DNA of 64,000 nt from Serratia marcescens (GTDB lineage: Bacteria; Pseudomonadota; Gammaproteobacteria; Enterobacterales; Enterobacteriaceae): contig NZ_VFMJ01000001.1 in the NCBI RefSeq assembly GCF_006715005.1, positions 3,224,001-3,288,000 on the forward strand, given 5' to 3'. The translations under genes and the position numbers were made by a program. Within the stretch, counting starts at the first letter, position 1, and every line of letters starts with the position of its first letter. Positions 1 to 64,000 of the stretch are shown here, in pieces. The notes below the pieces were generated by a model, which saw only the letters and a program-made list of their open reading frames with translations, searched no databases and had not been told where the DNA came from.

Positions 1-32
1 GCTTGCAAATCAAAGAAGTAAAAAGTAACATC

Positions 33-109
33 GGCTACGTAGCTCAGCTGGTTAGAGCACATCACTCATAATGATGGGGTCACAGGTTCAAATCCCGTCG
101 TAGCCACCA
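33..109 (+). tRNA. tRNA-Met (CAT), elongator type
   Basis: A complete 77-nt cloverleaf with encoded CCA. The acceptor strands are GGCTACG and CGTAGCC. The anticodon stem CATCA/TGATG encloses loop CTCATAA, so the anticodon CAT is at 67-69. The T arm contains GGTTCAAATCC. Only 4 nt separate it from the next tRNA, so the two are probably processed from one precursor. Elongator rather than initiator identity is inferred from the fully paired first acceptor base pair. Confidence 0.96.
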
Positions 110-113
110 TAAT

Positions 114-188
114 TGGGGTGTCGCCAAGCGGTAAGGCTCTGGTTTCTGATACCAGCATACCCAGGTTCGAATCCTGGCACCCCAGCCA
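114..188 (+). tRNA. tRNA-Gln (CTG)
   Basis: A complete 75-nt cloverleaf with encoded CCA. The acceptor strands are TGGGGTG and CACCCCA. Anticodon stem CTGGT/ACCAG encloses loop TTCTGAT, with anticodon CTG at 146-148, which reads CAG codons. The U1-A72 start is typical of glutamine tRNAs. In E. coli a Met/Gln tRNA cluster also lies next to ubiF, so the context agrees. Confidence 0.96.
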
Positions 189-195
189 TATTTAG

Positions 196-220
196 AAAAG
201 CCCGCTTCGGCGGGCTTTTT
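196..220. terminator. Bidirectional terminator after the tRNA pair
   Basis: The stem AGCCCGC/GCGGGCT with a TTCG loop is flanked by A-rich sequence on the left and TTTTT on the right. It can end the tRNA transcript on the plus strand and the leftward ubiF transcript on the minus strand. Confidence 0.85.
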
Positions 221-276
221 GCTGTCTGGCGTTCAGCCCATCCTAACGGGCCCAGCCGCAGCTGAGCCCCTGGCGG

Positions 277-1458
277 TTACAATCCCAACGCGTACTTCAA
301 CGCATGCTCTTTCAGCTTGCCCGCCCGCTGCGCGGCCATCAGCGCCAGATTGCGCGCGACGTTCAGCGGCGCCAGGTTATTGCTGAAAGCGGTATAAAAC
401 AGATCCATGCCGCTCTGCATCAGCAGATTGTCGGTACGGCGGCGACGCTGATAACGCAGCAGTACCGCCTCGCAGCTCCAGTCCTCTCCCTGATCCCGCG
501 CCTCGCTCAACACGTTCAGTAAGGCATCCACATCGCGATACCCCAGATTGACGCCCTGCCCGGCCAGCGGGTTGATGGTATGCGCCGCATCCCCCAGCAG
601 CGCCAACCCCGGCAGCACGTAGCGCTGCGCATGACGCCGCGTCAGCGGGAACGATCCGGCAGCGTGCACCTTGACCGGACCCAGTCGTGCCGGGAAAGCG
701 GTAGCGATTTCGCGCTCCAGCTGCGCCGGCGGCATCGCCTGCAATTGGCGAATGCGCTGCGGGCTGTCATACCACACCAGCGACGCCCAGCTGTCGTACA
801 GCGGCAGGAAGGCGCGCGGCCCGGACGGGAAGAAGCGCTGCCAGGTCACATCCTGCTGCGGCGCGCCGGTATCGACGGTGATCAACATGCACGCCTGACG
901 ATATTGCCAGCCGTTGGTGCCGATCGCCGCCAGCTTGCGCACCTGCGAGTGGGCGCCGTCGGCGCCGATAACCAGACGCGTATGCAGCGTTTCGCCGCTG
1001 TCCAGCATCAGTTGCCAGGCATTGTCCGCCCGCTGCAGCGATTGCAGCCTGGCGGGGCACAGCAGCGTCAGGTTGGCGCACTGCGCGAACTGTTGCCACA
1101 GCGCCAGCTGCAGAATGCGGTTTTCCACCATAAAGCCCAGCTCCGGCAGCCCCAGGGACACCGCGTCGAACGCCACGCGCGACGACGCCCACTCCCAGGT
1201 CTCCAGCCGGCGATACGGCGCCGTACGCATCGCCGTCACGGCCTGCCAGGCACCGAGCTGTTTCAGCAACCCCACCGAGGTGCAGCCGATCGCGGAAATG
1301 CGCAGATCCGGCGGGCTTTGTGCCTCGAACGCCTGCGGCGCCTGATGTTCCAGCAACGCCACCGACCAGCCCGCCTGCGCCAGCCCCAGGGCCGCCGCCG
1401 CGCCGACCATGCCGCCACCTACCACCACCGCGTCATACCGATTTTGAGATGTCTTCAT
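277..1458 (-). CDS. ubiF: 3-demethoxyubiquinol 3-hydroxylase UbiF
   Basis: This is a flavin monooxygenase of ubiquinone synthesis that hydroxylates the ring of demethoxyubiquinol. It has 393 residues, the usual length for UbiF. The FAD-binding GGGMVG motif is at about residue 14, and the second FAD motif GDAAHTINPLAGQGVN lies near residue 285. I start at the ATG at 1458 because the reading frame extends 39 codons further upstream with sequence that does not resemble the family and would run through the shared promoter region with miaB. It is divergent from miaB, as in E. coli. UbiH and VisC/UbiI are paralogues; the tRNA and miaB neighbours favour UbiF. Confidence 0.93.
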   Translation of the reverse strand: MKTSQNRYDAVVVGGGMVGAAAALGLAQAGWSVALLEHQAPQAFEAQSPPDLRISAIGCTSVGLLKQLGAWQAVTAMRTAPYRRLETWEWASSRVAFDAVSLGLPELGFMVENRILQLALWQQFAQCANLTLLCPARLQSLQRADNAWQLMLDSGETLHTRLVIGADGAHSQVRKLAAIGTNGWQYRQACMLITVDTGAPQQDVTWQRFFPSGPRAFLPLYDSWASLVWYDSPQRIRQLQAMPPAQLEREIATAFPARLGPVKVHAAGSFPLTRRHAQRYVLPGLALLGDAAHTINPLAGQGVNLGYRDVDALLNVLSEARDQGEDWSCEAVLLRYQRRRRTDNLLMQSGMDLFYTAFSNNLAPLNVARNLALMAAQRAGKLKEHALKYALGL

Positions 1459-1568
1459 ATTGGCTATGTTTTCTGTGTGAATGCTCGCCATCCCACCCGG
1501 CATGGCGTTTTGCGCAGTGTACCGGATTTTCGCTCCGGCTTCAGGTCGCATGCCATTTTCCCCCGCGC

Positions 1569-1597
1569 TGGTCACAACGGCGGCAAATGATTACAAT
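1569..1597 (+). promoter_or_regulatory. Putative sigma-70 promoter of miaB
   Basis: A -35-like TGGTCA (1569-1574) and a -10-like TACAAT (1592-1597) are separated by 17 bp, about 60 nt ahead of the miaB start in the ubiF-miaB divergent gap. This is a match to consensus only. Confidence 0.5.
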
Positions 1598-1655
1598 ACG
1601 CGCCCTGCATGTCGCGTAACGCAACTTTCGCTCCGCACTGAGTAATGGCAAGTCA

Positions 1656-3080
1656 ATGACGAAAAAACTACATATCAAAACCTGGGGCTGCCAGATGAAT
1701 GAATACGATTCATCGAAAATGGCCGACCTGTTAAACAGCACGCACGGTTTCGAGTGGACCGAAAACGCCGAAGAGGCGGACGTGCTGTTGCTGAACACCT
1801 GCTCGATCCGTGAAAAGGCGCAGGAGAAAGTTTTCGCCATGCTGGGGCGCTGGCGCTTGCTCAAAGAAAAGAACCCGTCTGTCATCATCGGCGTCGGCGG
1901 TTGCGTAGCCTCGCAAGAAGGCGAGCTGATCCGCAGCCGCGCGCCCTGCGTCGATGTGGTATTCGGCCCGCAGACCCTGCACCGCCTGCCGGAAATGATC
2001 AATCACGTTCAGGGCACCCGCAGCCCGGTGGTCGACATCAGCTTCCCGGAGATCGAAAAATTCGACCGCCTGCCGGAACCGCGCGCCGAAGGCCCGACTG
2101 CGTTCGTGTCGATCATGGAAGGCTGCAACAAATACTGCACCTTCTGCGTGGTGCCTTACACCCGCGGCGAAGAAGTGAGCCGCCCGAGCGACGACGTGCT
2201 GTTCGAAATCGCCCAACTGGCGGCGCAGGGCGTGCGCGAGGTCAACCTGCTCGGCCAAAACGTCAACGCTTACCGCGGCGCCACGCATGACGGCGATATC
2301 TGCTCGTTCGCCGAACTGCTGCGCCTGGTGGCGGCCATCGACGGCATCGATCGCATTCGCTTCACCACCAGCCACCCGATCGAATTCACCGACGACATTA
2401 TCGCGGTGTACGAAGACACGCCGGAGCTGGTCAGCTTCCTGCATCTGCCGGTGCAGAGCGGTTCGGATCGCATCCTGACCATGATGAAACGCGCCCACAC
2501 CGCGCTGGAGTACAAGGCGATTATCCGCAAGCTGCGCAAGGCGCGGCCGGCCATTCAGCTCAGCTCCGATTTCATCGTCGGTTTCCCGGGTGAAAGCCAG
2601 GCCGACTTCGAACAGACCATGAACCTGATTGCCGACGTCAATTTCGACGTCAGCTTCAGCTTCATCTATTCGTCGCGCCCGGGCACCCCGGCGGCGGACA
2701 TGGTCGACGACGTCAGCGAAGAAGAGAAAAAACAGCGGCTGTATATTCTGCAGGATCGCATCAACCAGCAGGCGCTGCAGTTCAGCCGCCGCATGCTCGG
2801 CACCGTCCAGCGCATTCTGGTGGAGGGCACCTCGCGTAAAAGCGTGATGGAGCTGGCCGGGCGCACGGAGTGCAACCGTGTGGTAAACTTCGAGGGCACG
2901 CGCGACATGATCGGCCAGTTCGTCGACGTGGAAATTACCGAGGTGCTGACCAACACCCTGCGTGGCGCAGTGGTGCGCACCGAGCAGCAGATGGATCTGC
3001 GCGTACATGAATCCCCGCAGTCGGTGATCGCCCGTACCCGCAAAGAAAACGCGCTGGGCGTCGGCATTTACCAGCCCTGA
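1656..3080 (+). CDS. miaB: tRNA-2-methylthio-N6-dimethylallyladenosine synthase MiaB
   Basis: This radical-SAM methylthiotransferase adds the 2-methylthio group to i6A37 of tRNAs that read UNN codons. It has 474 residues, the standard length. In order there is an N-terminal UPF0004 domain with cluster cysteines (WGCQMNE near residue 10, NTCSIRE near residue 48, GGCVAS near residue 82), a radical-SAM core with [17 protein letters not shown] (CxxxCxxC) near residue 157, and a C-terminal TRAM domain from about residue 378. The start [15 protein letters not shown] matches the family. The E. coli gene lies beside ybeZ in the same way. Confidence 0.97.
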
Positions 3081-3199
3081 CGCCGCGGCGGCCGCCTTAT
3101 CGCCGCCCATTCGCGCTACTCCTTACCGTTTCTCCGCCGGGCGCCCGCGCCCGGTGATTTTCTTTTTTATTTTTTTTATTGTTGAAGAGGCGACATAAC

Positions 3200-3535
3200 A
3201 TGCAACTCCCACACTGCCCGAAGTGCAACTCCGAATACACCTACCAGGACAATGCCCTGTTCATCTGCCCTGAGTGCGCTCACGAATGGAGCGACAGCGC
3301 CCCGGCGGAAGATCAGGACGCGCTGATCGTCAAAGACGCCAACGGCAACCTGCTGGCGGACGGCGATGCGGTCACGGTGATCAAAGACCTGAAGGTCAAA
3401 GGCAGCTCCTCGATGCTGAAGATCGGCACCAAGGTGAAAAACATTCGTCTGGTCGAAGGCGATCACAACATCGACTGCAAAATCGACGGCTTCGGCCCGA
3501 TGAAGCTGAAATCCGAGTTCGTGAAAAAGAACTGA
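3200..3535 (+). CDS. yjdM: Zinc-ribbon PhnA-family protein (YjdM-like)
   Basis: A 111-residue protein with an N-terminal zinc ribbon (CPKC and CPEC, residues 5-28) followed by the PhnA/YjdM domain with the DANGNLL, GD and VKGSS signatures. I chose the ATG at 3200 because GAAGAGG precedes it and the protein then starts as E. coli YjdM does (MQLPHCPKC). The family is named from the E. coli phn region, but a phosphonoacetate-hydrolase role is not supported for this short form and the function is unknown. It is transcribed alone between miaB and ybeZ with its own terminator. In E. coli the homologue is elsewhere in the chromosome. Confidence 0.9.
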
Positions 3536-3560
3536 TTCACGGCGGCCTTGTTCTGTGATG

Positions 3561-3593
3561 ACGCGGCGGGCTTTGCGCCCCGCCGCGTTTTTT
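3561..3593 (+). terminator. Rho-independent terminator after yjdM
   Basis: A GC-rich hairpin with arms around CGCGGCGGG and CCCGCCGCG is followed by TTTTTT, 26 nt past the yjdM stop. Confidence 0.85.
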
Positions 3594-3769
3594 CCTTATC
3601 TTCCCTTGAATTCCGCCGATGGCGCACAGATAGATCAGCGGTAAACTTGCGCCGTTGCGGCGCACCATGAATAATTCAAGAAAGAGAGTATTCAGGCTCG
3701 CCCTGAACGCGCGCGTCCCGAACGCGCTATGTGACATCAACCAGGCCCGATGTGACCTAGAGGAATAGT

Positions 3770-4825
3770 TTGAACGTCGCAACACAAGAAATTTTGTTAG
3801 AGCCCGCAGACAACCAGCGTTTGCTCAGCCTGTGCGGCCCGTTTGATGACAACATCAAGCAACTCGAGCGCCGATTGGGCATTGAAATCAATCGCCGCGA
3901 CAACCGTTTCAAGCTGGTCGGCAAAAACCTGTGCGTGGTTGCCGCCGCCGATATCCTGCGCCATCTGTACGTGGATACCGCGCCGATTCGCGGCGTGATC
4001 CCGGATATCGATCCGGAGCAAATCCACCTGGCTATCAAAGAGAGTCGGGTGCTGGAACAGGTGGCCGACAGCGTGCCGGATTACGGCAAGGCGGTCACCA
4101 TTAAAACCAAGCGCGGCATGGTGAAACCGCGTACGCCTAACCAGGCGCAGTACATCGCCAACATTCTCGATCATGACATCACCTTCGGCATCGGCCCGGC
4201 GGGCACCGGCAAAACCTACCTGGCGGTCGCTGCTGCGGTAGATGCGCTGGAACGCCAGGAAATTCGCCGCATTCTGCTGACCCGTCCTGCGGTCGAAGCC
4301 GGCGAAAAGCTGGGCTTCCTGCCCGGCGATCTGAGCCAGAAGGTCGATCCTTATCTGCGCCCGCTGTACGACGCCCTGTTCGAAATGCTGGGCTTCGAGC
4401 GCGTGGAGAAGCTCATCGAGCGCAACGTGATCGAAGTCGCGCCGCTGGCCTATATGCGCGGCCGCACGCTGAACGACGCCTTTATCATTCTGGATGAGAG
4501 CCAGAACACCACCATCGAACAGATGAAGATGTTCCTGACGCGCATCGGCTTCAACTCGAAGGCGGTCATCACCGGCGACGTCACCCAGATCGACCTGCCG
4601 CGCAACCAGAAATCCGGCCTGCGCCACGCGGTGGAAGTGCTGTCGGACGTGGAAGAACTGAGCTTCAACTTCTTCCACAGCGAAGACGTGGTGCGCCACC
4701 CGGTAGTAGCTCGCGTAGTCATCGCCTATGAGGCCTGGGAAGCGGCTGAACAGAAACGCAAAGATGCGATTGCCGAACAACGTAAGCGCGAGGCGCTCGC
4801 CGCCTCCGAGCAGGAGACACCATGA
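3770..4825 (+). CDS. ybeZ: PhoH-family ATPase YbeZ
   Basis: This 351-residue PhoH-type P-loop NTPase is a partner of the YbeY endoribonuclease. Walker A GPAGTGKT is near residue 142 and Walker [10 protein letters not shown] near residue 241; the C-terminal tail is Arg/Lys/Glu-rich. Translation starts at TTG (3770) preceded by AGGAA; the resulting N-terminus [16 protein letters not shown] agrees with E. coli YbeZ. Its stop overlaps the ybeY ATG by 4 nt (ATGA), so the two are translationally coupled in the ybeZ-ybeY-corC-lnt operon. E. coli YbeZ is heat-shock induced; I could not place a convincing sigma-32 promoter here. Confidence 0.95.
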
Positions 4826-5295
4826 GTCAGGTGATTTTGGATCTGCAGATTGCCTGTGAAAGCAGCGACGGCCTGCCGGATGAGGCCACCTTCCAGCGCT
4901 GGCTGGAAGGCGTGCTGCCGCAATTTCAGGAAGAGGCCGAGGTGACCGTGCGTCTGGTGGACGAAGCGGAAAGCCACGAGCTGAACCTGACCTACCGCGG
5001 CAAAGACAAGCCGACCAACGTGCTCTCTTTCCCGTTCGAAGCCCCGCCGGGCATCGAGCTGCCGCTGCTCGGCGATCTGATCATCTGCCGCCAGGTGGTT
5101 GAGCAGGAAGCGATTGAGCAAGGCAAGGCGCTGGAGGCCCACTGGGCGCATATGGTTGTCCACGGCAGTCTTCATCTGCTAGGGTATGACCACATCGAAG
5201 ACGATGAAGCCGAAGAAATGGAGTCTTTGGAAACCGAAATCATGCACGGACTGGGTTATCCTGATCCGTACCTGGCGGAAAAAGACCCCGTCTGA
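4822..5295 (+). CDS. ybeY: Endoribonuclease / rRNA maturation factor YbeY
   Basis: A zinc metallo-endoribonuclease needed for 16S rRNA 3'-end maturation and 70S quality control. It has 157 residues. The metal motif [11 protein letters not shown] (HxxxHxxxxxH) lies near residues 114-124 and the conserved [15 protein letters not shown] segment near residues 59-74. The start overlaps the ybeZ stop, and corC follows after 85 nt. Similarity and gene order are unambiguous. Confidence 0.97.
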
Positions 5296-5380
5296 CGTCA
5301 GCCGTTTACCCCACAGCCCCCATGCGGGGCTGTCGCTGACGCCCCTTAACTCTGACATGAGTGACAGTAACTAAAACGCC

Positions 5381-6259
5381 ATGAGCGACGACCATTCACA
5401 AAGCAATGACAGCCCCAGTCCCAAGAAGGGGTTCTTTACTCTTATCCTTAACCAGCTGTTCCACGGCGAACCCAAAAACCGTGGCGATCTGGTCGAACTG
5501 ATCCGTGATTCCGAACAAAACGACCTGATCGATCCCGATACCCGCGACATGCTGGAAGGCGTGATGGATATCGCTGAACAGCGCGTGCGCGACATCATGA
5601 TCCCTCGCTCCCAGATGGTGACGCTCAAGCGCAACCAGACGCTGGAAGAGTGCCTGGATGTGATTATCGACTCCGCCCACTCGCGCTTCCCGGTGATCAG
5701 CGAAGACAAAGATCACATCGAAGGCATCCTAATGGCCAAGGATCTGCTGCCGTTCATGCGCGCAGACTCCGAGCCGTTCAGCATCGACAAGGTGCTGCGC
5801 ACCGCGGTGGTGGTGCCGGAAAGCAAGCGCGTCGACCGGATGCTGAAAGAGTTCCGCTCCCAGCGCTATCACATGGCGATTGTCATTGACGAATTCGGCG
5901 GCGTGTCCGGCCTGGTCACTATCGAAGATATCCTGGAACTGATCGTCGGCGAGATCGAAGACGAATACGACGACGAAGACGATCTGGATATCCGCCAGCT
6001 CAGCCGCCACATGTACACCGTGCGCGCGCTGGCCCCGATCGAAGACTTCAACGATGCCTTCGGCACCCATTTCAGCGACGACGAGGTCGATACCATCGGC
6101 GGTCTGGTGATGCAGGCCTTCGGCCACCTGCCGGCGCGCGGGGAAACCATTGAAATCGAAGGTTACCTATTTAAAGTTGCCATGGCCGACAGTCGACGTA
6201 TTATCCAGGTTCATGTAAAAATTCCGGACGATTCTCCACCACCGAAACTGGAAGATTAA
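5381..6259 (+). CDS. corC: CorC-family CBS-domain protein (YbeX)
   Basis: A 292-residue cytoplasmic protein with an Asp/Glu-rich N-terminus, two CBS domains (about residues 70-190, beginning at DIMIPRSQM) and a C-terminal CorC_HlyC domain (about 205-285). Named for a role in magnesium and cobalt efflux; in the ybeZYX cluster it is also linked to ribosome metabolism. It lies between ybeY and lnt, with a 7-nt gap to lnt. The long acidic run [10 protein letters not shown] near residue 190 is typical of the family. Confidence 0.94.
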
Positions 6260-6266
6260 ATCCAAC

Positions 6267-7796
6267 ATGGCTAAAGCCTCATTACTTGAACGCCAGCGGG
6301 TTCGCGCCCTGCTGGCGCTGTTGTCAGGTGCCGGCGGGACGCTGGCGTTCTCGCCCTACGACTTCTGGCCCGCGGCCATCGTCTCCCTGTTCGGCCTGCT
6401 GGCCGTCACCCTCAATCGCACCACCAAACAGTCCGCCCTGCTCGGCTTTGTCTGGGGCTTCGGGCTGTTCGGCAGCGGTATCAACTGGGTGTATGTCAGC
6501 ATCGCCGATTTCGGCGGCATGCCCTTCGCCGTCAACGTCTTCCTGGTGGTGTTGCTCGCCGCTTACCTGTCACTGTATACCGGGCTGTTCGCCGGGCTGC
6601 TGACGCGCCTGTGGCCGGCTACCCGCTGGTGGCGGCTGGCCATCGCCGCGCCGGCGCTGTGGCAGGTGACCGAATTCCTGCGCGGCTGGGTGCTGACCGG
6701 CTTCCCGTGGCTGCAGTTCGGCTACAGCCAGATCAACGGCCCGCTGAAAGGCATCGCGCCGCTGCTGGGCGTCGACGCCATCACCTTTGTGCTGATGGCC
6801 ATCGCCGGCCTGCTGGTGTACGCCGTCAATCAGCGCCGCCTCTCGGCAGCCGTGATCGCCATCGCGCTACTGCTGTTGCCGTGGCCGCTGCGCCAGCTGC
6901 AGTGGTTTACCCCGCAGCCGGAGAAAGCGGTGAACGTCGCCATGGTGCAAGGCAATATTCCCCAGTCGATGAAGTGGGATCCGAGCATTCTGCTCAGCAC
7001 GCTGCAAACCTATCTGGATGAAACGCGCCCCTACATGGGCAAGGCGCCGATCATCATCTGGCCGGAGTCCGCCATCCCTGACTTCGAGCCGCGTCAGAAC
7101 GGCTTCCTGACCATGATGGATGACCTGATGCGGGCGAAGAACAGCAGCCTGATCACGGGGATTGTCGATGCACGCGCCACCCCGCAAGGCGTGCAGGAAT
7201 ACAACAGCGCCATCGTGCTGGGCGAACCGACGCCGTACAGCTACCCGGCCAAAGATCGCTACAACAAACACCACCTGGTGCCGTTCGGCGAATTCGTGCC
7301 GCTGGGTGAACTGCTGCGCCCTATCGCGCCGTTCTTCAATCTGCCGATGTCCGGTTTCAGCCGCGGCGACTACGTACAGCCGCAGCTCAGCGTACGCGGC
7401 TACAACCTGACGGCGGCCATCTGCTACGAAATCGTGCTGGGCCAGCAGGTGCGTGATAACTTCCGCCCGGACACCAATTTCCTGCTGACCATCTCCAACG
7501 ATGCCTGGTTCGGCCACTCCATCGGCCCGTGGCAGCATTTCCAGATGGCGCGCATGCGGGCGCTGGAGCTCGGCCGACCGCTGCTGCGCAGCACCAATAA
7601 CGGCGTCACCGCCGCGGTGAACGCCAACGGCGAGGTGATCGCCGAGATCCCGCAATTCACCCGCCAGGTGCTCGAAGTGAAGGTCACGCCGACCACCGGC
7701 GTCACCCCTTACGCGCGCTTCGGCGCCACGCCGCTGTGGGTGATGACCCTGTTGCTGGGCGGCTGGGCGCTGATGCTGGGCCTGCGCCGCAAATAG
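6267..7796 (+). CDS. lnt: Apolipoprotein N-acyltransferase Lnt
   Basis: An inner-membrane enzyme that adds the third acyl chain to apolipoproteins using phospholipid. It has 509 residues, close to the E. coli 512. About six N-terminal membrane helices lead to a periplasmic nitrilase fold. The expected catalytic triad is visible as Glu in WPESAIP, Lys in [11 protein letters not shown] and Cys in [10 protein letters not shown]. One C-terminal helix follows ([16 protein letters not shown]). Last gene of the ybeZ-lnt operon. Confidence 0.97.
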
Positions 7797-7807
7797 TCCT
7801 CTTCGCC

Positions 7808-7834
7808 GGGGCGCGCCCGCCGCGCCCCGCTTTC
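7808..7834 (+). terminator. Probable terminator after lnt
   Basis: A strong GC hairpin, GGGGCGCG and CGCGCCCC, with a 5-nt loop, followed by only a short T-rich tract (TTTCT). It lies 12 nt past the lnt stop. Confidence 0.55.
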
Positions 7835-7880
7835 TCGTCAAATCCCCCTCAGTCAGAAAACGCCGTTAAATCAACGCGAC

Positions 7881-7896
7881 TGGCACACTCCTTGCT
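7881..7896 (+). promoter_or_regulatory. Sigma-54 promoter ahead of gltI
   Basis: TGGCACACTCCTTGCT carries the -24 element (GG at 7882-7883) and the -12 element (GC at 7894-7895) with the required 10-bp separation. It matches the consensus TGGCAC-N5-TTGCW at every defined base. The predicted start near 7907 leaves a leader of about 280 nt before gltI. Nitrogen-limited control of the glutamate/aspartate importer is the expected reading. No other gene lies on this strand before gltI. Confidence 0.75.
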
Positions 7897-7952
7897 TTAT
7901 CTATGGCGACATCGCGCGCCGGTTTACTTTTGCTGACGCTTTGTCGCACCTG

Positions 7953-8020
7953 CGCACATTTTGGGTGCATTGAACGCACCGCACGGGTGCGCCGACGTTT
8001 TGTTGCATTGATTTGGTGCG
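7953..8020. promoter_or_regulatory. Three NtrC-type dyads downstream of the sigma-54 promoter
   Basis: Three 17-bp dyads resemble the NtrC enhancer TGCACC-N5-GGTGCA. The first is at 7953-7969 (CGCACA-N5-GGTGCA). The second, at 7975-7991, has perfect arms CGCACC and GGTGCG. The third is at 8004-8020 (TGCATT-N5-GGTGCG). They lie about 45-115 nt downstream of the predicted start, inside the leader, rather than upstream as is usual. Site identity is by eye. Confidence 0.6.
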
Positions 8021-8157
8021 CGCGGCGTCTCAAAAAATGAAACATTTTAGTTTCAAGGTGTTCACAATCGGTTATTTTTTAACAGCGTTCAGTTCATAAG
8101 ACTATCTTTATAACTTGAGCAATAAACAGTCGATTTAACCTGACGCTCTTTAGTCAG

Positions 8158-8180
8158 AGCCACAACAACAGCAAAGGAGT
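8158..8180 (+). promoter_or_regulatory. CA-rich leader element, probable GcvB target
   Basis: GCCACAACAACAGC sits just ahead of the AAGGAG Shine-Dalgarno of gltI. The GU-rich R1 region of the small RNA GcvB is known to pair with such CA-rich elements in amino-acid transporter mRNAs, including gltI in Salmonella. The element is visible here; pairing is inferred. Confidence 0.55.
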
Positions 8181-8186
8181 TGGACC

Positions 8187-9083
8187 ATGCAAATGCGTAA
8201 ATTGGCGTTATCGTTACTGCTGCTCGGTGCGGCAGGTAGCGTGGCGCACGCGGAAGACCTGACCGGTACGCTGAAGAAAATCAAAGACAATGGCGTGATC
8301 GTTGTCGGCCACCGCGAATCGTCAGTGCCGTTCTCCTACTACGACAACCAACAAAAAGTTGTGGGCTACTCTCAGGACTACTCCAACCAAATCGTTGAAG
8401 CCGTTAAGAAACAGCTGAATGCACCGAACCTGCAGGTGAAAATGCTGCCGATTACCTCGCAGAACCGCATCCCGCTGCTGCAAAACGGCACCTATGATTT
8501 CGAGTGCGGCTCCACCACCAATAACCTCGAGCGCCAGAAACAGGCCGCCTTCTCCGACACCATTTTCGTGGTCGGCACCCGCTTGCTGGTGAAAAAAGGC
8601 TCTGACATCAAAGATTTTAAAGACCTGGCCGGCAAACCGGTGGTGGTCACCTCCGGCACCACCTCCGAAGTGCTGCTGAACAAGCTGAACGACAGCGACA
8701 AGATGAACATGCGCATCATCAGCGCCAAAGACCATGGCGACTCCTTCCGTACCCTGGAAAGCGGCCGCGCGGTGGCCTTCATGATGGACGACGCCCTGCT
8801 GGCGGGCGAGCGCGCCAAGGCCAAGAAGCCGGATCAGTGGGAAATCATCGGCACGCCGCAGTCGAAAGAAGCCTACGGCTGCATGCTGCGTAAAGACGAT
8901 CCTGCGTTCAAGAAACTGGTCGATGACACCATCGCCCAGGCGCAAACCTCCGGCGAAGCGGCCAAGTGGTTTGATAAATGGTTCAAGCAGCCGATTCCAC
9001 CGAAAAACCTCAACATGAACTTCGAACTGTCGGACGACATGAAACAGCTGTTCAAAGAACCTAACGACAAGGCATTGAACTAA
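8187..9083 (+). CDS. gltI: Glutamate/aspartate periplasmic binding protein GltI
   Basis: The solute-binding subunit of the GltIJKL importer, 298 residues. A Sec signal peptide (about residues 1-22, AHA before EDL) precedes an SBP family 3 domain containing VVGHRESSVPFSYYDN and the ECGSTTNN segment typical of GltI. The ATG at 8187 follows the Shine-Dalgarno AAGGAG. A structured 213-nt gap separates it from gltJ, as in E. coli, which allows a higher level of binding protein than of permease. Confidence 0.97.
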   Translation: MQMRKLALSLLLLGAAGSVAHAEDLTGTLKKIKDNGVIVVGHRESSVPFSYYDNQQKVVGYSQDYSNQIVEAVKKQLNAPNLQVKMLPITSQNRIPLLQNGTYDFECGSTTNNLERQKQAAFSDTIFVVGTRLLVKKGSDIKDFKDLAGKPVVVTSGTTSEVLLNKLNDSDKMNMRIISAKDHGDSFRTLESGRAVAFMMDDALLAGERAKAKKPDQWEIIGTPQSKEAYGCMLRKDDPAFKKLVDDTIAQAQTSGEAAKWFDKWFKQPIPPKNLNMNFELSDDMKQLFKEPNDKALN

Positions 9084-9178
9084 ATAGAATGACAGCCGGG
9101 GCGGCCGCCAGGCCAAACCGGCCCAGTTGATGACTGGGACAGACAGGTATGAGGGGGGCCGTTCCCCTCCCTCATTTT
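9084..9178 (+). ncRNA. Possible SroC-like 3'-UTR RNA with partial terminator
   Basis: The gltI-gltJ gap begins with stacked hairpins (CCCAGT/ACTGGG at 9122-9138) and ends with a G/C-rich hairpin (GAGGG...CCCTC, 9151-9172) followed by ATTTT. In E. coli and Salmonella this same gap gives SroC, a decay product of gltIJKL mRNA that sponges GcvB. I see position and structure, not sequence identity, so the call is by synteny and the 5' end is arbitrary. Confidence 0.4.
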
Positions 9179-9296
9179 CCCCAAGGCGCATCACCGACAT
9201 CCGCACACAATAAGCCAGCCAGACTGGCCGCGCGGCGATCGGCGCTCATCAGGTCATCAATCTTCGGCGCTCTGCGCCCGTTTACCGGAGTTTGTT

Positions 9297-10037
9297 ATGT
9301 CAATAGATTGGAACTGGGGTATCTTCCTGCAGCAGGCCCCGTTTGGGAACACCACTTACCTCGGCTGGATCTGGTCCGGCTTTCAGGTCACGGTGGCCCT
9401 CTCCGTCTGTGCATGGATTATCGCTTTCTTCGTCGGTTCGCTGTTCGGTATCTTGCGTACCGTACCCAACCGCTTTCTTTCCGCCCTCGGCACCTGTTAC
9501 GTCGAACTGTTCCGCAACGTGCCGCTGATCGTACAATTCTTTACCTGGTATCTGGTGATCCCCGAGCTGCTGCCGGCCAATATCGGCACCTGGTTTAAAA
9601 GCGAGCTGGATCCCAACGTGCAATTCTTCGTCTCCTCCATGCTTTGCCTGGGGCTGTTTACCGCCGCCCGCGTTTGCGAGCAGGTGCGCGCCGCCATCCA
9701 GTCCCTGCCGCGCGGCCAGAAAGCCGCCGGGCTGGCGATGGGCCTGACGCTGCCGCAAACCTACCGCTACGTGCTGCTGCCGAACGCCTACCGGGTGATC
9801 GTGCCGCCGATGACCTCGGAGATGCTCAACCTGGTCAAAAACTCCGCCATCGCCTCTACCATCGGGCTGGTGGACATGGCCGCGCAGGCCGGCAAGCTGT
9901 TGGATTACTCCGCACACGCCTATGAATCCTTTACCGCCATCACGCTGGCTTATATCGGCATCAACGCCGTTATCATGCTGTTTATGCGTCTGGTCGAAAA
10001 GAAAGTGCAGTTGCCTGGCAACCTGGGGAGTAAATAA
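9297..10037 (+). CDS. gltJ: Glutamate/aspartate ABC permease GltJ
   Basis: An inner-membrane permease, 246 residues, about five helices, of the His/Glu/Gln/Arg/opine family. The coupling EAA loop is near residues 140-165 ([24 protein letters not shown]). The N-terminus [15 protein letters not shown] agrees with E. coli GltJ. Its stop shares one base with the gltK start (TAATG), so the pair is translationally coupled and forms the heterodimeric channel. Confidence 0.97.
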
Positions 10038-10711
10038 TGTACGAATTTGACTGGGCGTCGATCGTCCCAAGCTTCCCGTTTCTGCTGCAGGGCATGGTAA
10101 TCACGCTGAAGATCACCGTGACCGCCATCGTGGTCGGCATTCTGTGGGGTACCGTACTGGCGGTGATGCGTCTGTCGCCGTTCAAACCGATCAGCTGGTT
10201 CGCCACCCTGTACGTCAACCTGTTCCGCTCGGTGCCGCTGGTGATGGTGCTGCTGTGGTTCTATCTGGTGGTTCCAAGCTTATTACAACAGGTTCTAGGC
10301 TTATCGCCGAAAACCGATATTCGCCTGATCTCGGCTATGGTAGCCTTTTCCCTGTTTGAAGCGGCCTATTACTCGGAAATCATCCGCGCCGGCATCATCA
10401 GCATCTCGCGCGGCCAATCCTCCGCCGCGCTGGCGCTGGGCATGACCCATTGGCAATCCATGCGGCTGGTGATCCTGCCGCAGGCGTTCCGCGCCATGGT
10501 GCCGCTACTGCTGACCCAGGGCATCGTACTGTTCCAGGATACCTCGCTGGTTTACGTGCTGAGCCTGGCCGACTTCTTCCGCACCGCGTCGACCATCGGC
10601 GAACGCGACGGCACCCAGGTTGAAATGATCCTGTTCGCCGGCTTTGTCTATTTTGTTATCAGCCTCGCCGCCTCGGCGCTGGTAAGCTATTTGAAGAAAA
10701 GGACTGTTTGA
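10037..10711 (+). CDS. gltK: Glutamate/aspartate ABC permease GltK
   Basis: The second inner-membrane subunit, 224 residues, with an EAA loop ([24 protein letters not shown]) near residue 130. Start and stop overlap gltJ and gltL by single bases (TAATG and TGATG). A short stretch around 10270-10310 uses rarer leucine codons (TTA, CTA) than its surroundings. Confidence 0.97.
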
Positions 10712-11436
10712 TGATATCCCTGAAAAATGTTTCTAAGTGGTACGGTCACTTTCAGGTGTTGACCGATTGCACCACCGAAGTGAAAAAAGGCGAAGTGGTC
10801 GTCGTCTGCGGTCCTTCAGGTTCCGGCAAGTCCACCCTGATCAAAACCGTCAACGGCCTCGAGCCGATCCAGCAGGGCAATATCCTGGTGAACGGCACAC
10901 CGGTCAACGACAAGAAAACCAACCTGGCGCAGCTGCGTGCCAAGGTTGGCATGGTGTTCCAACACTTTGAGCTGTTCCCGCACCTGTCTATCATCGACAA
11001 CCTGACGCTGGCGCAGGTGAAAGTGCTCAAGCGCGACAAGTCCGCCTCACGCGAGAAGGGTCTGAAGCTGCTGGAGCGCGTCGGCCTCTCCGCCCATGCC
11101 AACAAGTTCCCCGGTCAGCTGTCCGGCGGCCAGCAGCAGCGCGTCGCCATCGCCCGTGCGCTGTGCATGGATCCTATCGCCATGCTGTTCGATGAGCCGA
11201 CCTCGGCGCTCGATCCGGAAATGATCAACGAAGTGCTGGACGTGATGGTCGAACTGGCGAATGAAGGCATGACCATGATGGTGGTAACCCACGAAATGGG
11301 CTTCGCCCGCAAGGTGGCGAATCGGGTGATCTTTATGGACGAAGGCAAAATCGTCGAAGACCGCAACAAAGACGATTTCTTCAACAACCCTGAGTCCGAT
11401 CGCGCCAAGGATTTTCTGGCCAAGATCCTGCACTAA
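10711..11436 (+). CDS. gltL: Glutamate/aspartate ABC ATPase GltL
   Basis: The nucleotide-binding subunit, 241 residues, the same length as E. coli GltL. Walker [10 protein letters not shown] is near residue 34, the signature LSGGQQQR near residue 134, Walker B AMLFDEP near residue 155 and the switch His in VTHEMG near residue 192. I start at ATG 10711 rather than the TTG one codon earlier, because ATG overlaps the gltK stop (TGATG) and matches the family N-terminus [12 protein letters not shown]. Confidence 0.97.
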
Positions 11437-11447
11437 ACGCTCTGCCT

Positions 11448-11475
11448 ATGCGCCCCGCCAGGGGCGCATCTTTTC
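11448..11475 (+). terminator. Terminator of gltIJKL
   Basis: The hairpin ATGCGCCCC/GGGGCGCAT with a short loop is followed by CTTTT, 11 nt past the gltL stop. Confidence 0.8.
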
Positions 11476-11551
11476 CCCCGGCACTAAAAGCGCTTGTTTC
11501 TCCCCGGTTTTGATCCGATGCTCGCAGGATAACAAACAGAGGAGAAAGAAC

Positions 11552-12484
11552 ATGCCCCGCCCTATTATCATCGATTGCGATCCCGGCCTCGACGACGCCA
11601 TCGCGCTGGCTATGGCGCTGCGTTCGTCAGAACTGGACATCAAAGCCATCACTACCTCCGCCGGCAACCAGACGCCGGAGAAAACCCTGCATAACGCGCT
11701 GGGCCTGTTGACCCTGATGCAGCGCGAGGACATACCGGTCGCCGCCGGCGCCAGCGGCCCGCTGATGCGCGAACTGGTGATCGCCGACTATGTCCACGGC
11801 AAAACCGGCATGGGCAACACCCACCTGCCGACGCCGACCCTCAAACCCGATCCCCGCGGCGCCGTCGAGCTGATCGCCGACCTGCTGCGCGCCAGCCCGC
11901 AGCCGATAACCCTAGTGGTGACCGGCCCGATGACCAACATCGCCCTGCTGTTGGCCCAGCATGCCGAGCTGAAAAGCCGCATCGAACGCATCGTATTTAT
12001 GGGCGGCGGCATGAACGCCGGCAATACCACACCGGTGGCGGAGTTCAACATCTTCGTCGATCCCGAAGCCGCCGAAATGGTATTGAAATCCGGGGTGCCG
12101 CTGACCATGGCCGGGTTGAACGTCACCCATCAGGCGCTGGTGTTGCCGCAGGATATCGAGCGCATTCGCCAGATAGACAATCCGGTCGCGCAGGCGGTCG
12201 CGGAGATGCTCGATTTTTACCTGCCGCTGTACCTCAGCCATCCGCGCGGCCTGCCCGGCGCTGCAATGCACGATCCCTGCACCATCGCCTGGCTGCTGGC
12301 GCCACAACTGTTCACCGGCGTAGAACGCTGGGTCGGCGTGGAGACCAAAGGGGAATACACCGTCGGCATGACGGTGGTGGACTATTTCCAGCAAACCGGC
12401 AACGCGGCCAACGTGGAAGTGCTGACCAGCATCAACCGCGAAGGCTTTATCGATCTGCTGGCCGAGCGCCTGGCGCGTTATTGA
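11552..12484 (+). CDS. rihA: Pyrimidine-specific ribonucleoside hydrolase RihA
   Basis: Hydrolyses cytidine and uridine to base and ribose. The 310-residue nucleoside-hydrolase fold shows the calcium-binding DCDPGLDDA near residues 7-15 and the [20 protein letters not shown] and [10 protein letters not shown] segments of the RihA group. ATG 11552 is preceded by GAGGAGAAAG. It follows gltL, as in E. coli, but has its own leader after the gltL terminator. Confidence 0.94.
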
Positions 12485-12491
12485 TCCCATC

Positions 12492-12509
12492 GGGGCGCGC
12501 TCGCGCCCC
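12492..12509 (+). terminator. Weak terminator-like hairpin after rihA
   Basis: GGGGCGC/GCGCCCC stem 8 nt past the rihA stop; the T-tract (ACTTTTTTG) only begins about 10 nt later, so the assignment is weak. Confidence 0.4.
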
Positions 12510-12611
12510 TCATTCAACTTTTTTGATTTAACTCAGCGAATTTTTGCGCTATCACTGTTCATGGCTTGCCTCTACCATGCGTTTACACCGACTGACATCG
12601 TTACCGATTAA

Positions 12612-13337
<726 letters not shown>

Positions 13338-13377
13338 ACGCCGGCCTTAGCGTTCTCCGCCCTGGCGGGGAACGTCA

Positions 13378-13860
13378 TCAAGGTTCAAACGGCCGGCGCT
13401 GGAACTGGTCGTGACCGCATTTCGGGCAAAGCGGCAGCACCTCCGGCGTGTAGAACGCCAGGTGGTAATGGCACTGCTCGCACACCAGATTGCCCAGCCC
13501 CACCACTTCACCGCTGTGGTAAACGCCGTGGTGGCTGACATCCTTGAACACCTCGCGCCACTCCAGCTGGGTTTTGTCGGTGATATCCGCCAGTTCCTGC
13601 CACAGGCTCTCTTTGATCACCCGCATAAACACGCTGTCGGTAAACTCGTCCCGGCTTTCCTGATAGCTGCGGGCGAACTCTTCCAGATCGCGCCGCACCG
13701 CCTGCGTCACCTGCCGCACCTCGTCGCGGGTCAGATCTTCGGCCTCGTTCAACCGCCGCTCCGCGCTGGCCACCAGTTCGTCGATATCGCGCTCACCGTT
13801 TTTCAGGCGTTCGGTCAGCGATGCCACCAATTCGCGGTAATACTGAGCAACCTTGTTCAT
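13378..13860 (-). CDS. ybeL: DUF1451 zinc-ribbon protein YbeL
   Basis: A 160-residue protein of unknown function. The N-terminal two thirds are charged helix (about 1-85), and the C-terminus is a zinc ribbon with CEQC near residue 126 and CPKC near residue 144. It is divergent from leuS, as in E. coli. A GGAGAG Shine-Dalgarno lies a few bases before the ATG on the minus strand. Confidence 0.93.
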   Translation of the reverse strand: MNKVAQYYRELVASLTERLKNGERDIDELVASAERRLNEAEDLTRDEVRQVTQAVRRDLEEFARSYQESRDEFTDSVFMRVIKESLWQELADITDKTQLEWREVFKDVSHHGVYHSGEVVGLGNLVCEQCHYHLAFYTPEVLPLCPKCGHDQFQRRPFEP

Positions 13861-13982
13861 AGACTCTCCTCGATAAACGCTGCGCCGGACTTGGCTGTAG
13901 GGATACCCCTAAGCTACTTGTTCTTATTTTAGCCGTAAATGACTGATGTCACTTGGCAAGACGCGGGATCCGCAGGTTGTGA

Positions 13983-14007
13983 GCCGCGTCATGGCGGCGT
14001 TTTTTTT
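13983..14007 (+). terminator. Orphan rightward terminator in the ybeL-leuS gap
   Basis: GCCGC/GCGGC stem with a GTCAT loop followed by eight T residues (14000-14007) and AAA. It reads on the plus strand, but no plus-strand gene precedes it: ybeL points away and rightward azoR ended 640 nt earlier. It must end either a short independent RNA or an attenuated leuS leader. Confidence 0.55.
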
Positions 14008-14033
14008 AAATGCGCCGAGTCAGGCGCTTGGAG

Positions 14034-14063
14034 TTGTTGCCGGGAGGTCTTATCAGCTATGCT
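14034..14063 (+). promoter_or_regulatory. Putative leuS promoter
   Basis: TTGTTG (14034-14039) and TATGCT (14058-14063) with an 18-bp spacer, just downstream of the orphan terminator. This would give a leader of about 75 nt before leuS. Confidence 0.45.
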
Positions 14064-14145
14064 ATGCGGATCTACGAATACTAAATGTTCATTGCGTTGC
14101 CTCTGACCGAGGCAACGGTTTACACCTACAGGACCACCGGCCGCC

Positions 14146-16728
14146 ATGCAAGAGCAATACCGTCCAGAAGACATAGAATCGAACGTACAGCTTCACTGGC
14201 AAGAGAAGCAGACTTTCAAAGTTACCGAAGACGACAGCAAGGAAAAGTACTACTGCCTATCCATGCTGCCTTACCCGTCCGGCCGACTGCACATGGGCCA
14301 CGTTCGTAACTACACTATCGGCGACGTGATCTCGCGCTATCAGCGCATGCTGGGCAAAAACGTACTGCAGCCGATCGGCTGGGATGCGTTCGGCCTGCCG
14401 GCGGAAGGTGCGGCGGTGAAAAACAACACCGCACCGGCCCCGTGGACCTACGACAACATCGAATACATGAAGAACCAGCTGAAACTGCTGGGCTTCGGCT
14501 ACGACTGGGATCGCGAAATCGCCACCTGCCAGCCGGAATACTACCGCTGGGAACAGTGGTTCTTCACCAAGCTGTATGAAAAAGGCCTGGTCTACAAGAA
14601 GACCTCGGCGGTGAACTGGTGCCCGCACGATCTGACCGTGCTGGCCAACGAACAGGTTATCGACGGCTGCTGCTGGCGCTGCGACACCAAGGTCGAGCGT
14701 AAAGAGATCCCGCAGTGGTTCATCAAAATCACCGCCTACGCCGATCAGCTGCTGAACGATCTGGACACGCTTGAAAGCTGGCCGGAGCAGGTGAAAACCA
14801 TGCAGCGCAACTGGATTGGCCGCTCCGAAGGCGTGGAAATCACCTTCGACGTGGCGGACAGCGAAGAGAAGCTGACGGTTTATACCACCCGTCCCGACAC
14901 CTTCATGGGCGCCACCTACGTGGCGGTCGCCGCGGGTCACCCGCTGGCGCAACAGGGCGCGCGCAACAACCCGGCGCTGACCGACTTCATCGACGAATGC
15001 CGCAACACCAAAGTGGCCGAAGCCGAAATGGCGACGATGGAGAAGAAAGGCATGCCGACCGGCCTGTTCGTTGTCCACCCGCTGAGCGGCGAGAAGCTGC
15101 CGGTGTGGGTCGCCAACTTCGTGCTGATGGAATACGGCACCGGCGCCGTGATGGCGGTACCGGCGCACGACCAGCGCGACTGGGAATTCGCCACCAAATA
15201 CGATTTGCCGATCAAACCGGTGATCCTGAACCTCGACGGCAGCCAGCCTGACGTGAGCGCCGAAGCGATGACCGACAAGGGCGCGCTGTTCAACTCCGGC
15301 GAGTTCGACGGCCTGGACAATGAAGCGGGCTTCAATGCCATCGCCGACAAACTGGTCGCCAAGGGCGTAGGCCAGCGTAAGGTCAACTACCGTCTGCGCG
15401 ACTGGGGCGTCTCCCGTCAGCGTTACTGGGGTGCGCCAATCCCGATGGTGACGCTGGAAGACGGCACCGTGATGCCGACGCCGGAAGACCAGCTGCCGGT
15501 GATCCTGCCGGAAGACGTGGTCATGGACGGCATCACCAGCCCGATCAAGGCCGATCCTGAGTGGGCGAAGACCACCGTCGACGGCCAGCCGGCGCTGCGT
15601 GAAACCGACACTTTCGACACCTTTATGGAGTCTTCCTGGTACTACGCGCGCTACACCTGCCCGCAGTACGACCAGGGCATGCTGGATCCGGCCGCCGCCA
15701 ACTACTGGCTGCCGGTCGATCAATATATCGGCGGTATCGAACACGCCATCATGCACCTGATGTACTTCCGCTTCTTCCACAAGCTGATGCGCGATGCGGG
15801 CCTGGTGGACTCCGACGAGCCGGCCAAGCGCCTGCTGTGTCAGGGCATGGTGCTGGCCGACGCCTTCTACTACACCGGCAACAGCGGCGAGCGCGTCTGG
15901 GTATCTCCGGTTGACGCCACCGTCGAGCGTGACGACAAGGGCCGCATCATCAAGGCCACCGATCCGCAAGGCCGTGAACTGGTCTATGCTGGCATGAGCA
16001 AAATGTCGAAGTCGAAGAACAACGGCATCGACCCACAGGAAATGGTGGAAAAATACGGCGCGGACACCGTGCGTCTGTTCATGATGTTCGCTTCACCGGC
16101 AGAAATGACGCTGGAGTGGCAGGAGTCCGGCGTGGAAGGGGCTAACCGCTTCCTGAAACGCGTGTGGAAACTGGCCTACGATCACGTGGCAAAAGGCGCG
16201 GTACAGCCGCTGGACGTGGCGGCGCTGAACGAAGATCAGAAAGCGCTGCGCCGCGATCTGCACAAAACCATCGCCAAAGTGACCGACGATGTCGGCCGCC
16301 GTCAGACCTTCAACACCGCGATCGCCGCCGTGATGGAGCTGATGAACAAGCTGGCCCGCGCGCCACAGGAGAGCGAGCAGGATCGCGCGCTGCTGCAGGA
16401 AGCGCTGCTGGCCGTGGTTCGCATGCTGTATCCGTTCACCCCGCACGTGTGCTTCACCCTGTGGCAGGCGCTGGGCGGCGAAGGCGACGTGGACACCGCG
16501 CCATGGCCGGTTGCCGACGAACAGGCAATGGTCGAGGACTCCAAGCTGGTGGTGGTGCAGGTGAACGGCAAGGTTCGCGCTAAAATCACCGTATCTGCCG
16601 ATGCGACCGAAGAGCAAGTGCGCGCGCGCGCTGCCGAAGAGCATCTGGTGGCTAAATATCTGGACGGCGTCACGATTCGCAAAGTGATCTACGTTCCGGG
16701 CAAACTGCTTAACCTGGTTGTGGGTTAA
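14146..16728 (+). CDS. leuS: Leucyl-tRNA synthetase
   Basis: A class I aminoacyl-tRNA synthetase of 860 residues, the standard bacterial length. The HIGH-type motif is [11 protein letters not shown] near residue 42; the CP1 editing domain is about residues 225-415, with TTRPDTFMG near residue 248; KMSKS is in [10 protein letters not shown] near residue 618. The C-terminal anticodon-binding and tRNA-binding domains follow. First gene of leuS-lptE-holA-nadD. Confidence 0.98.
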
Positions 16729-16742
16729 CACAAGGAGGAGTT

Positions 16743-17303
16743 GTGCGACAACGTATTCTGACGCTGTTGCTGGGGTTGGCGGTGCTGGTCACCGCCGGCT
16801 GCGGTTTTCACCTGCGTGGCACCACGCAGGTGCCTAATGAAATGAAAACGCTGATCCTGGACAGTTCGGATCCTTACGGACCATTGACGCGCGCGGTGCG
16901 TGAGCAGCTGCGTTTGAACGCCGTGACCATCGTCAGCGATCCGAAGCGTAAAGACGTGCCTTCCCTGCGCATCGTCGGCGCGACGGAAAGCCAGGATACC
17001 GCCTCGATCTTCCAGGACGGTAAAACCGCCGAGTACCAGCTGGTGCTGACCGTGCAGGCCCAGGTGCTGCTCCCGGGCCACGACCTGTACCCGCTGTCGG
17101 TGAAAGTGTTCCGTTCGTTCTTCGACAACCCGCTGACCGCGCTGGCCAAAGACTCCGAGCAGGAGATCATTCGCCAGGAAATGCGTGAGCAGGCGGCGCA
17201 ACAGCTGGTGCGCAAACTGCTGACCGTGCACGCGGCGGAAGAAGAAAACCGGCAAAAAGCCGCTGCCGTCGGCGAACGAGCGGCAAGCCAAACCGCACAA
17301 TGA
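16743..17303 (+). CDS. lptE: LPS-assembly lipoprotein LptE
   Basis: The outer-membrane lipoprotein plug of the LptD translocon, 186 residues. Start is GTG (16743) after a strong AAGGAGGAG site. The signal peptide ends in lipobox VTAGC, with the acylated Cys near residue 20, followed by [10 protein letters not shown] as in the family. The tail from about residue 165 is polar and variable. It lies 14 nt after leuS and overlaps holA by 4 nt. Confidence 0.95.
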
Positions 17304-18334
17304 TCCGCATTTATCCGGAACAACTTGCCGCGCAGCTCCGAGAGGGGCTGCGCGCTTGTTATTTATTGAGCGGCAATGAACCGCTACTGCTGCAGGAAAG
17401 CCAGGATCTGCTCCGGCAAGCCGCGCAACAGCAGCAGTTCAGCGAGCACTACAGCATTTCCCTCGACGCCCATACCGACTGGGACGCCATCTTCGGCATC
17501 TGCCAGGCAATGAGCCTGTTCGCCAGCCGCCAGACGCTGCTGCTGATCTTCCCGGAAAACGGCCCGACGGCGCCGATCGGCGAACAGCTGACCAAGCTTG
17601 CCACGCTGCTGCACGAGGATATTCTGCTTATCCTGCGCGGCCCGCGCCTCACCAAAGCGCAGGAAAACAGCGCCTGGTTCAAGGCGCTCAGCCCGCACGG
17701 CGCCCTCGTCAGTTGCCAGACGCCGGAACAGGCGCAGCTGCCACGCTGGGTCGCCACGCGCGCCAAGGCGATGAAGCTGGAATTGGACGACGCCGCCAAT
17801 CAGCTGTTGTGCTACTGCTACGAAGGCAACCTGCTGGCGCTGTCGCAGGCGCTGGAGCGGCTGTCGCTGCTGCACCCGGACGGCAAACTCACGCTGCCGC
17901 GCGTCGAACAGGCGGTGAACGACGCCGCCCACTTCACGCCGTTCCACTGGCTGGATGCCCTGCTGGCCGGCAAGAGCAAGCGCGCCTGGCATATCTTGCA
18001 GCAGCTGCAGCAAGAGGACGTGGAGCCGGTGATCCTGCTGCGCACCCTGCAGCGCGAACTGCTGCTGTTGCTGACGCTGCAGCGCCGCATGGCGTCCGCG
18101 CCGCTGCGCACGCTGTTCGATCAGCACAAGGTTTGGCAGAACCGCCGCCCGCTGGTGACCCAGGCGCTGCAACGCCTGTCCGGCCCCCAGCTGCAGCAGG
18201 CGGTGCAGCTGCTGACGCAAATCGAGCTGACCCTCAAGCAGGACTATGGCCAGTCGGTCTGGCCGGAACTGGAAACCCTGTCGATGCTGCTGTGCGGCAA
18301 ACCCCTGGCCACGAGTTTTAGCGATGCCCACTAA
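17300..18334 (+). CDS. holA: DNA polymerase III subunit delta
   Basis: The clamp-loader subunit that opens the beta clamp. It has 344 residues (E. coli 343), with N-terminal [34 protein letters not shown] split between the beta-binding helix and the AAA-like core. Translation overlaps lptE at the start and nadD by 11 nt at the end. Confidence 0.95.
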
Positions 18335-18986
18335 TCCGGAACACCCCACCGTTTTGCACGCGCTGTTCGGCGGCACCTTTGACCCTATCCACTATGGCCA
18401 CCTGCGGCCGGTGGAGGCGTTGGCCGCCGAAGTGGGCCTGAATCGCGTCACGCTGCTGCCTAACCACGTGCCACCGCACCGCCCACAGCCGGAGGCCAAT
18501 GCGCAGCAACGCCTGAAGATGGTCGAGCTGGCGATCGCCGGCAACCCGCTGTTTGCGGTCGACGATCGCGAACTGCACCGCACCACCCCCTCCTATACCA
18601 TCGAGACGTTGGAAACGATTCGTAAAGAGCGTGGCGCCGCTCAGCCACTGGCGTTTATTATTGGCCAGGACTCGCTGCTGACATTGCATAAATGGCATCG
18701 CTGGCAGGCGCTGTTGGACGTCTGCCACCTGCTGGTGCTGGCGCGCCCGGGCTATAACGATCGCATGGACACACCGGAACTGCAGCAGTGGCTGGAACGC
18801 CATCGCACCGTCGATCCGGCGCTGCTCAGCCGTCGCCCGCACGGCCACATCTATTTGGCCGATACGCCGGAACTGGAAATTTCCGCTACCGAGATCCGCC
18901 AGCGCCGCCATCAGGGCCTCAACTGCGACGACCTGCTGCCACGCCCGGTGCAGCGCTATATCGAGTTGCAGGGTTTATATCGCTAG
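18324..18986 (+). CDS. nadD: Nicotinate-nucleotide adenylyltransferase NadD
   Basis: Transfers AMP to nicotinate mononucleotide in NAD synthesis. It has 220 residues, with the nucleotidyl-transferase motif [11 protein letters not shown] near residue 15 and [10 protein letters not shown] (the ISSTxxR equivalent) near residue 186. I start at ATG 18324, inside the end of holA, since the frame upstream is unlike the family. Last gene of the leuS operon. Confidence 0.95.
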
Positions 18987-18997
18987 CGAAAGGTGCG

Positions 18998-19006
18998 TGA
19001 TATACT
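18998..19006 (+). promoter_or_regulatory. Extended -10 promoter ahead of rsfS
   Basis: TGATATACT is an extended -10 (TGn plus TATACT) 12 nt past nadD. No good -35 is visible, which suits an extended -10 promoter. The resulting leader is about 170 nt and includes the pair GCTGAAAACC/GGCTTTCAGC. Confidence 0.5.
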
Positions 19007-19180
19007 GCGCCGCTATTTTTCAGGTATCCGCTGAAAACCCCGGAAACCTTAGCTGGCCGGGCAGTCACCAGTTAGCTGGCTTTCAGCGGCAGCCTGCCGA
19101 AACCATTATCCGGTTACGCCGCGGCGTGCGCATGTTGCCCGCTGCAGCCGACTGAACAGAACACACCCGAGGGGGAACCT

Positions 19181-19498
19181 TTGCAAGGTAAAGCGCTCCA
19201 AGATTTCGTCATCGATAAAATCGATGACCTGAAAGGCCAAGACATTATCGCTCTGGACGTACAGGGCAAATCCAGCATCACCGATTGCATGATCATCTGC
19301 ACCGGCACGTCGACTCGCCACGTGATGTCGATCGCCAACCACGTGGTACAGGAATCCCGTGCCGTAGGCATGGAGCTGTTTGGCATGAAAGGCCAGGAAG
19401 CCTCCGACTGGATCGTGGTCGATCTGGGCGAAGTGATCGTGCACGTGATGCAGGAAGAGAGCCGTCGCCTGTACGAGCTGGAAAAACTCTGGAGCTAA
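19181..19498 (+). CDS. rsfS: Ribosomal silencing factor RsfS
   Basis: Binds uL14 of the 50S subunit and blocks 30S joining in starved cells. It has 105 residues, the same as E. coli, with nearly identical sequence ([20 protein letters not shown] at the N-terminus; [15 protein letters not shown] near residue 82). Translation starts at TTG (19181) after GAGGGGGAACC, as in E. coli. rlmH begins 3 nt after its stop. Confidence 0.97.
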
Positions 19499-19501
19499 GC
19501 G

Positions 19502-19972
19502 GTGAAACTGCAATTGGTGGCGGTCGGCACCAAAATGCCAGACTGGGTGCAAACCGGCTTTATGGATTACCTGCACCGCTTTCCCAAAGATATGCCGTTT
19601 GAGCTGACCGAGATCCCGGCGGGCAAACGCGGCAAAAACGCCGACATCAAGCGCATTCTGGACAAGGAAGGCGAACAGATGCTGGCGGCGGTGGGCAAAG
19701 GCAACCGTATCGTTACGCTGGATATCCCCGGCACGCCGTGGGAAACGCCGCAGCTGGCGCAGCAGCTTGAGCGCTGGAAGCAGGATGGCCGTAACGTCAG
19801 CTTGCTGATCGGCGGCCCGGAAGGGCTCGCGCCCGCCTGCAAAGCCGCTGCCGAGCAGAGCTGGTCACTTTCTCCGTTGACACTGCCGCATCCTTTGGTG
19901 CGCGTCCTGGTGGCCGAAAGCCTCTACCGCGCCTGGAGTATTACTACAAATCATCCTTACCACCGGGAATAG
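19502..19972 (+). CDS. rlmH: 23S rRNA (pseudouridine-1915 N3)-methyltransferase RlmH
   Basis: A SPOUT methyltransferase that modifies helix 69 of 23S rRNA in assembled 70S ribosomes. It has 156 residues, the family length 155-160. GTG start at 19502; the knot region with LLIGGPEGL is near residue 102 and the C-terminus ends in YHRE. Coupled closely to rsfS. Confidence 0.97.
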
Positions 19973-20010
19973 CCGGTGGTGACCGTGACAGAGTGAAATA
20001 AAGCAGCGGG

Positions 20011-21906
20011 ATGAAAATAGAACGTAACCCTTTTCGCGACTATACGGCTGAATCCGCCCTGTTTGTACGCCGCGCCCTGGTGGCGTTCTTGGTCATCCTG
20101 GTGCTGTCCGGCATCCTGATCGCCAACCTGTATAATCTGCAAGTGGTCCGCGTCGAGGATTACCGCACCCGCTCCAACGAAAACCGCATCAAGCTGGTGC
20201 CCATCGCGCCCAGCCGCGGCATTATCTACGATCGCAACGGCACCCCGCTGGCGCTCAACCGCACCATTTATCAGCTGGAGCTGATGCCGGAGAAGGTCGA
20301 CGATCTCAAAGCCACGCTGCAGGCGCTGCGCACGGTGGTCGATCTGACCGACGATGACATCACCAATTTCGAAAAAGAGCGCAAGCGATCGCGCCGTTTC
20401 GTCTCCATTCCGGTGAAAACCGCGCTAACCGAGGTGCAGGTCGCCCGCTTTGCGGTCAATCAGTTCCGCTTCCCCGGCGTGGAAGTGAAAGGCTATCAAC
20501 GCCGCTACTACCCTTACGGATCCGCCCTCACCCACGTCACCGGCTATGTGTCGAAGATCAACGACCGCGACGTCGAACGCCTGGATAAAGACGGCAAGCT
20601 GGCCAACTACGCCGCCACCCACGATATCGGCAAGCTGGGCATCGAACGCTATTACGAAGACACGCTGCACGGCAAAACCGGCTATGAAGAGGTCGAGGTC
20701 AACAACCGAGGCCGGGTGATCCGCCAATTGCACGAACAGCCGCCTTCCGCCGGTCAGGACGTTTATCTGACGCTCGATCTTGACCTGCAGCGCTATATCG
20801 AGCAGCTGCTGGTCGGCAGCCGTGCCGCAGTGGTAGTGAGCGATCCGCGCACCGGCGCCATCCTGGCGATGGTGTCCAACCCGAGCTACGATCCGAACCT
20901 GTTCGTCGACGGTATTTCCAGCAAGGACTATCAGGGGCTGCTGAACGATCCGAATCGCCCGCTGATCAACCGCGCCACGCAGGGGGTCTACCCGCCCGCG
21001 TCAACGGTGAAGCCTTACATCGCGGTATCGGCGCTGAGCGCCGGGGTGATCACCAAAAACACCGTGGTGTTCGATCCCGGCTGGTGGCAACTGCCCGGCT
21101 CGGAAAAACGCTTCCGCGACTGGAAAAAATGGGGCCACGGCCGCCTGAACGTCACCAAGGCGCTGGAAGAATCCGCAGATACCTATTTCTATCAGGTTGC
21201 CTATGACATGGGGATCGATCGGCTGTCGACCTGGCTGACCAAATTCGGTTACGGCCAGTACACCGGCATCGATCTGTCCGAAGAGCGCTCCGGCCTGATG
21301 CCGACGCGCGAGTGGAAGCTGAAGCGCTATAAAAAGCCGTGGTATCAGGGCGACACCATTCCGGTGGGCATCGGCCAGGGTTACTGGACCGCCACGCCGA
21401 TCCAGATGTCCAAAGCGCTGAACACCCTGATCAACGACGGCAACGTCAAAACGCCGCACCTGCTGCAGAGCACCCGCGTCAACGGCGCGCTGGTGCCGTT
21501 TAAACAGGAAGAAGACACGCAGATCGGCGATATTCACTCCGGCTTCTGGGAAATCGCCAAAGACGGCATGTACGGTGTGGCCAACCGTCCGAACGGGACG
21601 GCGCGCAAATACTTTGCGGACGCACCTTATAAAGCCGCGGCGAAATCGGGTACCGCACAGGTATTCGGCTACGAAACCTACAACGCCCACAAACTGGCGG
21701 AGCACCTGCGCGATCATAAACTGATGACCGCCTTCGCGCCGTTCAACAATCCGACGGTGTCGGTCGCCATCATTCTGGAAAACGGCGGCGCCGGTCCGGC
21801 GGTGGGCACCATCACCCGCCAGATCCTCGACCATATTCTGCTGGGCGACAACAATACGCAATTGCCAAGCGAAGCGCCGCTGCCGCCTGGCGTAGAAGGT
21901 GACTAA
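20011..21906 (+). CDS. mrdA: Penicillin-binding protein 2 (elongasome transpeptidase)
   Basis: The elongation-specific peptidoglycan DD-transpeptidase that works with RodA. It has 631 residues, with one N-terminal membrane helix (about 20-42), a pedestal domain and a transpeptidase domain. The catalytic SxxK is Ser331 in PASTVK, SxN is SAD in EESADTY, and KSGT is at 545-548. mrdB follows after 8 nt. Confidence 0.97.
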   Translation: MKIERNPFRDYTAESALFVRRALVAFLVILVLSGILIANLYNLQVVRVEDYRTRSNENRIKLVPIAPSRGIIYDRNGTPLALNRTIYQLELMPEKVDDLKATLQALRTVVDLTDDDITNFEKERKRSRRFVSIPVKTALTEVQVARFAVNQFRFPGVEVKGYQRRYYPYGSALTHVTGYVSKINDRDVERLDKDGKLANYAATHDIGKLGIERYYEDTLHGKTGYEEVEVNNRGRVIRQLHEQPPSAGQDVYLTLDLDLQRYIEQLLVGSRAAVVVSDPRTGAILAMVSNPSYDPNLFVDGISSKDYQGLLNDPNRPLINRATQGVYPPASTVKPYIAVSALSAGVITKNTVVFDPGWWQLPGSEKRFRDWKKWGHGRLNVTKALEESADTYFYQVAYDMGIDRLSTWLTKFGYGQYTGIDLSEERSGLMPTREWKLKRYKKPWYQGDTIPVGIGQGYWTATPIQMSKALNTLINDGNVKTPHLLQSTRVNGALVPFKQEEDTQIGDIHSGFWEIAKDGMYGVANRPNGTARKYFADAPYKAAAKSGTAQVFGYETYNAHKLAEHLRDHKLMTAFAPFNNPTVSVAIILENGGAGPAVGTITRQILDHILLGDNNTQLPSEAPLPPGVEGD

Positions 21907-21914
21907 GGTAGAAC

Positions 21915-23027
21915 ATGACTGAAAGCCAACAAAAAGGCTCGATCTGGACCAAAATCCACATCGACCCGACGTTCCTGCTGCTGATCCTGGCCCTGCTGGT
22001 CTACAGCGCCTTCGTGATGTGGAGCGCCAGCGGCCAGGACATCGGCATGATGGAACGCAAGATCGGGCAGATCGTCATGGGGCTGATCGTGATGGCCGTC
22101 ATGGCGCAAATCCCGCCGCGCGTGTACGAAAGCTGGGCACCCTATCTGTACATCTTCTGCGTGATTTTGCTGATCCTGGTGGACGCCTTCGGGCAGATCA
22201 GTAAAGGCGCACAGCGCTGGCTGGATCTCGGCGTGGTGCGCTTCCAGCCGTCGGAGATCGCCAAGATCGCCGTGCCGCTGATGGTGGCGCGCTTTATGAA
22301 CCGCGATGTCTGCCCGCCTTCGCTGAAAAACACCGCTATCGCGCTGGTGCTGATCTTCCTGCCGACGCTGCTGGTGGCCGCGCAGCCGGATCTGGGCACC
22401 TCGATCCTGATCGCCGCCTCCGGCCTGTTCGTGCTGTTCCTGTCGGGCATGAGCTGGAAACTGATCGCCGTCGCCGCCGTTGCGCTGGCGGCCTTTATCC
22501 CGGTGCTGTGGTTCTTCCTGATGCATGGCTATCAGCGCGACCGCGTGATGATGCTGCTCGATCCGGAGAGCGACCCGCTCGGCGCCGGCTACCATATCAT
22601 TCAATCCAAGATCGCCATCGGCTCCGGCGGCCTGTCCGGCAAGGGCTGGCTGCACGGCACCCAGTCGCAGCTGGAGTTCCTGCCGGAACGCCATACCGAC
22701 TTTATCTTCGCCGTGTTGGCCGAAGAGCTGGGGCTGATCGGGGTGTTGGTGCTGCTGGCGCTTTACCTGCTGGTGATCATTCGCGGGCTGATGATCGCGG
22801 CCAAGGCACAAACTACCTTCGGCCGCGTGATGGTCGGCGGCTTGATGCTGATTTTGTTCGTTTATGTCTTTGTTAACATCGGTATGGTCAGTGGCATTTT
22901 GCCGGTAGTTGGCGTACCTTTGCCTCTGGTCAGTTACGGGGGTTCGGCGCTGATAGTGTTGATGGCCGGTTTCGGCATCATCATGTCGATCCACACGCAT
23001 CGGAAAATGCTGTCTAAAAGTTTATAA
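21915..23027 (+). CDS. mrdB: Peptidoglycan glycosyltransferase RodA
   Basis: The SEDS-family polymerase of the rod complex, 370 residues as in E. coli, with about ten membrane helices. The catalytic region [16 protein letters not shown] is near residue 105, and the C-terminal [14 protein letters not shown] signature near residue 335. Paired with mrdA. Confidence 0.97.
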
Positions 23028-23037
23028 GAGGTGAGTA

Positions 23038-24123
23038 ATGCGTAAGGAATGGCTTTGGATCGGCGTCGCGGCGGTGTTGCTCTCCGCCTGTACCGCCCCG
23101 ACCACGGAACAGCAGGCACCACAGCAGCCGTACAACGGCCCGGTGGTGGAGATCGGTGGCGTCGAGCCTCAATATGAACCCTATAACCCTAACAACATGC
23201 TGGATTATAAGGTTAATGGCGATACTTACCGCATCGTAAAAGATCCGCAGAACTTCTCGCAGACCGGCCTGGCGGCCTGGTATGGCGAAGAAGCCAACGG
23301 CAACACCACGGCGCTGGGCGAGCAGTTCGATCCGAATGGCCTGACCGCGGCGCACCCGACCTTACCGATCCCAAGCTATGTGCGCGTCACCAACCTGGCC
23401 AACGGCCGTCAGCTGGTGGTGCGCGTCAACGATCGCGGGCCTTACACCAAGGGGCGCATCATCGATCTGTCGAAAGCCGCCGCCGACCGCCTCAACCTGT
23501 CCAACAACACCAAGGTCAAAGTCGATTTCATCAACGTAGCGCCGGACGGCACGCTGAGCGGCCCGGGCACCATCGGCACCATCGTGGCGAAACAGAGCTA
23601 CGCCCTGCCGTCGCGCCCGGATCTCGGCGCCAGCGGCATGGGCACCCCAATCCAACAGGACGTGCCGGTCGCCAGCGGCGCGGCGGTGCGCCCGATCGAT
23701 AACAGCACCCTGCGCACCGACGACAACAACGCCCCAGCCGCCGGTGGCAACGCCGCTGGCGGCCGCAGCGGTTTCCTCGGCGCGCCAAGCGCAGTACCGG
23801 CCGGCGTGCTGGAAGGTTCCGAACCTGAAGCCGCCGCCGTGGCCGCGCCGGTTGCAGCCGGCGCCGCGGCTGTCGGCATGGCTGCCGCGTCTTCCTCCGG
23901 CGGTTACGTGGTGCAGGTCGGTGCGCTGAGCAGCGCCGAGCGCGCCCAGAGCTGGCAGCAAAGCCTGAGCCAACAGTTTGGCGTACCGGGTAAAGTGGCG
24001 GCCAACGGCAACGTTTATCGCGTCCAGCTCGGCCCATTCAGCAGCCGTCAGCAGGCGGCCCAGCTGCAGCAACGCCTGGCCAGCGAAGCGCAACAACAGT
24101 CTTTCGTTACTGCTGCACCCTAA
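23038..24123 (+). CDS. rlpA: Endolytic peptidoglycan transglycosylase RlpA (lipoprotein)
   Basis: A septal and outer-membrane lipoprotein, 361 residues. The signal peptide ends in a lipobox around LLSACTAP. A double-psi beta-barrel domain follows (about 80-165; GLAAWYGEEANG, and VNDRGPY with its catalytic-type Asp), then a long Ala/Gly/Pro linker and a C-terminal SPOR domain (about 288-360) that binds denuded glycan. It sits between rodA and dacA as in E. coli. Confidence 0.95.
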   Translation: MRKEWLWIGVAAVLLSACTAPTTEQQAPQQPYNGPVVEIGGVEPQYEPYNPNNMLDYKVNGDTYRIVKDPQNFSQTGLAAWYGEEANGNTTALGEQFDPNGLTAAHPTLPIPSYVRVTNLANGRQLVVRVNDRGPYTKGRIIDLSKAAADRLNLSNNTKVKVDFINVAPDGTLSGPGTIGTIVAKQSYALPSRPDLGASGMGTPIQQDVPVASGAAVRPIDNSTLRTDDNNAPAAGGNAAGGRSGFLGAPSAVPAGVLEGSEPEAAAVAAPVAAGAAAVGMAAASSSGGYVVQVGALSSAERAQSWQQSLSQQFGVPGKVAANGNVYRVQLGPFSSRQQAAQLQQRLASEAQQQSFVTAAP

Positions 24124-24247
24124 GCGTTAAGCCCGGCGGGCATTCGCGGCTGATAAGCGGTTATTTAGCTGAAACATTTTCTTGCAGCTAAAAGGTCTCT
24201 AACCGCAATTAGTCAGATGAATGGGTAATGCCTGCCGGGATCGCATC

Positions 24248-24256
24248 TGCTATAGT
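24248..24256 (+). promoter_or_regulatory. Extended -10 promoter of dacA
   Basis: TGCTATAGT (TGn plus TATAGT) lies 47 nt before the dacA ATG in a 180-nt gap after rlpA; no clear -35 is visible. Confidence 0.5.
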
Positions 24257-24303
24257 GTGGCTCGTTTTTTAACTTTACTTTCACGGATGTTGTAGTCCCG
24301 ATC

Positions 24304-25515
24304 ATGAAACAAGTAACTTCTTTTCGCTTAATCAAAAGCATCGCACTCGGCACCGTTATCGCAATGAGCGCAGCCTCCGTTGCGCATGCCGATGACGTTA
24401 ACATCAAAACCATGATCCCAGGTGTCCCGCAGATCGATGCGGAAGCGTACATCCTGATTGATTACAACTCCGGCAAGGTGCTGGCCGAGATGAACGCCGA
24501 TGCGCGTCGCGATCCGGCCAGCCTGACCAAAATGATGACCAGCTACGTCATCGGCCAGGCGCTGAAAGCGGGCAAAATCGGCCAGGACGATCTGGTGACC
24601 GTCGGCCAGGACGCCTGGGCGACCGGCAACCCAGTATTCAAAGGCTCCTCGCTGATGTTCCTGAAGCCGGGCGATCGCGTGCCGGTCTCCAAGCTGACCC
24701 GCGGCATCAACCTGCAATCCGGTAACGACGCCTGCGTGGCGATGGCCGACTACGTCGCCGGCAGCCAGGACGCGTTCGTTAACCTGATGAACACCTACGT
24801 CAGCAAGCTGGGCCTGCAGAACACCCACTTCCAGACGGTACACGGCCTGGATGCCCAGGGCCAGTACAGCTCGGCGCGCGACATGGCGCTGATCGGCCAG
24901 GCGCTGATCCGCGATGTGCCGGAAGAGTACGCGATTTACAAAGAAAAAGAGTTCACCTTCAACAATATCCGCCAGATGAACCGCAACGGCCTGCTGTGGG
25001 ATAACAGCCTGAACGTCGACGGCATCAAAACCGGCCACACCGACGCGGCGGGATACAACCTGGTGGCTTCGGCGACCGAAGGCCAGATGCGTCTGATCTC
25101 CGCCGTAATGGGCGGCCGCACCTACAAAGGCCGCGAAGCCGAGAGCAAGAAACTGCTGACCTGGGGCTTCCGCTTCTTTGAAACCGTGGCGCCGCTGAAA
25201 GTCGGTAAAGAGTTCGCTTCCGAGCCGGTCTGGTTCGGCGATGCCGACCGCGTTGAGCTGGGCGTGGACAAAGACGTCTACCTGACCATCCCGCGCGGCC
25301 GCATGAAAGATCTGAAGGCCAGCTACGTGCTGAACACCCCGGAAATTCACGCGCCGCTGGCGAAAAACCAGGTGGTGGGCAGCATCAACTTCCAGCTGGA
25401 CGGCAAAACCATCGACCAGCGTCCCCTGGTGGTGATGAACGAAGTGAAAGAAGGCGGTTTCTTCAGCCGCATCGTGGACTACATCAAACTGATGTTCCAC
25501 CACTGGTTCGGTTAA
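24304..25515 (+). CDS. dacA: D-alanyl-D-alanine carboxypeptidase PBP5
   Basis: Trims the terminal D-Ala of stem pentapeptides. It has 403 residues, as in E. coli. Signal peptide 1-29 (AHA before DD); catalytic Ser73 in ASLTKMM; SGN in [13 protein letters not shown] for the KTG box near residue 242. The C-terminal amphipathic helix [17 protein letters not shown]-type anchor attaches it to the inner membrane. Confidence 0.97.
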
Positions 25516-25558
25516 CGGTTGAAACGGGCGAAATTGCCCCCATATACTGAATAACATT

Positions 25559-25585
25559 AACTCCCGCCCCGGCGGGAGTTATAAT
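25559..25585 (+). terminator. Terminator-like hairpin after dacA
   Basis: AACTCCCGC/GCGGGAGTT stem followed by ATAATTTATA, 43 nt past dacA. The T-run is interrupted. The TATAAT at 25580-25585 could also act as a -10 for ybeD. Confidence 0.6.
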
Positions 25586-25619
25586 TTATAGATTAGCTAG
25601 CACTCTGGAGCGCACGCAC

Positions 25620-25886
25620 ATGCAAAAAACTAAACTGAACGAACTGCTCGAATTCCCTTGCTCGTTTACCTACAAGGTGATGGGCCTGGCGCAGCCTGAG
25701 CTGGTTGACCAGGTAGTTGAAGTGGTGCAGCGCCATGCACCGGGCGATTACAACCCGCAGGTTAAGCCGAGCAGCAAAGGCAACTACCACTCCGTTTCCA
25801 TCACCATCAACGCCACTCATATCGAGCAGGTCGAAACCCTGTACGAAGAGTTGGGCAACATTGAAATTGTTCGCATGGTGCTGTAA
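25620..25886 (+). CDS. ybeD: DUF493 regulator-like protein YbeD
   Basis: A small 88-residue ferredoxin-like (ACT-like) protein of unknown role, nearly identical to E. coli YbeD ([38 protein letters not shown]). It lies between dacA and lipB, as in E. coli. Confidence 0.95.
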
Positions 25887-25965
25887 TTCCAGCATAAAAC
25901 CCTGCTTATCAACCCGGGATGGCGCAGCGTCTTCCCGGGTTGCGCATTTTTGGTCAGCGAAAGGC

Positions 25966-25994
25966 TGGCCGCAAGCCGGAGCGCCCGGTATAAT
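25966..25994 (+). promoter_or_regulatory. Putative lipB-lipA promoter
   Basis: Perfect -10 TATAAT at 25989-25994 with a poor -35 (TGGCCG) 17 bp upstream, 26 nt ahead of lipB. Confidence 0.5.
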
Positions 25995-26020
25995 GGCTTT
26001 ACCACTTCTGTAACCTGACG

Positions 26021-26689
26021 ATGACTCTTTTGCAACCAGACAAGATCATTTTGCGTCAGCTGGGGTTGCAGCCCTACGCGCCTGTATCCCAAGCCATGCA
26101 TAACTTCACCGACAGTCGTACCGAGACTACGCCGGACGAACTGTGGCTGGTACAGCATCACCCGGTGTTCACCCAAGGCCAGGCCGGCAAAGCCGAGCAT
26201 GTGCTGATGCCCGGTGATATCCCGGTGGTCCAGAGCGATCGCGGCGGCCAGGTGACCTACCACGGCCCGGGTCAGCAGGTGATGTACGTGATGGTCGATC
26301 TGAAACGCAACAAGGTCGGCGTGCGTCAATTGGTCACGGCGATAGAAGATACGGTTATCAACACCCTCGCCCACTTTCGCCTCGCATCGCGCGCCCGTCC
26401 GGATGCGCCTGGCGTGTATGTGGGGGAGCAGAAAATCTGTTCGTTGGGTTTGCGGATCCGCAAAGGCAGCTCATTCCACGGCCTGGCCCTGAATGTGGCG
26501 ATGGATCTCAGCCCCTTCCAACGCATCAACCCTTGCGGTTACGCCGGCATGCAGATGACGCAGGTCAGCGCGCTGGCGCCCGGCGTTGGCATTGAAGACA
26601 TACACCCAATCCTGGTACAGGAATTTGTTCATTTACTCGGCTACCAGACGGTCGAGCTTCGTAACTGGAACCTGCACGATTATGAGTAA
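26021..26689 (+). CDS. lipB: Octanoyltransferase LipB
   Basis: Transfers octanoate from ACP to lipoyl domains. It has 222 residues. [12 protein letters not shown] and the catalytic region with Lys in [12 protein letters not shown] and Cys in INPCGYAGM near residue 170 are intact. The start ATG 26021 is the first in frame; a TTG five codons later is possible. Its last 8 nt overlap lipA; E. coli has ybeF between these two genes. Confidence 0.95.
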
Positions 26690-27647
26690 ACCAATTCAGA
26701 TGGAACGCGGCGTCAAATACCGCGATGCTGACAAAATGGCGCTGATCCCGGTCAAAACGGTGGTCACCGAACGGCAGGAGCTGTTGCGTAAACCCGAGTG
26801 GATGAAGATCAAACTGCCTGCCGACTCAACGCGCATTCAGGGCATCAAAGCCGCGATGCGTAAAAACGGCCTGCACTCCGTCTGTGAGGAAGCCTCGTGC
26901 CCTAACCTGTCCGAGTGTTTCAACCACGGTACCGCCACCTTTATGATCCTCGGCGCTATCTGCACCCGTCGCTGCCCGTTCTGCGACGTGGCCCACGGCC
27001 GCCCGATCGCGCCGGACGCCAACGAACCGGAAAAGCTGGCGCAAACGATCGCCGACATGGCGCTGCGTTACGTGGTGATCACCTCGGTTGACCGCGACGA
27101 TCTGCGCGACGGCGGTGCTCAGCACTTTGCCGACTGCATCTCGGCCATCCGCGCCAAGAGCCCGAACATCAAAATTGAAACGCTGGTGCCGGACTTCCGC
27201 GGCCGCATGGATCGCGCGCTGGAAATCATCACCGCCACGCCGCCGGACGTGTTTAACCACAACCTGGAAAACGTGCCGCGCGTCTACCGCCAGGTGCGCC
27301 CGGGCGCCAACTACGAGTGGTCGCTGAAGCTGCTGGAGCGCTTTAAAGAAGCGCACCCGGATATCCCGACCAAATCCGGCCTGATGGTCGGCCTGGGCGA
27401 AACCAACGCGGAAATCGTCGAAGTGATGCGCGATCTGCGCCGCCACGGCGTGACCATGTTGACGCTGGGCCAATACCTGCAGCCAAGCCGTCACCACCTG
27501 CCGGTGCAGCGCTACGTCAGCCCGGCCGAGTTCGACGAGATGAAAGAAGAAGCGATGGCGATGGGCTTCACCCACGCCGCCTGCGGCCCGTTCGTGCGGT
27601 CGTCTTACCACGCCGATCTGCAGGCCAAAGGGATGGAAGTGAAATAA
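26682..27647 (+). CDS. lipA: Lipoyl synthase LipA
   Basis: A radical-SAM enzyme that inserts two sulfurs into octanoyl domains. It has 321 residues, the E. coli length. The auxiliary cluster cysteines are in [12 protein letters not shown] (near residue 68) and the radical-SAM CTRRCPFC near residue 94. The terminal RSSYHA motif is present. ATG 26682 overlaps lipB; the longer upstream frame is out of family. Confidence 0.97.
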
Positions 27648-27686
27648 CGCGTAATAGTTTGTTACGCTAAAGACGGCGGAAACGCC

Positions 27687-27722
27687 AAAAAAACGGATGT
27701 CCGTAAGGCATCCGTTTTTTTA
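27687..27722. terminator. Bidirectional terminator between lipA and tatE
   Basis: AAAAAAACGGATG/CATCCGTTTTTTT, a perfect stem flanked by A and T tracts, serves convergent lipA and tatE. Confidence 0.92.
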
Positions 27723-27742
27723 TTGCGCGCCGTCAGACGGAA

Positions 27743-27958
27743 TTAAACGTCTTTCTTTTCGACGCTCTGCTGAGCGGACTGGCTCTCGGCGGTGTTGTTG
27801 CCGGCGGCCGGCGGCGTGCTGTCGTCGCCCACGGCTTTTTTAAAGCCTTTCAGCGCCGCGCCAAGATCGGCGCCGAGCGTACGCAGTTTGCTGGTGCCGA
27901 ACAGTAAAATCACCAACACTGCAATCACCAGAAGTTTGGTAATGCTGATACCTTCCAT
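27743..27958 (-). CDS. tatE: Twin-arginine translocase subunit TatE
   Basis: A TatA-family pore component of 71 residues. One N-terminal membrane helix (about 6-22, [16 protein letters not shown]), then the hinge and amphipathic helix ([21 protein letters not shown]), then a polar tail. Start ATG 27958; upstream frame is not TatA-like. Position after lipA matches E. coli tatE rather than tatA. Confidence 0.95.
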
Positions 27959-28176
27959 ACTCACCTTCTTATCATAGAGCGCTGTGTGAACAGCGAGAAA
28001 AACTGACCTTGCCTGCGAATATTTAGCGACTTTCCCCCAGTTCGCACAACCGCAACATGTAACAGAGTGAGATCCGTCGCAGGAATGCCACGCGGCCTCA
28101 CGGCGTGAATCCCAGACTATTCTTAGTTTATCACCCGCATGATACGCTGCCGTGATACTTATCAGGGAGATGCCGG

Positions 28177-29244
28177 ATGTATATTGCTCCACCCATTTTC
28201 GATGCCCGAAAATCCGGCCTCAGCTTCGCCAAACGCACCTATCTGCCCCGCGTCGCCGGTCTGGGGCTCGGCTTTATCTGCGTCTGCGCCGCGCTCTACC
28301 CGCTGGCTCCGCCCACGGCGGTCTGGCTCTTGCTGGCCTTTCACGGCTTTGTCTGGCCGCATCTCGCCTACCATCGGGCCTGCCGCGCCAAAGATCCGTT
28401 CAAAGCCGAGATCCGCAACCTGCTGATCGACTCCGCCTTCGGCGGCTTCTGGGCGGCGATGATGGCATTCAACGCGCTGCCGGCGATCGTCATCCTGTCG
28501 ATGATGAGCATGAACAACATCGCTTCGGCCGGTAAGACACTGTTTGTCAAAGGATTGGCGATTCAGTTGGCCGTGGCAGCGCTGACCGGCGCGCTGCTCG
28601 GCTTCCCGTTCCACCCGCACAGCACGCCGCTGCAAATCTATCTGTGCCTGCCGATGATCTACCTGTATCCGACGCTGCTCGGGCTGGTGACCTACCGCAC
28701 CGCCAAGCGGCTGGCGGAAAAGAAACAGGAGCTGCAGCGCATCAGCACCCGCGATGGATTAACCGGCCTGTATAATCGCCGCCACTGGGAGCACCTGCTG
28801 CATCGCCAGTTCGACAGCTGCCGCCGCTACCAGGACAACGCCACGCTGATCCTGATGGATATCGATCGCTTCAAAACCATCAACGACACCTTCGGCCACG
28901 CGCTGGGGGATGAAGCCCTGGCGGCATTGGCGGAAGAGCTGTTGATCGGCTTGCGCAACGTGGATATCGTCGGGCGTTACGGCGGCGACGAATTTGGTGC
29001 GGTGCTGCCGAACACCAGTGCCGAACAGGCGGAAATCGTTCTGCGCCGTATCCAGCAGCGGCTGGACGCGGTCATTTTCAAGGAGGCGCCGCAGCTGCGG
29101 CTGCAGATCAGCGCCGGCATCGCCAACTACCACCCCGCGCTGGGCGGTTATCTGGACTGGCTCAAAGCCGCCGACGGCGCGCTCTACCGGGCGAAGCATA
29201 ATGGCCGCAACCGGCTGGAAACGGCGACGCCGACGAGTGGCTAG
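28177..29244 (+). CDS. dgcC: MASE2 diguanylate cyclase, DgcC (AdrA) type
   Basis: Makes cyclic di-GMP. It has 355 residues. The N-terminal MASE2 membrane sensor (about 1-180, with [12 protein letters not shown] and [18 protein letters not shown] resembling E. coli DgcC) leads to a GGDEF domain (about 190-350) with an intact GGDEF active site in GRYGGDEF near residue 270. A product-inhibition I-site RNVD sits five residues before GGDEF. In E. coli DgcC drives curli-linked cellulose synthesis; the position beside tatE is different here. The start follows GGGAGATGCCGG. Confidence 0.9.
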
Positions 29245-29245
29245 C

Positions 29246-29674
29246 TTACTGACTTAATAACTTGGCAAAATACTTTGGCGCTTCGACAAAGCCTTCGCGC
29301 CGATAAAACGCATGGGCCCGCTCGCGGCGGCTGTGGCAATGAACTTCCAACCGATCGCAGCCGCGACGGTGCGCCAGCGCCTCGCCCTCCGCCAACAGCA
29401 ACCGCCCTACGCCCGCGCCGCGCGCCCGATCGTCGACGCAAAAATAGCTGATGCGGGCAATATCGCCGGCCAACGCCAGCTGAGGCAGAAAATGCAGCGA
29501 CAACACGCCCAGCACTTGCTCCTCCTCAACCGCCACCAGCAGCGCCTCATCCGGATGCGCCAACAATTGCTGCATTCGCTGCGTCAGAAACGCCTCGGTG
29601 CCGGGATAATCCAGCGCCGTCATTAATTCGGCGATAGCGTGCCGGTCGCTCAGACGCGCCGTTCTGATTTCCAT
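29246..29674 (-). CDS. GNAT-family N-acetyltransferase
   Basis: A 142-residue GNAT fold. The acetyl-CoA motif is DDRARGAGVGRLLLAEGEAL (R-x-x-G-x-G) near residues 78-97, and a C-terminal HAFYRREGF segment is present. The substrate is not recognisable. I start at ATG 29674; the frame extends upstream, but that part overlaps the promoter region of the divergent fluoride-responsive crcB. It ends one base after dgcC and converges on it. Confidence 0.85.
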   Translation of the reverse strand: MEIRTARLSDRHAIAELMTALDYPGTEAFLTQRMQQLLAHPDEALLVAVEEEQVLGVLSLHFLPQLALAGDIARISYFCVDDRARGAGVGRLLLAEGEALAHRRGCDRLEVHCHSRRERAHAFYRREGFVEAPKYFAKLLSQ

Positions 29675-29766
29675 CCGTTTTACCTCGCAGAGTGTCGATA
29701 CTACAAAATAGGCGGCGTTAGGTGTAACATCCACCGGGTACGGCAAAAAAGGCCGTGCGGCACGCT

Positions 29767-29815
29767 GGAGATGACATTCCTCCCTAACCGCCTTCACAGG
29801 CTGATGATGTCTACG
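29767..29815 (+). promoter_or_regulatory. Fluoride riboswitch (crcB motif)
   Basis: The aptamer core is visible: GGAGATGACATTCCTCC forms the first stem with the conserved GAUG, then CTAACCGCC, then the pseudoknot strand GGCTGATGATGTCTACG. This matches the E. coli crcB leader element by position and key bases. It is followed by a short CCTCTC/GAGAGG hairpin (about 29819-29833), a candidate expression platform, then crcB. It should turn crcB on when fluoride binds. Confidence 0.88.
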
Positions 29816-29899
29816 TAACCTCTCGGAGAGAGGCGCGTAGCGTTACGTCTGTCCCTTTCCGAGTCCCGTGAATTTCTCTGATTGAAAGGTAGTTGCCCC

Positions 29900-30283
29900 A
29901 TGTTGAGTTCTTTACTGGCCGTATTTATCGGCGGCGGCGTCGGCAGCGTTTTACGCTGGGCGGTAAGCATGAAAATGAATCCGCTGAACGCCCACATCCC
30001 GCTCGGTACGCTGATGGTCAATCTGATCGGCGGTTTTATCATCGGTCTGGCGATGGCGATTTTCACCCGCATGACGCATCTGGATCCCACCTGGAAATTA
30101 CTGATCACCACCGGGTTCTGCGGCGGCCTGACTACCTTCTCCACCTTTTCGCTGGAGGTGGTGTACCTGATGCAGGATGGCCGCTTCGGTTGGGCACTGG
30201 CCAACATGCTGCTCAACCTGGCCGGTTCGCTGGCGATGACGCTGCTGGCCTTTATGCTGGTGATGTGGGTCAACGGGCGCTAA
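29900..30283 (+). CDS. crcB: Fluoride channel CrcB/Fluc
   Basis: A dual-topology dimeric fluoride exporter channel of 127 residues with four membrane helices. The signature [13 protein letters not shown] with the fluoride-coordinating Phe/Thr/Ser residues is near residue 73, and the Na-site region before it is intact. Start ATG 29900 ([13 protein letters not shown]), as in E. coli. Directly under the fluoride riboswitch. Confidence 0.96.
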
Positions 30284-30319
30284 GCCCTTAATGTTTCCTT
30301 AATCTTGCATGCGCATAAT

Positions 30320-30346
30320 CTCATCCAGTACTCCTGACTGGATGAG
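30320..30346 (+). repeat. Perfect 9-bp inverted repeat before a small membrane peptide gene
   Basis: CTCATCCAG and CTGGATGAG separated by 9 nt, ending 8 nt before an ATG. It could form an RNA hairpin that holds GATGAG near the start codon, or act as a DNA operator. No T-tract follows, so it is not a terminator. Confidence 0.7.
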
Positions 30347-30354
30347 AAACCGCT

Positions 30355-30450
30355 ATGTTTAGCCTGCCGAAAACCGCCGCCGAAGCGATTGCCGTTGCGC
30401 TGTGCGTGCTGATCGTCGCCGCCTTTATCAAATCCTACCTGTTCGCATAA
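30355..30450 (+). CDS. 31-residue single-helix membrane peptide
   Basis: A short frame: MFSLPKTAAEAIAV begins it, a hydrophobic helix of about 18 residues follows (ending near CVLIVAAFIKS), and it ends SYLFA. The composition is that of a real small membrane protein of Enterobacterales (charged or polar N-terminus, one helix, Lys flank). ATG is preceded by GATGAGAAACC. I do not recognise a named homologue. It lies between crcB and the TetR promoter, 71 nt past crcB, and may be co-transcribed with it. Confidence 0.6.
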   Translation: MFSLPKTAAEAIAVALCVLIVAAFIKSYLFA

Positions 30451-30480
30451 GCGCCTTTTTCCCCGCAGCACGCATTCATC

Positions 30481-30542
30481 TTGCGCCTTTCCGGCCGATT
30501 ACACTACAATTGAGAATGAACGTTCACACCCAAAATGTGAAC
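30481..30542 (+). promoter_or_regulatory. Promoter with overlapping TetR-type operator
   Basis: TTGCGC (30481-30486), 18 bp, TACAAT (30505-30510), then an inverted repeat GTTCACA-N7-TGTGAAC (30522-30542) over the expected start of transcription. This arrangement suits autorepression of the downstream TetR gene and its efflux partner. Confidence 0.6.
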
Positions 30543-30572
30543 CCGGCTCACGCGTAGCAAAGGATCGGGCAG

Positions 30573-31169
30573 ATGCTCTCCCCCAACGACAGTAAACAGG
30601 CTAAGGTGCAGGCCCGCCGCGATCAGATCGTCGAAGCGGCGAAAATCAGCTTCCGCCGCCACGGCTTCCACGCCGCCAGCATGGCGGAAATCGCCCAGGG
30701 CTCACAGCTCAGCGTCGGCCAAATCTATCGCTATTTCGCCAATAAAGACGCGATTATCGAGGAGATCGTCAACCGCATCATCGCCAGCAAGATGCAGCGG
30801 CTGGAAAACCTTGGCGATCACATCAATCTGATCGCCGGCGTGCTGGCGGAGCGCACGCTGTTCCAGCAGCCGGGCGAGAGCGAAACCGACCATATGCTGA
30901 TGCTGGAAGTGACAGCCGAGGCCACGCGCAATCCGGTGGTGGCCAAAATGCTCAGCGACGCGGAAGCGAGGCTGTTTCGCCACGTGTGCCACAACCTGCA
31001 GCAGCTGTTTCCCCATTTCAGCGCGGAAGAGATCGCCGCGCGGGTGGAATTTATCGCCGTCATGAGCGAAGGCACCGGTTACCGTATCCTTACCACGCAA
31101 AAAGTCGATGCGTCCCTGCTGCGCGATCTGTATCAGCAGGCCATTTCTCACCTGTTCAGGAAACTCTAA
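30573..31169 (+). CDS. TetR-family transcriptional regulator
   Basis: A 198-residue regulator. The N-terminal TetR helix-turn-helix (about 15-60: QIVEAAKISFRRHGFHAASMAEIAQGSQLSVGQIYRYFANKD region) is followed by an all-helical ligand domain. It lies 6 nt ahead of a Bcr/CflA transporter gene on the same strand and 30 nt downstream of a palindrome, so it probably represses both. Ligand unknown. Confidence 0.88.
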   Translation: MLSPNDSKQAKVQARRDQIVEAAKISFRRHGFHAASMAEIAQGSQLSVGQIYRYFANKDAIIEEIVNRIIASKMQRLENLGDHINLIAGVLAERTLFQQPGESETDHMLMLEVTAEATRNPVVAKMLSDAEARLFRHVCHNLQQLFPHFSAEEIAARVEFIAVMSEGTGYRILTTQKVDASLLRDLYQQAISHLFRKL

Positions 31170-31175
31170 TCTCCC

Positions 31176-32366
31176 ATGACCAAACACTTAGCCAGACAAC
31201 GTCTGGTGTACGCCGTCGTGCTTGGCCTGCTGGCCGCGCTGGGGCCGCTGTGCACCGATCTCTACCTGCCCGCCCTGCCGGAAATGGCGGGTGAGCTGAA
31301 TACCTCTACCGCCGCCGCGCAGCTCAGCCTGACCACCGGGCTGCTCGGCCTGGGCGTCGGCCAGCTGATTTTCGGCCCTTACAGCGACAAACTGGGCCGC
31401 ATGCGCCCGCTGCTGCTGTCGCTGATCCTGCTGCTGGGCGCTTCGCTGTGGTGTGCCCTCGCGCCCAGCATCGACCAACTGCTGATCGCTCGTCTGCTGC
31501 AGGGCATCGCCGGCGCCGGTGGCGCGGTGATCTCCCGCGCCATCGCCCGCGATCTGTATGCCGGCCATGAGCTGACCCGCTTCTTCGCCCTGCTGATGCT
31601 GGTCAACGGCCTGGCGCCGATCGTCGCGCCGGTGCTGGGCGGCGTGATGCTGCAGGTGATGAACTGGCGCGGCATCTTCGGCGTGCTGGCGGCCATCGCC
31701 GTGCTGCTGTTCAGCCTGTCGGCGCTGAAGCTGCGCGAATCCCTGCCGGTAGAACGCCGCAGCCAGGGCGGTATCCTGGCGATGCTGATGTCGCTGGGCA
31801 GTTTGTTGACCCAACGCTATTTCATGGGCCTGTGCCTGACGCAGGGTTTCGTGATGGCCGGCATGTTCGCCTATATCGGCGCCTCGCCTTTCGTCTTGCA
31901 GCAGATCTACGGCCTCAGTCCGCAGATGTTCAGCCTGTGCTTCGCCATTAACGGCGTCGGCTTGATCATTGCGGCGCAGCTGGCCAGCCGCCTCAGTTCG
32001 CGTTGGGGGGAGCGCCGGGTGCTGAAGAGCGGGCTGACGCTGGCGGCCGTCGCGTCGCTGCTGCTGCTGTTGGCCGCCGCGCTGCATGCGCCGCTGGTGT
32101 TGTTGCTGGTGCCGCTGTTCTTCTCGGTAGCGGTGATCGGCATCGTCGGCCCAACCGCCTCTTCGTTGGCAATGCAAAGCCAGGGTGACAAAGCGGGCAG
32201 CGCCTCGGCTCTGATAGGCGTGTGCATGTTCGCCCTCGGCGCCTGCGCCGTGCCGCTCACCGGGCTGGGCGGCACGTCCAGCCTATCGATGGCGCTGACC
32301 ATCGTCGGCTGCTACGCCGTCGCCATCCTGCTGTTCAGCGTGCTAGGCCGCCGCAGCGAGGCATAA
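31176..32366 (+). CDS. Bcr/CflA-family MFS drug efflux transporter
   Basis: A 396-residue, 12-helix major facilitator of the DHA1 Bcr/CflA group. Signatures include the LCTDLYLPALPEMA segment in helix 1 and GQLIFGPYSDKLGRMRP, the MFS motif A, near residue 68. Likely a proton-driven exporter of small hydrophobic drugs or metabolites, controlled by the TetR gene ahead of it. The exact substrate cannot be inferred. Confidence 0.88.
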   Translation: MTKHLARQRLVYAVVLGLLAALGPLCTDLYLPALPEMAGELNTSTAAAQLSLTTGLLGLGVGQLIFGPYSDKLGRMRPLLLSLILLLGASLWCALAPSIDQLLIARLLQGIAGAGGAVISRAIARDLYAGHELTRFFALLMLVNGLAPIVAPVLGGVMLQVMNWRGIFGVLAAIAVLLFSLSALKLRESLPVERRSQGGILAMLMSLGSLLTQRYFMGLCLTQGFVMAGMFAYIGASPFVLQQIYGLSPQMFSLCFAINGVGLIIAAQLASRLSSRWGERRVLKSGLTLAAVASLLLLLAAALHAPLVLLLVPLFFSVAVIGIVGPTASSLAMQSQGDKAGSASALIGVCMFALGACAVPLTGLGGTSSLSMALTIVGCYAVAILLFSVLGRRSEA

Positions 32367-32375
32367 CGCGCCCAA

Positions 32376-32403
32376 TAAAAAACCCGCTCAAGGAGCGGGT
32401 TTT
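32376..32403. terminator. Bidirectional terminator between the efflux gene and cspE
   Basis: AAAAAACCCGCTC/GAGCGGGTTTT stem with a short loop between convergent genes. Confidence 0.9.
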
Positions 32404-32423
32404 AAGAAATTCAGCTACGCAGC

Positions 32424-32633
32424 TTAGATAGCAGTAACGTTAGCGGCAGATGGGCCTTTGGCACCGTTCGTGATTTCAAATTCTACACGCTGGCCTTCAG
32501 CAAGCGTTTTGAAACCGTTGCTAACGATGGCAGAGAAGTGAACGAAAACGTCCTTGCTACCATCTTCCGGAGTAATGAAACCGAAGCCTTTGGATTCATT
32601 AAACCACTTAACGCTACCTTTAATCTTAGACAT
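32424..32633 (-). CDS. cspE: Cold-shock protein CspE
   Basis: A single-domain RNA chaperone and transcription antiterminator of 69 residues. RNP1 KGFGFIT and RNP2 VFVHFS are intact, and the sequence is nearly identical to E. coli CspE ([18 protein letters not shown]). ATG 32633 is preceded on its strand by AAGGTAAG. Its position after crcB matches E. coli, where pagP lies between; pagP is absent here. Confidence 0.97.
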
Positions 32634-32682
32634 CAAACTTACCTTTAACGTGAATGAAAGACACAAAACCTGTGTCGATTAC

Positions 32683-32711
32683 AGTACAGCAAGCAGGCAG
32701 GATTTTGTCCA
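32683..32711 (-). promoter_or_regulatory. Putative cspE promoter
   Basis: On the minus strand, -35 TGGACA (32711-32706), 17 bp, -10 TGTACT (32688-32683), giving a leader of about 43 nt. Confidence 0.5.
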
Positions 32712-32979
32712 CCACCGCGATCACAGAAATCCGATAAAGAGTGAAAAAATCCGTGTTGTCCGGTGTAAATTGATTGCACCGGTTGCGATAAGTTACCGTT
32801 CCAGGCCAAACCTCTTTCTACGCCGGCGAACAACGAGCGAACGCCCAAACCCGCCCGCTTACCCCAGCGTTGATGCCCTCATGCAGACGCAATCGCTATG
32901 AAATATAACCAGATGGTCTTTTTGCTTCGGCGGCCCCTGCACTAGGGTTAGGGTTTATTTCCCACTGTGAGCCAAGCCT
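32712..32979. other. Gap between cspE and the M20 deacylase gene
   Basis: No gene is apparent on either strand. It holds upstream sequence of cspE and the leader of the deacylase gene; an AT-rich element near 32896-32926 (ATGAAATATAACC) may include its promoter, but I cannot place -35 and -10 boxes with confidence. Confidence 0.4.
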
Positions 32980-34143
32980 ATGACCAGCCAGTTGGCAGAA
33001 AAGATCATCGCCTATCGGCGTGAGCTGCACCAAAACCCGGAGCTTTCCAATCATGAATTCGCCACCACCGCCCGGCTGACCCGCTGGCTGGAAGAGGCGG
33101 GCATTCGTATTTTGCCGCTGGCGCTGAAAACCGGCGTCGTAGCGGAGATCGGCAGCGGCAAGGGGCCGATTATCGCCCTGCGCGGCGACATTGATGCTCT
33201 GCCGATCGACGAAATCGCCGACGTGCCCTTCAGTTCGCAAAACAGCGGCGTGATGCACGCCTGCGGCCACGACTTTCATACCTCGGTGATGCTCGGCGCT
33301 GCACACCTGCTCAAAGCGCGTGAGGCCGACCTGCCCGGCACGGTGCGCATCTTCTTCCAGCCGGCGGAAGAGACCTTCAACGGCGCCCGGCACCTGATCG
33401 ACGCCGGCGCGCTGGATAACGTCGCGGCGGTGTTTGGCCTGCATAATGCGCCGGAGCTGCCCACCGGTACCTTCGCCACCCGCGCCGGGCCGTTCTACGC
33501 CAACGTCGATCGTTTCCAGATCCTCATCACCGGCAAGGGCGCCCACGCCGCCAAACCGGAACAGGGCGTCGACACCATCGTCACCGCCAGTCAGATCGTC
33601 GGTGCGCTGCAGACGCTGCCCAGCCGCAGCTTCAGCTCGCTGGAATCGCTGGTGGTCAGCGTGACGCGCATCGAGGGCGGCAATACCTGGAACGTGCTGC
33701 CGCAAACCGTGGAGCTGGAAGGCACGGTGCGCACCCACAGCGACGCGGTGCGCCGCCTGGTACCGGACAAGATTCGCCAGGTGATCGACGGCGTTGCCGC
33801 CGCGCTGGGCGCGCAGGCCGAACTGCGCTGGCAACCGGGGCCGCCGGCGGTGATCAATGACCCGCATTGGGCGGCGTTCAGCAAAACCGTCGCCGCCGAG
33901 GCCGGCTACCGGGTCGAAGAGGCGGAGTTGCAGATGGGGGGCGAAGATTTCGCGCTGTATCTGCATCATGTGCCGGGCGTCTTCGTCAGCATCGGATCTG
34001 CCAGCGAGTTCGGCCTGCATCATCCGCGTTTCAATCCCGATGAACGCGCCCTGTTCCCCGCAGCGCAATATTTCACGCTGCTGGCGGAACGCACGCTGCA
34101 ACAATTAACCACCGCGCCAGAAAAAGCCCTCAGCAACGTCTGA
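32980..34143 (+). CDS. M20D-family amidohydrolase / N-acyl-amino-acid deacylase
   Basis: A 387-residue zinc-type peptidase of the hippurate/IAA-amino-acid hydrolase group. Metal ligands are visible in MHACGHDFHT (near residue 90), QPAEET (near residue 127), GLHNAPELPTG (near residue 153) and near the C-terminus (GGEDFALYLHHVPGVF). A dimerisation domain occupies about 175-285. It lies on the same strand just ahead of a flavin monooxygenase and amino-acid importer operon, separated by a terminator. That context suggests it removes an N-acetyl group from a cysteine derivative, as YxeP and SndA/B do in Bacillus. Other N-acyl amino acids are possible. Confidence 0.88.
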   Translation: MTSQLAEKIIAYRRELHQNPELSNHEFATTARLTRWLEEAGIRILPLALKTGVVAEIGSGKGPIIALRGDIDALPIDEIADVPFSSQNSGVMHACGHDFHTSVMLGAAHLLKAREADLPGTVRIFFQPAEETFNGARHLIDAGALDNVAAVFGLHNAPELPTGTFATRAGPFYANVDRFQILITGKGAHAAKPEQGVDTIVTASQIVGALQTLPSRSFSSLESLVVSVTRIEGGNTWNVLPQTVELEGTVRTHSDAVRRLVPDKIRQVIDGVAAALGAQAELRWQPGPPAVINDPHWAAFSKTVAAEAGYRVEEAELQMGGEDFALYLHHVPGVFVSIGSASEFGLHHPRFNPDERALFPAAQYFTLLAERTLQQLTTAPEKALSNV

Positions 34144-34162
34144 ATAACGGCAAAGAGTATTT

Positions 34163-34196
34163 CCCCGACGCCGCGGATGCCGCGTCGGGTCTTATT
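34163..34196 (+). terminator. Terminator after the deacylase gene
   Basis: CCCGACGC/GCGTCGGG stem followed by TCTTATTATT, 20 nt past the stop. It separates the deacylase from the downstream operon. Confidence 0.75.
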
Positions 34197-34331
34197 ATTT
34201 CGCTCGCCGTGATATTTGCAATTTTCAACATTTGAATATGCTGTTTTGTTGTTTTACATCCCGCCACCGCTCATCAATAGTGAACCCATCAGACACCGCG
34301 CGCCTCTGCGGCGCATGACAGGATAATCACG

Positions 34332-35657
34332 ATGAGCGACAACGCGAATAATCAACGGCAACTACGGCTGGGCGCCATTCTGCACGGCGCATCGGGAAAT
34401 ATGTCCGCCTGGCGCCACCCGGATGCCACCGCCGACGCCAGCATTAACCTCGAATTTAATATCGCCTCGGCGAAAAAAGCCGAACAGGGGAAATTCGATT
34501 TCGTCTTCGTCGCCGATGGCTTATATATCAACGAAAAATCCATTCCGCATTTTCTTAATCGTTTCGAACCGCTTACCCTGCTGGCCGCGCTGTCCGCCGC
34601 CACCGACAAAATCGGCCTGGTGGGCACCCTTTCCACCTCCTACAGCGATCCGTTCACCGTCGCCCGCCAGTTCGCCAGCCTCGATCACCTGAGCAACGGC
34701 CGCGCGGGCTGGAACGTGGTGACGTCGCCGCTGGAAGGCTCGGCCAAAAACTTCTCGCGTAAAGAACACCCGGAACACAGCCTGCGTTACCGCATCGCCG
34801 GCGAATTTCTCGACGTCGCCAAAGGGCTGTGGGACTCCTGGGAAGACGACGCCTTCGTGCGTAATAAAGCCAGCGGCGAATTCTTCCGCACCGGCAAGCT
34901 GCACACTCTCAATCACCAAGGGGAGTTCTTCTCGGTGCAGGGGCCGCTGAACATCGGCCGCACGCCGCAGGGCCGCCCAATCCTTTTCCAGGCCGGCGCC
35001 TCCGAAGACGGCAAACGGCTGGCGGCCCAACACGCCGATGCGATCTTCACCCATCACGACACGCTGGAGCAGGCGCAGGACTTCTATCAGGACGTGAAGC
35101 GGCAGCTGGTGGAACAGGGGCGCGAGCCAGACGATCTGCGCATCTTCCAGGGTGTCAGCGTGATCGTCGGCGACGACGACGCGGACGTCGAGCGCCAGTA
35201 CCAAGAGACCGCCCGCCTGGTCAGCATCGAGAACGCCCTCAACTATCTTGGCCGCTACTTCGAGCATTACGACTTCGCCCGCCATCCGCTGGACGCGCCC
35301 TTCCCGGACATCGGCGATCTGGGGCAAAACAGCTTCCGCAGCACCACCGACGCCATCAAGCACAACGCCCGCGAGCGTAACCTCACGCTGCGCCAGGTAG
35401 CGCTGGAAGCCGCCTCGCCGCGACCGGTGTTCAGCGGCTCGCCGGAAGCGGTGGCGGATGGCCTGCAACGCTGGTTCGACAGCGAAGCCGCCGACGGCTT
35501 CATCATCAGCGGCGGTACGCCCAACGCCTTCGGCCACTTCGTCGATCGGGTGGTGCCTATCCTGCAACAGCGCGGCCTGTTCCGCCAGGCGTACCACGGC
35601 GACACGCTACGCGAGCACCTGGGCCTGAAGCGCCCGTTGAACAGATTCACCCAATAA
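34332..35657 (+). CDS. NtaA/SnaA/DszA-type FMN-dependent monooxygenase
   Basis: A 441-residue bacterial-luciferase-like TIM barrel. The NtaA/DszA group signature [19 protein letters not shown] is near residue 123, with a typical long C-terminal insertion and ending. These enzymes use reduced FMN and oxygen to oxidise C-S, C-N or aromatic bonds. No flavin reductase gene is adjacent. The downstream amino-acid importer and acetyltransferase suggest an N-acetyl S-alkylcysteine substrate, as for Bacillus YxeK/CmoO/CmoJ. First gene of a six-part locus. Confidence 0.88.
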
Positions 35658-35683
35658 TAAGATCGTTTTCAGGGATACCCGCT

Positions 35684-36604
35684 ATGCAGAAAACCGTTAC
35701 CGCCGCCCTCGTGGCGGCCTTGCTGAGCCTGACCGGCGCCGCGCAGGCGGGCACCGGCATCGATTTGCAGGCCAATGAAACCCCGATCCACGCGCCGAAA
35801 AACCCGCAGGCGATCGCCAAACTGCCGGCCGATTTCCACTTCGTGAAGCCGGGCCAATTCACCGTCGCGATCGCCGCGCTCAATACGCCGCCGCTGGCGC
35901 TGTTCGCCGCCGACAACCGGCGGCTGATCGGCAGCGAAGTGGATATCGCACAGCTGGTGGCCGACAGCCTGGGCCTAACGCTTAACGTGGTGCAAACCTC
36001 GTGGGAAGACTGGCCGTTGGGGGTGGTCTCCGGCAAGTATGACGCGGCCATCACCAACGTCACCGTGACCAAAGAACGCAAAACCCGCTTCGACTTCGCC
36101 ACCTACCGCATCGATTCGCTCGGCTTTTATGTCAAAACCGGCGGCAAGATCGCGACGATCAAACAGCCTGCCGATATCGCCGGATTAAAAATTATCGTCG
36201 GCTCCGGCACCAATCAGGAAGCCATCCTGCTGGCGTGGGACAAGCAGAATCGGCAGCAGGGGCTCAAACCTTTCCAGCCGATCTACGTGACCGACGATGC
36301 GGCCGCCACGCTGGCGATCCAGTCCGGCCGGGCCGACGCCTACTTCGGACCGAACGTGCTGGGCGCCTATAAAGCGGCGCTGAACGGCCGCACCCGGCTG
36401 GCGGGCACGGTGAAAGGCGGTTGGCCCAAGGCGGCACACATCGCCGTCACCACCCGTAAAGGCAACGGCCTGGTGCAGGCGGTGAACGAAGCGCTGAACG
36501 GCGCGATCCGCGGCGGGCAGTACGATCGGGTGCTCAACCGCTGGGGCGAGAGCGTCGAACGCCTTGCACAGTCGGAAATCAACCCGCCCGGCCTGGGCGA
36601 TTAG
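35684..36604 (+). CDS. Amino-acid ABC transporter substrate-binding protein
   Basis: A 306-residue periplasmic protein. Signal peptide 1-23 (AQA before GTG) without a lipobox, then an SBP family 3 domain (about 55-290). EVDIAQLVADSLGLTLNVVQ and GKYDAAITNVTVTKERKTRFDFATY carry the usual polar amino-acid binding pattern. The ~30-residue proline-rich spacer after the signal is longer than usual. It lies 26 nt after the monooxygenase. Ligand probably a cysteine or cystine derivative by context. Confidence 0.88.
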   Translation: MQKTVTAALVAALLSLTGAAQAGTGIDLQANETPIHAPKNPQAIAKLPADFHFVKPGQFTVAIAALNTPPLALFAADNRRLIGSEVDIAQLVADSLGLTLNVVQTSWEDWPLGVVSGKYDAAITNVTVTKERKTRFDFATYRIDSLGFYVKTGGKIATIKQPADIAGLKIIVGSGTNQEAILLAWDKQNRQQGLKPFQPIYVTDDAAATLAIQSGRADAYFGPNVLGAYKAALNGRTRLAGTVKGGWPKAAHIAVTTRKGNGLVQAVNEALNGAIRGGQYDRVLNRWGESVERLAQSEINPPGLGD

Positions 36605-36613
36605 GAGCGCGCG

Positions 36614-37141
36614 ATGACGCAAGACACTTTCATTCAGACGCTGCCGACCGACCCGCTGATCGCCCCGGTGATCGAGGGGCTGTTCGGCGAATATCGCCAG
36701 CGTTACGGCGACTATTTTGGTGACCAGGAACCGGAAGCGCTGGATCTGTACGCGCCGCCGCAAGGGGCCTTCATCGTGCTGCTGCGCGCCGGTGCGCCGA
36801 TCGCCATGGGCGCCTTCAAACGCTATGACGCACAGACCGCCGAGCTGAAGCGCATCTGGACGCGGGGCGACCTGCGCCGCCAGGGCCTGGCGCAGCGGGT
36901 GTTGCAACAGTTGGAAACGCTGGCGCTGGCGCAGGGATATCGCCGGCTCTATCTGACCACCGGCTTTCGCCAGCCCGAAGCGGTGGGCCTGTATCTGAAC
37001 AACGGGTATCAGCCGCAGTTCGATCCCACCGTCGACAGCGAGGTTTACAGCCGCCCGCCCTACGATGGCCGCCTGCCGTTCCGCAAAAGCCTGATTGCAG
37101 AGGACGCGTGTTGTTGCGCGTCGGAAAGGAAAATCGCCTAA
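36614..37141 (+). CDS. GNAT-family N-acetyltransferase
   Basis: A 175-residue GNAT protein. Acetyl-CoA motif IWTRGDLRRQGLAQRVLQQLE (RRQGLA) near residues 76-96; C-terminal RQPEAVGLYLNNGY. It is 9 nt after the binding protein, within the importer operon. In the Bacillus yxe and snaA operons an acetyltransferase protects the amino group of the imported S-alkylcysteine before oxidation; this is the inferred role here. The C-terminus ends in an unusual cysteine pair (ACCCASERK). Confidence 0.82.
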   Translation: MTQDTFIQTLPTDPLIAPVIEGLFGEYRQRYGDYFGDQEPEALDLYAPPQGAFIVLLRAGAPIAMGAFKRYDAQTAELKRIWTRGDLRRQGLAQRVLQQLETLALAQGYRRLYLTTGFRQPEAVGLYLNNGYQPQFDPTVDSEVYSRPPYDGRLPFRKSLIAEDACCCASERKIA

Positions 37142-37171
37142 GGCCCCCTTATCTGTATCAGGAGACATGAC

Positions 37172-38059
37172 ATGTCCAAACAAGAAGTCTTGAAAGTCGT
37201 GCCCGCCCGCTATCCGCTGCGGCTGATCGGCGCGCTGTTTTAGCTGTTTATTCTGGCCGCCATCGTGCAATCGGTGGCGGGCAACGCGCGCTGGGAATGG
37301 GGCGTGTTCGCCGAGTGGTTCTTCGCGCCGGCGGTGCTGGCGGGGCTGGGGCAAACCCTGCTGCTGACGCTGCTCGGTACGCTGTTCAGCATCCTGTTCG
37401 GCACCCTGCTGGCGCTGGCGCGGCTGTCGCGCTCCTACCTGCTGGCGTCGCTGGCCTGGGGCTATATCTGGCTGTTTCGCTCGCTGCCGCTGATCCTGGT
37501 GCTGATCATCCTGTACAACTTTTCCTACCTGTACGACGCCATCTCGCTGGGCATTCCTTTCACCTCCGTGGTGTTCGCCAGCTTTCCCACCATCGACATT
37601 CTCGGCCAGTTCGCCGTGGCGGTGCTGGGCCTGACGCTGGTGCAATCTGCCTATACCGCCGAGATCATCCGCGGCGGCATTTTGGGCGTGGATTACGGCC
37701 AGCACGAAGCGGCGGCGGCGCTGGGCCTGCCGGGCTATCGCCGCACCTTCCGCATCATTCTGCCGCAGGCGCTGCGCTCCATTATTCCGACCGGCTTCAA
37801 CGAGATCATCAGCCTGGCGAAAGGCACCTCAATCGTTTATGTGCTGGCGCTGCCGGAGCTGTTTTACACCATTCAGGTTATCTATAACCGCACCCAGCAG
37901 GTGATACCGCTGCTGATGGTCGCCACCGTCTGGTATCTGTTCATCACCACCGCGCTGTCGGTGATCCAATACTACATCGAGCGCTATTTCGCCCGGGGCG
38001 CGGTACGCGAACTGCCGCCGACGCCCTGGCAGAAACTGGCCGGCTGGCTAAAACGTTAG
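37172..38059 (+). pseudogene. Amino-acid ABC permease interrupted by an in-frame TAG
   Basis: The frame starts at ATG 37172 after AGGAG and reads MSKQEVLKVVPARYPLRLIG before meeting TAG at 37241-37243 (codon 24), in the first membrane helix. The frame then continues uninterrupted for 272 codons with a full His/Glu/Gln-type permease (EAA loop near 37700-37760; QSAYTAEIIRGG). There is no frameshift. Without the stop the product would be 295 residues. Restart at GTG 37265 would give 264 residues lacking most of helix 1. The rest of the operon is intact, so this is a recent nonsense mutation, suppression, or a sequencing error. Confidence 0.8.
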
Positions 38060-38068
38060 GAGACCCGC

Positions 38069-38896
38069 ATGTCTGAAGCCATTGATTATTACGCCTTGCC
38101 CGAGCAGCCGGTACGCAATCTCACCCCGGTGCCGGCACGCGGTCTGATCGAAATCAGCAACGTCAGCAAATTCTTCGGCAAACACAAGGCGCTGGACGAC
38201 GTCAGCCTGACGCTGCAGCCGGGCACCGTCACCGTGATCCTCGGCCCTTCCGGCTCCGGAAAATCGACGCTGCTGCGGGCGATCAACCACCTGGAGCGCG
38301 TGGACGAAGGCTTTATCCGCATCGACGGCGACTACGTCGGCTACCGCCGCAAGGGCAACCGGCTGTATGAGCTGAAGGAAAAGGCCATCCTCCGGCAACG
38401 CATCAACGTCGGCTATGTGTTCCAAAATTTCAACCTGTTCCCGCACCTGACGGTGCTGGAAAACATCATCGAAGCGCCGGTGGTGCACAAAATTCACTCC
38501 CGCGAGCGGGCGAAGGCGGTAGCCTATGAGCTGCTGGATACCGTCGGGCTGCGCCACAAGGCGGACGCCTACCCGCGCCACCTCTCCGGCGGCCAACAGC
38601 AACGCATCGCCATCGCGCGCGCGCTGGCGCTGAACCCGAAGGTGATCCTGTTCGATGAACCGACCTCCGCGCTCGATCCCGAGCTGGTCGGCGAAGTGCT
38701 GGACGTGATTAAGGGGTTGGCGGATCTGGGCGTCACGCTGGTGGTGGTCACGCATGAAATCGGCTTTGCGCGCGAAGCGGCGGATCGGGTGGTGTTTATG
38801 GTCGACGGGCAGATCGTCGAACAGGGCGACGCCAGGCAAGTGTTGGCTCAGCCGCAGCACCCGCGCACCGTCAATTTCCTCAACAAAGTGCTGTGA
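38069..38896 (+). CDS. Amino-acid ABC transporter ATPase
   Basis: The 275-residue nucleotide-binding subunit of the importer. An extra ~30-residue N-terminal segment precedes [16 protein letters not shown]. Walker [10 protein letters not shown] near residue 57, signature LSGGQQQR near residue 172, Walker B VILFDEP and [10 protein letters not shown] follow. It lies 9 nt after the permease. Last gene of the operon. Confidence 0.93.
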
Positions 38897-38932
38897 TCGT
38901 CGGGGCGCTGCGGCGCCCCGTACCCGAGCCGC

Positions 38933-39442
38933 TTACCGGCCGGCGAAACGCCGTTTTTCGGCGGCAAAATCCAGCGGGCGGATCCCCTGCTGGTTTTTGT
39001 CCTCGTCGGTCAACAGCGCCGGGGGAATAAACCAGGTCACCTCGAACAGCAGCCCGTCCGGATCGTGGCCGTAAATACTTTTGTGCACGCCATGATCCTC
39101 TTCCAGCCCGAGAATGCCGCGTTCGGCCAGCTGGTGACGAATACGCTCCAGCTCTTCCAGACTGTCGACTTCCCAGGCCAGATGGTACAGCCCGGCCGGT
39201 GGCTCATGCTCCGCCGGCGGCTCGTTGTTGGCGCGAAAGACCCCCGCGCGCTGCTGACCCAGGTTCTTGCTGAACAGCGCCAAATCGTGATCGTTGTCCG
39301 AATCGGCGGCCTGGGTAAACACCGCCCGATCGGGGCTGTCGGACGGCTTGAGCTTGAACCCCAACACCTGATGATAAAAGTCGGCGCTCTGCCGCACGTC
39401 GCTGACATAAAGCACGGCGTGATTGAGACGTTTAATGCCCAT
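38933..39442 (-). CDS. VOC-superfamily (glyoxalase/dioxygenase-like) protein
   Basis: A 169-residue vicinal-oxygen-chelate protein. First metal-type His in LNHAVLYVSDV (near residue 8), second in LYHLAWEVDSLEEL (near residue 87), Glu in GLLFEVTWF (near residue 134). These resemble catechol 2,3-dioxygenase or glyoxalase folds, but the substrate is not deducible. Start ATG 39442. It converges on the importer operon. Confidence 0.82.
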   Translation of the reverse strand: MGIKRLNHAVLYVSDVRQSADFYHQVLGFKLKPSDSPDRAVFTQAADSDNDHDLALFSKNLGQQRAGVFRANNEPPAEHEPPAGLYHLAWEVDSLEELERIRHQLAERGILGLEEDHGVHKSIYGHDPDGLLFEVTWFIPPALLTDEDKNQQGIRPLDFAAEKRRFAGR

Positions 39443-39608
39443 CGATATTCCTTTTTCGCATTGAATGAAGTCAGCATGAACATAGCATGTGGTGGGAAAG
39501 CCGCTAAATGCCGTTATCGCATGACTAAATGCCGCCCGCGCAATCTGTCGCTGCAAGGCATTCCGCGCTATCATAAGCGCTGTATAGAACCCTTTTGTGA
39601 GAATAGCG

Positions 39609-40088
39609 ATGAACGGCAAGATAACGACTTTTTTTGAAGACAAAGGCTTCGGCTTTATTACCGACGAGAACGGAGAAAATCGTTATTTTCACGTGATTAA
39701 AGTGCAGAATCCGGAGCTGATTAAGAAAAACGCGGCGGTGACCTTCGAACCGACCAACAACACCAAAGGCCCGTCGGCTTATGCGGTCAAAGTGTTGGCA
39801 CCCAGCAAATACATCATCATCGCCAACGAAAGAATCAAGATCACCAGCATCAAGTCTTTCAATACTTTCACTAAGGAAGTGCCGGTCAAAGCCGACGTGG
39901 ACAAAGAGAACACCGTGCTGTCGGTCGGCCTGCTGATGAACCGCATTCGCCCGCAGTCAGAAGACCAGGCGCAGACCATGCAAACGCTGCGCATGCTGAC
40001 CATTACCACTTTCCAGAACACCACCCATACCTTCTCCGAACATGAGATCGATATGGATGAAACCATCAAGGCGCTGAAAAGCCTGTAA
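39609..40088 (+). CDS. Cold-shock-domain protein with an unrecognised C-terminal domain
   Basis: 159 residues. Residues 1-65 are a cold-shock domain with RNP1 KGFGFI and a degenerate RNP2 (RYFHVIKV). Residues about 66-159 form a second domain (APSKYIIIANERIKITSIKS, then FNTFTKEVP) that I do not recognise. ATG 39609 matches the domain start better than the ATG four codons upstream. Separate from cspE and without a cold-shock-type long leader. Confidence 0.75.
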   Translation: MNGKITTFFEDKGFGFITDENGENRYFHVIKVQNPELIKKNAAVTFEPTNNTKGPSAYAVKVLAPSKYIIIANERIKITSIKSFNTFTKEVPVKADVDKENTVLSVGLLMNRIRPQSEDQAQTMQTLRMLTITTFQNTTHTFSEHEIDMDETIKALKSL

Positions 40089-40112
40089 GCGCCGGTTGCC
40101 CAGCGTCGAGCC

Positions 40113-41561
40113 CTAGCGGAACAGGATATGCTCGACGCTGTTGCCGTTCACCACGTTGAACGACTCCACCCGATTACGCCCCTGCGATTTGGCGCGATAC
40201 AGCGCGATATCCGCCATATTCATCAGTTGCTCCAGCGATTTCACCTCGTTCATCGCCAGGCTGGCGACGCCGACGCTGATAGTGATTTTCAACGTCTGCT
40301 TGCCTTCCGCCTGCAGCTCGGTCTGCTCCACCAGACGACGAAGATGTTCCCCCAGCGCCACGCCCTGCGCCGCCAGCGCGCGCGGCAGCATGATAGCGAA
40401 CTCTTCCCCGCCCAAACGGCCGAACAGCTGATCGTGCCGCAGCTCGCGCCGCACGACGTGCGCGAACGACGCCAAGACCTGATCGCCGGCGCTGTGGCCG
40501 TGCGTATCGTTGATCTGCTTGAAGTGGTCAATGTCGATCAGCAGTAGCGACACCGCCTCTTTGGAGCGGTGCTTGTGCTCCAGCAGCTCGCCCGCTTTGC
40601 GCGTCATCGCGCTGCGCGCCAGCACGCCGGTCAGAAAATCGTGGTTGGCACTGTGCTCCAGACGCCGCATCAGCTTGCGGTTGGCGGCGATAGAGCTGGC
40701 GAGGATCAGCGGCCCCATCACCAGCATGGCGATGCCCAAGCGGGCAGACATCAGCGTGTCGAGGAAGGCGTTATGGTTGTTCGGCGTTTCATACAGCACC
40801 AGGTTGGCGGAAATGCTGCTGATTTCGGTCATGCCGGTCAACAGCGTCAGCAACGTTACGGGGAACAGCGGGTAGCGCACCGCGCACCACAGCAGCGCCG
40901 GGATCGGGAAGGCGATGGCGCCCGGCCCGCCAATATAGACGCTGAACGCCAGCGACAGCAGCAACGCCAACAGCGGCAGGCAGCCTTTCAAGCGCCAACG
41001 CACCTGCATGCGCAACAGCTGTTTCAATCGCGGCGCCGCCATCAGTACCGGCAACAGCAGCAAGGTCGTCGAGAACTGCTCGCTGAACCAAGCCAGCCAG
41101 GCGACCACCACCGTGTTGTTATACAGGCTGTCGTTGCGCAGCACCGACAAGGTCGACGCCACCGCCGCGCCGGCCAGACTGGCGCTGAACATATAGAGTA
41201 TCGCCTGGGGTTTGCCCATGCGCCGTTGAGATTGGGGCAGCATCAGCATGATGCCGTAACCGACGGCGATCAGCGACATGTTGCAGGCGTTCAGCCACAG
41301 CGCCAGAGACCAGCCTTCGCCGGTGCTGAGATCGGCGACAACCATGCCCAGATAGGTGGTAAGCCAGCCGAGCGGCGTGGCGTAAACGGGTTTGCGCAGC
41401 AGCAGACCGAGCAGAATCGCATTCACTGGCCAAAATAAGGAAAGCGAACCAATCGGCCGGCTAAGAATACCTACCAGCGAAAGTAAAAAGGCCAGCATGA
41501 AAAGATTGATCAGCTGAACCGTCAGAGGCAGGCCATGCCTGGCATTTATTCTGACGTTCAT
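40113..41561 (-). CDS. MASE1-type membrane diguanylate cyclase
   Basis: 482 residues. An N-terminal MASE1-like integral membrane sensor (about 10-310, with LFWPVNAILLGLLLR and GWLTTYLGMVVADL) leads to a GGDEF domain (about 325-475) with GGEEF in FGRLGGEEFAIMLP. The I-site position reads RHDQ, not RxxD, so product inhibition is probably lost, unlike dgcC. I start at ATG 41561 (GAGGCG just ahead); an ATG four codons earlier is possible. The ligand of MASE1 is unknown. Confidence 0.85.
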   Translation of the reverse strand: MNVRINARHGLPLTVQLINLFMLAFLLSLVGILSRPIGSLSLFWPVNAILLGLLLRKPVYATPLGWLTTYLGMVVADLSTGEGWSLALWLNACNMSLIAVGYGIMLMLPQSQRRMGKPQAILYMFSASLAGAAVASTLSVLRNDSLYNNTVVVAWLAWFSEQFSTTLLLLPVLMAAPRLKQLLRMQVRWRLKGCLPLLALLLSLAFSVYIGGPGAIAFPIPALLWCAVRYPLFPVTLLTLLTGMTEISSISANLVLYETPNNHNAFLDTLMSARLGIAMLVMGPLILASSIAANRKLMRRLEHSANHDFLTGVLARSAMTRKAGELLEHKHRSKEAVSLLLIDIDHFKQINDTHGHSAGDQVLASFAHVVRRELRHDQLFGRLGGEEFAIMLPRALAAQGVALGEHLRRLVEQTELQAEGKQTLKITISVGVASLAMNEVKSLEQLMNMADIALYRAKSQGRNRVESFNVVNGNSVEHILFR

Positions 41562-41681
41562 CGCCTCGCCCATATTTTGCTAATAACCAGAATAATAATG
41601 TGCATACTCTCTCGCCCGGCCAGTGAGGGATAGTCAACTCGAATTTCAACCAAAAAAGCCAGACAAATCAATAATAAAAAA

Positions 41682-41700
41682 TGTTAACATTTAATTAACA
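41682..41700. repeat. AT-rich inverted repeat upstream of the MASE1 cyclase gene
   Basis: TGTTAA-N7-TTAACA about 120 bp upstream of the cyclase start, in an AT-rich patch (41650-41710) unlike the GC-rich surroundings. A candidate regulator or H-NS site. Confidence 0.4.
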
Positions 41701-41910
41701 GACTTTTCTTAGCCCCATGCGGCTGCGGCGGGCGCCCCCGCATAGCGTCAGCAAATAATGCCTACTCTGCTGTCAGCATAGCGCATGGCGTAATAGGCCG
41801 CCGACGGCGCCAATTACATTAATAAGCTTGTGGTTATTGGTCATTGAATGATGTTTGAATAACTACGCGATTATTTTCCTGCAACTGGGCCGCCCGTGCA
41901 ATAACAACCC
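41701..41910. other. Gap without recognisable genes
   Basis: Sequence between the cyclase upstream region and the small-RNA candidate. I see no open frame with family resemblance and no strong hairpin here beyond short GC arms near 41715-41735. Confidence 0.4.
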
Positions 41911-41994
41911 AAAAAAAGCCCGCATAGCGCGGGCTTGCTTGAACAACAGCAAATCGACAGTTACGACACAGCCATACGTTGCATGCCTGTGCTG
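41911..41994 (-). ncRNA. Candidate ~84-nt small RNA
   Basis: On the minus strand a -10 TATACT (42006-42001) is followed by about 80 nt and a strong terminator: AAGCCCGC/GCGGGCTT, then seven T (41917-41911). No coding frame fits. The preceding wrbA-like gene has its own terminator at 42060-42037, so this terminator needs a separate transcript. No good -35 is visible. Size, terminator and isolation suit an Hfq-type sRNA; I do not recognise a named one. Confidence 0.5.
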
Positions 41995-42036
41995 CTGCGC
42001 AGTATAGCGGTGAAAGCTTAAGCAGACCTTAGCAAC

Positions 42037-42060
42037 AAAAAACCCGGTCTAGGAACCGGG
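42037..42060 (-). terminator. Terminator downstream of the flavodoxin-like gene
   Basis: On the minus strand CCCGGT/ACCGGG stem followed by TTTTTTG, about 130 nt past the stop of the oxidoreductase gene. Confidence 0.8.
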
Positions 42061-42187
42061 AATATTTGTACGAAATGCAGTGTTAGCCCAAGCAGGCTAA
42101 TAACATTTCGCAGCTTACACGCCAATTGTGCAGAGAAAATGAACGCGGCGTCCGTTCATCCGCGTCCCCCTATCCGCACGGAAGGCC

Positions 42188-42739
42188 TTACGCCAGTTTG
42201 GCGGCAAAGCCCGCTACGCGCTGGCCATAGAGCTTGGCGGTCGCCAGATCGCCCGACAGCATCTCGTCCACGCCGGCATCTGCCGGGGTCTGCACCAGCA
42301 GCCCCACCGAACCGCCCAGGTTATTGACGTCGGTGCGCTGCGCCGATTTGGTGTTGGCCGGCAGCAGCCCCAGGCTGACCCACAGGCCGCCATGTTGCGA
42401 AGCCAGCGTCTGCAGCGCGATCAGCGTAACCTGCTTGTCACCGTTCAGGCTGGCGCTGTTGGTAAAGCCGCCGAACACTTTGTCCTGCCACTTGCGGCCG
42501 AACCAGGCCTTGGAGCTGGCGTCGGCGAATTTCTTGAACTGCCAGGATGGGCCGCCCATATAGGTCGGTGAGCCAAAGATGATGGCGTTCGCCTCATCCA
42601 GCGTCTGCCAGGCTTCGTCGCTGATATCACCGTTCTGATCGATGGCGATCAGTGCCGCCCCGGCGCCTTCCGCCACCACTTTCGCCAAACGCTCGGTATG
42701 GCCGTAGCCGGAATGAAACACCACTACTGTCTTCGCCAT
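42188..42739 (-). CDS. WrbA-like flavodoxin-family NAD(P)H oxidoreductase
   Basis: A 183-residue flavodoxin fold. The FMN phosphate loop HSGYGHTERLAKVV is near residue 9 and SPTYMGGPSWQFKKF near residue 57. The family includes NAD(P)H:quinone oxidoreductases, and length and motifs fit WrbA-like proteins, but a canonical WrbA insertion is reduced. Start ATG 42739 after GGAGAATTTC. A LysR gene follows upstream on the same strand, 118 nt away. Confidence 0.85.
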   Translation of the reverse strand: MAKTVVVFHSGYGHTERLAKVVAEGAGAALIAIDQNGDISDEAWQTLDEANAIIFGSPTYMGGPSWQFKKFADASSKAWFGRKWQDKVFGGFTNSASLNGDKQVTLIALQTLASQHGGLWVSLGLLPANTKSAQRTDVNNLGGSVGLLVQTPADAGVDEMLSGDLATAKLYGQRVAGFAAKLA

Positions 42740-42857
42740 AGAAATTCTCCACTCATTGCACAAAGGCGCCGACGGCGCCCCTCTCGCGTTCAATCTAATC
42801 AAGCGCGCAGCGGCTGAATACCGAATAAAACTGACGGTGTTATTCAAAAAAATCGCG

Positions 42858-43763
42858 CTACGCGCCCTGCTCTGCCTGTTGACGGGCAAAGTCGATAAAA
42901 GCGCGCAGCGGGCGCGGCATTTGGCGGTTTGCCGGATAGTACAGGTAGAAACCGGGGAACGGCGGCGTCCAGGCATCGAGCAGCGGCAACAAGCGGCCAT
43001 CGGCCAAACCGGCGGCGACCTGTTGCTCAAACAGGTAGGCAATGCCCGCCCCATCCATCGCAGCCCGCACCAAGACTTCCGGCTCATCGACTATCACCGG
43101 CCCTTCCACGGCGATCTCCTGCTTTTCACCGTCGCACTCAAACTCCCAGCGATACAAACTGCCGTTGGTCGGCCAGCGGTAATTCAAGCAGCGATGTCGA
43201 TGCAGATCGCCCGGTGTTGACGGCCGGCCGTGACGCGCCAAATACGCCGGTGAAGCAACGACGCGCATCCGCACCTCCCCGCCCAGTTTGACCGCCACCA
43301 TATCTTTCGCCAGTTTCTCGTGCAGCCGCACGCCGGCGTCAAAACCGCCGGCAACGATATCCACCAACCGCTCCTCAACATTGAGATCGAGCGTAATATC
43401 GGGATATTGATGATGAAACGGCGCGATCAAAGGCGCCAGAAAATGTAACGCCGCCACGCGGGTTACATTAAGCCGCAAAAGACCTGAGGGGTTCTGGCGT
43501 TGCTCGACCGCCTGTGCCACCGCCGCGTCGATCTCGGCCATCGCGGGCGTCAGGCGCGCCAACATCTGTCTTCCGGCTTCAGTCAGCGCCACACTGCGAG
43601 TGGTGCGATTCAGTAAACGCACACCCAAACGCTCCTCCAGGTTGCGCAGCGTTTGGCTGAGCGCCGAAGCGGACATGCCCAAATGTGCAGCGGCGCGAGC
43701 GAAACCGCCGTGCTCAACAATCGCGGCAAAGGCGCGCAACTCGGCGAAATCACTGCCCCTCAT
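42858..43763 (-). CDS. LysR-family transcriptional regulator
   Basis: 301 residues. The N-terminal winged helix-turn-helix is about 1-60 (FAAIVEHGGFARAAAHLGMSASALSQ) and the C-terminal effector domain about 88-295. Start ATG 43763. It is divergent from an aldo-keto reductase gene with a 97-bp shared gap, the usual arrangement for a LysR regulator and its target. The gap contains GGCGCTACC and GACGCTACC direct repeats at about 43823-43844. Confidence 0.9.
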   Translation of the reverse strand: MRGSDFAELRAFAAIVEHGGFARAAAHLGMSASALSQTLRNLEERLGVRLLNRTTRSVALTEAGRQMLARLTPAMAEIDAAVAQAVEQRQNPSGLLRLNVTRVAALHFLAPLIAPFHHQYPDITLDLNVEERLVDIVAGGFDAGVRLHEKLAKDMVAVKLGGEVRMRVVASPAYLARHGRPSTPGDLHRHRCLNYRWPTNGSLYRWEFECDGEKQEIAVEGPVIVDEPEVLVRAAMDGAGIAYLFEQQVAAGLADGRLLPLLDAWTPPFPGFYLYYPANRQMPRPLRAFIDFARQQAEQGA

Positions 43764-43860
43764 TATGCTCTCCCTCCTTAATAATTCATGAAGATTATAG
43801 CGCATTCCTTAAACAACCTGTGGGCGCTACCGTAGACGCTACCTACACGGGAGAATGCCT

Positions 43861-44925
43861 ATGAACACGTCACTATCGCTGGATCACTATCGTTTATTGG
43901 GCCGTTCCGGCCTGCGCGTTTCACCGCTGGCGCTGGGCACCATGACCTTCGGTGCCGACTGGGGCTGGGGCGCCGAACTGGCCGAAGCCCGCCGTCTGTT
44001 TGACGTTTATGTCGAACGCGGCGGCAACTTTATCGATACCGCCAACCGCTATACCGAGGGCAGCGCCGAACGTTTCGTGGGGGAGTTCGCCGCCGGGCGC
44101 CGCGATCGGTTGGTGATCGCCACCAAATACACCCTGCCGATGCAGCCGGACGATCCCAATTCCGGCGGCAATCACCGCAAAAGCATGCTGCGATCGGTGG
44201 AGGGAAGCCTGCAACGGCTCAATACCGATTACATCGACCTGCTCTATCTGCACGCCTGGGATTTCACCACGTCGGTGGAAGAGATCATGCGCACCATGGA
44301 CGATTTGGTACGCGCCGGGAAAGTGCTGTATGTGGCAGTATCGGACCTTCCCGCCTGGCAGGCGTCGAGAATGCAAATGCTGGCGGACCTGCGTGGCTGG
44401 TCGCCACTGATCGCTCTGCAAATCGAGTACAGTCTGCTGGAGCGCACCGTCGAACGCGAGCTGATGCCGATGGCGCAAGAATTGGGGATGGGCGTGATCC
44501 CTTGGTCGCCGCTGGCCGGCGGCGTATTAAGCGGCAAATACCGGCGGCAGGATCTGCAACCGTCGCCCGATGAGGCGGGCTCTCGGCGTGAAGCCGTGCG
44601 CGCCAAGGGCACATTGAACGCACACAATCTTGATATCGCCGACGCCGTCAACCAGATAGCTGATGAGACGGGATATTCCCCATCACAAATCGCGCTGGCC
44701 TGGACACTGCGTCACCCGACGGTCACCGCGCCGATCGTCGGCGCCCGAACCCTGGCGCAATTGGAAGATAACCTCGGCGCATTGAAGGTGACGCTGGCGG
44801 AAGATCATTGGCGACAATTGGACGATCTCAGCGCCATCGAGCTGGGATTCCCGCACGATTTTCTCGCCCTGCCGGTCACCCGCAACATCATGACCGGCGG
44901 CGTGCATCTCGCCGGGCGCAGATAA
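43861..44925 (+). CDS. Aldo/keto reductase
   Basis: A 354-residue TIM-barrel NADPH reductase. The catalytic tetrad is spread over FIDTANRYTEG (Asp/Tyr region near residue 57), KYTLP (Lys) and the equivalent His region (LLYLHAWD). C-terminal NADPH-binding SPSQIALAWTLRHP and GARTLAQLEDNL are present. I prefer ATG 43861, because GGGAG lies 7 nt ahead, over ATG 43855, which is 1 nt from that site. Likely regulated by the divergent LysR protein. Confidence 0.9.
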   Translation: MNTSLSLDHYRLLGRSGLRVSPLALGTMTFGADWGWGAELAEARRLFDVYVERGGNFIDTANRYTEGSAERFVGEFAAGRRDRLVIATKYTLPMQPDDPNSGGNHRKSMLRSVEGSLQRLNTDYIDLLYLHAWDFTTSVEEIMRTMDDLVRAGKVLYVAVSDLPAWQASRMQMLADLRGWSPLIALQIEYSLLERTVERELMPMAQELGMGVIPWSPLAGGVLSGKYRRQDLQPSPDEAGSRREAVRAKGTLNAHNLDIADAVNQIADETGYSPSQIALAWTLRHPTVTAPIVGARTLAQLEDNLGALKVTLAEDHWRQLDDLSAIELGFPHDFLALPVTRNIMTGGVHLAGRR

Positions 44926-44951
44926 AAAAAATCCCGCGCAAGGCGGGATAA
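44924..44951 (-). terminator. Leftward terminator between convergent genes
   Basis: On the minus strand ATCCCGCC/GCGGGAT stem followed by TTTTTTT. It serves the leftward glycosyltransferase transcript; the plus-strand side lacks a T-tract. Confidence 0.75.
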
Positions 44952-45105
44952 ACTTAACAGGGATGGGGTAATACACTACAGGGAATGGATAACACACAAC
45001 ATCATCGGGTAGAGCTACAGTACCAATCCCAATGTATAGAACTGTCATCCCCGCGTAAGTTTGCTCGGCCAGATGTAACGCCGAATGGGAAATATGACAT
45101 TTTGC

Positions 45106-46638
45106 TCAACGCACCACGAACAGGCGCGATTCGAAACCGCCGCTCTTGAAGGTGCCGGTATTGACCCACCCTGTCGGCGAACGGCCGAAGTCCTGATTGA
45201 AATCCCCGCCGCTGACCAGCCAGACCCGGCGATGGCCTTTCGATAAAACGCTGAGCTTATCGACATAGGTCTGCGCCGCTCGATCGTGGAAAAAGGTGCC
45301 GAAGCCATAGGCATTGGGCTTGCCCGAAATGCCGTTGGGCCTGGCCGGGGTATACAGCAGGGCGCGATAGCCCTGTTTGTTGTAATACACGTAGCTCAGG
45401 TAGTTGAACATGTTGCTGACCACCACCGCATCGTTAGGCTGATAGTGGCTGTTGATATAGTGCACCATCACCTTGAACTCATCTTTCTCGACCGGGTAGT
45501 CGTTACGCACGCCGCAGCCGAACAGCAGGCTGAAGAACAGCAGCAAAGAGATCCCGCGCACCCGGCTTTTCGTTCCGGCGATCAGCACGCCCAACACCAG
45601 CGGAATGCCGAGCGCAGCCGAGTAGAGATAGCGATCGACAAACAGCGGCGAACGCCAGGAAATGGCGAAGACCAACGTCACCGGGATCAGAATGCCGCCG
45701 AGCAGCAGCAGCGAGAATGTCCTTGGCATCGCGCGCCGTTTCAGCAGCAGCGCGCACAACGCGACAAACATCGCCGGCAGCAGCCAGAGAATGATCGTGG
45801 GATAGTTGCTGCCGTCGTGGCCGGTGAGAAAACGCCAATACATTGCCGGCAGATCGCCCCAGGAAACCTGAGGGATCCAACCGACGTCGCCGCCAACCCG
45901 CAGCTCGGCGATATGCGCCAGCAGATTGAACAGCACCAGCAGCCAGGGAATGTAGGCCACCCCGATCGCCACATTGGCCAGCCACCACGCCGGCTGCTTG
46001 ATGTAACGTACGCCTTCGTGGCGGCACGACAGCGCCAGCACCACCAGCCAGTGGGCGATCAGCGTGAAAATGGTGAAGTAATGGGTATAAAAGCTCAGCG
46101 TCATCAATAGCGCATACAGCGCCAGATAGCGGCGGTTATCCGGCGTTTTCAGCCACTTCGCCAACGCCATGGCGGCGACGATCGCCAGCATCCCCATCAG
46201 CGCGTACATCCGCGCCTCCTGGCTGTAACGCACCGCCATCGGCATGATTGCCATCAGCCACCCCGCGACCAGCGCCGCCCGCTCATTGGCCAACCAGCGG
46301 GTAAAGCGCATCGCCAGCGCCACCGTCGCCACGCCGAACACCAGGCTCAGCGAACGGGCCGCCATAATGCCGTCGCCAAACAGCACCATCCAGCCATGCA
46401 ACAGCAGGTAATAAAGCGGCGGGTGAACATCGAAGGAAGCGTGGTACAGCAAAGCGCCCACATCATAGCGGCTGGTCAGCACGCTGGAGGCTTCATCGCA
46501 CCAAAAATACCGATCCGTTAAGGAAATAAACCGCACGATCGCCGAAAACGCCACGATCGCCAACGCGTAATGTTTGTAACCGATGCCCTTTAAGCCGTTG
46601 TTGCTCAAAGAGACATTCGAAACCTGTTGCAGTGACAT
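45106..46638 (-). CDS. GT39 (ArnT/PMT-like) integral membrane glycosyltransferase
   Basis: 510 residues with about 11-12 membrane helices. The first periplasmic loop carries DRYFWCDEASS, the acidic catalytic position of GT-C enzymes, near residue 43, and FDVHPPLYYLLLHGW near residue 70 matches the family. A soluble C-terminal domain follows. Such enzymes transfer sugars from polyprenyl phosphate to LPS or proteins. It is not adjacent to an arn operon, so the acceptor is unknown. Confidence 0.83.
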   Translation of the reverse strand: MSLQQVSNVSLSNNGLKGIGYKHYALAIVAFSAIVRFISLTDRYFWCDEASSVLTSRYDVGALLYHASFDVHPPLYYLLLHGWMVLFGDGIMAARSLSLVFGVATVALAMRFTRWLANERAALVAGWLMAIMPMAVRYSQEARMYALMGMLAIVAAMALAKWLKTPDNRRYLALYALLMTLSFYTHYFTIFTLIAHWLVVLALSCRHEGVRYIKQPAWWLANVAIGVAYIPWLLVLFNLLAHIAELRVGGDVGWIPQVSWGDLPAMYWRFLTGHDGSNYPTIILWLLPAMFVALCALLLKRRAMPRTFSLLLLGGILIPVTLVFAISWRSPLFVDRYLYSAALGIPLVLGVLIAGTKSRVRGISLLLFFSLLFGCGVRNDYPVEKDEFKVMVHYINSHYQPNDAVVVSNMFNYLSYVYYNKQGYRALLYTPARPNGISGKPNAYGFGTFFHDRAAQTYVDKLSVLSKGHRRVWLVSGGDFNQDFGRSPTGWVNTGTFKSGGFESRLFVVR

Positions 46639-46763
46639 AACCGCATTCCGCCCAAGAGAACCACACAGTGTGGAGACGCAGCGTCATCATTGCCGACGGT
46701 GGGTAAATGGCGGGTAAATCAGTGCGAAAAAGTCGGCGCAGTCACCGCGGCGCCGCACGGCTC

Positions 46764-46919
46764 TCAGCGGACTTCAACGCTGATGTCCGGGTAGGCCTTC
46801 TCGCCGTCGCTGAGGTAATGCCCCAGCGCCCGGTAAGCCATCACGTACAGCACGGCGGCGGCGCACAGGCACAGCAAGGTCACGAGCAGGAATCTGGATT
46901 TGCGCACGATAGGCTCCAT
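46764..46919 (-). CDS. Small membrane protein of unknown function
   Basis: 51 residues: a basic start (MEPIVRKSR), one membrane helix (about 10-28), then a soluble tail ending SDGEKAYPDISVEVR. The ATG at 46919 has no Shine-Dalgarno; GGAG within its first codons sits 6 nt ahead of a GTG at codon 5 (46907), so the true product may be 47 residues. I do not recognise the family. Confidence 0.6.
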   Translation of the reverse strand: MEPIVRKSRFLLVTLLCLCAAAVLYVMAYRALGHYLSDGEKAYPDISVEVR

Positions 46920-47015
46920 GGGGAAATTTTCGCCTATTGTAGCGCGGCAAAATAAACGAAAGTTCAATTGCCGGCGGGTCGAGCGCCTCGCACTCATTCG
47001 GCGAGGCGGCTCGTA

Positions 47016-47342
47016 TCATTTCTTCAACATGTAGATAAACGAATCGACGGTTTCGCCGCCGGTGGTGGTGACGCTGACCGCTACCCGTTCATACCCCTCG
47101 CCTTCGAACGCATCGAGAGTCGACCAGTGGTTGACGAGATTAGCTGAACGGAACAGAAAACCGTTCACCCGATTGCCGCTGTTATCCAACACGATGCCCG
47201 GGTAGCCCATCTCGGCGCCCCAGCCTTCGTTAAGCAGCGATCCGCCAACGCTGCCTTCTTCCCAGCTGCCGCCGATAGCTTCCATTATGTGTGCGTTGGG
47301 TCTGCCTGGCCCCAGGGTGCCGTAAACGAATAAGCTTTGCAT
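47016..47342 (-). CDS. Gamma-glutamylcyclotransferase-like (GGCT/AIG2) protein
   Basis: 108 residues. The substrate-loop motif FVYGTLGPGRPN is at residues 5-16, and the catalytic-type Glu is in LDAFEGEGYER near residue 77. E. coli YtfP and related proteins share this fold; the substrate is uncertain. Last host gene before the prophage end. Confidence 0.85.
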   Translation of the reverse strand: MQSLFVYGTLGPGRPNAHIMEAIGGSWEEGSVGGSLLNEGWGAEMGYPGIVLDNSGNRVNGFLFRSANLVNHWSTLDAFEGEGYERVAVSVTTTGGETVDSFIYMLKK

Positions 47343-47474
47343 TTTTCATTCTGCCACTGACTGAAAGTTAGCGAACGAACATAGCACGACGCGCAGCGGC
47401 GAGCCAACGGGAGTACGGGTTACGCAGTCGAGTTTTCAAGGGAACAAGTAGGGGGAAGAAAATCAAGGGAGTAA

Positions 47475-47519
47475 TGGCACGCCCTATAGGATTCGAACCT
47501 ATGACCTACGGCTTAGAAG
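47475..47519 (-). other. Prophage attachment site: 3' half of tRNA-Arg(UCU)
   Basis: The minus strand reads from the anticodon loop TTCTAAG through the T arm (GGTTCGAATCC) to AGGGCGT-G-CCA, 45 nt of a tRNA-Arg(UCU) (argU type). The 5' half is missing: the bases before the loop do not pair with CCGTA. The CCA end faces the host genes. This is the duplicated 3' end left by tRNA-targeted integration, so the intact tRNA gene should stand at the other prophage end, to the right of this window. Confidence 0.85.
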
Positions 47520-47522
47520 AAA

Positions 47523-47630
47523 GTGACATAAAGATTAACCTATTGTAATTAAAGGCCGTTCTGCATTCACAGTGACACGAATCGGCAAGTGGTGACATAT
47601 TAGTGGCGCCTTAATGGCACCATAGTGACG
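47523..47630. repeat. Repeated GTGACA motifs beside the attachment site
   Basis: Four copies in one orientation: 47523-47528, 47572-47577, 47592-47597 (all GTGACA) and 47625-47630 (GTGACG), with an inverted TATGACACC near 47638-47646. The spacing and place suit integrase arm-type or excisionase sites. The gap 47520-47709 holds no gene that I can see. Confidence 0.5.
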
Positions 47631-47709
47631 TCACCAATATGACACCATCCCTACCCATCAATCCCACCACCAGCTACCATTACTGCACACCCACCAGCGG
47701 AGCAGAGCA

Positions 47710-47949
47710 ATGGGCAGCATCACCCTCGCCGGCCGGCAGATCTTCATTCTCAACGAAAACGACCGATATCCAGAACCACAGCAAAACAGCCCGCCGATGT
47801 TCGCAATCCGCGAAGACGAAGAGCAGCAGCACTGGCTTTATGTTTGGCACAAGAGCCGCTGGCCGCTCGTATCAGAAACGCCATTCGAAACAGAGGGCAA
47901 AGCCGTTGATGCAGCACTCGCATTCGACTTTGCCACGCTTTACAAATAG
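47710..47949 (+). CDS. Hypothetical small phage protein
   Basis: 79 residues, mixed charged and aromatic (MGSITLAGRQIFILNENDRY start; QQHWLYVWHKSRWPLVSETP in the middle). Preceded by GGAG. It reads against the tail genes and converges on the fibre gene at 47973, with a GCCGGG/CCCGGC hairpin between. No recognised family. Coding composition is plausible but unproven. Confidence 0.5.
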   Translation: MGSITLAGRQIFILNENDRYPEPQQNSPPMFAIREDEEQQHWLYVWHKSRWPLVSETPFETEGKAVDAALAFDFATLYK

Positions 47950-47972
47950 CCGGGTTCCCTCCCGGCATCAGA

Positions 47973-48776
47973 TCACGCCGTCAAGCTTGCTTTTCGCGCA
48001 TTCAGCCATGAGTAAATTACAGTCTTGGTGACACTATCCACTGTCGTGGGAATAACCAACAGCTCGGCCAGGTCGCCGATATATCCGATTGAAATCGGGT
48101 TTCCCGCGCTCCCAACGACAAGCCGCCGACTATCGGTTGTGGCGAACGGAATGGCGCCAACAGACTTTTGCTGCAGCAATGTGCCGTCATGCTCCCATCT
48201 GTGCATTCCTGGGTTAATTTCGATTAACGCCGTGTGCCAGACGTTATCGCGGAATGATAGCGTGCTGTTGATTGGATAGTTTGCATCAGTGATCGGTGAC
48301 GTGGCGCCGTGGTTAATCCAAAGCGCGTTACCAACGTAACTATCTTCCCCAAAGCGGACGCGCAGACGGTTCGGGTCTGCTGCATTATTCCCGAACAGGT
48401 TACCGCCAGTATTGCCTGATGGCATGCGGTATAGCGCCGCGACCGTCATCACGCCATTGGCTGGCAACGCCTCATAGGCATTTTGCGAAATGACGGCACC
48501 GTTGTTTGTTGGCCCAGGGGCGCCAAAATTCAGGATTGGCTTACCATTCGACGCAGCTTTACGCGGCATATTTGACAACAGCGGCGCCCAATTCGGGTTC
48601 CCGCCCCGATCAAGAATAAGCTTAACGTTTGTTCCATCATCTGACAGCAGACCATTCGCAGTAGAGATCCACGCGGACGGCCTTTTGCGTAAAATAAACT
48701 CTTCCTCAGGTGACAGGTTCAAAACCGGCAGGCTTGGATTAACGATTTTCGTTCTTGATTTGATTGATACGATCAT
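47973..48776 (-). CDS. Phage protein with LamG/concanavalin-like fold, probable tail accessory
   Basis: 267 residues. The region about 80-260 has the alternating strand pattern of a LamG-like jelly roll (VMTVAALYRMPS; FRDNVWHTALIEINPGMHRWEHDGT; DLAELLVIP), which would bind carbohydrate. The short N-terminus has no tail-attachment domain. It is 11 nt after the esterase tail protein, so it may be a receptor-binding accessory of that fibre. No named homologue is recognised. Confidence 0.6.
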   Translation of the reverse strand: MIVSIKSRTKIVNPSLPVLNLSPEEEFILRKRPSAWISTANGLLSDDGTNVKLILDRGGNPNWAPLLSNMPRKAASNGKPILNFGAPGPTNNGAVISQNAYEALPANGVMTVAALYRMPSGNTGGNLFGNNAADPNRLRVRFGEDSYVGNALWINHGATSPITDANYPINSTLSFRDNVWHTALIEINPGMHRWEHDGTLLQQKSVGAIPFATTDSRRLVVGSAGNPISIGYIGDLAELLVIPTTVDSVTKTVIYSWLNARKASLTA

Positions 48777-48787
48777 TGAGTTACCCT

Positions 48788-50866
48788 TTAAAATGGAATT
48801 TCTTTGATAAACGCCGGCATCCAGTTGTGATTAGTTGCAGAGTCATAAAGGGATACATGGTTTGTGCTGTCTCTAATGCAGCCACGCGCGCCAACGACAG
48901 GGCCATCCTGAGTTGTATTCCCGTCGTTTCTTTTAATCCCATAGCCAATGCGAACCGCCGATGGATTAAGAGGAGCGACTGATAGAGCAATATCAATCAC
49001 GGAGTTACTTGCCAGGGTGACACTCGAAATAACGATAGGTGTCGAACTTCTGTCATCTAATACAAAACCCATGCCATTACCGAGGCCGGATACTGTAATT
49101 GTATCTCCAGTGGAGTCGATAACTAACGGCGGAGTCGGCACATCAAAAACCAAACTTAATAGCGTCGGCGTCCTCCAGATATAATTGACAAGCTTTATCG
49201 TCCTCCATCCAGTTCCGAAGAATTCCCACATCAAAGCGCGCGAAACCATTTGTCCCCGCCGGTTCTGTCCCAGGCTGTTGATATGAATTACATCAGCATA
49301 TGGGAATGGGTAAACAGGTCCTGCCAAACGAATATTACCAACCCCGTCAAGGTCATATTGAGCCTGTCGTACTGGCTGATCCCATAGCCCACGAGAGTTT
49401 GGTGTAAATGCGCTTTGGCAAACGATAATCCGCACGTTGCCGCTCTGTTTTGTAATGCGCTTTACTTCTGAGTTAAAGTCAGCATCTAACTGCTGAAGCT
49501 GGCGTTTGTATCGCTCAGTAGTCATCGCAGGTATATTCTCTGAATCTGTCTCGCCAGCCATAACATCAAGACACGCGACCACAGGCTTCCACCCATTTTT
49601 AATGCAGATGTTTTTGGCGTCAACAACCCCCTGAATCATGGCTTGCCATGCCGGCGTACCTTTTGTCAGATCTTGAAATGCTTTACCTCCCTCTGCCGCA
49701 ACGAATGACAACGTTCTGATGGAGTGACCAGTGATTGTCTGAACCATCTGGAACGTGTGAGACGCCAGGCTGCTGGCCGCCGTTTCTTTCAAACCTCCGG
49801 CGCTGATAGCTTCTTTCAAGGGTGTAAGCGATGTGATCTCAGTAACACCCCTATTTGGTCTGGTTCCTGCAAACATCAGGCAGTTATCTGGATAAAGTGG
49901 AATTACAGCCGTCAGGGTGTCAGAAGCATCACCGTTGTAACCCTGAGCAAGTGATTGACCCCACGTTACGAAGATAAAGCAGACGTTATCATCGATGTTT
50001 ACCGAAACTCTTGTACCAACCCCGCCCGCAATTGTGGCTACGGCCGATGCATAGACAATCGCTGATTCTTTATTTTCTGGCTCACCACCTGACACCCTTT
50101 TGAGTCCAGACTCAGATGCCAGGTAGTATCCGCCATCATATGTCCATGCCTCAATTATGCGCTTATCAGCATCAAGAATTACCTCACGGCAGATCGATCC
50201 ATCTGATAAAACCAAGTCCTGAGCTTTATAAGAAAATTTGGCTACCAGCGAGTTGTCAAACGCGGCATCTTGCCATTCGCCAAATTCATCTACACTACCC
50301 ACCCTGCCGGACTTGCTCATGAACGGCGCTACAACGCCGTCATCATACTCAACAACAGTAGCAATGTCCTGCATAGACAATGCACTATCTGGATAGTTTT
50401 GTATTGCTTCGAATAACTCATCCGATAGTTTTTCTTGAGAATTTACGCCCGGTGTTTCTGAAATTAAAAGTGGCAAGCCATTATTGTTAATGTAATATTT
50501 AAACCCTTTCCCGTCCCCAAGCCCAACACGGAAGCTCTTCCCAAGCGGAGTCCCGGCAATCCCAGCAATCGTCCCGTCGGGGTCTGACGGTGTGGTGTAG
50601 TAGGTATTGGCGTCTGCGACGTTCTGGGCGTTGTCTGCTGCCTGCTTAGCCTCATCCGTATACTGCTCAATGCTCTTTTGCGCACCAGTTATTTCATCTA
50701 TGCGATCGGCAACCTGCCGGCGCACTGTCGGGAATGGTTTTTGAAACCGATCGTAAGCCTCATCTTGTTCGCCGTTAAGGAAGTCATCATAAGCAAGGGC
50801 GTTATCGTTTAAGTCCTTCATGCTGTTAGAAGGACGTGGGTTTCCGGTGTTGTATCTTTGGGCCAT
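48788..50866 (-). CDS. Phage tail fibre/spike with SGNH carbohydrate-esterase domain
   Basis: 692 residues. The N-terminus (MAQRYNTGNPRPSNSMKDLN) and a helical segment with NGEQDEAYDRFQKPFP resemble the attachment region of many enterobacterial phage tail proteins. An SGNH/SASA-like hydrolase domain begins near residue 290: nucleophile Ser305 in TWGQSLAQG, and Asp525/His528 in DVIHINSLG. Such domains deacetylate surface polysaccharides. ATG 50866 has AGGAA ahead; the upstream in-frame ATG does not. It stands directly beside an acyltransferase gene of opposite orientation. Confidence 0.8.
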   Translation of the reverse strand: MAQRYNTGNPRPSNSMKDLNDNALAYDDFLNGEQDEAYDRFQKPFPTVRRQVADRIDEITGAQKSIEQYTDEAKQAADNAQNVADANTYYTTPSDPDGTIAGIAGTPLGKSFRVGLGDGKGFKYYINNNGLPLLISETPGVNSQEKLSDELFEAIQNYPDSALSMQDIATVVEYDDGVVAPFMSKSGRVGSVDEFGEWQDAAFDNSLVAKFSYKAQDLVLSDGSICREVILDADKRIIEAWTYDGGYYLASESGLKRVSGGEPENKESAIVYASAVATIAGGVGTRVSVNIDDNVCFIFVTWGQSLAQGYNGDASDTLTAVIPLYPDNCLMFAGTRPNRGVTEITSLTPLKEAISAGGLKETAASSLASHTFQMVQTITGHSIRTLSFVAAEGGKAFQDLTKGTPAWQAMIQGVVDAKNICIKNGWKPVVACLDVMAGETDSENIPAMTTERYKRQLQQLDADFNSEVKRITKQSGNVRIIVCQSAFTPNSRGLWDQPVRQAQYDLDGVGNIRLAGPVYPFPYADVIHINSLGQNRRGQMVSRALMWEFFGTGWRTIKLVNYIWRTPTLLSLVFDVPTPPLVIDSTGDTITVSGLGNGMGFVLDDRSSTPIVISSVTLASNSVIDIALSVAPLNPSAVRIGYGIKRNDGNTTQDGPVVGARGCIRDSTNHVSLYDSATNHNWMPAFIKEIPF

Positions 50867-50945
50867 AAAATTTCCTGATGGTAATTTTACCGTTAACATT
50901 TAGCGGGAGGATGCCCACTGAAAGGCTGTGCTTCTGTCGGTCAGT

Positions 50946-51014
50946 TCACGCTGTAACCCCGGGCATAACACCTGTGCCGACGGCGCCATCGACTGGCAAT
51001 CCTTCAGATGACAT
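50946..51014 (-). CDS. Possible 22-residue leader peptide or gene remnant
   Basis: On the minus strand ATG 51014, with GGAG 8 nt ahead, encodes 22 residues (MSSEGLPVDGAVGTGVMPGV, then TA). It lies between the acyltransferase start and the tail-fibre start. It may be a remnant of tail coding sequence cut by insertion of the acyltransferase. Little supports function. Confidence 0.25.
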   Translation of the reverse strand: MSSEGLPVDGAVGTGVMPGVTA

Positions 51015-51109
51015 GGATTACTCTCCAATATTGCAGTGGGTAGGTGATTGGTTTGTGTGTATATGTTAAAATACCTAATAAAATTAAATATATTGGTGAA
51101 AAACAAGAG

Positions 51110-52171
51110 ATGAAGAAACAACTTAACCCATGGTTAGATATATGCCGAGCAACTGCAATATTGCTTGTTCTACTCTCCCACGGTCGAATTTTCATCACAC
51201 CAATATTCCCTAACGCTAACATATTAAAATTCGGCGGATTTCTTGGGGTTGAGTTTTTTTTCGTGCTTTCCGGCTTTTTAATCGGGGGGATTATTTTAGA
51301 TAAAATAAAAACTTCTAAGTCGCCAGCATCATGGGTTCCTGAATTTTGGGGTAGAAGATGGATGCGTACATACCCAAGCTACTTACTTTTTATTATTATT
51401 AACATTTTAATAATATCTAGTGTTAGGCAGGAACCATTCCCTAATCTAGTAAAGTTTCTTACATTTACTCAAAGCTTATTATCTCCTCACCCATCATTTT
51501 TCGGTGAGGCATGGAGCCTTGCGGTAGAAGAGATTTTTTATTTTATAACTCCAATCGTACTATCAGTTTTTATTGCTATAACCAACAATAAAAGAATCAG
51601 TGTTTTATTAACCATCTCCTTACTAATCATAATTCCAGTCATGCTGCGTATTCATGCATCTCTATATACCGACATGACTTTCAACGAAATCAGGTCAACT
51701 GCACTCTGTAGAATAGACTCCATAATGATTGGTGTCATAGCAGTCATTGCTTATAATAAAATCGGTTCCACGCGTATAGTTAAGACTGGAGTTCTACTAA
51801 TACCTTTATGCATTTACATTGCGTCCAAACCCGACTCATTCATGGATGAAAGTAAAATTTTAAAAGTACTTTTATTCCCGGTTGCAAATGTAGGATTTGC
51901 TTGCTTAATTTGCGCCGGATATAGAATTAGCGCAAGTCCAATAATTAACTATCCATTCTCAAAAATCGCACGATGGTCATACGCAGCTTATTTGACAAAC
52001 CTTCCAGCATTAGTATCAATACGTTATTTTTTCCTACCCCCTACAACTTTTCTCGAATGTTTAATGCAATGGTTCCTTTTCATTTTCATTACTTTGTTAA
52101 GTGCCTGGTTGGTCTACTCATTTTTCGAAAAGTCAGTTTTATCCATGAGGGATAAACTAATTCCAAGTTGA
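51110..52171 (+). CDS. Acyltransferase family 3 (O-antigen acetyltransferase-like)
   Basis: 353 residues and about ten membrane helices. The family signatures are the early His (LLVLLSHGR, near residue 22), GGFLGVEFFFVLSGFLIGG near residue 43 and EAWSLAVEEIFYFITP near residue 130. Such enzymes O-acetylate LPS or other surface glycans. The gene is clearly AT-rich against the GC-rich prophage, reads opposite to the tail genes, and has its own AT-rich upstream region and terminator: a typical lysogenic-conversion cargo gene. ATG 51110; the longer upstream frame is not family-like. Confidence 0.88.
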   Translation: MKKQLNPWLDICRATAILLVLLSHGRIFITPIFPNANILKFGGFLGVEFFFVLSGFLIGGIILDKIKTSKSPASWVPEFWGRRWMRTYPSYLLFIIINILIISSVRQEPFPNLVKFLTFTQSLLSPHPSFFGEAWSLAVEEIFYFITPIVLSVFIAITNNKRISVLLTISLLIIIPVMLRIHASLYTDMTFNEIRSTALCRIDSIMIGVIAVIAYNKIGSTRIVKTGVLLIPLCIYIASKPDSFMDESKILKVLLFPVANVGFACLICAGYRISASPIINYPFSKIARWSYAAYLTNLPALVSIRYFFLPPTTFLECLMQWFLFIFITLLSAWLVYSFFEKSVLSMRDKLIPS

Positions 52172-52186
52172 GAGTTTATTTTCAAA

Positions 52187-52212
52187 GCAGGGGGTTCTGA
52201 GCCCCCGTTTCT
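52187..52212 (+). terminator. Terminator of the acyltransferase gene
   Basis: GGGGG/CCCCC stem with a TTCTGAG loop region followed by GTTTCTT, 16 nt past the stop. Confidence 0.7.
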
Positions 52213-52215
52213 TAA

Positions 52216-52713
52216 CTAAAAACCAACTGACAACCACATAAAGTTGTTCAAAACTGCAGCATCAACCCCAAGCCTACCGTAGGCATTAAAACCGATTTTA
52301 TTCACCTCACCAACCGTAGAAAACCTTCCATCACCTGCAGTGATTTTTACTGCAGAAACATAGAACACAGCACTATTATACTCCTTGGGGAAATTTATAT
52401 TAACAGATGTATTGTCAGTATATTCCGTACCCCATTGAATTATTAGTCCAGAGGGTAATTCTTGGTAACCTCTGGGCTGTAGTAACGAATTAAACCCATC
52501 GGCAATAATAGTTTGAATGGATTTATATACTTGATGATCATCTGTAGGATCTAGTTCTAAACCAGCACCCTCGACAACACCAACTAACTCGCGCTGGAAC
52601 GTGTTCAACATCTCCGCATTGATAATGGTCGGCGGGATGCCCTGCGCCACATTACCATTCGTATATTCGCCGTTTGCATCTGCTGTATCAGTTGTGCTTC
52701 CTACCTTTCTCAT
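52216..52713 (-). CDS. Phage tail fibre protein (short)
   Basis: 165 residues. The N-terminal segment TDTADANGEYTNGNVAQGIPPTIINAEMLN is common at the start of contractile-tail fibres; LPSGLIIQWG near residue 85 begins a C-terminal receptor domain typical of such fibres. It is short for a complete fibre, and no fibre-assembly chaperone is next to it. The rest of the fibre may have been displaced to the esterase protein by the inserted acyltransferase. Confidence 0.7.
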   Translation of the reverse strand: MRKVGSTTDTADANGEYTNGNVAQGIPPTIINAEMLNTFQRELVGVVEGAGLELDPTDDHQVYKSIQTIIADGFNSLLQPRGYQELPSGLIIQWGTEYTDNTSVNINFPKEYNSAVFYVSAVKITAGDGRFSTVGEVNKIGFNAYGRLGVDAAVLNNFMWLSVGF

Positions 52714-52743
52714 GATAACTCCTGAAATTTGATATAGATTTGT

Positions 52744-53418
52744 TTAGAGATAGCCCGATGCAGTGTCGAACATATCGGCAAATTCTGGGGTAACGTCGTA
52801 AACGCCCTCGTCGTTAAATCCAAAATTGATATAGCCAAATTTAACGATCGTATGCGAAGGTGCGAGCGCGTTCATTCGACACTCAAGCTGCTTATTCCCC
52901 CATGAACGCAGCGGATCTCCGCAGTAACTCATCCCGGCTCGGGCATAGGAAATGGTTGTTTCCTCTGCCTCCACCAGCCACACAAAAGGCCAGTCGTCGC
53001 CATTTAACCCATCGCCACACACAGACAGCCCGGCGCGCGCCTGGCGGTATTCCTTGATGGTGATGTTGTAACCGAGCGCTCTGGCGATACCGATAAAATA
53101 GGTGCGTGACTGGCCTCCGGTACTGATAAATTTTGATACCACGGCCGCCTGGCGTTTCGCTATCGTGTCAACCTCACCGATCGAACAGTCATCCGGCAAG
53201 CCGAGAGTTTTTTCCCACTCAGTCAGCATGATGGTTGCGGTTTCAGGGAAAGCGCCCACAAGCAACGCTATCGCATCGTTATCGCTACGCTGAAACCCTG
53301 TAGCCAGAGCCCGAATAACTGCCCCCTGAACCCCGCCAGGGTCGCGCGGCCACGCTAACCCGGTTGGGATCAACGCCTGTAGCGCGCGCGAATACTCCTT
53401 TACGGTAAACTGGCTCAT
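52744..53418 (-). CDS. Mu gp48-like baseplate protein (DUF2313)
   Basis: 224 residues. The N-terminal YSRALQALIPTGLAWPRDPG and the central LTEWEKTLGLPDDC are diagnostic of the DUF2313/YmfQ family, the Mu gp48 and P2 gpI counterpart that links baseplate wedge and fibre. Overlaps gp47 by 4 nt. Confidence 0.88.
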   Translation of the reverse strand: MSQFTVKEYSRALQALIPTGLAWPRDPGGVQGAVIRALATGFQRSDNDAIALLVGAFPETATIMLTEWEKTLGLPDDCSIGEVDTIAKRQAAVVSKFISTGGQSRTYFIGIARALGYNITIKEYRQARAGLSVCGDGLNGDDWPFVWLVEAEETTISYARAGMSYCGDPLRSWGNKQLECRMNALAPSHTIVKFGYINFGFNDEGVYDVTPEFADMFDTASGYL

Positions 53419-54563
53419 GTGTAGTTCACCTCGCCACGCACCGGCAGTTCCCCTACCCCCAGATCGATATTCGTTGTTGGGGAAATAAGGATAAAGCCTG
53501 CTGTGCCATCAATGTCTCCGATTGCCCTGTTCAGGTCAGAGAGGAAGATCTTGCCATTGCCGACCGGCGTTCCACCTTCGAAAAAGACATTGTCGATAGC
53601 CGCCGCAATGGCCGTGGTAATGTCGCTGCCAACATGTGAAATGCCGCTGATCTCAAAATCCACCGTCTTGGCCACTGGCGAACAAACGTAAACAAGCGCA
53701 GTGACTGGCGCGCGTGGGTAGATGTAATCAGCCACACGCCCCTGATCTCCGGTAGCCTTCTGTGCGCCCCAGTCATCCAACTGAGAAATACCGTCAGTCC
53801 CTACCGGGAAACCGTGATTGGTTTCGTCGTTGCCGTCGCACATGATGTACACCCCAACCGTACCGGCCCCCATCAGGCGCCGTTTGGGCCAGCAACGTGT
53901 AACGCCAGGCACCGCCAGCGCCCACTGCTCGTAATCGGTATCGCTGCCGCCCTGGGGCGGATTTTGATAGGCCAGCAGCATACGGGCGCGGAAACTTTCC
54001 TGGGTCTCGATATCTGCTCCGCCGGTTGCGGGCTCGAGCATTACGCCGCTGGCATCAATGCCAGGTAGTGAAACATCCAGTGTCAGGGTCGTCCCGGCAT
54101 CCGCATTACCTTCAATACCGCCCCCAGTAGGGTCGTCAATGATGTCGGGCAATATTGCGGTAAGCTTGCCAACACCTTTCCCGGTTGCCCCGATCGTTAC
54201 GCTCTCTTCAAGCCGGTAGAGATAACCATCACCACGGCGCAACACAGCGCCTTTGTTGACGGGAGTCCCCACAGTTCCGCTAAATTCATAAGACGGTGTG
54301 GATGCCGGATTGGCCGGGTTTTGGTAAACACTTTTAAGGCCAGCCCATCCCGATAGCCATTCATCAGTGGCATTAAAAGGGGTGGACTGCAGCGCGATAT
54401 AATCCAGGTACCCGTAATGTAAATGGGCCAGGCCGGCGTCGGCATCTGCCAAAACACGCATGTTGGAATAGCGCAACAGCGCACCGGTCTTTCTCAGTTC
54501 AGCCTGAAGCTGTGTGCGACTCTTCTCACGCAATTCGGTGAGTGTCGGTCGATTGAAAGGCAT
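53415..54563 (-). CDS. Baseplate J-like protein (Mu gp47)
   Basis: 382 residues. Starts MPFNRPTLTELREKSRTQLQ; AIDEWL-type (ATDEWLSGWAGLKSVY) and ARMLLAYQNPPQGGSDTDYEQWA segments identify the baseplate J family, the wedge protein of contractile tails. Lies between gp48 and gp46 as in Mu. Confidence 0.9.
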   Translation of the reverse strand: MPFNRPTLTELREKSRTQLQAELRKTGALLRYSNMRVLADADAGLAHLHYGYLDYIALQSTPFNATDEWLSGWAGLKSVYQNPANPASTPSYEFSGTVGTPVNKGAVLRRGDGYLYRLEESVTIGATGKGVGKLTAILPDIIDDPTGGGIEGNADAGTTLTLDVSLPGIDASGVMLEPATGGADIETQESFRARMLLAYQNPPQGGSDTDYEQWALAVPGVTRCWPKRRLMGAGTVGVYIMCDGNDETNHGFPVGTDGISQLDDWGAQKATGDQGRVADYIYPRAPVTALVYVCSPVAKTVDFEISGISHVGSDITTAIAAAIDNVFFEGGTPVGNGKIFLSDLNRAIGDIDGTAGFILISPTTNIDLGVGELPVRGEVNYT

Positions 54564-54566
54564 AGT

Positions 54567-55004
54567 TTATTGCTCCCAAACCCAAAAAAATCGCATGTCC
54601 GTGCGGTCACCGTTACCCGGACGCAGATAACGAATGACCATATTTAGCCGGCGTGGATAAACGATCTGGGTTGCTATTGTGAACGACGACACCACACCAT
54701 CAGAGATCAGCCACTGCAATGCCTCGCGGGCATAGTCTTCCGCTTTTTGAGCAACTGCCTGGGTCAATTTCTGACGGCGCAACAACCAAAGGCGGGAGCC
54801 GATGTTATGATCCTCCCCCATATCCCCCCACCAACCGCGTCGGTCGTCTCCGTCTATATCATCGTCATCACGGGCGACACGGTCGGTGAACAGACTGATA
54901 ATCATCGCGGTCTGCAGGTCATCGCCATTGATCAGATCGCCGTTTCCCTCACGCCACTCAGCTACTAGCCGTTCAATATCCCAGTAAGAGCTGATATCAC
55001 TCAT
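54567..55004 (-). CDS. Phage GP46-family baseplate protein
   Basis: 145 residues. DLQTAMIISLFTDRVA and DRRGWWGD near residue 55, with GSRLWLLRRQKLTQ, are the GP46 family hallmark. Baseplate component. Overlaps gp45 by 4 nt. Confidence 0.9.
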   Translation of the reverse strand: MSDISSYWDIERLVAEWREGNGDLINGDDLQTAMIISLFTDRVARDDDDIDGDDRRGWWGDMGEDHNIGSRLWLLRRQKLTQAVAQKAEDYAREALQWLISDGVVSSFTIATQIVYPRRLNMVIRYLRPGNGDRTDMRFFWVWEQ

Positions 55005-55591
55005 TCGACGATCTCCCCCGGTTTCTCGCTGGTCTTCTCATCGTTGCCGCTCTGGACATTTTTCACGTTATGGCTGTGATCGTTATAGGTATCGCGTAAT
55101 GCTTTTAGCGTGGCGCCATTGCTGTCGCAGTTGTCGATCACGTCGCCGGTCACTTCCAAACGCGGCGTTTCAAGTCTGATTTTTTCAGTGGCCGTGACGG
55201 TAACGGTGGTCGCATTGGTCACTGTTACCGGCTTCCCTTTCGCTTCTATCTCAATGCCGTTTTCTGTGAGTTTTACAAACATTCCCCACTGGTTATAAAT
55301 CAGCGTTTCGCCGCTTTTTAAACCCGATTGCCGGTATTGTTGATTGTTGCTGGCCACGATCACGGCGCTGGAACGATCACCCCCCAGATACGCCAGCACC
55401 ACATCCGTACCCACCGGGAGACCGGAAGAAAATCCAAACTCCGCCATTCGCGGGGTGTCACCCCTCACCTCCAGTGGCGTCTGATACTGTAGTTTTTGAA
55501 TTCCGCCGGCATCGCCGTACCCGGTGATCTTGCCCAGGCCGATCATCATGGCCACCCGGCGCCCAAGCTGCCTCAACATGCCGTCATTCAT
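55001..55591 (-). CDS. Baseplate assembly protein V-like spike (Mu gp45)
   Basis: 196 residues. The N-terminal OB-fold region ends in GFSSGLPVGTDVVLAYLGGDRSSAV; the C-terminal repetitive strands (IEIEAKGKPVTVTNATTVTV) and the HSHNVK-type motif (DHSHNVKNVQSG) form the trimeric membrane-piercing beta-helix. Overlaps gp44 by 4 nt. Confidence 0.9.
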   Translation of the reverse strand: MNDGMLRQLGRRVAMMIGLGKITGYGDAGGIQKLQYQTPLEVRGDTPRMAEFGFSSGLPVGTDVVLAYLGGDRSSAVIVASNNQQYRQSGLKSGETLIYNQWGMFVKLTENGIEIEAKGKPVTVTNATTVTVTATEKIRLETPRLEVTGDVIDNCDSNGATLKALRDTYNDHSHNVKNVQSGNDEKTSEKPGEIVE

Positions 55592-56658
55592 CGATTTAGC
55601 TCCTGCACCTGGCTATAGAATTGATAGGGTTGAACGGCAAATGCTTCTTTCGGCATCATGATGAGATTGGCCCGCGTGCCTCGCTCGTCACGGGTAAAGG
55701 TGACCTCCGCCAGAAGCCACTGCACGTTATTGAGCCCAAAAACAGGAATATTGATGGGGATCAGCGTATTCGGCTCCCACAGTTTCCCGGCCTTGTCTCG
55801 CCAGCTATCGATCTCCACCTGCAGGCGTCGTGAACGGCCATATCTCCGGTTCATCTCCCAGTCGATGCAGTTTTGCGCCTGTCCATGAGAGTTCATCGTG
55901 CTCTCAACGATGACAATCCGATTGCGGTAGCGCATTTTGGCGACTTCCGGATCCTGGGCGCGCGCCAGAGTAACGGCGGAATAGCCGCTATCCGGGGACA
56001 ACTCCATCGCCGGCGTCATCGACATTGATACCCCGACATAATCGGAAAAACGTTCGTCCATCGATGACATGAAAGATGCCGTCTCAATATTTTCCCCTTG
56101 CGCCACGCCGCTGGCCGCCTTGGCGATTCCGACGCGGGTAAGGAAAAGACTTCCATCGGGCTTGTCGTAATATAGCAGTGCGGCCCAACGGGTGATCCGG
56201 TCGATCACTTCTTGCGAAGACTCCCCCCAGTTCAGGGTAAATTGGGGAACCGTCGTCATATTATTCACGTCGCTACTGACGGTGATGCCGTATGGTGCCG
56301 CCAGCTTTTGCGCTATCTGCAGGGCATTAGCCTGGCTGATCACGTTGTTAGGCCATTCAGCTGAACAATCCACCAGGTCCTGGCATTTACTCCTTCCCGT
56401 AGCGCGAACTTCATGGCGCTCTTTGCCAATCACCGGATTCCAGCGATCGACATAGCCGGTCATGACCAGATCATCCCCTAGATGCACCGTGCAGCTGTCT
56501 CCGGGCAGCACCAGCTGCTTTTCTTCGTTACCGGGGTAGTAGTCCATCAACGACAAGTCGAAATCCGATGGCAAGCGCTCAATGCCTCGCGTAACGCGAA
56601 CAGAATCCCAGCCGGAAATTCGCTTACCGCCGGCCGTCAAAATCAGTTCATCTTTCAT
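55588..56658 (-). CDS. Baseplate hub protein, Mu gp44 (P)-like
   Basis: 356 residues. The first domain (KRISGWDSVRVTRGIERLPSDFDLSLMDYYPG) and GYVDRWNP-type features are those of the gp44/gpD hub family. It forms the trimer under the tail tube that holds the gp45 spike. Overlaps the gpN gene by 4 nt. Confidence 0.9.
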   Translation of the reverse strand: MKDELILTAGGKRISGWDSVRVTRGIERLPSDFDLSLMDYYPGNEEKQLVLPGDSCTVHLGDDLVMTGYVDRWNPVIGKERHEVRATGRSKCQDLVDCSAEWPNNVISQANALQIAQKLAAPYGITVSSDVNNMTTVPQFTLNWGESSQEVIDRITRWAALLYYDKPDGSLFLTRVGIAKAASGVAQGENIETASFMSSMDERFSDYVGVSMSMTPAMELSPDSGYSAVTLARAQDPEVAKMRYRNRIVIVESTMNSHGQAQNCIDWEMNRRYGRSRRLQVEIDSWRDKAGKLWEPNTLIPINIPVFGLNNVQWLLAEVTFTRDERGTRANLIMMPKEAFAVQPYQFYSQVQELNR

Positions 56659-58058
56659 TTTCTCAGCGCTTTAAATTTGGTGGGCATGAATGCCGGATGG
56701 CGCGGCCCGACAGACTGAACCAGTTCATCACCCCGAGCACCGTCCTGATACATGCGGTTGGCCAGCACCAACGCCGGTAACGATGTGGGCATAACAACCT
56801 GGGTCAGTGAACTAAGAACGGCGCCTTTCTGGCTGTAGGCGTTGACCAGCGCATCGCGGGTTTGCAACAGGTTCAGATAATCGTCGTCGTCCCCGGCATC
56901 CGCCGCCATCAGCAGCACCTCATCCAGCGTGTCGCAGACGCGATTAAGCATCAAAATGGCATCGTCATAGCTTGATGGCTCATAATTGGCGGCGGTCGCT
57001 GCCAGTGCGCCGGCGGACAGTACGCAGAGCAAGATAGTGGCGCCATTGGCTACCGAATTTTCACCCGAGGTGGCGTAAAACGTGGTGTTTCGATACGAGG
57101 CCAACGTTTCCAGCATGCGGATTTTTTCTTCTACACTGCCGCTGAACGAAATGACCGCATCAATGATGGCCCTGGCATCAACGGGGAAGGCATCGACGGA
57201 GGCTACCCCCTCAAATGTGGCCGTGAGCGCCAACAATTCGGCGCGTCCTGTTACCGCTTGCGCCATTTTTTGGTTAACCAATCCGGCGTAATTGTCGGTA
57301 TCTGCTGTTCGATTTACTGCACCGGTTGATCCCGAAACTCCTCCCCCTACGGTGCCTTTGTTGTATCGCCCATACCGGGCGCTACCGAAGGTCGATTTCA
57401 GGACATTACTGAGATTAGTGACCTCATTTGCGGTGCTTTTCACCATGTTTCCCCAAAACGCAGCGGTATTGCGCAACGTCTTGATGGTCTGAGTTACACT
57501 GCGGATCTCACCTTTAACCGTGGCAATAAATTTTGTGGCCGCCATCAGGCCGGTTCGTAACCAGTTTGCCTGAACCAGTGATGCCGCCTGAGTGCTGCCG
57601 GTAATCGCAAACACCTTTAAACCGGACTCAATGACCGTCAGGGTAAACTCGAAGGAACGGCCGTTATCCACGCTCTCAAGTACCCGCAAACCGCCATCCG
57701 GCACACTTACGGTAAGCTCCCCAAGCGTCGGATGTATCAACGTACCCGGCCCTTCCGTCTCGCACGCAGCCACCAGCGAATCACGCTGCGTTATCACGTC
57801 AGGTGCGTCATACGCCAGGCTGTTATGGACGATGAAACCCCTGATCGTTAATTTGCGCGTACCACGCCCCAAGTCTTCAACCCAGGCGGTGTTGCGATAA
57901 GGGTATTCATGCACGGCCTGGCGCCGACCAAATACGCCTTCGGCACTGACTACCGCAAAGGGAATGCCACGAAATGATGCCGGGTGAATATGCTCGAACC
58001 AGTCCCAGCTCTCTCCACTCCCCAACAGGGAAGATAGTGCGTCATTGATTAGAGCCAT
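56655..58058 (-). CDS. DNA circularization / tail protein gpN-like
   Basis: 467 residues. The N-terminal DNA_circ_N domain is diagnostic: SWDWFEHIHPASFRGIPFAV and GRRQAVHEYPYRNTAWVEDLG. In Mu, gpN is a baseplate/tail protein. First gene of the baseplate block after the inserted immunity cassette; a terminator stands just ahead of it. Confidence 0.9.
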   Translation of the reverse strand: MALINDALSSLLGSGESWDWFEHIHPASFRGIPFAVVSAEGVFGRRQAVHEYPYRNTAWVEDLGRGTRKLTIRGFIVHNSLAYDAPDVITQRDSLVAACETEGPGTLIHPTLGELTVSVPDGGLRVLESVDNGRSFEFTLTVIESGLKVFAITGSTQAASLVQANWLRTGLMAATKFIATVKGEIRSVTQTIKTLRNTAAFWGNMVKSTANEVTNLSNVLKSTFGSARYGRYNKGTVGGGVSGSTGAVNRTADTDNYAGLVNQKMAQAVTGRAELLALTATFEGVASVDAFPVDARAIIDAVISFSGSVEEKIRMLETLASYRNTTFYATSGENSVANGATILLCVLSAGALAATAANYEPSSYDDAILMLNRVCDTLDEVLLMAADAGDDDDYLNLLQTRDALVNAYSQKGAVLSSLTQVVMPTSLPALVLANRMYQDGARGDELVQSVGPRHPAFMPTKFKALRK

Positions 58059-58072
58059 CTTTTCTCCAGAAA

Positions 58073-58096
58073 CAAAAAACCCGCAATTAAGCGGGT
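58073..58096 (-). terminator. Terminator between ORF6N gene and gpN gene
   Basis: On the minus strand AACCCGC/GCGGGTT stem followed by TTTTTTG. It would stop the antirepressor transcript before gpN, so the baseplate block needs its own promoter or antitermination. Confidence 0.82.
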
Positions 58097-58122
58097 TGGA
58101 TAGGTGTAATCAATTCTGACTG

Positions 58123-58908
58123 TTAAAACAGCTTGCGGAGGTCTACTCCATATACCGCCATCCACGCTTCCCGTGGCCACGATTTTACTGTGCCAAACCG
58201 GGGGTCTTCGACGCTATGTGGCACTGCGTCGTTTTCTCTGCACCACTTGCGAAGCGGCTGCCATTTAAACTTTTCACCGGTTTTCTTCTCCACCGGGATA
58301 ATGGCAGCGTAATTCTTTCCTTCTCCAAGACGCTCAGCAAGTCTGTTCTTCTCCCGCACGGCTACCGATGCAGTTGCCATCGCCGTGGCCTCGCGTTTCT
58401 CGCCAATCCAGCGCCGCTCCTTAATTGCACGATCGCGTTGTTCCGTAACTATGCGATTTTCTTTAACCTTTGCCAGCAGGTTTTCAAGTGCGTGCTCGTA
58501 GTCCAATGGCAAGCCAACGGATTCGCGAGGTCTGAAGTATGAATCTTCCAGTTTCTCGAAGAATGACCATGCTTCATCGGTATCAACGATCTTGGACATA
58601 CGGGCAGCACCCTTTTCAGTCCAAAGAGTAAGCGAACGGGCATTCTTACCAACAGAGCCACTATCATTGGCTCTGTTCTTAAATTCGCGTAACTCGTTGC
58701 CTGATAACGTGAATAGGTGCATTCCCTCCACGAACCGCCCCTTATTGTTAGCTAGATTCATGCGGATACTTTTTTCTTGGCACCCATAACCCTTAGCCAA
58801 AGTTTCGGTGGTGACGACTCTTGTTCCACCCCACTCCATAACTGGCAGAATATCAGGATCGACAATGTGCGCTGTCTTTGCTACATTTACAGCTGTTGAT
58901 TGTTGCAT
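58123..58908 (-). CDS. ORF6N-domain phage antirepressor-like protein
   Basis: 261 residues. Residues about 15-130 are an ORF6N domain (TRVVTTETLAKGYGCQEKSI; GRFVEGMHLFTLSG; RSLTLWTEKGAARMSKIVDTDEAWSFFE). A charged coiled-coil follows (about 138-195), then a C-terminal domain (KWQPLRKWCRENDAV; WPREAWMAVYGVDL) seen in antirepressors. These proteins bind and inactivate phage repressors. Shine-Dalgarno GGAG is 6 nt before the ATG. A predicted antisense RNA covers that start. Confidence 0.85.
   Translation of the reverse strand: MQQSTAVNVAKTAHIVDPDILPVMEWGGTRVVTTETLAKGYGCQEKSIRMNLANNKGRFVEGMHLFTLSGNELREFKNRANDSGSVGKNARSLTLWTEKGAARMSKIVDTDEAWSFFEKLEDSYFRPRESVGLPLDYEHALENLLAKVKENRIVTEQRDRAIKERRWIGEKREATAMATASVAVREKNRLAERLGEGKNYAAIIPVEKKTGEKFKWQPLRKWCRENDAVPHSVEDPRFGTVKSWPREAWMAVYGVDLRKLF
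58859..58887 (+). promoter_or_regulatory. Promoter of the predicted antisense RNA
   Basis: On the plus strand TCGACA (58859-58864; 5 of 6 to consensus), 17 bp, TACATT (58882-58887). It lies inside the ORF6N coding region and points away from it. Confidence 0.5.
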
Positions 58909-58966
58909 TCAAATCTCCAATCAGTAGTGACATAAGCCGCCAGCCCTACACTGGCGGTTTTTATTT
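58894..58966 (+). ncRNA. Predicted sar-like antisense RNA to the antirepressor
   Basis: From the promoter above, transcription would start near 58894, cross the antirepressor start codon (58908) and Shine-Dalgarno (58915-58918) on the opposite strand, and end at a strong plus-strand terminator: CCGCCAG/CTGGCGG with a 7-nt loop and TTTTTATTT (58937-58966). Length is about 70 nt. P22 sar RNA, which blocks translation of ant, has the same length, orientation and target position. No plus-strand gene otherwise explains this terminator. Confidence 0.6.
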
Positions 58967-58989
58967 GCCCAATGTCAGGGGCAAAATCC

Positions 58990-59523
58990 CTAATGCTTCC
59001 GCATCATTTTCTCCGTCGCTGGTCTGCGACTTATAAAACCTGTTGGCTCAAAACCCAAGTCTGTGGCAAGTCCACGCGCGATCGCCTTGAACGTATCAGC
59101 CTTTCCCAGAAGCTCAACATCAGCACCAAACACGTTATCTCTGATGATGACTTTCACGAAATATCGGTGAAGAGGTGAGTTCTCCGGCATTCGGGCCGCC
59201 TCTCTATCCAATATATCCAGAACCCAACGACGGAACTCTTTAGCTACAGGAGTGCGGGCGAACATAGCTATCAGATGAGCTCCGCGCAGTGAGAAAATCC
59301 GTGTCGCCTGCGTTCCACTTGGGGTGGTCAAATTGACCACCCCTGTCATGTTGTCTGTAAATTCATCAGCGTGTCGCGAGTAAATGCGTTGTACCGCCTT
59401 ATCGTCGGCATACTGCAGCGCGTAGCCGATTTGGGATGCCGTTAACCATATGCCTGGCACTTCGGTTACCGGAGACAAAATCACACCATGGAAATTAAGA
59501 TCGGTCTTCGCTACAATGTTCAT
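58990..59523 (-). CDS. BRO-N domain antirepressor-like protein
   Basis: 177 residues. The BRO-N domain covers most of it (FHGVILSPVTEVPGIWLTAS; ALQYADDKAVQRIYSRHADE; FSLRGAHLIAMFARTPVAKE; WVLDILDRE). The start is uncertain: I use ATG 59523 because MNIVAKTDLNFHG begins the domain. ATG 59550 and GTG 59610 are in frame, but the extra residues are not domain-like and GTG 59610 overlaps the Arc-like gene. A second antirepressor-class protein directly before ORF6N. Confidence 0.8.
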   Translation of the reverse strand: MNIVAKTDLNFHGVILSPVTEVPGIWLTASQIGYALQYADDKAVQRIYSRHADEFTDNMTGVVNLTTPSGTQATRIFSLRGAHLIAMFARTPVAKEFRRWVLDILDREAARMPENSPLHRYFVKVIIRDNVFGADVELLGKADTFKAIARGLATDLGFEPTGFISRRPATEKMMRKH

Positions 59524-59590
59524 GTTGGTTTCTCGCAAAGTTACTGACATAGAGACCCGGTTAGTGTTCGCGCACAGCCGGGTTTCGCCG

Positions 59591-59764
59591 TTATTCAATT
59601 GTAATTTCACCCTTCCTCTCCATTTCCATCAAACGATTCATCAAGTAGTCCATCATTCCCTGTGCTGATCGGTATGTCTTCGCCGCGTTACGATCCACGA
59701 ATTCACGAATTTCAGGACGCATGCGATACGACATCAGCTTGCTGTTAACTGCCTTTTGCTCCAT
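59591..59764 (-). CDS. Arc-like ribbon-helix-helix DNA-binding protein
   Basis: 57 residues. A short beta segment (KLMSYRMRPEIREFVDRNA) followed by two helices ending MMDYLMNRLMEMERKGEI matches Arc/Mnt-type ribbon-helix-helix repressors in size and pattern. ATG 59764 has GAGG 6 nt ahead. First gene after the strong leftward promoter, so it probably represses that promoter as Arc represses Pant in P22. Confidence 0.8.
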   Translation of the reverse strand: MEQKAVNSKLMSYRMRPEIREFVDRNAAKTYRSAQGMMDYLMNRLMEMERKGEITIE

Positions 59765-59813
59765 TATGCACCTCATGTATTTTTGCATATCACAACATCA
59801 CAAGTTAGATTTG

Positions 59814-59842
59814 ACTATATTACGCACATATCGATGTGTCAA
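59814..59842 (-). promoter_or_regulatory. Strong leftward promoter with operator in the spacer
   Basis: On the minus strand TTGACA (59842-59837), 17 bp, TATAGT (59819-59814). The spacer contains the dyad CACAT-ATCG-ATGTG (59825-59838), which also touches the -35. Further CACAT/ATGTG half-sites are at 59842-59846 and 59860-59864. It drives the Arc-like, BRO-N and ORF6N genes and should be repressed by the divergent CI-like protein or the Arc-like protein. Confidence 0.8.
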
Positions 59843-59864
59843 TGTGATTTTTTATGGTGCACAT

Positions 59865-60686
59865 ATGAATATTGATGACTCATTCTACAAAAGAGTAGCC
59901 GTAGCCAGAACCTCGCTGGGGTTGACTCAATCCCAGCTCGCTGAGGCTGTCGGTGTGGTAAGGCGTCAAATAGCTGCTTATGAAGCAGGAAACTCGAAAC
60001 CGCGTGAAGGGGTTTTAAAAAACCTTGCTGCCACTCTCGGTACATCTGTTGAATGGCTTAGTTCTGGTAATGGTGTAGGGCCCGACGTTAGCAACATAAA
60101 GCGAACGGTAACGGTTAGAGAGATCCCCCTACTTTCTCACTCTCAAGCCATTAGGTTTAGTCTCGGTGAAGCATCAGAAGTCTCAATCCTTGACTTTATC
60201 CCAGCTCCAACCACTACCGGGGAGGAACTATTTGCCTTAAAAATTGATGGCGATTCGATGATGGCAACTGATGGCATCAGTTTTCCTGATGGGATCATAG
60301 TCACCTTTGACCCAAAAATACATGCGACTAGTGGTTCTTTTATTCTTTGCCATTTGAATGACACAGGAGAAACCACATTCAAACAACTAATAACTGATCA
60401 GGGAATAACATACTTAAAACCGCTTAATCCTGAGTATCCAACGATAAAGCCAAGCGATTTCTATATCGCTGGCGTAGCTATTCATGCTCAATTTTTTGTG
60501 CCAGTTGGTAGGTCTAGACCAAACTCTAGGGCGATCGCAATTGAAGCACTCAATGAGAAAAACGAAATAACAAAAAACAAAAACTTAAACAATAAAATCA
60601 ACGCACTGGAGAATAAAATAGACACATTGATTAACTTAATCACCTCAGGCAACAATGCGATTGATACATCTAATCGCAATGACTAG
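59865..60686 (+). CDS. CI-like phage repressor (XRE helix-turn-helix plus S24 peptidase)
   Basis: 273 residues. XRE helix-turn-helix about 10-65 (SLGLTQSQLAEAVGVVRRQIAAYEAG). LexA/CI-type S24 domain about 110-220, with Ser131 in GDSMM and Lys173 in TFKQL, 42 apart as in lambda CI, so RecA-stimulated self-cleavage is likely; the cleavage dipeptide is not obvious. A C-terminal heptad-like tail (LNNKINALENKIDTLINLI, about 237-258) is unusual for the family. ATG 59865 has only a weak GGTG ahead and may be leaderless. Divergent from the antirepressor operon. Confidence 0.88.
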   Translation: MNIDDSFYKRVAVARTSLGLTQSQLAEAVGVVRRQIAAYEAGNSKPREGVLKNLAATLGTSVEWLSSGNGVGPDVSNIKRTVTVREIPLLSHSQAIRFSLGEASEVSILDFIPAPTTTGEELFALKIDGDSMMATDGISFPDGIIVTFDPKIHATSGSFILCHLNDTGETTFKQLITDQGITYLKPLNPEYPTIKPSDFYIAGVAIHAQFFVPVGRSRPNSRAIAIEALNEKNEITKNKNLNNKINALENKIDTLINLITSGNNAIDTSNRND

Positions 60687-60703
60687 GTTAGGAAGTGACA
60701 TCC

Positions 60704-60733
60704 TGAAAAAATAAAGCCCACTTAAAGGTGGGC
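60704..60733 (-). terminator. Leftward terminator closing the tape-measure transcript
   Basis: On the minus strand GCCCAC/GTGGGC stem followed by TTTATTTTTTC. It ends the transcript of the tape-measure and downstream hypothetical genes before the repressor gene, which is convergent with it. Confidence 0.78.
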
Positions 60734-60775
60734 ATACAACACTAGATTTAAAATAATAACTCACAGATATAAATA

Positions 60776-61171
60776 TCAATTTAGCAATCTAGTTTTCAAC
60801 CCTACACCATCAACATATTTTATTTCGTACTGCTCATTTAACGGGGTGTTAATAACAGCCACTTTATCATTAATAATGATGAATTTATTAACTTCTAAAT
60901 TGGCGTTTTTATTTGCAATCTCCTTTATATTTACAACACTATAACAGAGTTCCCCATGACTCTCGTAGAAAGACTCTGTTTTATCATTACAGTTTCTTGA
61001 TTGGTCTATCATTCCTTTAAACACATACCCATAATATGATGCAACCACTATTGCCGCTACCGCAATAAACCTCATGAGAGATCTGAGCACTGACGGCTCT
61101 TTCTTAAAAGAATAAAAAACAGAAAACAGGAAAAACACCGAACCTAATAAAATTGCATTCCACAAGCTCAT
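60776..61171 (-). CDS. Hypothetical membrane protein in the immunity/tail junction
   Basis: 131 residues. Two N-terminal membrane helices (about 5-20 and 34-52) flank a short basic loop (SFKKEPSVLRSLMR), then a soluble C-terminal domain of about 75 residues with two cysteines (CNDKTES; GELCYS). AT-rich compared with the tail genes. Not a known tail family; location and build suggest a prophage cargo gene such as a superinfection-exclusion protein, but I do not recognise it. Confidence 0.65.
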   Translation of the reverse strand: MSLWNAILLGSVFFLFSVFYSFKKEPSVLRSLMRFIAVAAIVVASYYGYVFKGMIDQSRNCNDKTESFYESHGELCYSVVNIKEIANKNANLEVNKFIIINDKVAVINTPLNEQYEIKYVDGVGLKTRLLN

Positions 61172-61226
61172 TTCGTACCATCCATATGACGTAATGAATC
61201 AGTTCAGTGTCAATGCTAGCACAATG

Positions 61227-63059
61227 CTACTGGAAGTTCATTGAGGTTGATACCCGAGCCCCATCGTTACCAATGATAGTACGCCGCTCGCCCGTCTTAC
61301 TATCAACTAGCGTTAACTCAATCTGCATCTTGCTGTCTTGCATGGTTTTATTTAACGATGTTATGGCTGACAACAAATCTTGATTTGCTCCAGATGAATC
61401 CCCCTGTCGTCCTGGCCCGCTGAAAATCCGAGAGGTGTTGTCTTTTGATGCTCGTGAATAGCCAGAATCTGATCCATCACCCTGAGGGTAGAACATCGGT
61501 AATCCAGGCATAATCTTTTGCAAGTAATCACGGGTTTCCCGCGGTGCTCTTGCAAGCCCTTTATCACTTACTCGATTTGGCCCCCAATTATATGCCGCAA
61601 CTGCCTTGCTCACATCCCCATCAAATCTTTTTAACAGGTCTGACAGATAACGCGCAGCCGCATCGCTGGATTTATAGAAATCCATTCGGTCAGATCTATT
61701 ATTAAGCCCATAATCTCTACCGGTAGGTGGCATAAACTGGAATGGGCCTTCTGCCCCGGCGGAGGAAAAAAGCTTTTTCCCTCGCGATGACTCAGTATTC
61801 CAGACCCTATCCAACAACCCCGGCGGGAGGTTGTTTTTTGTCTCTAATTTAAACAAATGCTGCTGCTCAGGTGTATTCCCCAATGCCTGATCTATAGGGT
61901 TGCTCACATTCTGTGGTAGGGGATGCATAACTTGTTCTAAATCATTTTGCAGTTGTTTCCCGACCTTCTCTGCATGCCAGGCCGGTTTATAATATCCGTT
62001 CAGTTTCTTGATCAGATCTTCTGACGCATAGCCCAGTTTTAAATCCAGCTTCTCTTTCCATGACAGCGTGTCTTTAAATTTCTCATCGCCTTGAGCCTGC
62101 CGCAAAACATCGGCCTGTTTCCCGCCGCTGTTAAACGTCAGGATCGAACCGATAGCCGTACTGTCCAGACCATTGGTGACGACCTGCTTGATCTGGTCTA
62201 CCGAAGCCGCCAAGGTTTCCGACTGGCCCAGCCAGGCCTGCCCTTTCATCAGCATGCCGTCGTAGGCAGCACCTATCTGGTTCAGCTGCTGCTTGAACGC
62301 CAGGGCATTCTGCAGATCCTTCTCGGTAAATATCAGGCCATCCCGGCGGGCTTGATCCTTGAGCCTTTGAACTTCACTGGTCGTGTTGCGCAGATAGCTG
62401 AGAAGATCGGGCGAAAGGCCCAATTTGTTGGCAAACAGCGCCTGCTGCCCAGCAGGGAGTGATTGCATAGCGCGGTTGAGGTCGTTAATCAGCTTGCCTA
62501 CATCGGCCAGGCCATCCTTGGTTTCACTGATCCCTATCCCCCGCTGTTTCAGCAAGGCGAGAAAGCCATCATTACGGCCGTGTACAGCATCATTCGCCTT
62601 TTCAAATAACTCACTGACCGATCCTTCCGCAGCCTCACGCGCGCTGCCGTTTTCAATCATGGCGCCAGTCAGTTCCTGAAAGGCGTCCGCCGTCATGCTG
62701 ACGTTTTTTGCAACGGTATCGATCCGGTAGCCGGCGTTGGCAAAATTGGTCAGGTTGTTTTTAACAACGTTGACGACCGCTGCAGCGCCACCCAGCCCGA
62801 GGGTTAATCCACCGACCATTTTGAGCGGCGGGACCAAATCGCCGATGAATTGGACGCCGCTTCTGGCATTTTTAGCCAACACATCAAAACGGCTGCCCAA
62901 ATCGTCAAGGTTATCTCTGGATTCCTGACCGCCCAACGCCAACGCATCGCGCGTTCTGTCCAACAGCGGATTGAGGTGCTTTACAATTTCCTCAATCCGC
63001 AGAATTGCGGCTGACGCCTCATCATTAGCCGTCAGCTCAAAGTCGAATGAGTTGGCCAT
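61227..63059 (-). CDS. Tape-measure protein with lytic transglycosylase domain
   Basis: 610 residues. The N-terminal helical part (about 1-120) has a hydrophobic glycine-rich segment (KMVGGLTLGLGGAAAVVNVV); the middle is long helix. The C-terminal SLT domain (about 410-525) has catalytic Glu423 in NTESSRG, GPFQFMPPTGRDYG and AVAAYNWGPNRV. It sets tail length and cuts murein on DNA entry. At 1.5 A per residue it predicts a tail of about 90 nm or less. ATG 63059 overlaps the stop of the frameshifted chaperone (TAATG). Confidence 0.9.
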   Translation of the reverse strand: MANSFDFELTANDEASAAILRIEEIVKHLNPLLDRTRDALALGGQESRDNLDDLGSRFDVLAKNARSGVQFIGDLVPPLKMVGGLTLGLGGAAAVVNVVKNNLTNFANAGYRIDTVAKNVSMTADAFQELTGAMIENGSAREAAEGSVSELFEKANDAVHGRNDGFLALLKQRGIGISETKDGLADVGKLINDLNRAMQSLPAGQQALFANKLGLSPDLLSYLRNTTSEVQRLKDQARRDGLIFTEKDLQNALAFKQQLNQIGAAYDGMLMKGQAWLGQSETLAASVDQIKQVVTNGLDSTAIGSILTFNSGGKQADVLRQAQGDEKFKDTLSWKEKLDLKLGYASEDLIKKLNGYYKPAWHAEKVGKQLQNDLEQVMHPLPQNVSNPIDQALGNTPEQQHLFKLETKNNLPPGLLDRVWNTESSRGKKLFSSAGAEGPFQFMPPTGRDYGLNNRSDRMDFYKSSDAAARYLSDLLKRFDGDVSKAVAAYNWGPNRVSDKGLARAPRETRDYLQKIMPGLPMFYPQGDGSDSGYSRASKDNTSRIFSGPGRQGDSSGANQDLLSAITSLNKTMQDSKMQIELTLVDSKTGERRTIIGNDGARVSTSMNFQ

Positions 63060-63214
63060 TACTTGCCCGCCTTAAGCTTTTCTATCCGACGGGCCTGAAC
63101 GGCCCAAAAATCCAACCGGGTACGGGTCAGGGACCACGCATCCTGCGGCCCCCACCCGTAATACTTCGTCACCTCAGCAGCTAGTTGCTGCCATCCGCCG
63201 AGGGATCGAAGGTC
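63059..63214 (-). CDS. -1 frameshift extension of the tail assembly chaperone
   Basis: There is no initiation codon needed: this open -1 frame continues from the slippery site TTTTTTG (63220-63214, read T TTT TTG) to TAA at 63061-63059. It encodes about 51 further residues (RSLGGWQQLAAEVTKYYGW, then GPQDAWSLTRTRLDFWAVQ), making a 137-residue fusion with the gene below. The WxxxxxW pattern is usual for these GT-type extensions. Programmed -1 shifting at this place between tube and tape-measure genes is known in lambda, Mu and many tailed phages. Confidence 0.82.
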   Translation of the reverse strand, partial: DLRSLGGWQQLAAEVTKYYGWGPQDAWSLTRTRLDFWAVQARRIEKLKAGK

Positions 63215-63471
63215 AAAAAAGACATCAAGTAGTCCTCACACTTCCTGTAATCGGTGTAAGCCATGCCACTCAACACTTTTTCAGTTACGCCCGAGTTCAA
63301 CGCCAGCAGCAGCTTCATGGCTGCCATGCCATTCTTGCTGCGCTGCGTTTCATAGAACTGCTCAACCTCAGCCAGGGCAGGTTCTTTCAGTTCGAGGCTC
63401 TCGTAGCGGGTGTTGCCCATCTCCAGCGCTTTACTGAGTACGATCGTTTTAGTTTTATCAAGCACTGCCAT
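63181..63471 (-). CDS. Tail assembly chaperone (Mu gp41-like), short form
   Basis: 96 residues when the frame is not shifted (starts MAVLDKTKTIVLSKALEMGN; YRKCEDYLMSFL just before the slippery site). It lies 1 nt after the tail-tube gene and before the tape measure, the position of the G/GT chaperone pair that loads tape-measure protein. Confidence 0.85.
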   Translation of the reverse strand: MAVLDKTKTIVLSKALEMGNTRYESLELKEPALAEVEQFYETQRSKNGMAAMKLLLALNSGVTEKVLSGMAYTDYRKCEDYLMSFLTFDPSADGSN

Positions 63472-63472
63472 A

Positions 63473-63841
63473 TCAATACTCCGTTACCGAGCCGCCTTCC
63501 CAGCGAACATCAAACACCGCTTCTTCGCTATCAACATCCTGCGTATTCACGGACCACATGTTTTCGCCGATCACTGTTTTGCCGTTGGCCAGCTCGACGA
63601 CCACCGTGACGTTGGTGGAATCGTTGATTTTAGCGATCGACGTTCCGCCGCTGTCACGTGCCTGGTAGGAAATAAACGGCGCCCGCGGCTTTTCTTTGTA
63701 ACCGTGCACCGTATCCATCCCGGTCAACGTGGAGCGCTCCACTTTACCGGGACTGTATTTGAACTGGCCGGCAACCATGACCGTTACACCGTCGATGGTA
63801 ACGTACGCGGTCCCGGCCAGGCGGTTAGTTGTATCTCCCAT
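63473..63841 (-). CDS. Tail tube protein (Mu gpM-like)
   Basis: 122 residues (Mu gpM 118). NRLAGTAYVTIDG and VERSTLTGMDTVHGYKEKP are the Mu tube family signatures. Forms the inner tube of the contractile tail. Immediately follows the sheath gene (9 nt). Confidence 0.9.
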   Translation of the reverse strand: MGDTTNRLAGTAYVTIDGVTVMVAGQFKYSPGKVERSTLTGMDTVHGYKEKPRAPFISYQARDSGGTSIAKINDSTNVTVVVELANGKTVIGENMWSVNTQDVDSEEAVFDVRWEGGSVTEY

Positions 63842-63850
63842 GAATCCCCC

Positions 63851-64000
63851 TTAGGCCGCGGTCTGCGCGCGTCGCCATTGATTGAGTAGTGCGAAAATTT
63901 CCAGTTGGTCGATCAACGTGCCCGTCCACAGCACATCGATCCGCTTGGTATTGCTGCTGTTACGCTCCACCAGCAACGTCTCGGCAAATGCCGCGGCATC
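63851..64000 (-). CDS. Tail sheath protein, C-terminal 49 residues (cut by window edge)
   Basis: The frame enters at 64000 and ends at TAA 63853-63851. It reads ETLLVERNSSNTKRIDVLWT, then GTLIDQLEIFALLNQW. The ...RIDVLWTGTLIDQLEIFAL ending is the C-terminus of Mu gpL-type contractile sheath proteins. The rest lies beyond the window. Confidence 0.8.
   Translation of the reverse strand, partial: DAAAFAETLLVERNSSNTKRIDVLWTGTLIDQLEIFALLNQWRRAQTAA

Follow-up and report, generated by a model that had tools for sequence, protein, structure and literature searches.

A four-gene segment within the tail genes of a Serratia marcescens prophage is quite probably a P22 immI-type secondary immunity cassette (that is, an 'ant moron'), located at a moron hotspot between the tape measure and gpN genes of a Mu-type tail, and we extend this judgement to the whole switch proposed below. 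In the window (that is, the entire 64,000-nucleotide stretch analysed, whose positions are used throughout), a sequence-only reading had assigned an S24 repressor, a ribbon-helix-helix (RHH) protein, a Bro-N protein and an ORF6N protein to this segment; all four frames are open, order and strands were checked, and the Pfam and PHROG matches agree. The placement also holds: gpN, a DNA circularisation-type baseplate hub gene, forms the left flank (56655–58058, minus strand; PF07157, E = 1.4e-30; phrog_184), the tape measure gene forms the right flank (61227–63059, minus strand; phrog_2276, E = 3.9e-71), and in phage BZS1, in which the cassette is absent, gpN directly adjoins the tape measure. 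On the tape measure side, however, a gene for a 131-amino-acid membrane-type protein (60776–61171, minus strand), which had gone unmentioned, intervenes outside the exchanged block described below. This protein, possibly an exclusion protein, gave no tblastn match in 50,697 phage records (E up to 0.01), and in a scan of close relatives it turned up in three viral contigs, namely those in which this type of cassette was also found here.

Leftward terminators had been claimed on both sides and are present (58073–58097 and 60704–60733, minus strand, with the structures at 58097–58078 and 60733–60716, each followed by a T-run), although the scan alone performs at chance level (3 sites in the region versus 3.1 expected in shuffles). 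In related phages that lack the cassette (BZS1 and G025), an equivalent of the left terminator lies at the corresponding junction, and one precedes gpN in 19 of 19 empty junctions whose sequences were read; judged by this comparison, the left terminator is part of the tail junction and older than the cassette. Rfam matches to IsrK and Trp-leader near it (19.1 and 25.2 bits) fall far under the cut-off and were taken as terminator noise. With an older terminator, and with a gene for a Q antiterminator in the prophage (PF03589, E = 1.7e-34), the earlier conclusion that the baseplate genes must have a late promoter of their own is not warranted; the minus strand between ORF6N and gpN gave no promoter-like site.

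The two effector genes both match PHROG families labelled anti-repressor, which suggests antirepressor function. The first encodes a Bro-N protein of 177 amino acids from an ATG at 59523 (58990–59523, minus strand; PF02498, E = 8.1e-9; phrog_245 anti-repressor Ant, E = 1.1e-39), whose start, MNIVA, is common to all five aligned proteins and for which a PDB search gave no match. An in-frame GTG at 59610 would, as an alternative start, overlap the RHH gene. The second encodes an ORF6N protein of 261 amino acids (58123–58908, minus strand; PF10543, E = 3.6e-19; phrog_4936, E = 7.9e-90). Two antirepressor-type genes in tandem had been presented as a contrast to P22-type cassettes, but this is the usual arrangement: a second such gene follows Bro-N in 47 of the 63 distinct Bro-N loci that have room downstream, with the reservation that loci were collected through Bro-N and ORF6N queries (at most 80 at a time), which biases gene content. 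Context counts, taken over 108 places, are lower bounds, as 24 places are without a recognised divergent repressor and 51 without a recognised tail gene. In a scan of genome contigs, an ORF6N relative appeared in 16 loci, with Bro-N recognised beside it in two (L020 and L021). From the gene layout, RHH, Bro-N and ORF6N would be transcribed as a single transcript.

Directly upstream of the antirepressors lies the gene for the 57-amino-acid RHH protein (59591–59764, minus strand; phrog_10182), the counterpart of Arc. Taken alone, the protein gave no Pfam RHH match and no tblastn match in phage records (E up to 0.01); its identification as Arc-like is nevertheless borne out by a profile built from the protein together with nine relatives, which hhalign aligns to an Arc/Mnt profile (probability 90.6, E = 1.3e-6), and by its best PDB matches, all ribbon-helix-helix proteins (AmrZ, E = 0.0018; CopG; Arc). 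The operon is preceded by a Pant-type promoter, TTGACA-17-TATAGT (59814–59842, minus strand; 11/12 match), the best promoter-like site of a region in which 8 such sites were found versus 6.3 expected, that is, near chance. Its spacer holds a palindrome, CACAT-n4-ATGTG (59825–59838), which by position is an operator candidate; it is the sole match in the 64 kb (0.08 expected), a figure that is no test, as the pattern was taken from the site itself. The palindrome does not occur in the next 40 kb, a copy shared with the main CI region was considered and rejected (none being found there), and comparison of S24 cassettes yielded no operator consensus.

The divergent repressor (59865–60686, plus strand), the counterpart of Mnt, is an S24/HTH protein (PF00717, S24 peptidase, E = 1.4e-15; PF01381, HTH_3) and not a member of the Mnt (RHH) family. 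It had been called CI-like, which is correct for its domains and for the Ser and Lys that it retains in alignment, but not for the Ala-Gly cleavage pair of LexA/CI-type autocleaving proteins: it has Ala-Ile where P22 C2 has Ala-Gly. The pair is present in 0 of 17 aligned cassette S24 proteins, among which Ser is lost in 4 and Lys is replaced by Arg in 8 (residue states read by eye from the alignment). As all 17 are without the pair, we suggest that the cassette S24 protein probably takes the place of Mnt as a repressor blind to SOS; the window protein, which retains Ser and Lys, may still be cleaved at another site. The same two residues favour a different proposal, in which RecA-stimulated S24 cleavage on DNA damage frees the antirepressors and induces this and other prophages, an outcome Gifsy-like in effect, and PMC3121763 places the Fels-1 antirepressor FsoA under its phage repressor rather than LexA. 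Such an SOS trigger is nonetheless unlikely, given the residue losses just described, the Mnt-like proteins that take the place of S24 at the same position, and the Ala-Gly pair in the protein presumed to be the prophage's main CI (L036:19033-19710). Control by LexA itself was likewise rejected: positions 57900–61300 hold one candidate LexA-type site, weak (11/20) and located near 58114 at the 3′ end of ORF6N, away from the promoter.

The likeness to immI extends to a predicted sar-like antisense RNA (59524–59598, plus strand) of two hairpins, the second a terminator, which is complementary to the RHH/Bro-N junction and the Bro-N ribosome-binding region. A covariance model whose training left this sequence out finds it (46.6 bits, E = 1e-7), and its predicted fold resembles that of P22 sar, with a short T-run (three). 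The two-hairpin fold is found in 82 of 82 aligned sequences, which are related so that the counts are not independent, versus 187 of 1,640 mononucleotide shuffles (L120:1466-1547 was left out, reducing 83 sequences to 82). For the second hairpin, to which the covariation result is confined, 7 of 7 tested pairs covary, and 0 of 500 shuffles were as good. Excluded before these counts were 26 tblastn pieces whose Bro-N start was not aligned from residue 1, including a group of prophages with an unrelated region upstream of Bro-N (L089, L096, L107, L111 and L120 among them). A sar-type antisense promoter, TGGAAA-17-TACAAT (59489–59517, plus strand; 9/12 match), lies inside the Bro-N gene; among the aligned cassettes, its −10 form TAnnnT is conserved in 82/82 and TGGAA in 80/82. 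The Bro-N Val4 codon is GTA in 83/83, an excess for which early-codon bias accounts in part (30/49 in ORF6N codons 2–12). In position, fold, covariation and antisense promoter, the predicted RNA thus corresponds to the sar RNA of an arc/ant junction. The Rfam sar model (RF00262) gave no match at 57500–61500 (E up to 1), compared with 97.8 bits for P22 sar, and reaches its cut-off at 3 of the 38 loci to which it was applied, whereas our model matches in 47 of 295 family genomes under stricter filters, by which weak matches may be lost. Such RNAs look common in enterobacterial prophages, as far as sequence models can tell, and missed by the Rfam catalogue.

Open frames and the conservation of promoters and RNA, together with two further contigs in which this site holds a cassette of that type, make it improbable that the segment is a decayed or silent remnant without present function, although some P22-like phages do have degraded ant morons (PMC2629481). 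Very improbable, in turn, is a toxin–antitoxin or abortive-infection unit formed by RHH, Bro-N, ORF6N and the antisense RNA in place of an immunity switch. The Rfam match that points this way, to SymR (RF01809; the antitoxin RNA of symE), reaches 27.5 bits against a gathering threshold of 61 and was rejected as the identity of the RNA, and the sar-like model gave no match at the symR locus (E up to 10). Moreover, among the long genes targeted by sar-like RNAs, 28 of 28 encode Bro-N or P22_AR_N, with the qualification that the model was trained on Bro-N junctions and P22 and favours Bro-N targets. Nevertheless, five of 34 genome loci found with the RNA model (L206, L208, L209, L235 and L239) face short ORFs instead of antirepressors, those at L206 and L208 matching PHROG 'transcriptional repressor' families (only these two of five scanned); at locus L227, no start codon was found. 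The 34 loci comprise 4 of 5 genus places (the fifth being the window itself) and 30 of 62 listed family places.

The secondary immunity cassette appears to be built from two exchangeable blocks. In two relatives with the same tail (L048 and L050), the immunity block (59588–60703; S24, promoter/operator and RHH) is replaced by Mnt-like and Arc-like genes, the Mnt-like protein of L048 belonging to the Arc family PF03869, between flanking DNA that is 85% and 92% identical; homology resumes at 60704, such that the right terminator marks the right edge of the exchanged block. The effector block (58074–59592; sar-like RNA, Bro-N, ORF6N and terminator) is 97% identical to L126 and 86% identical to L046, both of which have siphovirus-type tail genes. 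At the junction itself, 32 gpN loci comprise 19 that are empty, 10 with other inserts (7 of which were read for ORFs) and 3 with the cassette, one being this prophage. A fixed tail accessory serving tail assembly or timing (for example, as a pause or terminator between the tape measure and baseplate genes) is, given these empty and otherwise occupied junctions and the occurrence of the effector block beside other tail types, exceedingly improbable, even though PMC2629481 suggests that the P22 ant moron influences late transcription reading through into the tailspike gene. The pattern named beforehand as refuting the earlier reading, with these genes as a constant element of the tail module in related phages, is therefore not the one observed.

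Resemblance to P22 immI had been proposed from the Arc-like and antirepressor genes and proves stronger than claimed, while the late-operon position, once offered as a contrast, is in fact shared, as P22 immI itself (mnt-arc-sar-ant, with sieA) lies between late genes 16 and 9 (PMC2629481 and PMC8022706). Also shared are a divergent repressor, a Pant-type promoter with a spacer operator (a candidate here), a small RHH gene, a two-hairpin antisense RNA (predicted here) over the RHH/ant junction and a terminator after the effector gene. The present cassette differs in having S24/HTH for Mnt and Bro-N plus ORF6N for Ant, in lying between the tape measure gene and gpN within a Mu-type tail, and in an RNA that has diverged beyond the reach of RF00262. 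The P22 16/9 site itself is also occupied by S24-type cassettes (JEP4, L159, L160 and L163). That of Escherichia phage JEP4 (MT740315) has an S24 repressor 42% identical over 209 residues, a 57-amino-acid RHH protein, a sar-like RNA, Bro-N and a second effector gene (annotated KilA); it differs in the KilA type of that gene, the change of the catalytic Ser to Ala, its podovirus late operon and an extra gene, annotated mnt, that precedes the tailspike. In Salmonella phage SPN3UB/S107, RHH, Bro-N (50% over 123 residues) and ORF6N (60%) likewise follow one another within a tail operon, but with an Arc/Mnt-like divergent repressor and at a site between the tail tube region and the tape measure. 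The Gifsy and Fels prophages, as described by Lemire et al. 2011 (PMC3121763), similarly use antirepressors from outside the main immunity region that act on CI-type repressors; the Gifsy genes, however, are controlled by LexA, and here control would lie with the cassette repressor, RHH and the predicted sar-like RNA.

Drawing on P22 and antirepressor studies for repression, antirepression, timing, RNA action and read-through, we infer the following sequence of events. In the lysogen, S24, in the role of Mnt, would hold the Pant-type promoter shut, and during SOS it would probably stay intact, unlike the presumed main CI, because the Ala-Gly pair is missing. In a newly entered cell that lacks this S24 protein, the promoter would fire and RHH, Bro-N and ORF6N would be made; the antirepressors may then disable CI-type repressors, whether the phage's own or resident ones, and so tip the balance towards lytic growth, and RHH would afterwards repress its own promoter. 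By pairing with the Bro-N ribosome-binding region, the sar-like RNA may stop translation, and it could also act on late mRNA that Q antitermination lets extend into the cassette from the tape measure gene.

To the earlier reading, these comparisons add the exchange of the S24–RHH block, the loss of Ala-Gly in cassette S24 proteins and the sar-like RNAs beyond Rfam sar. We tentatively suggest, as a serious possibility for the following proposal taken as a whole, that sar is an RNA brake shared across a large class of exchangeable antirepressor cassettes in enterobacteria rather than a speciality of the P22 group, and that its retention would be explained by the late-operon position of these cassettes, in which read-through escapes Pant repressors and could be stopped only by an antisense RNA. 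The sar terminator hairpin would then serve as the joint for shuffling effector blocks (Bro-N or Ant, with ORF6N or KilA) against immunity blocks (S24 and RHH, or Mnt and Arc), and CI-type proteins that have lost the cleavage site would in this way have been recruited as SOS-blind Mnt substitutes. The classic, thoroughly studied secondary immunity region of P22 would thus be one member of a widespread, interchangeable set of cassettes. The covariance model supplied here finds the antisense RNA where Rfam does not. This view of the cassettes also makes testable both why temperate phages would keep a second, SOS-independent immunity system inside their late operons and how immunity specificity may be exchanged without disturbing structural genes.

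Between the tape measure gene (61227-63059, right flank) and the gpN gene (56655-58058, left flank) we found the control unit that the sequence-only reading had described: an S24/HTH repressor on the + strand (59865-60686), divergent from a 57-aa ribbon-helix-helix (RHH) protein (59591-59764), a Bro-N protein (58990-59523) and an ORF6N protein (58123-58908) on the - strand, with terminators on both sides (60733-60704 and 58097-58073). The 57-aa protein was recognised as RHH by profile comparison; a Pfam search with this protein alone returned no RHH match. The - strand also encodes a 131-aa membrane-type protein (60776-61171), matched in three viral contigs, each with an adjoining ant cassette. 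This protein gene resembles P22 sieA in relative place but is transcribed with the late genes. The window is a piece of a single chromosome (G000:C1:3224001-3288000), and the prophage, its ends judged by gene content, starts near 47.5 kb in the window and continues into the following 29 kb, where its integrase lies (L037:7622-8782).

Gene-order comparison indicates that the cassette is an insert. In phage BZS1, which has the same tail (tape measure 61% and gpN 91% identical to the window), the two flanking genes are adjacent, as they are in two prophages of genome G025 and a broken prophage of G028. Among 32 gpN loci in viral contigs, 34–48 bases separate tape measure from gpN in 19, other inserts of 494–1413 bases occupy the junction in ten and the cassette is present in three, which marks this junction, on the sequences compared, as a moron hotspot. 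The rival named in the sequence-only reading, that these genes are a fixed part of the tail module, is at odds with their presence in only 3 of the 32 loci; of these three contigs, one (L045) is this prophage itself (100% identical over 8.5 kb), and the remaining two align with the window at identical values, so that they may represent a single phage sampled two times. Open reading frames were read in seven of the ten other inserts, and four of the seven encode exported-looking proteins of 151–255 aa (L246:4218-4952 and L259:4219-4986, both -; L255:4433-4888 and L256:4442-4909, both +; two of the four are on the opposite strand), which are candidates for lysogenic conversion or exclusion. Another of the seven, at the same junction of a more distant tail (gpN 73%), holds a 187-aa ORF6N-like protein on the opposite strand (L261:4131-4694, -).

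The sequence-only reading had also set the cassette apart from the P22 immI region by its late structural operon, and had supposed that the split requires a separate late promoter for the baseplate genes; neither point held. In the P22 record immI (13336-16035) is flanked by late genes 16 and 9, a late-operon position also given in passages of Villafane et al. 2008 (PMC2629481) and of the phage L paper (PMC8022706), and thus common to both regions. The hairpin and T-run ahead of gpN recur in BZS1, in G025 and at 19 of 19 empty junctions (printed sequences read by eye; L257 the weakest), and the terminator is therefore older than the cassette, which means that late transcription must already pass it. 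Given this, a Q antiterminator encoded in the prophage (PF03589, E 1.7e-34) and the absence of promoter-like sites in a scan of the - strand between ORF6N and gpN, the cassette implies no separate baseplate promoter.

Elsewhere in the prophage, an acyltransferase-like membrane protein lies among the tail-fibre genes (51044-52171, +), possibly for O-antigen modification on lysogeny; in BZS1 a comparable position is taken by a gene annotated as OafA-like. In the adjoining DNA, a gene next to the capsid gene contains a long Thr-Asp dipeptide repeat (L036:2438-2953), and another KilA-N protein is encoded in the early region close to the presumed main CI (L036:17324-18061).

The likeness to P22 extends to the junction between the RHH and Bro-N genes. 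The P22 immI record includes Pant, an arc operator in the Pant spacer, an mnt operator, a terminator following ant and the sar RNA on the opposite strand (15021-15090); passages of PMC2629481 coin 'ant moron' for this variable region, of which sixteen genomes show ten types, predict Sar in phage epsilon34 too and report that late read-through into the tailspike gene may be affected. In relatives, the RHH/Bro-N junction is a conserved, covarying element with which the P22 arc/ant junction can be aligned, and we predict a sar-like antisense RNA at 59524-59598 (+). It would start immediately ahead of the Bro-N start codon (ATG), just as P22 sar does relative to the ant ATG. Its predicted two-hairpin fold is like that of P22 sar (-28.4 kcal/mol, z -3.9, against -29.5, z -5.3), and the two-hairpin form was obtained for 82 of 82 aligned sequences as against 187 of 1,640 mononucleotide shuffles. 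Covariation was tested on the second hairpin, in its lower stem, and comprises double changes at 7/7 pairs, with 99.8% of cells paired and 0 of 500 shuffles as good. The antisense promoter lies within the Bro-N coding region (-12 to -7 hexamer TACAAT, TACACT or a close variant in 82/82; TGGAA at -35 in 80/82). Codon Val4 of Bro-N is GTA in 83/83 sequences, compared with 115/705 later Val codons, an excess tempered by the ORF6N control, in which codons 2–12 have GTA in 30/49.

An RNA model trained on 44 sequences, with the window and its nearest kin left out, recovered 59524-59598 (+) at 46.6 bits (E 1e-7). With E allowed up to 10 this was its sole match in the window, and at E up to 0.001 the only one in the 5.57-Mb genome. 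The Rfam sar model gave no match in 57500-61500 and clears its own cut-off at 3 of the 38 loci on which it was tried. Within the genus 5 of the 30 genomes have a match to our model, and within the family 47 of 295 (40 of 154 genera), each count including the source genome. Targets were read at 34 loci, which comprise 4 of the 5 genus places and 30 of the 62 family places. In 28 of these loci a long open reading frame lies opposite, starting ≤2 bases from the RNA 5′ end and in every case carrying Bro-N (21) or P22_AR_N (7). Five face short reading frames, where this type of RNA may serve a second purpose, and in one no start was found; such short-frame RNAs occur in L206, L208 and L209 (around 1500) and L235 (around 900), the frames of L206 and L208 matching PHROG 'transcriptional repressor' families. 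No earlier description of a wider sar family was found among the literature matches listed, most subscription journals being beyond the reach of the search.

The cassette itself seems to be assembled from exchangeable parts. Two loci (L048 and L050) have the tail genes of the window (tube, gpN 100%), and their effector block is related to that of the window (72% for Bro-N, 85% for ORF6N). An Mnt-like and an Arc-like gene stand in place of 59588-60703, and we read this as exchange of the repressor block between phages of the same tail. The effector block (sar-like RNA, Bro-N, ORF6N and the terminator ahead of gpN; 58074-59592) is 97% shared with L126 and 86% with L046, both of which have siphovirus-type tail genes beside it. 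Each edge of an exchanged block falls at the sar hairpin or at one of the two terminators. At 108 distinct Bro-N places the divergent repressor is Mnt-like in 66, S24 in 18 and not recognised in 24; an RHH of the kind found in the window and in phages JEP4 and PSTNGR2lys accompanies 17 of the 18 S24 cassettes and one Mnt-like cassette. In one locus (L154:1525-4762) a single Bro-N gene is preceded by two consecutive Mnt-like matches, one of which is accompanied by an Arc-type RHH. A contig labelled Chryseobacterium sp. 18061 (L021) carries an enterobacterial-type cassette (ORF6N 68% identical, with tape-measure matches), likely through contamination or mislabelling.

Mnt is not known to respond to SOS, and we infer that the cassette S24 repressors are likewise not SOS-responsive. 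When 17 distinct cassette S24 proteins were aligned alongside P22 C2 and the prophage's presumed main CI, none of the 17 had Ala-Gly at the C2 linker place (the window protein has Ala-Ile); the presumed main CI has it two residues further along the same linker. Read by eye, the alignment has Ser lost in 4/17 and Lys replaced by Arg in 8/17, both residues being kept in seven, the window protein among them. Ala-Gly is the cleavage site of the lambda and P22 repressors according to passages of PMC3121763.

We suggest a mechanism of which each functional step is inferred. In a lysogen, S24 would keep Pant, the promoter of the RHH operon, shut; on fresh infection of a cell without S24, Pant would fire and the antirepressors would act on CI-type repressors, much as P22 Ant acts on those of P22, L, lambda and 21 (earlier work quoted in a passage of PMC3121763). 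The antirepressor pulse would then be limited by RHH and the sar-like RNA, which would act on read-through late mRNA too. Cassettes of this kind are already known as the P22 immI type, and this form of it is new; its main value lies in the breadth of the predicted sar-like control and in how cleanly the immunity and effector blocks are exchanged, rather than in the position of the cassette.
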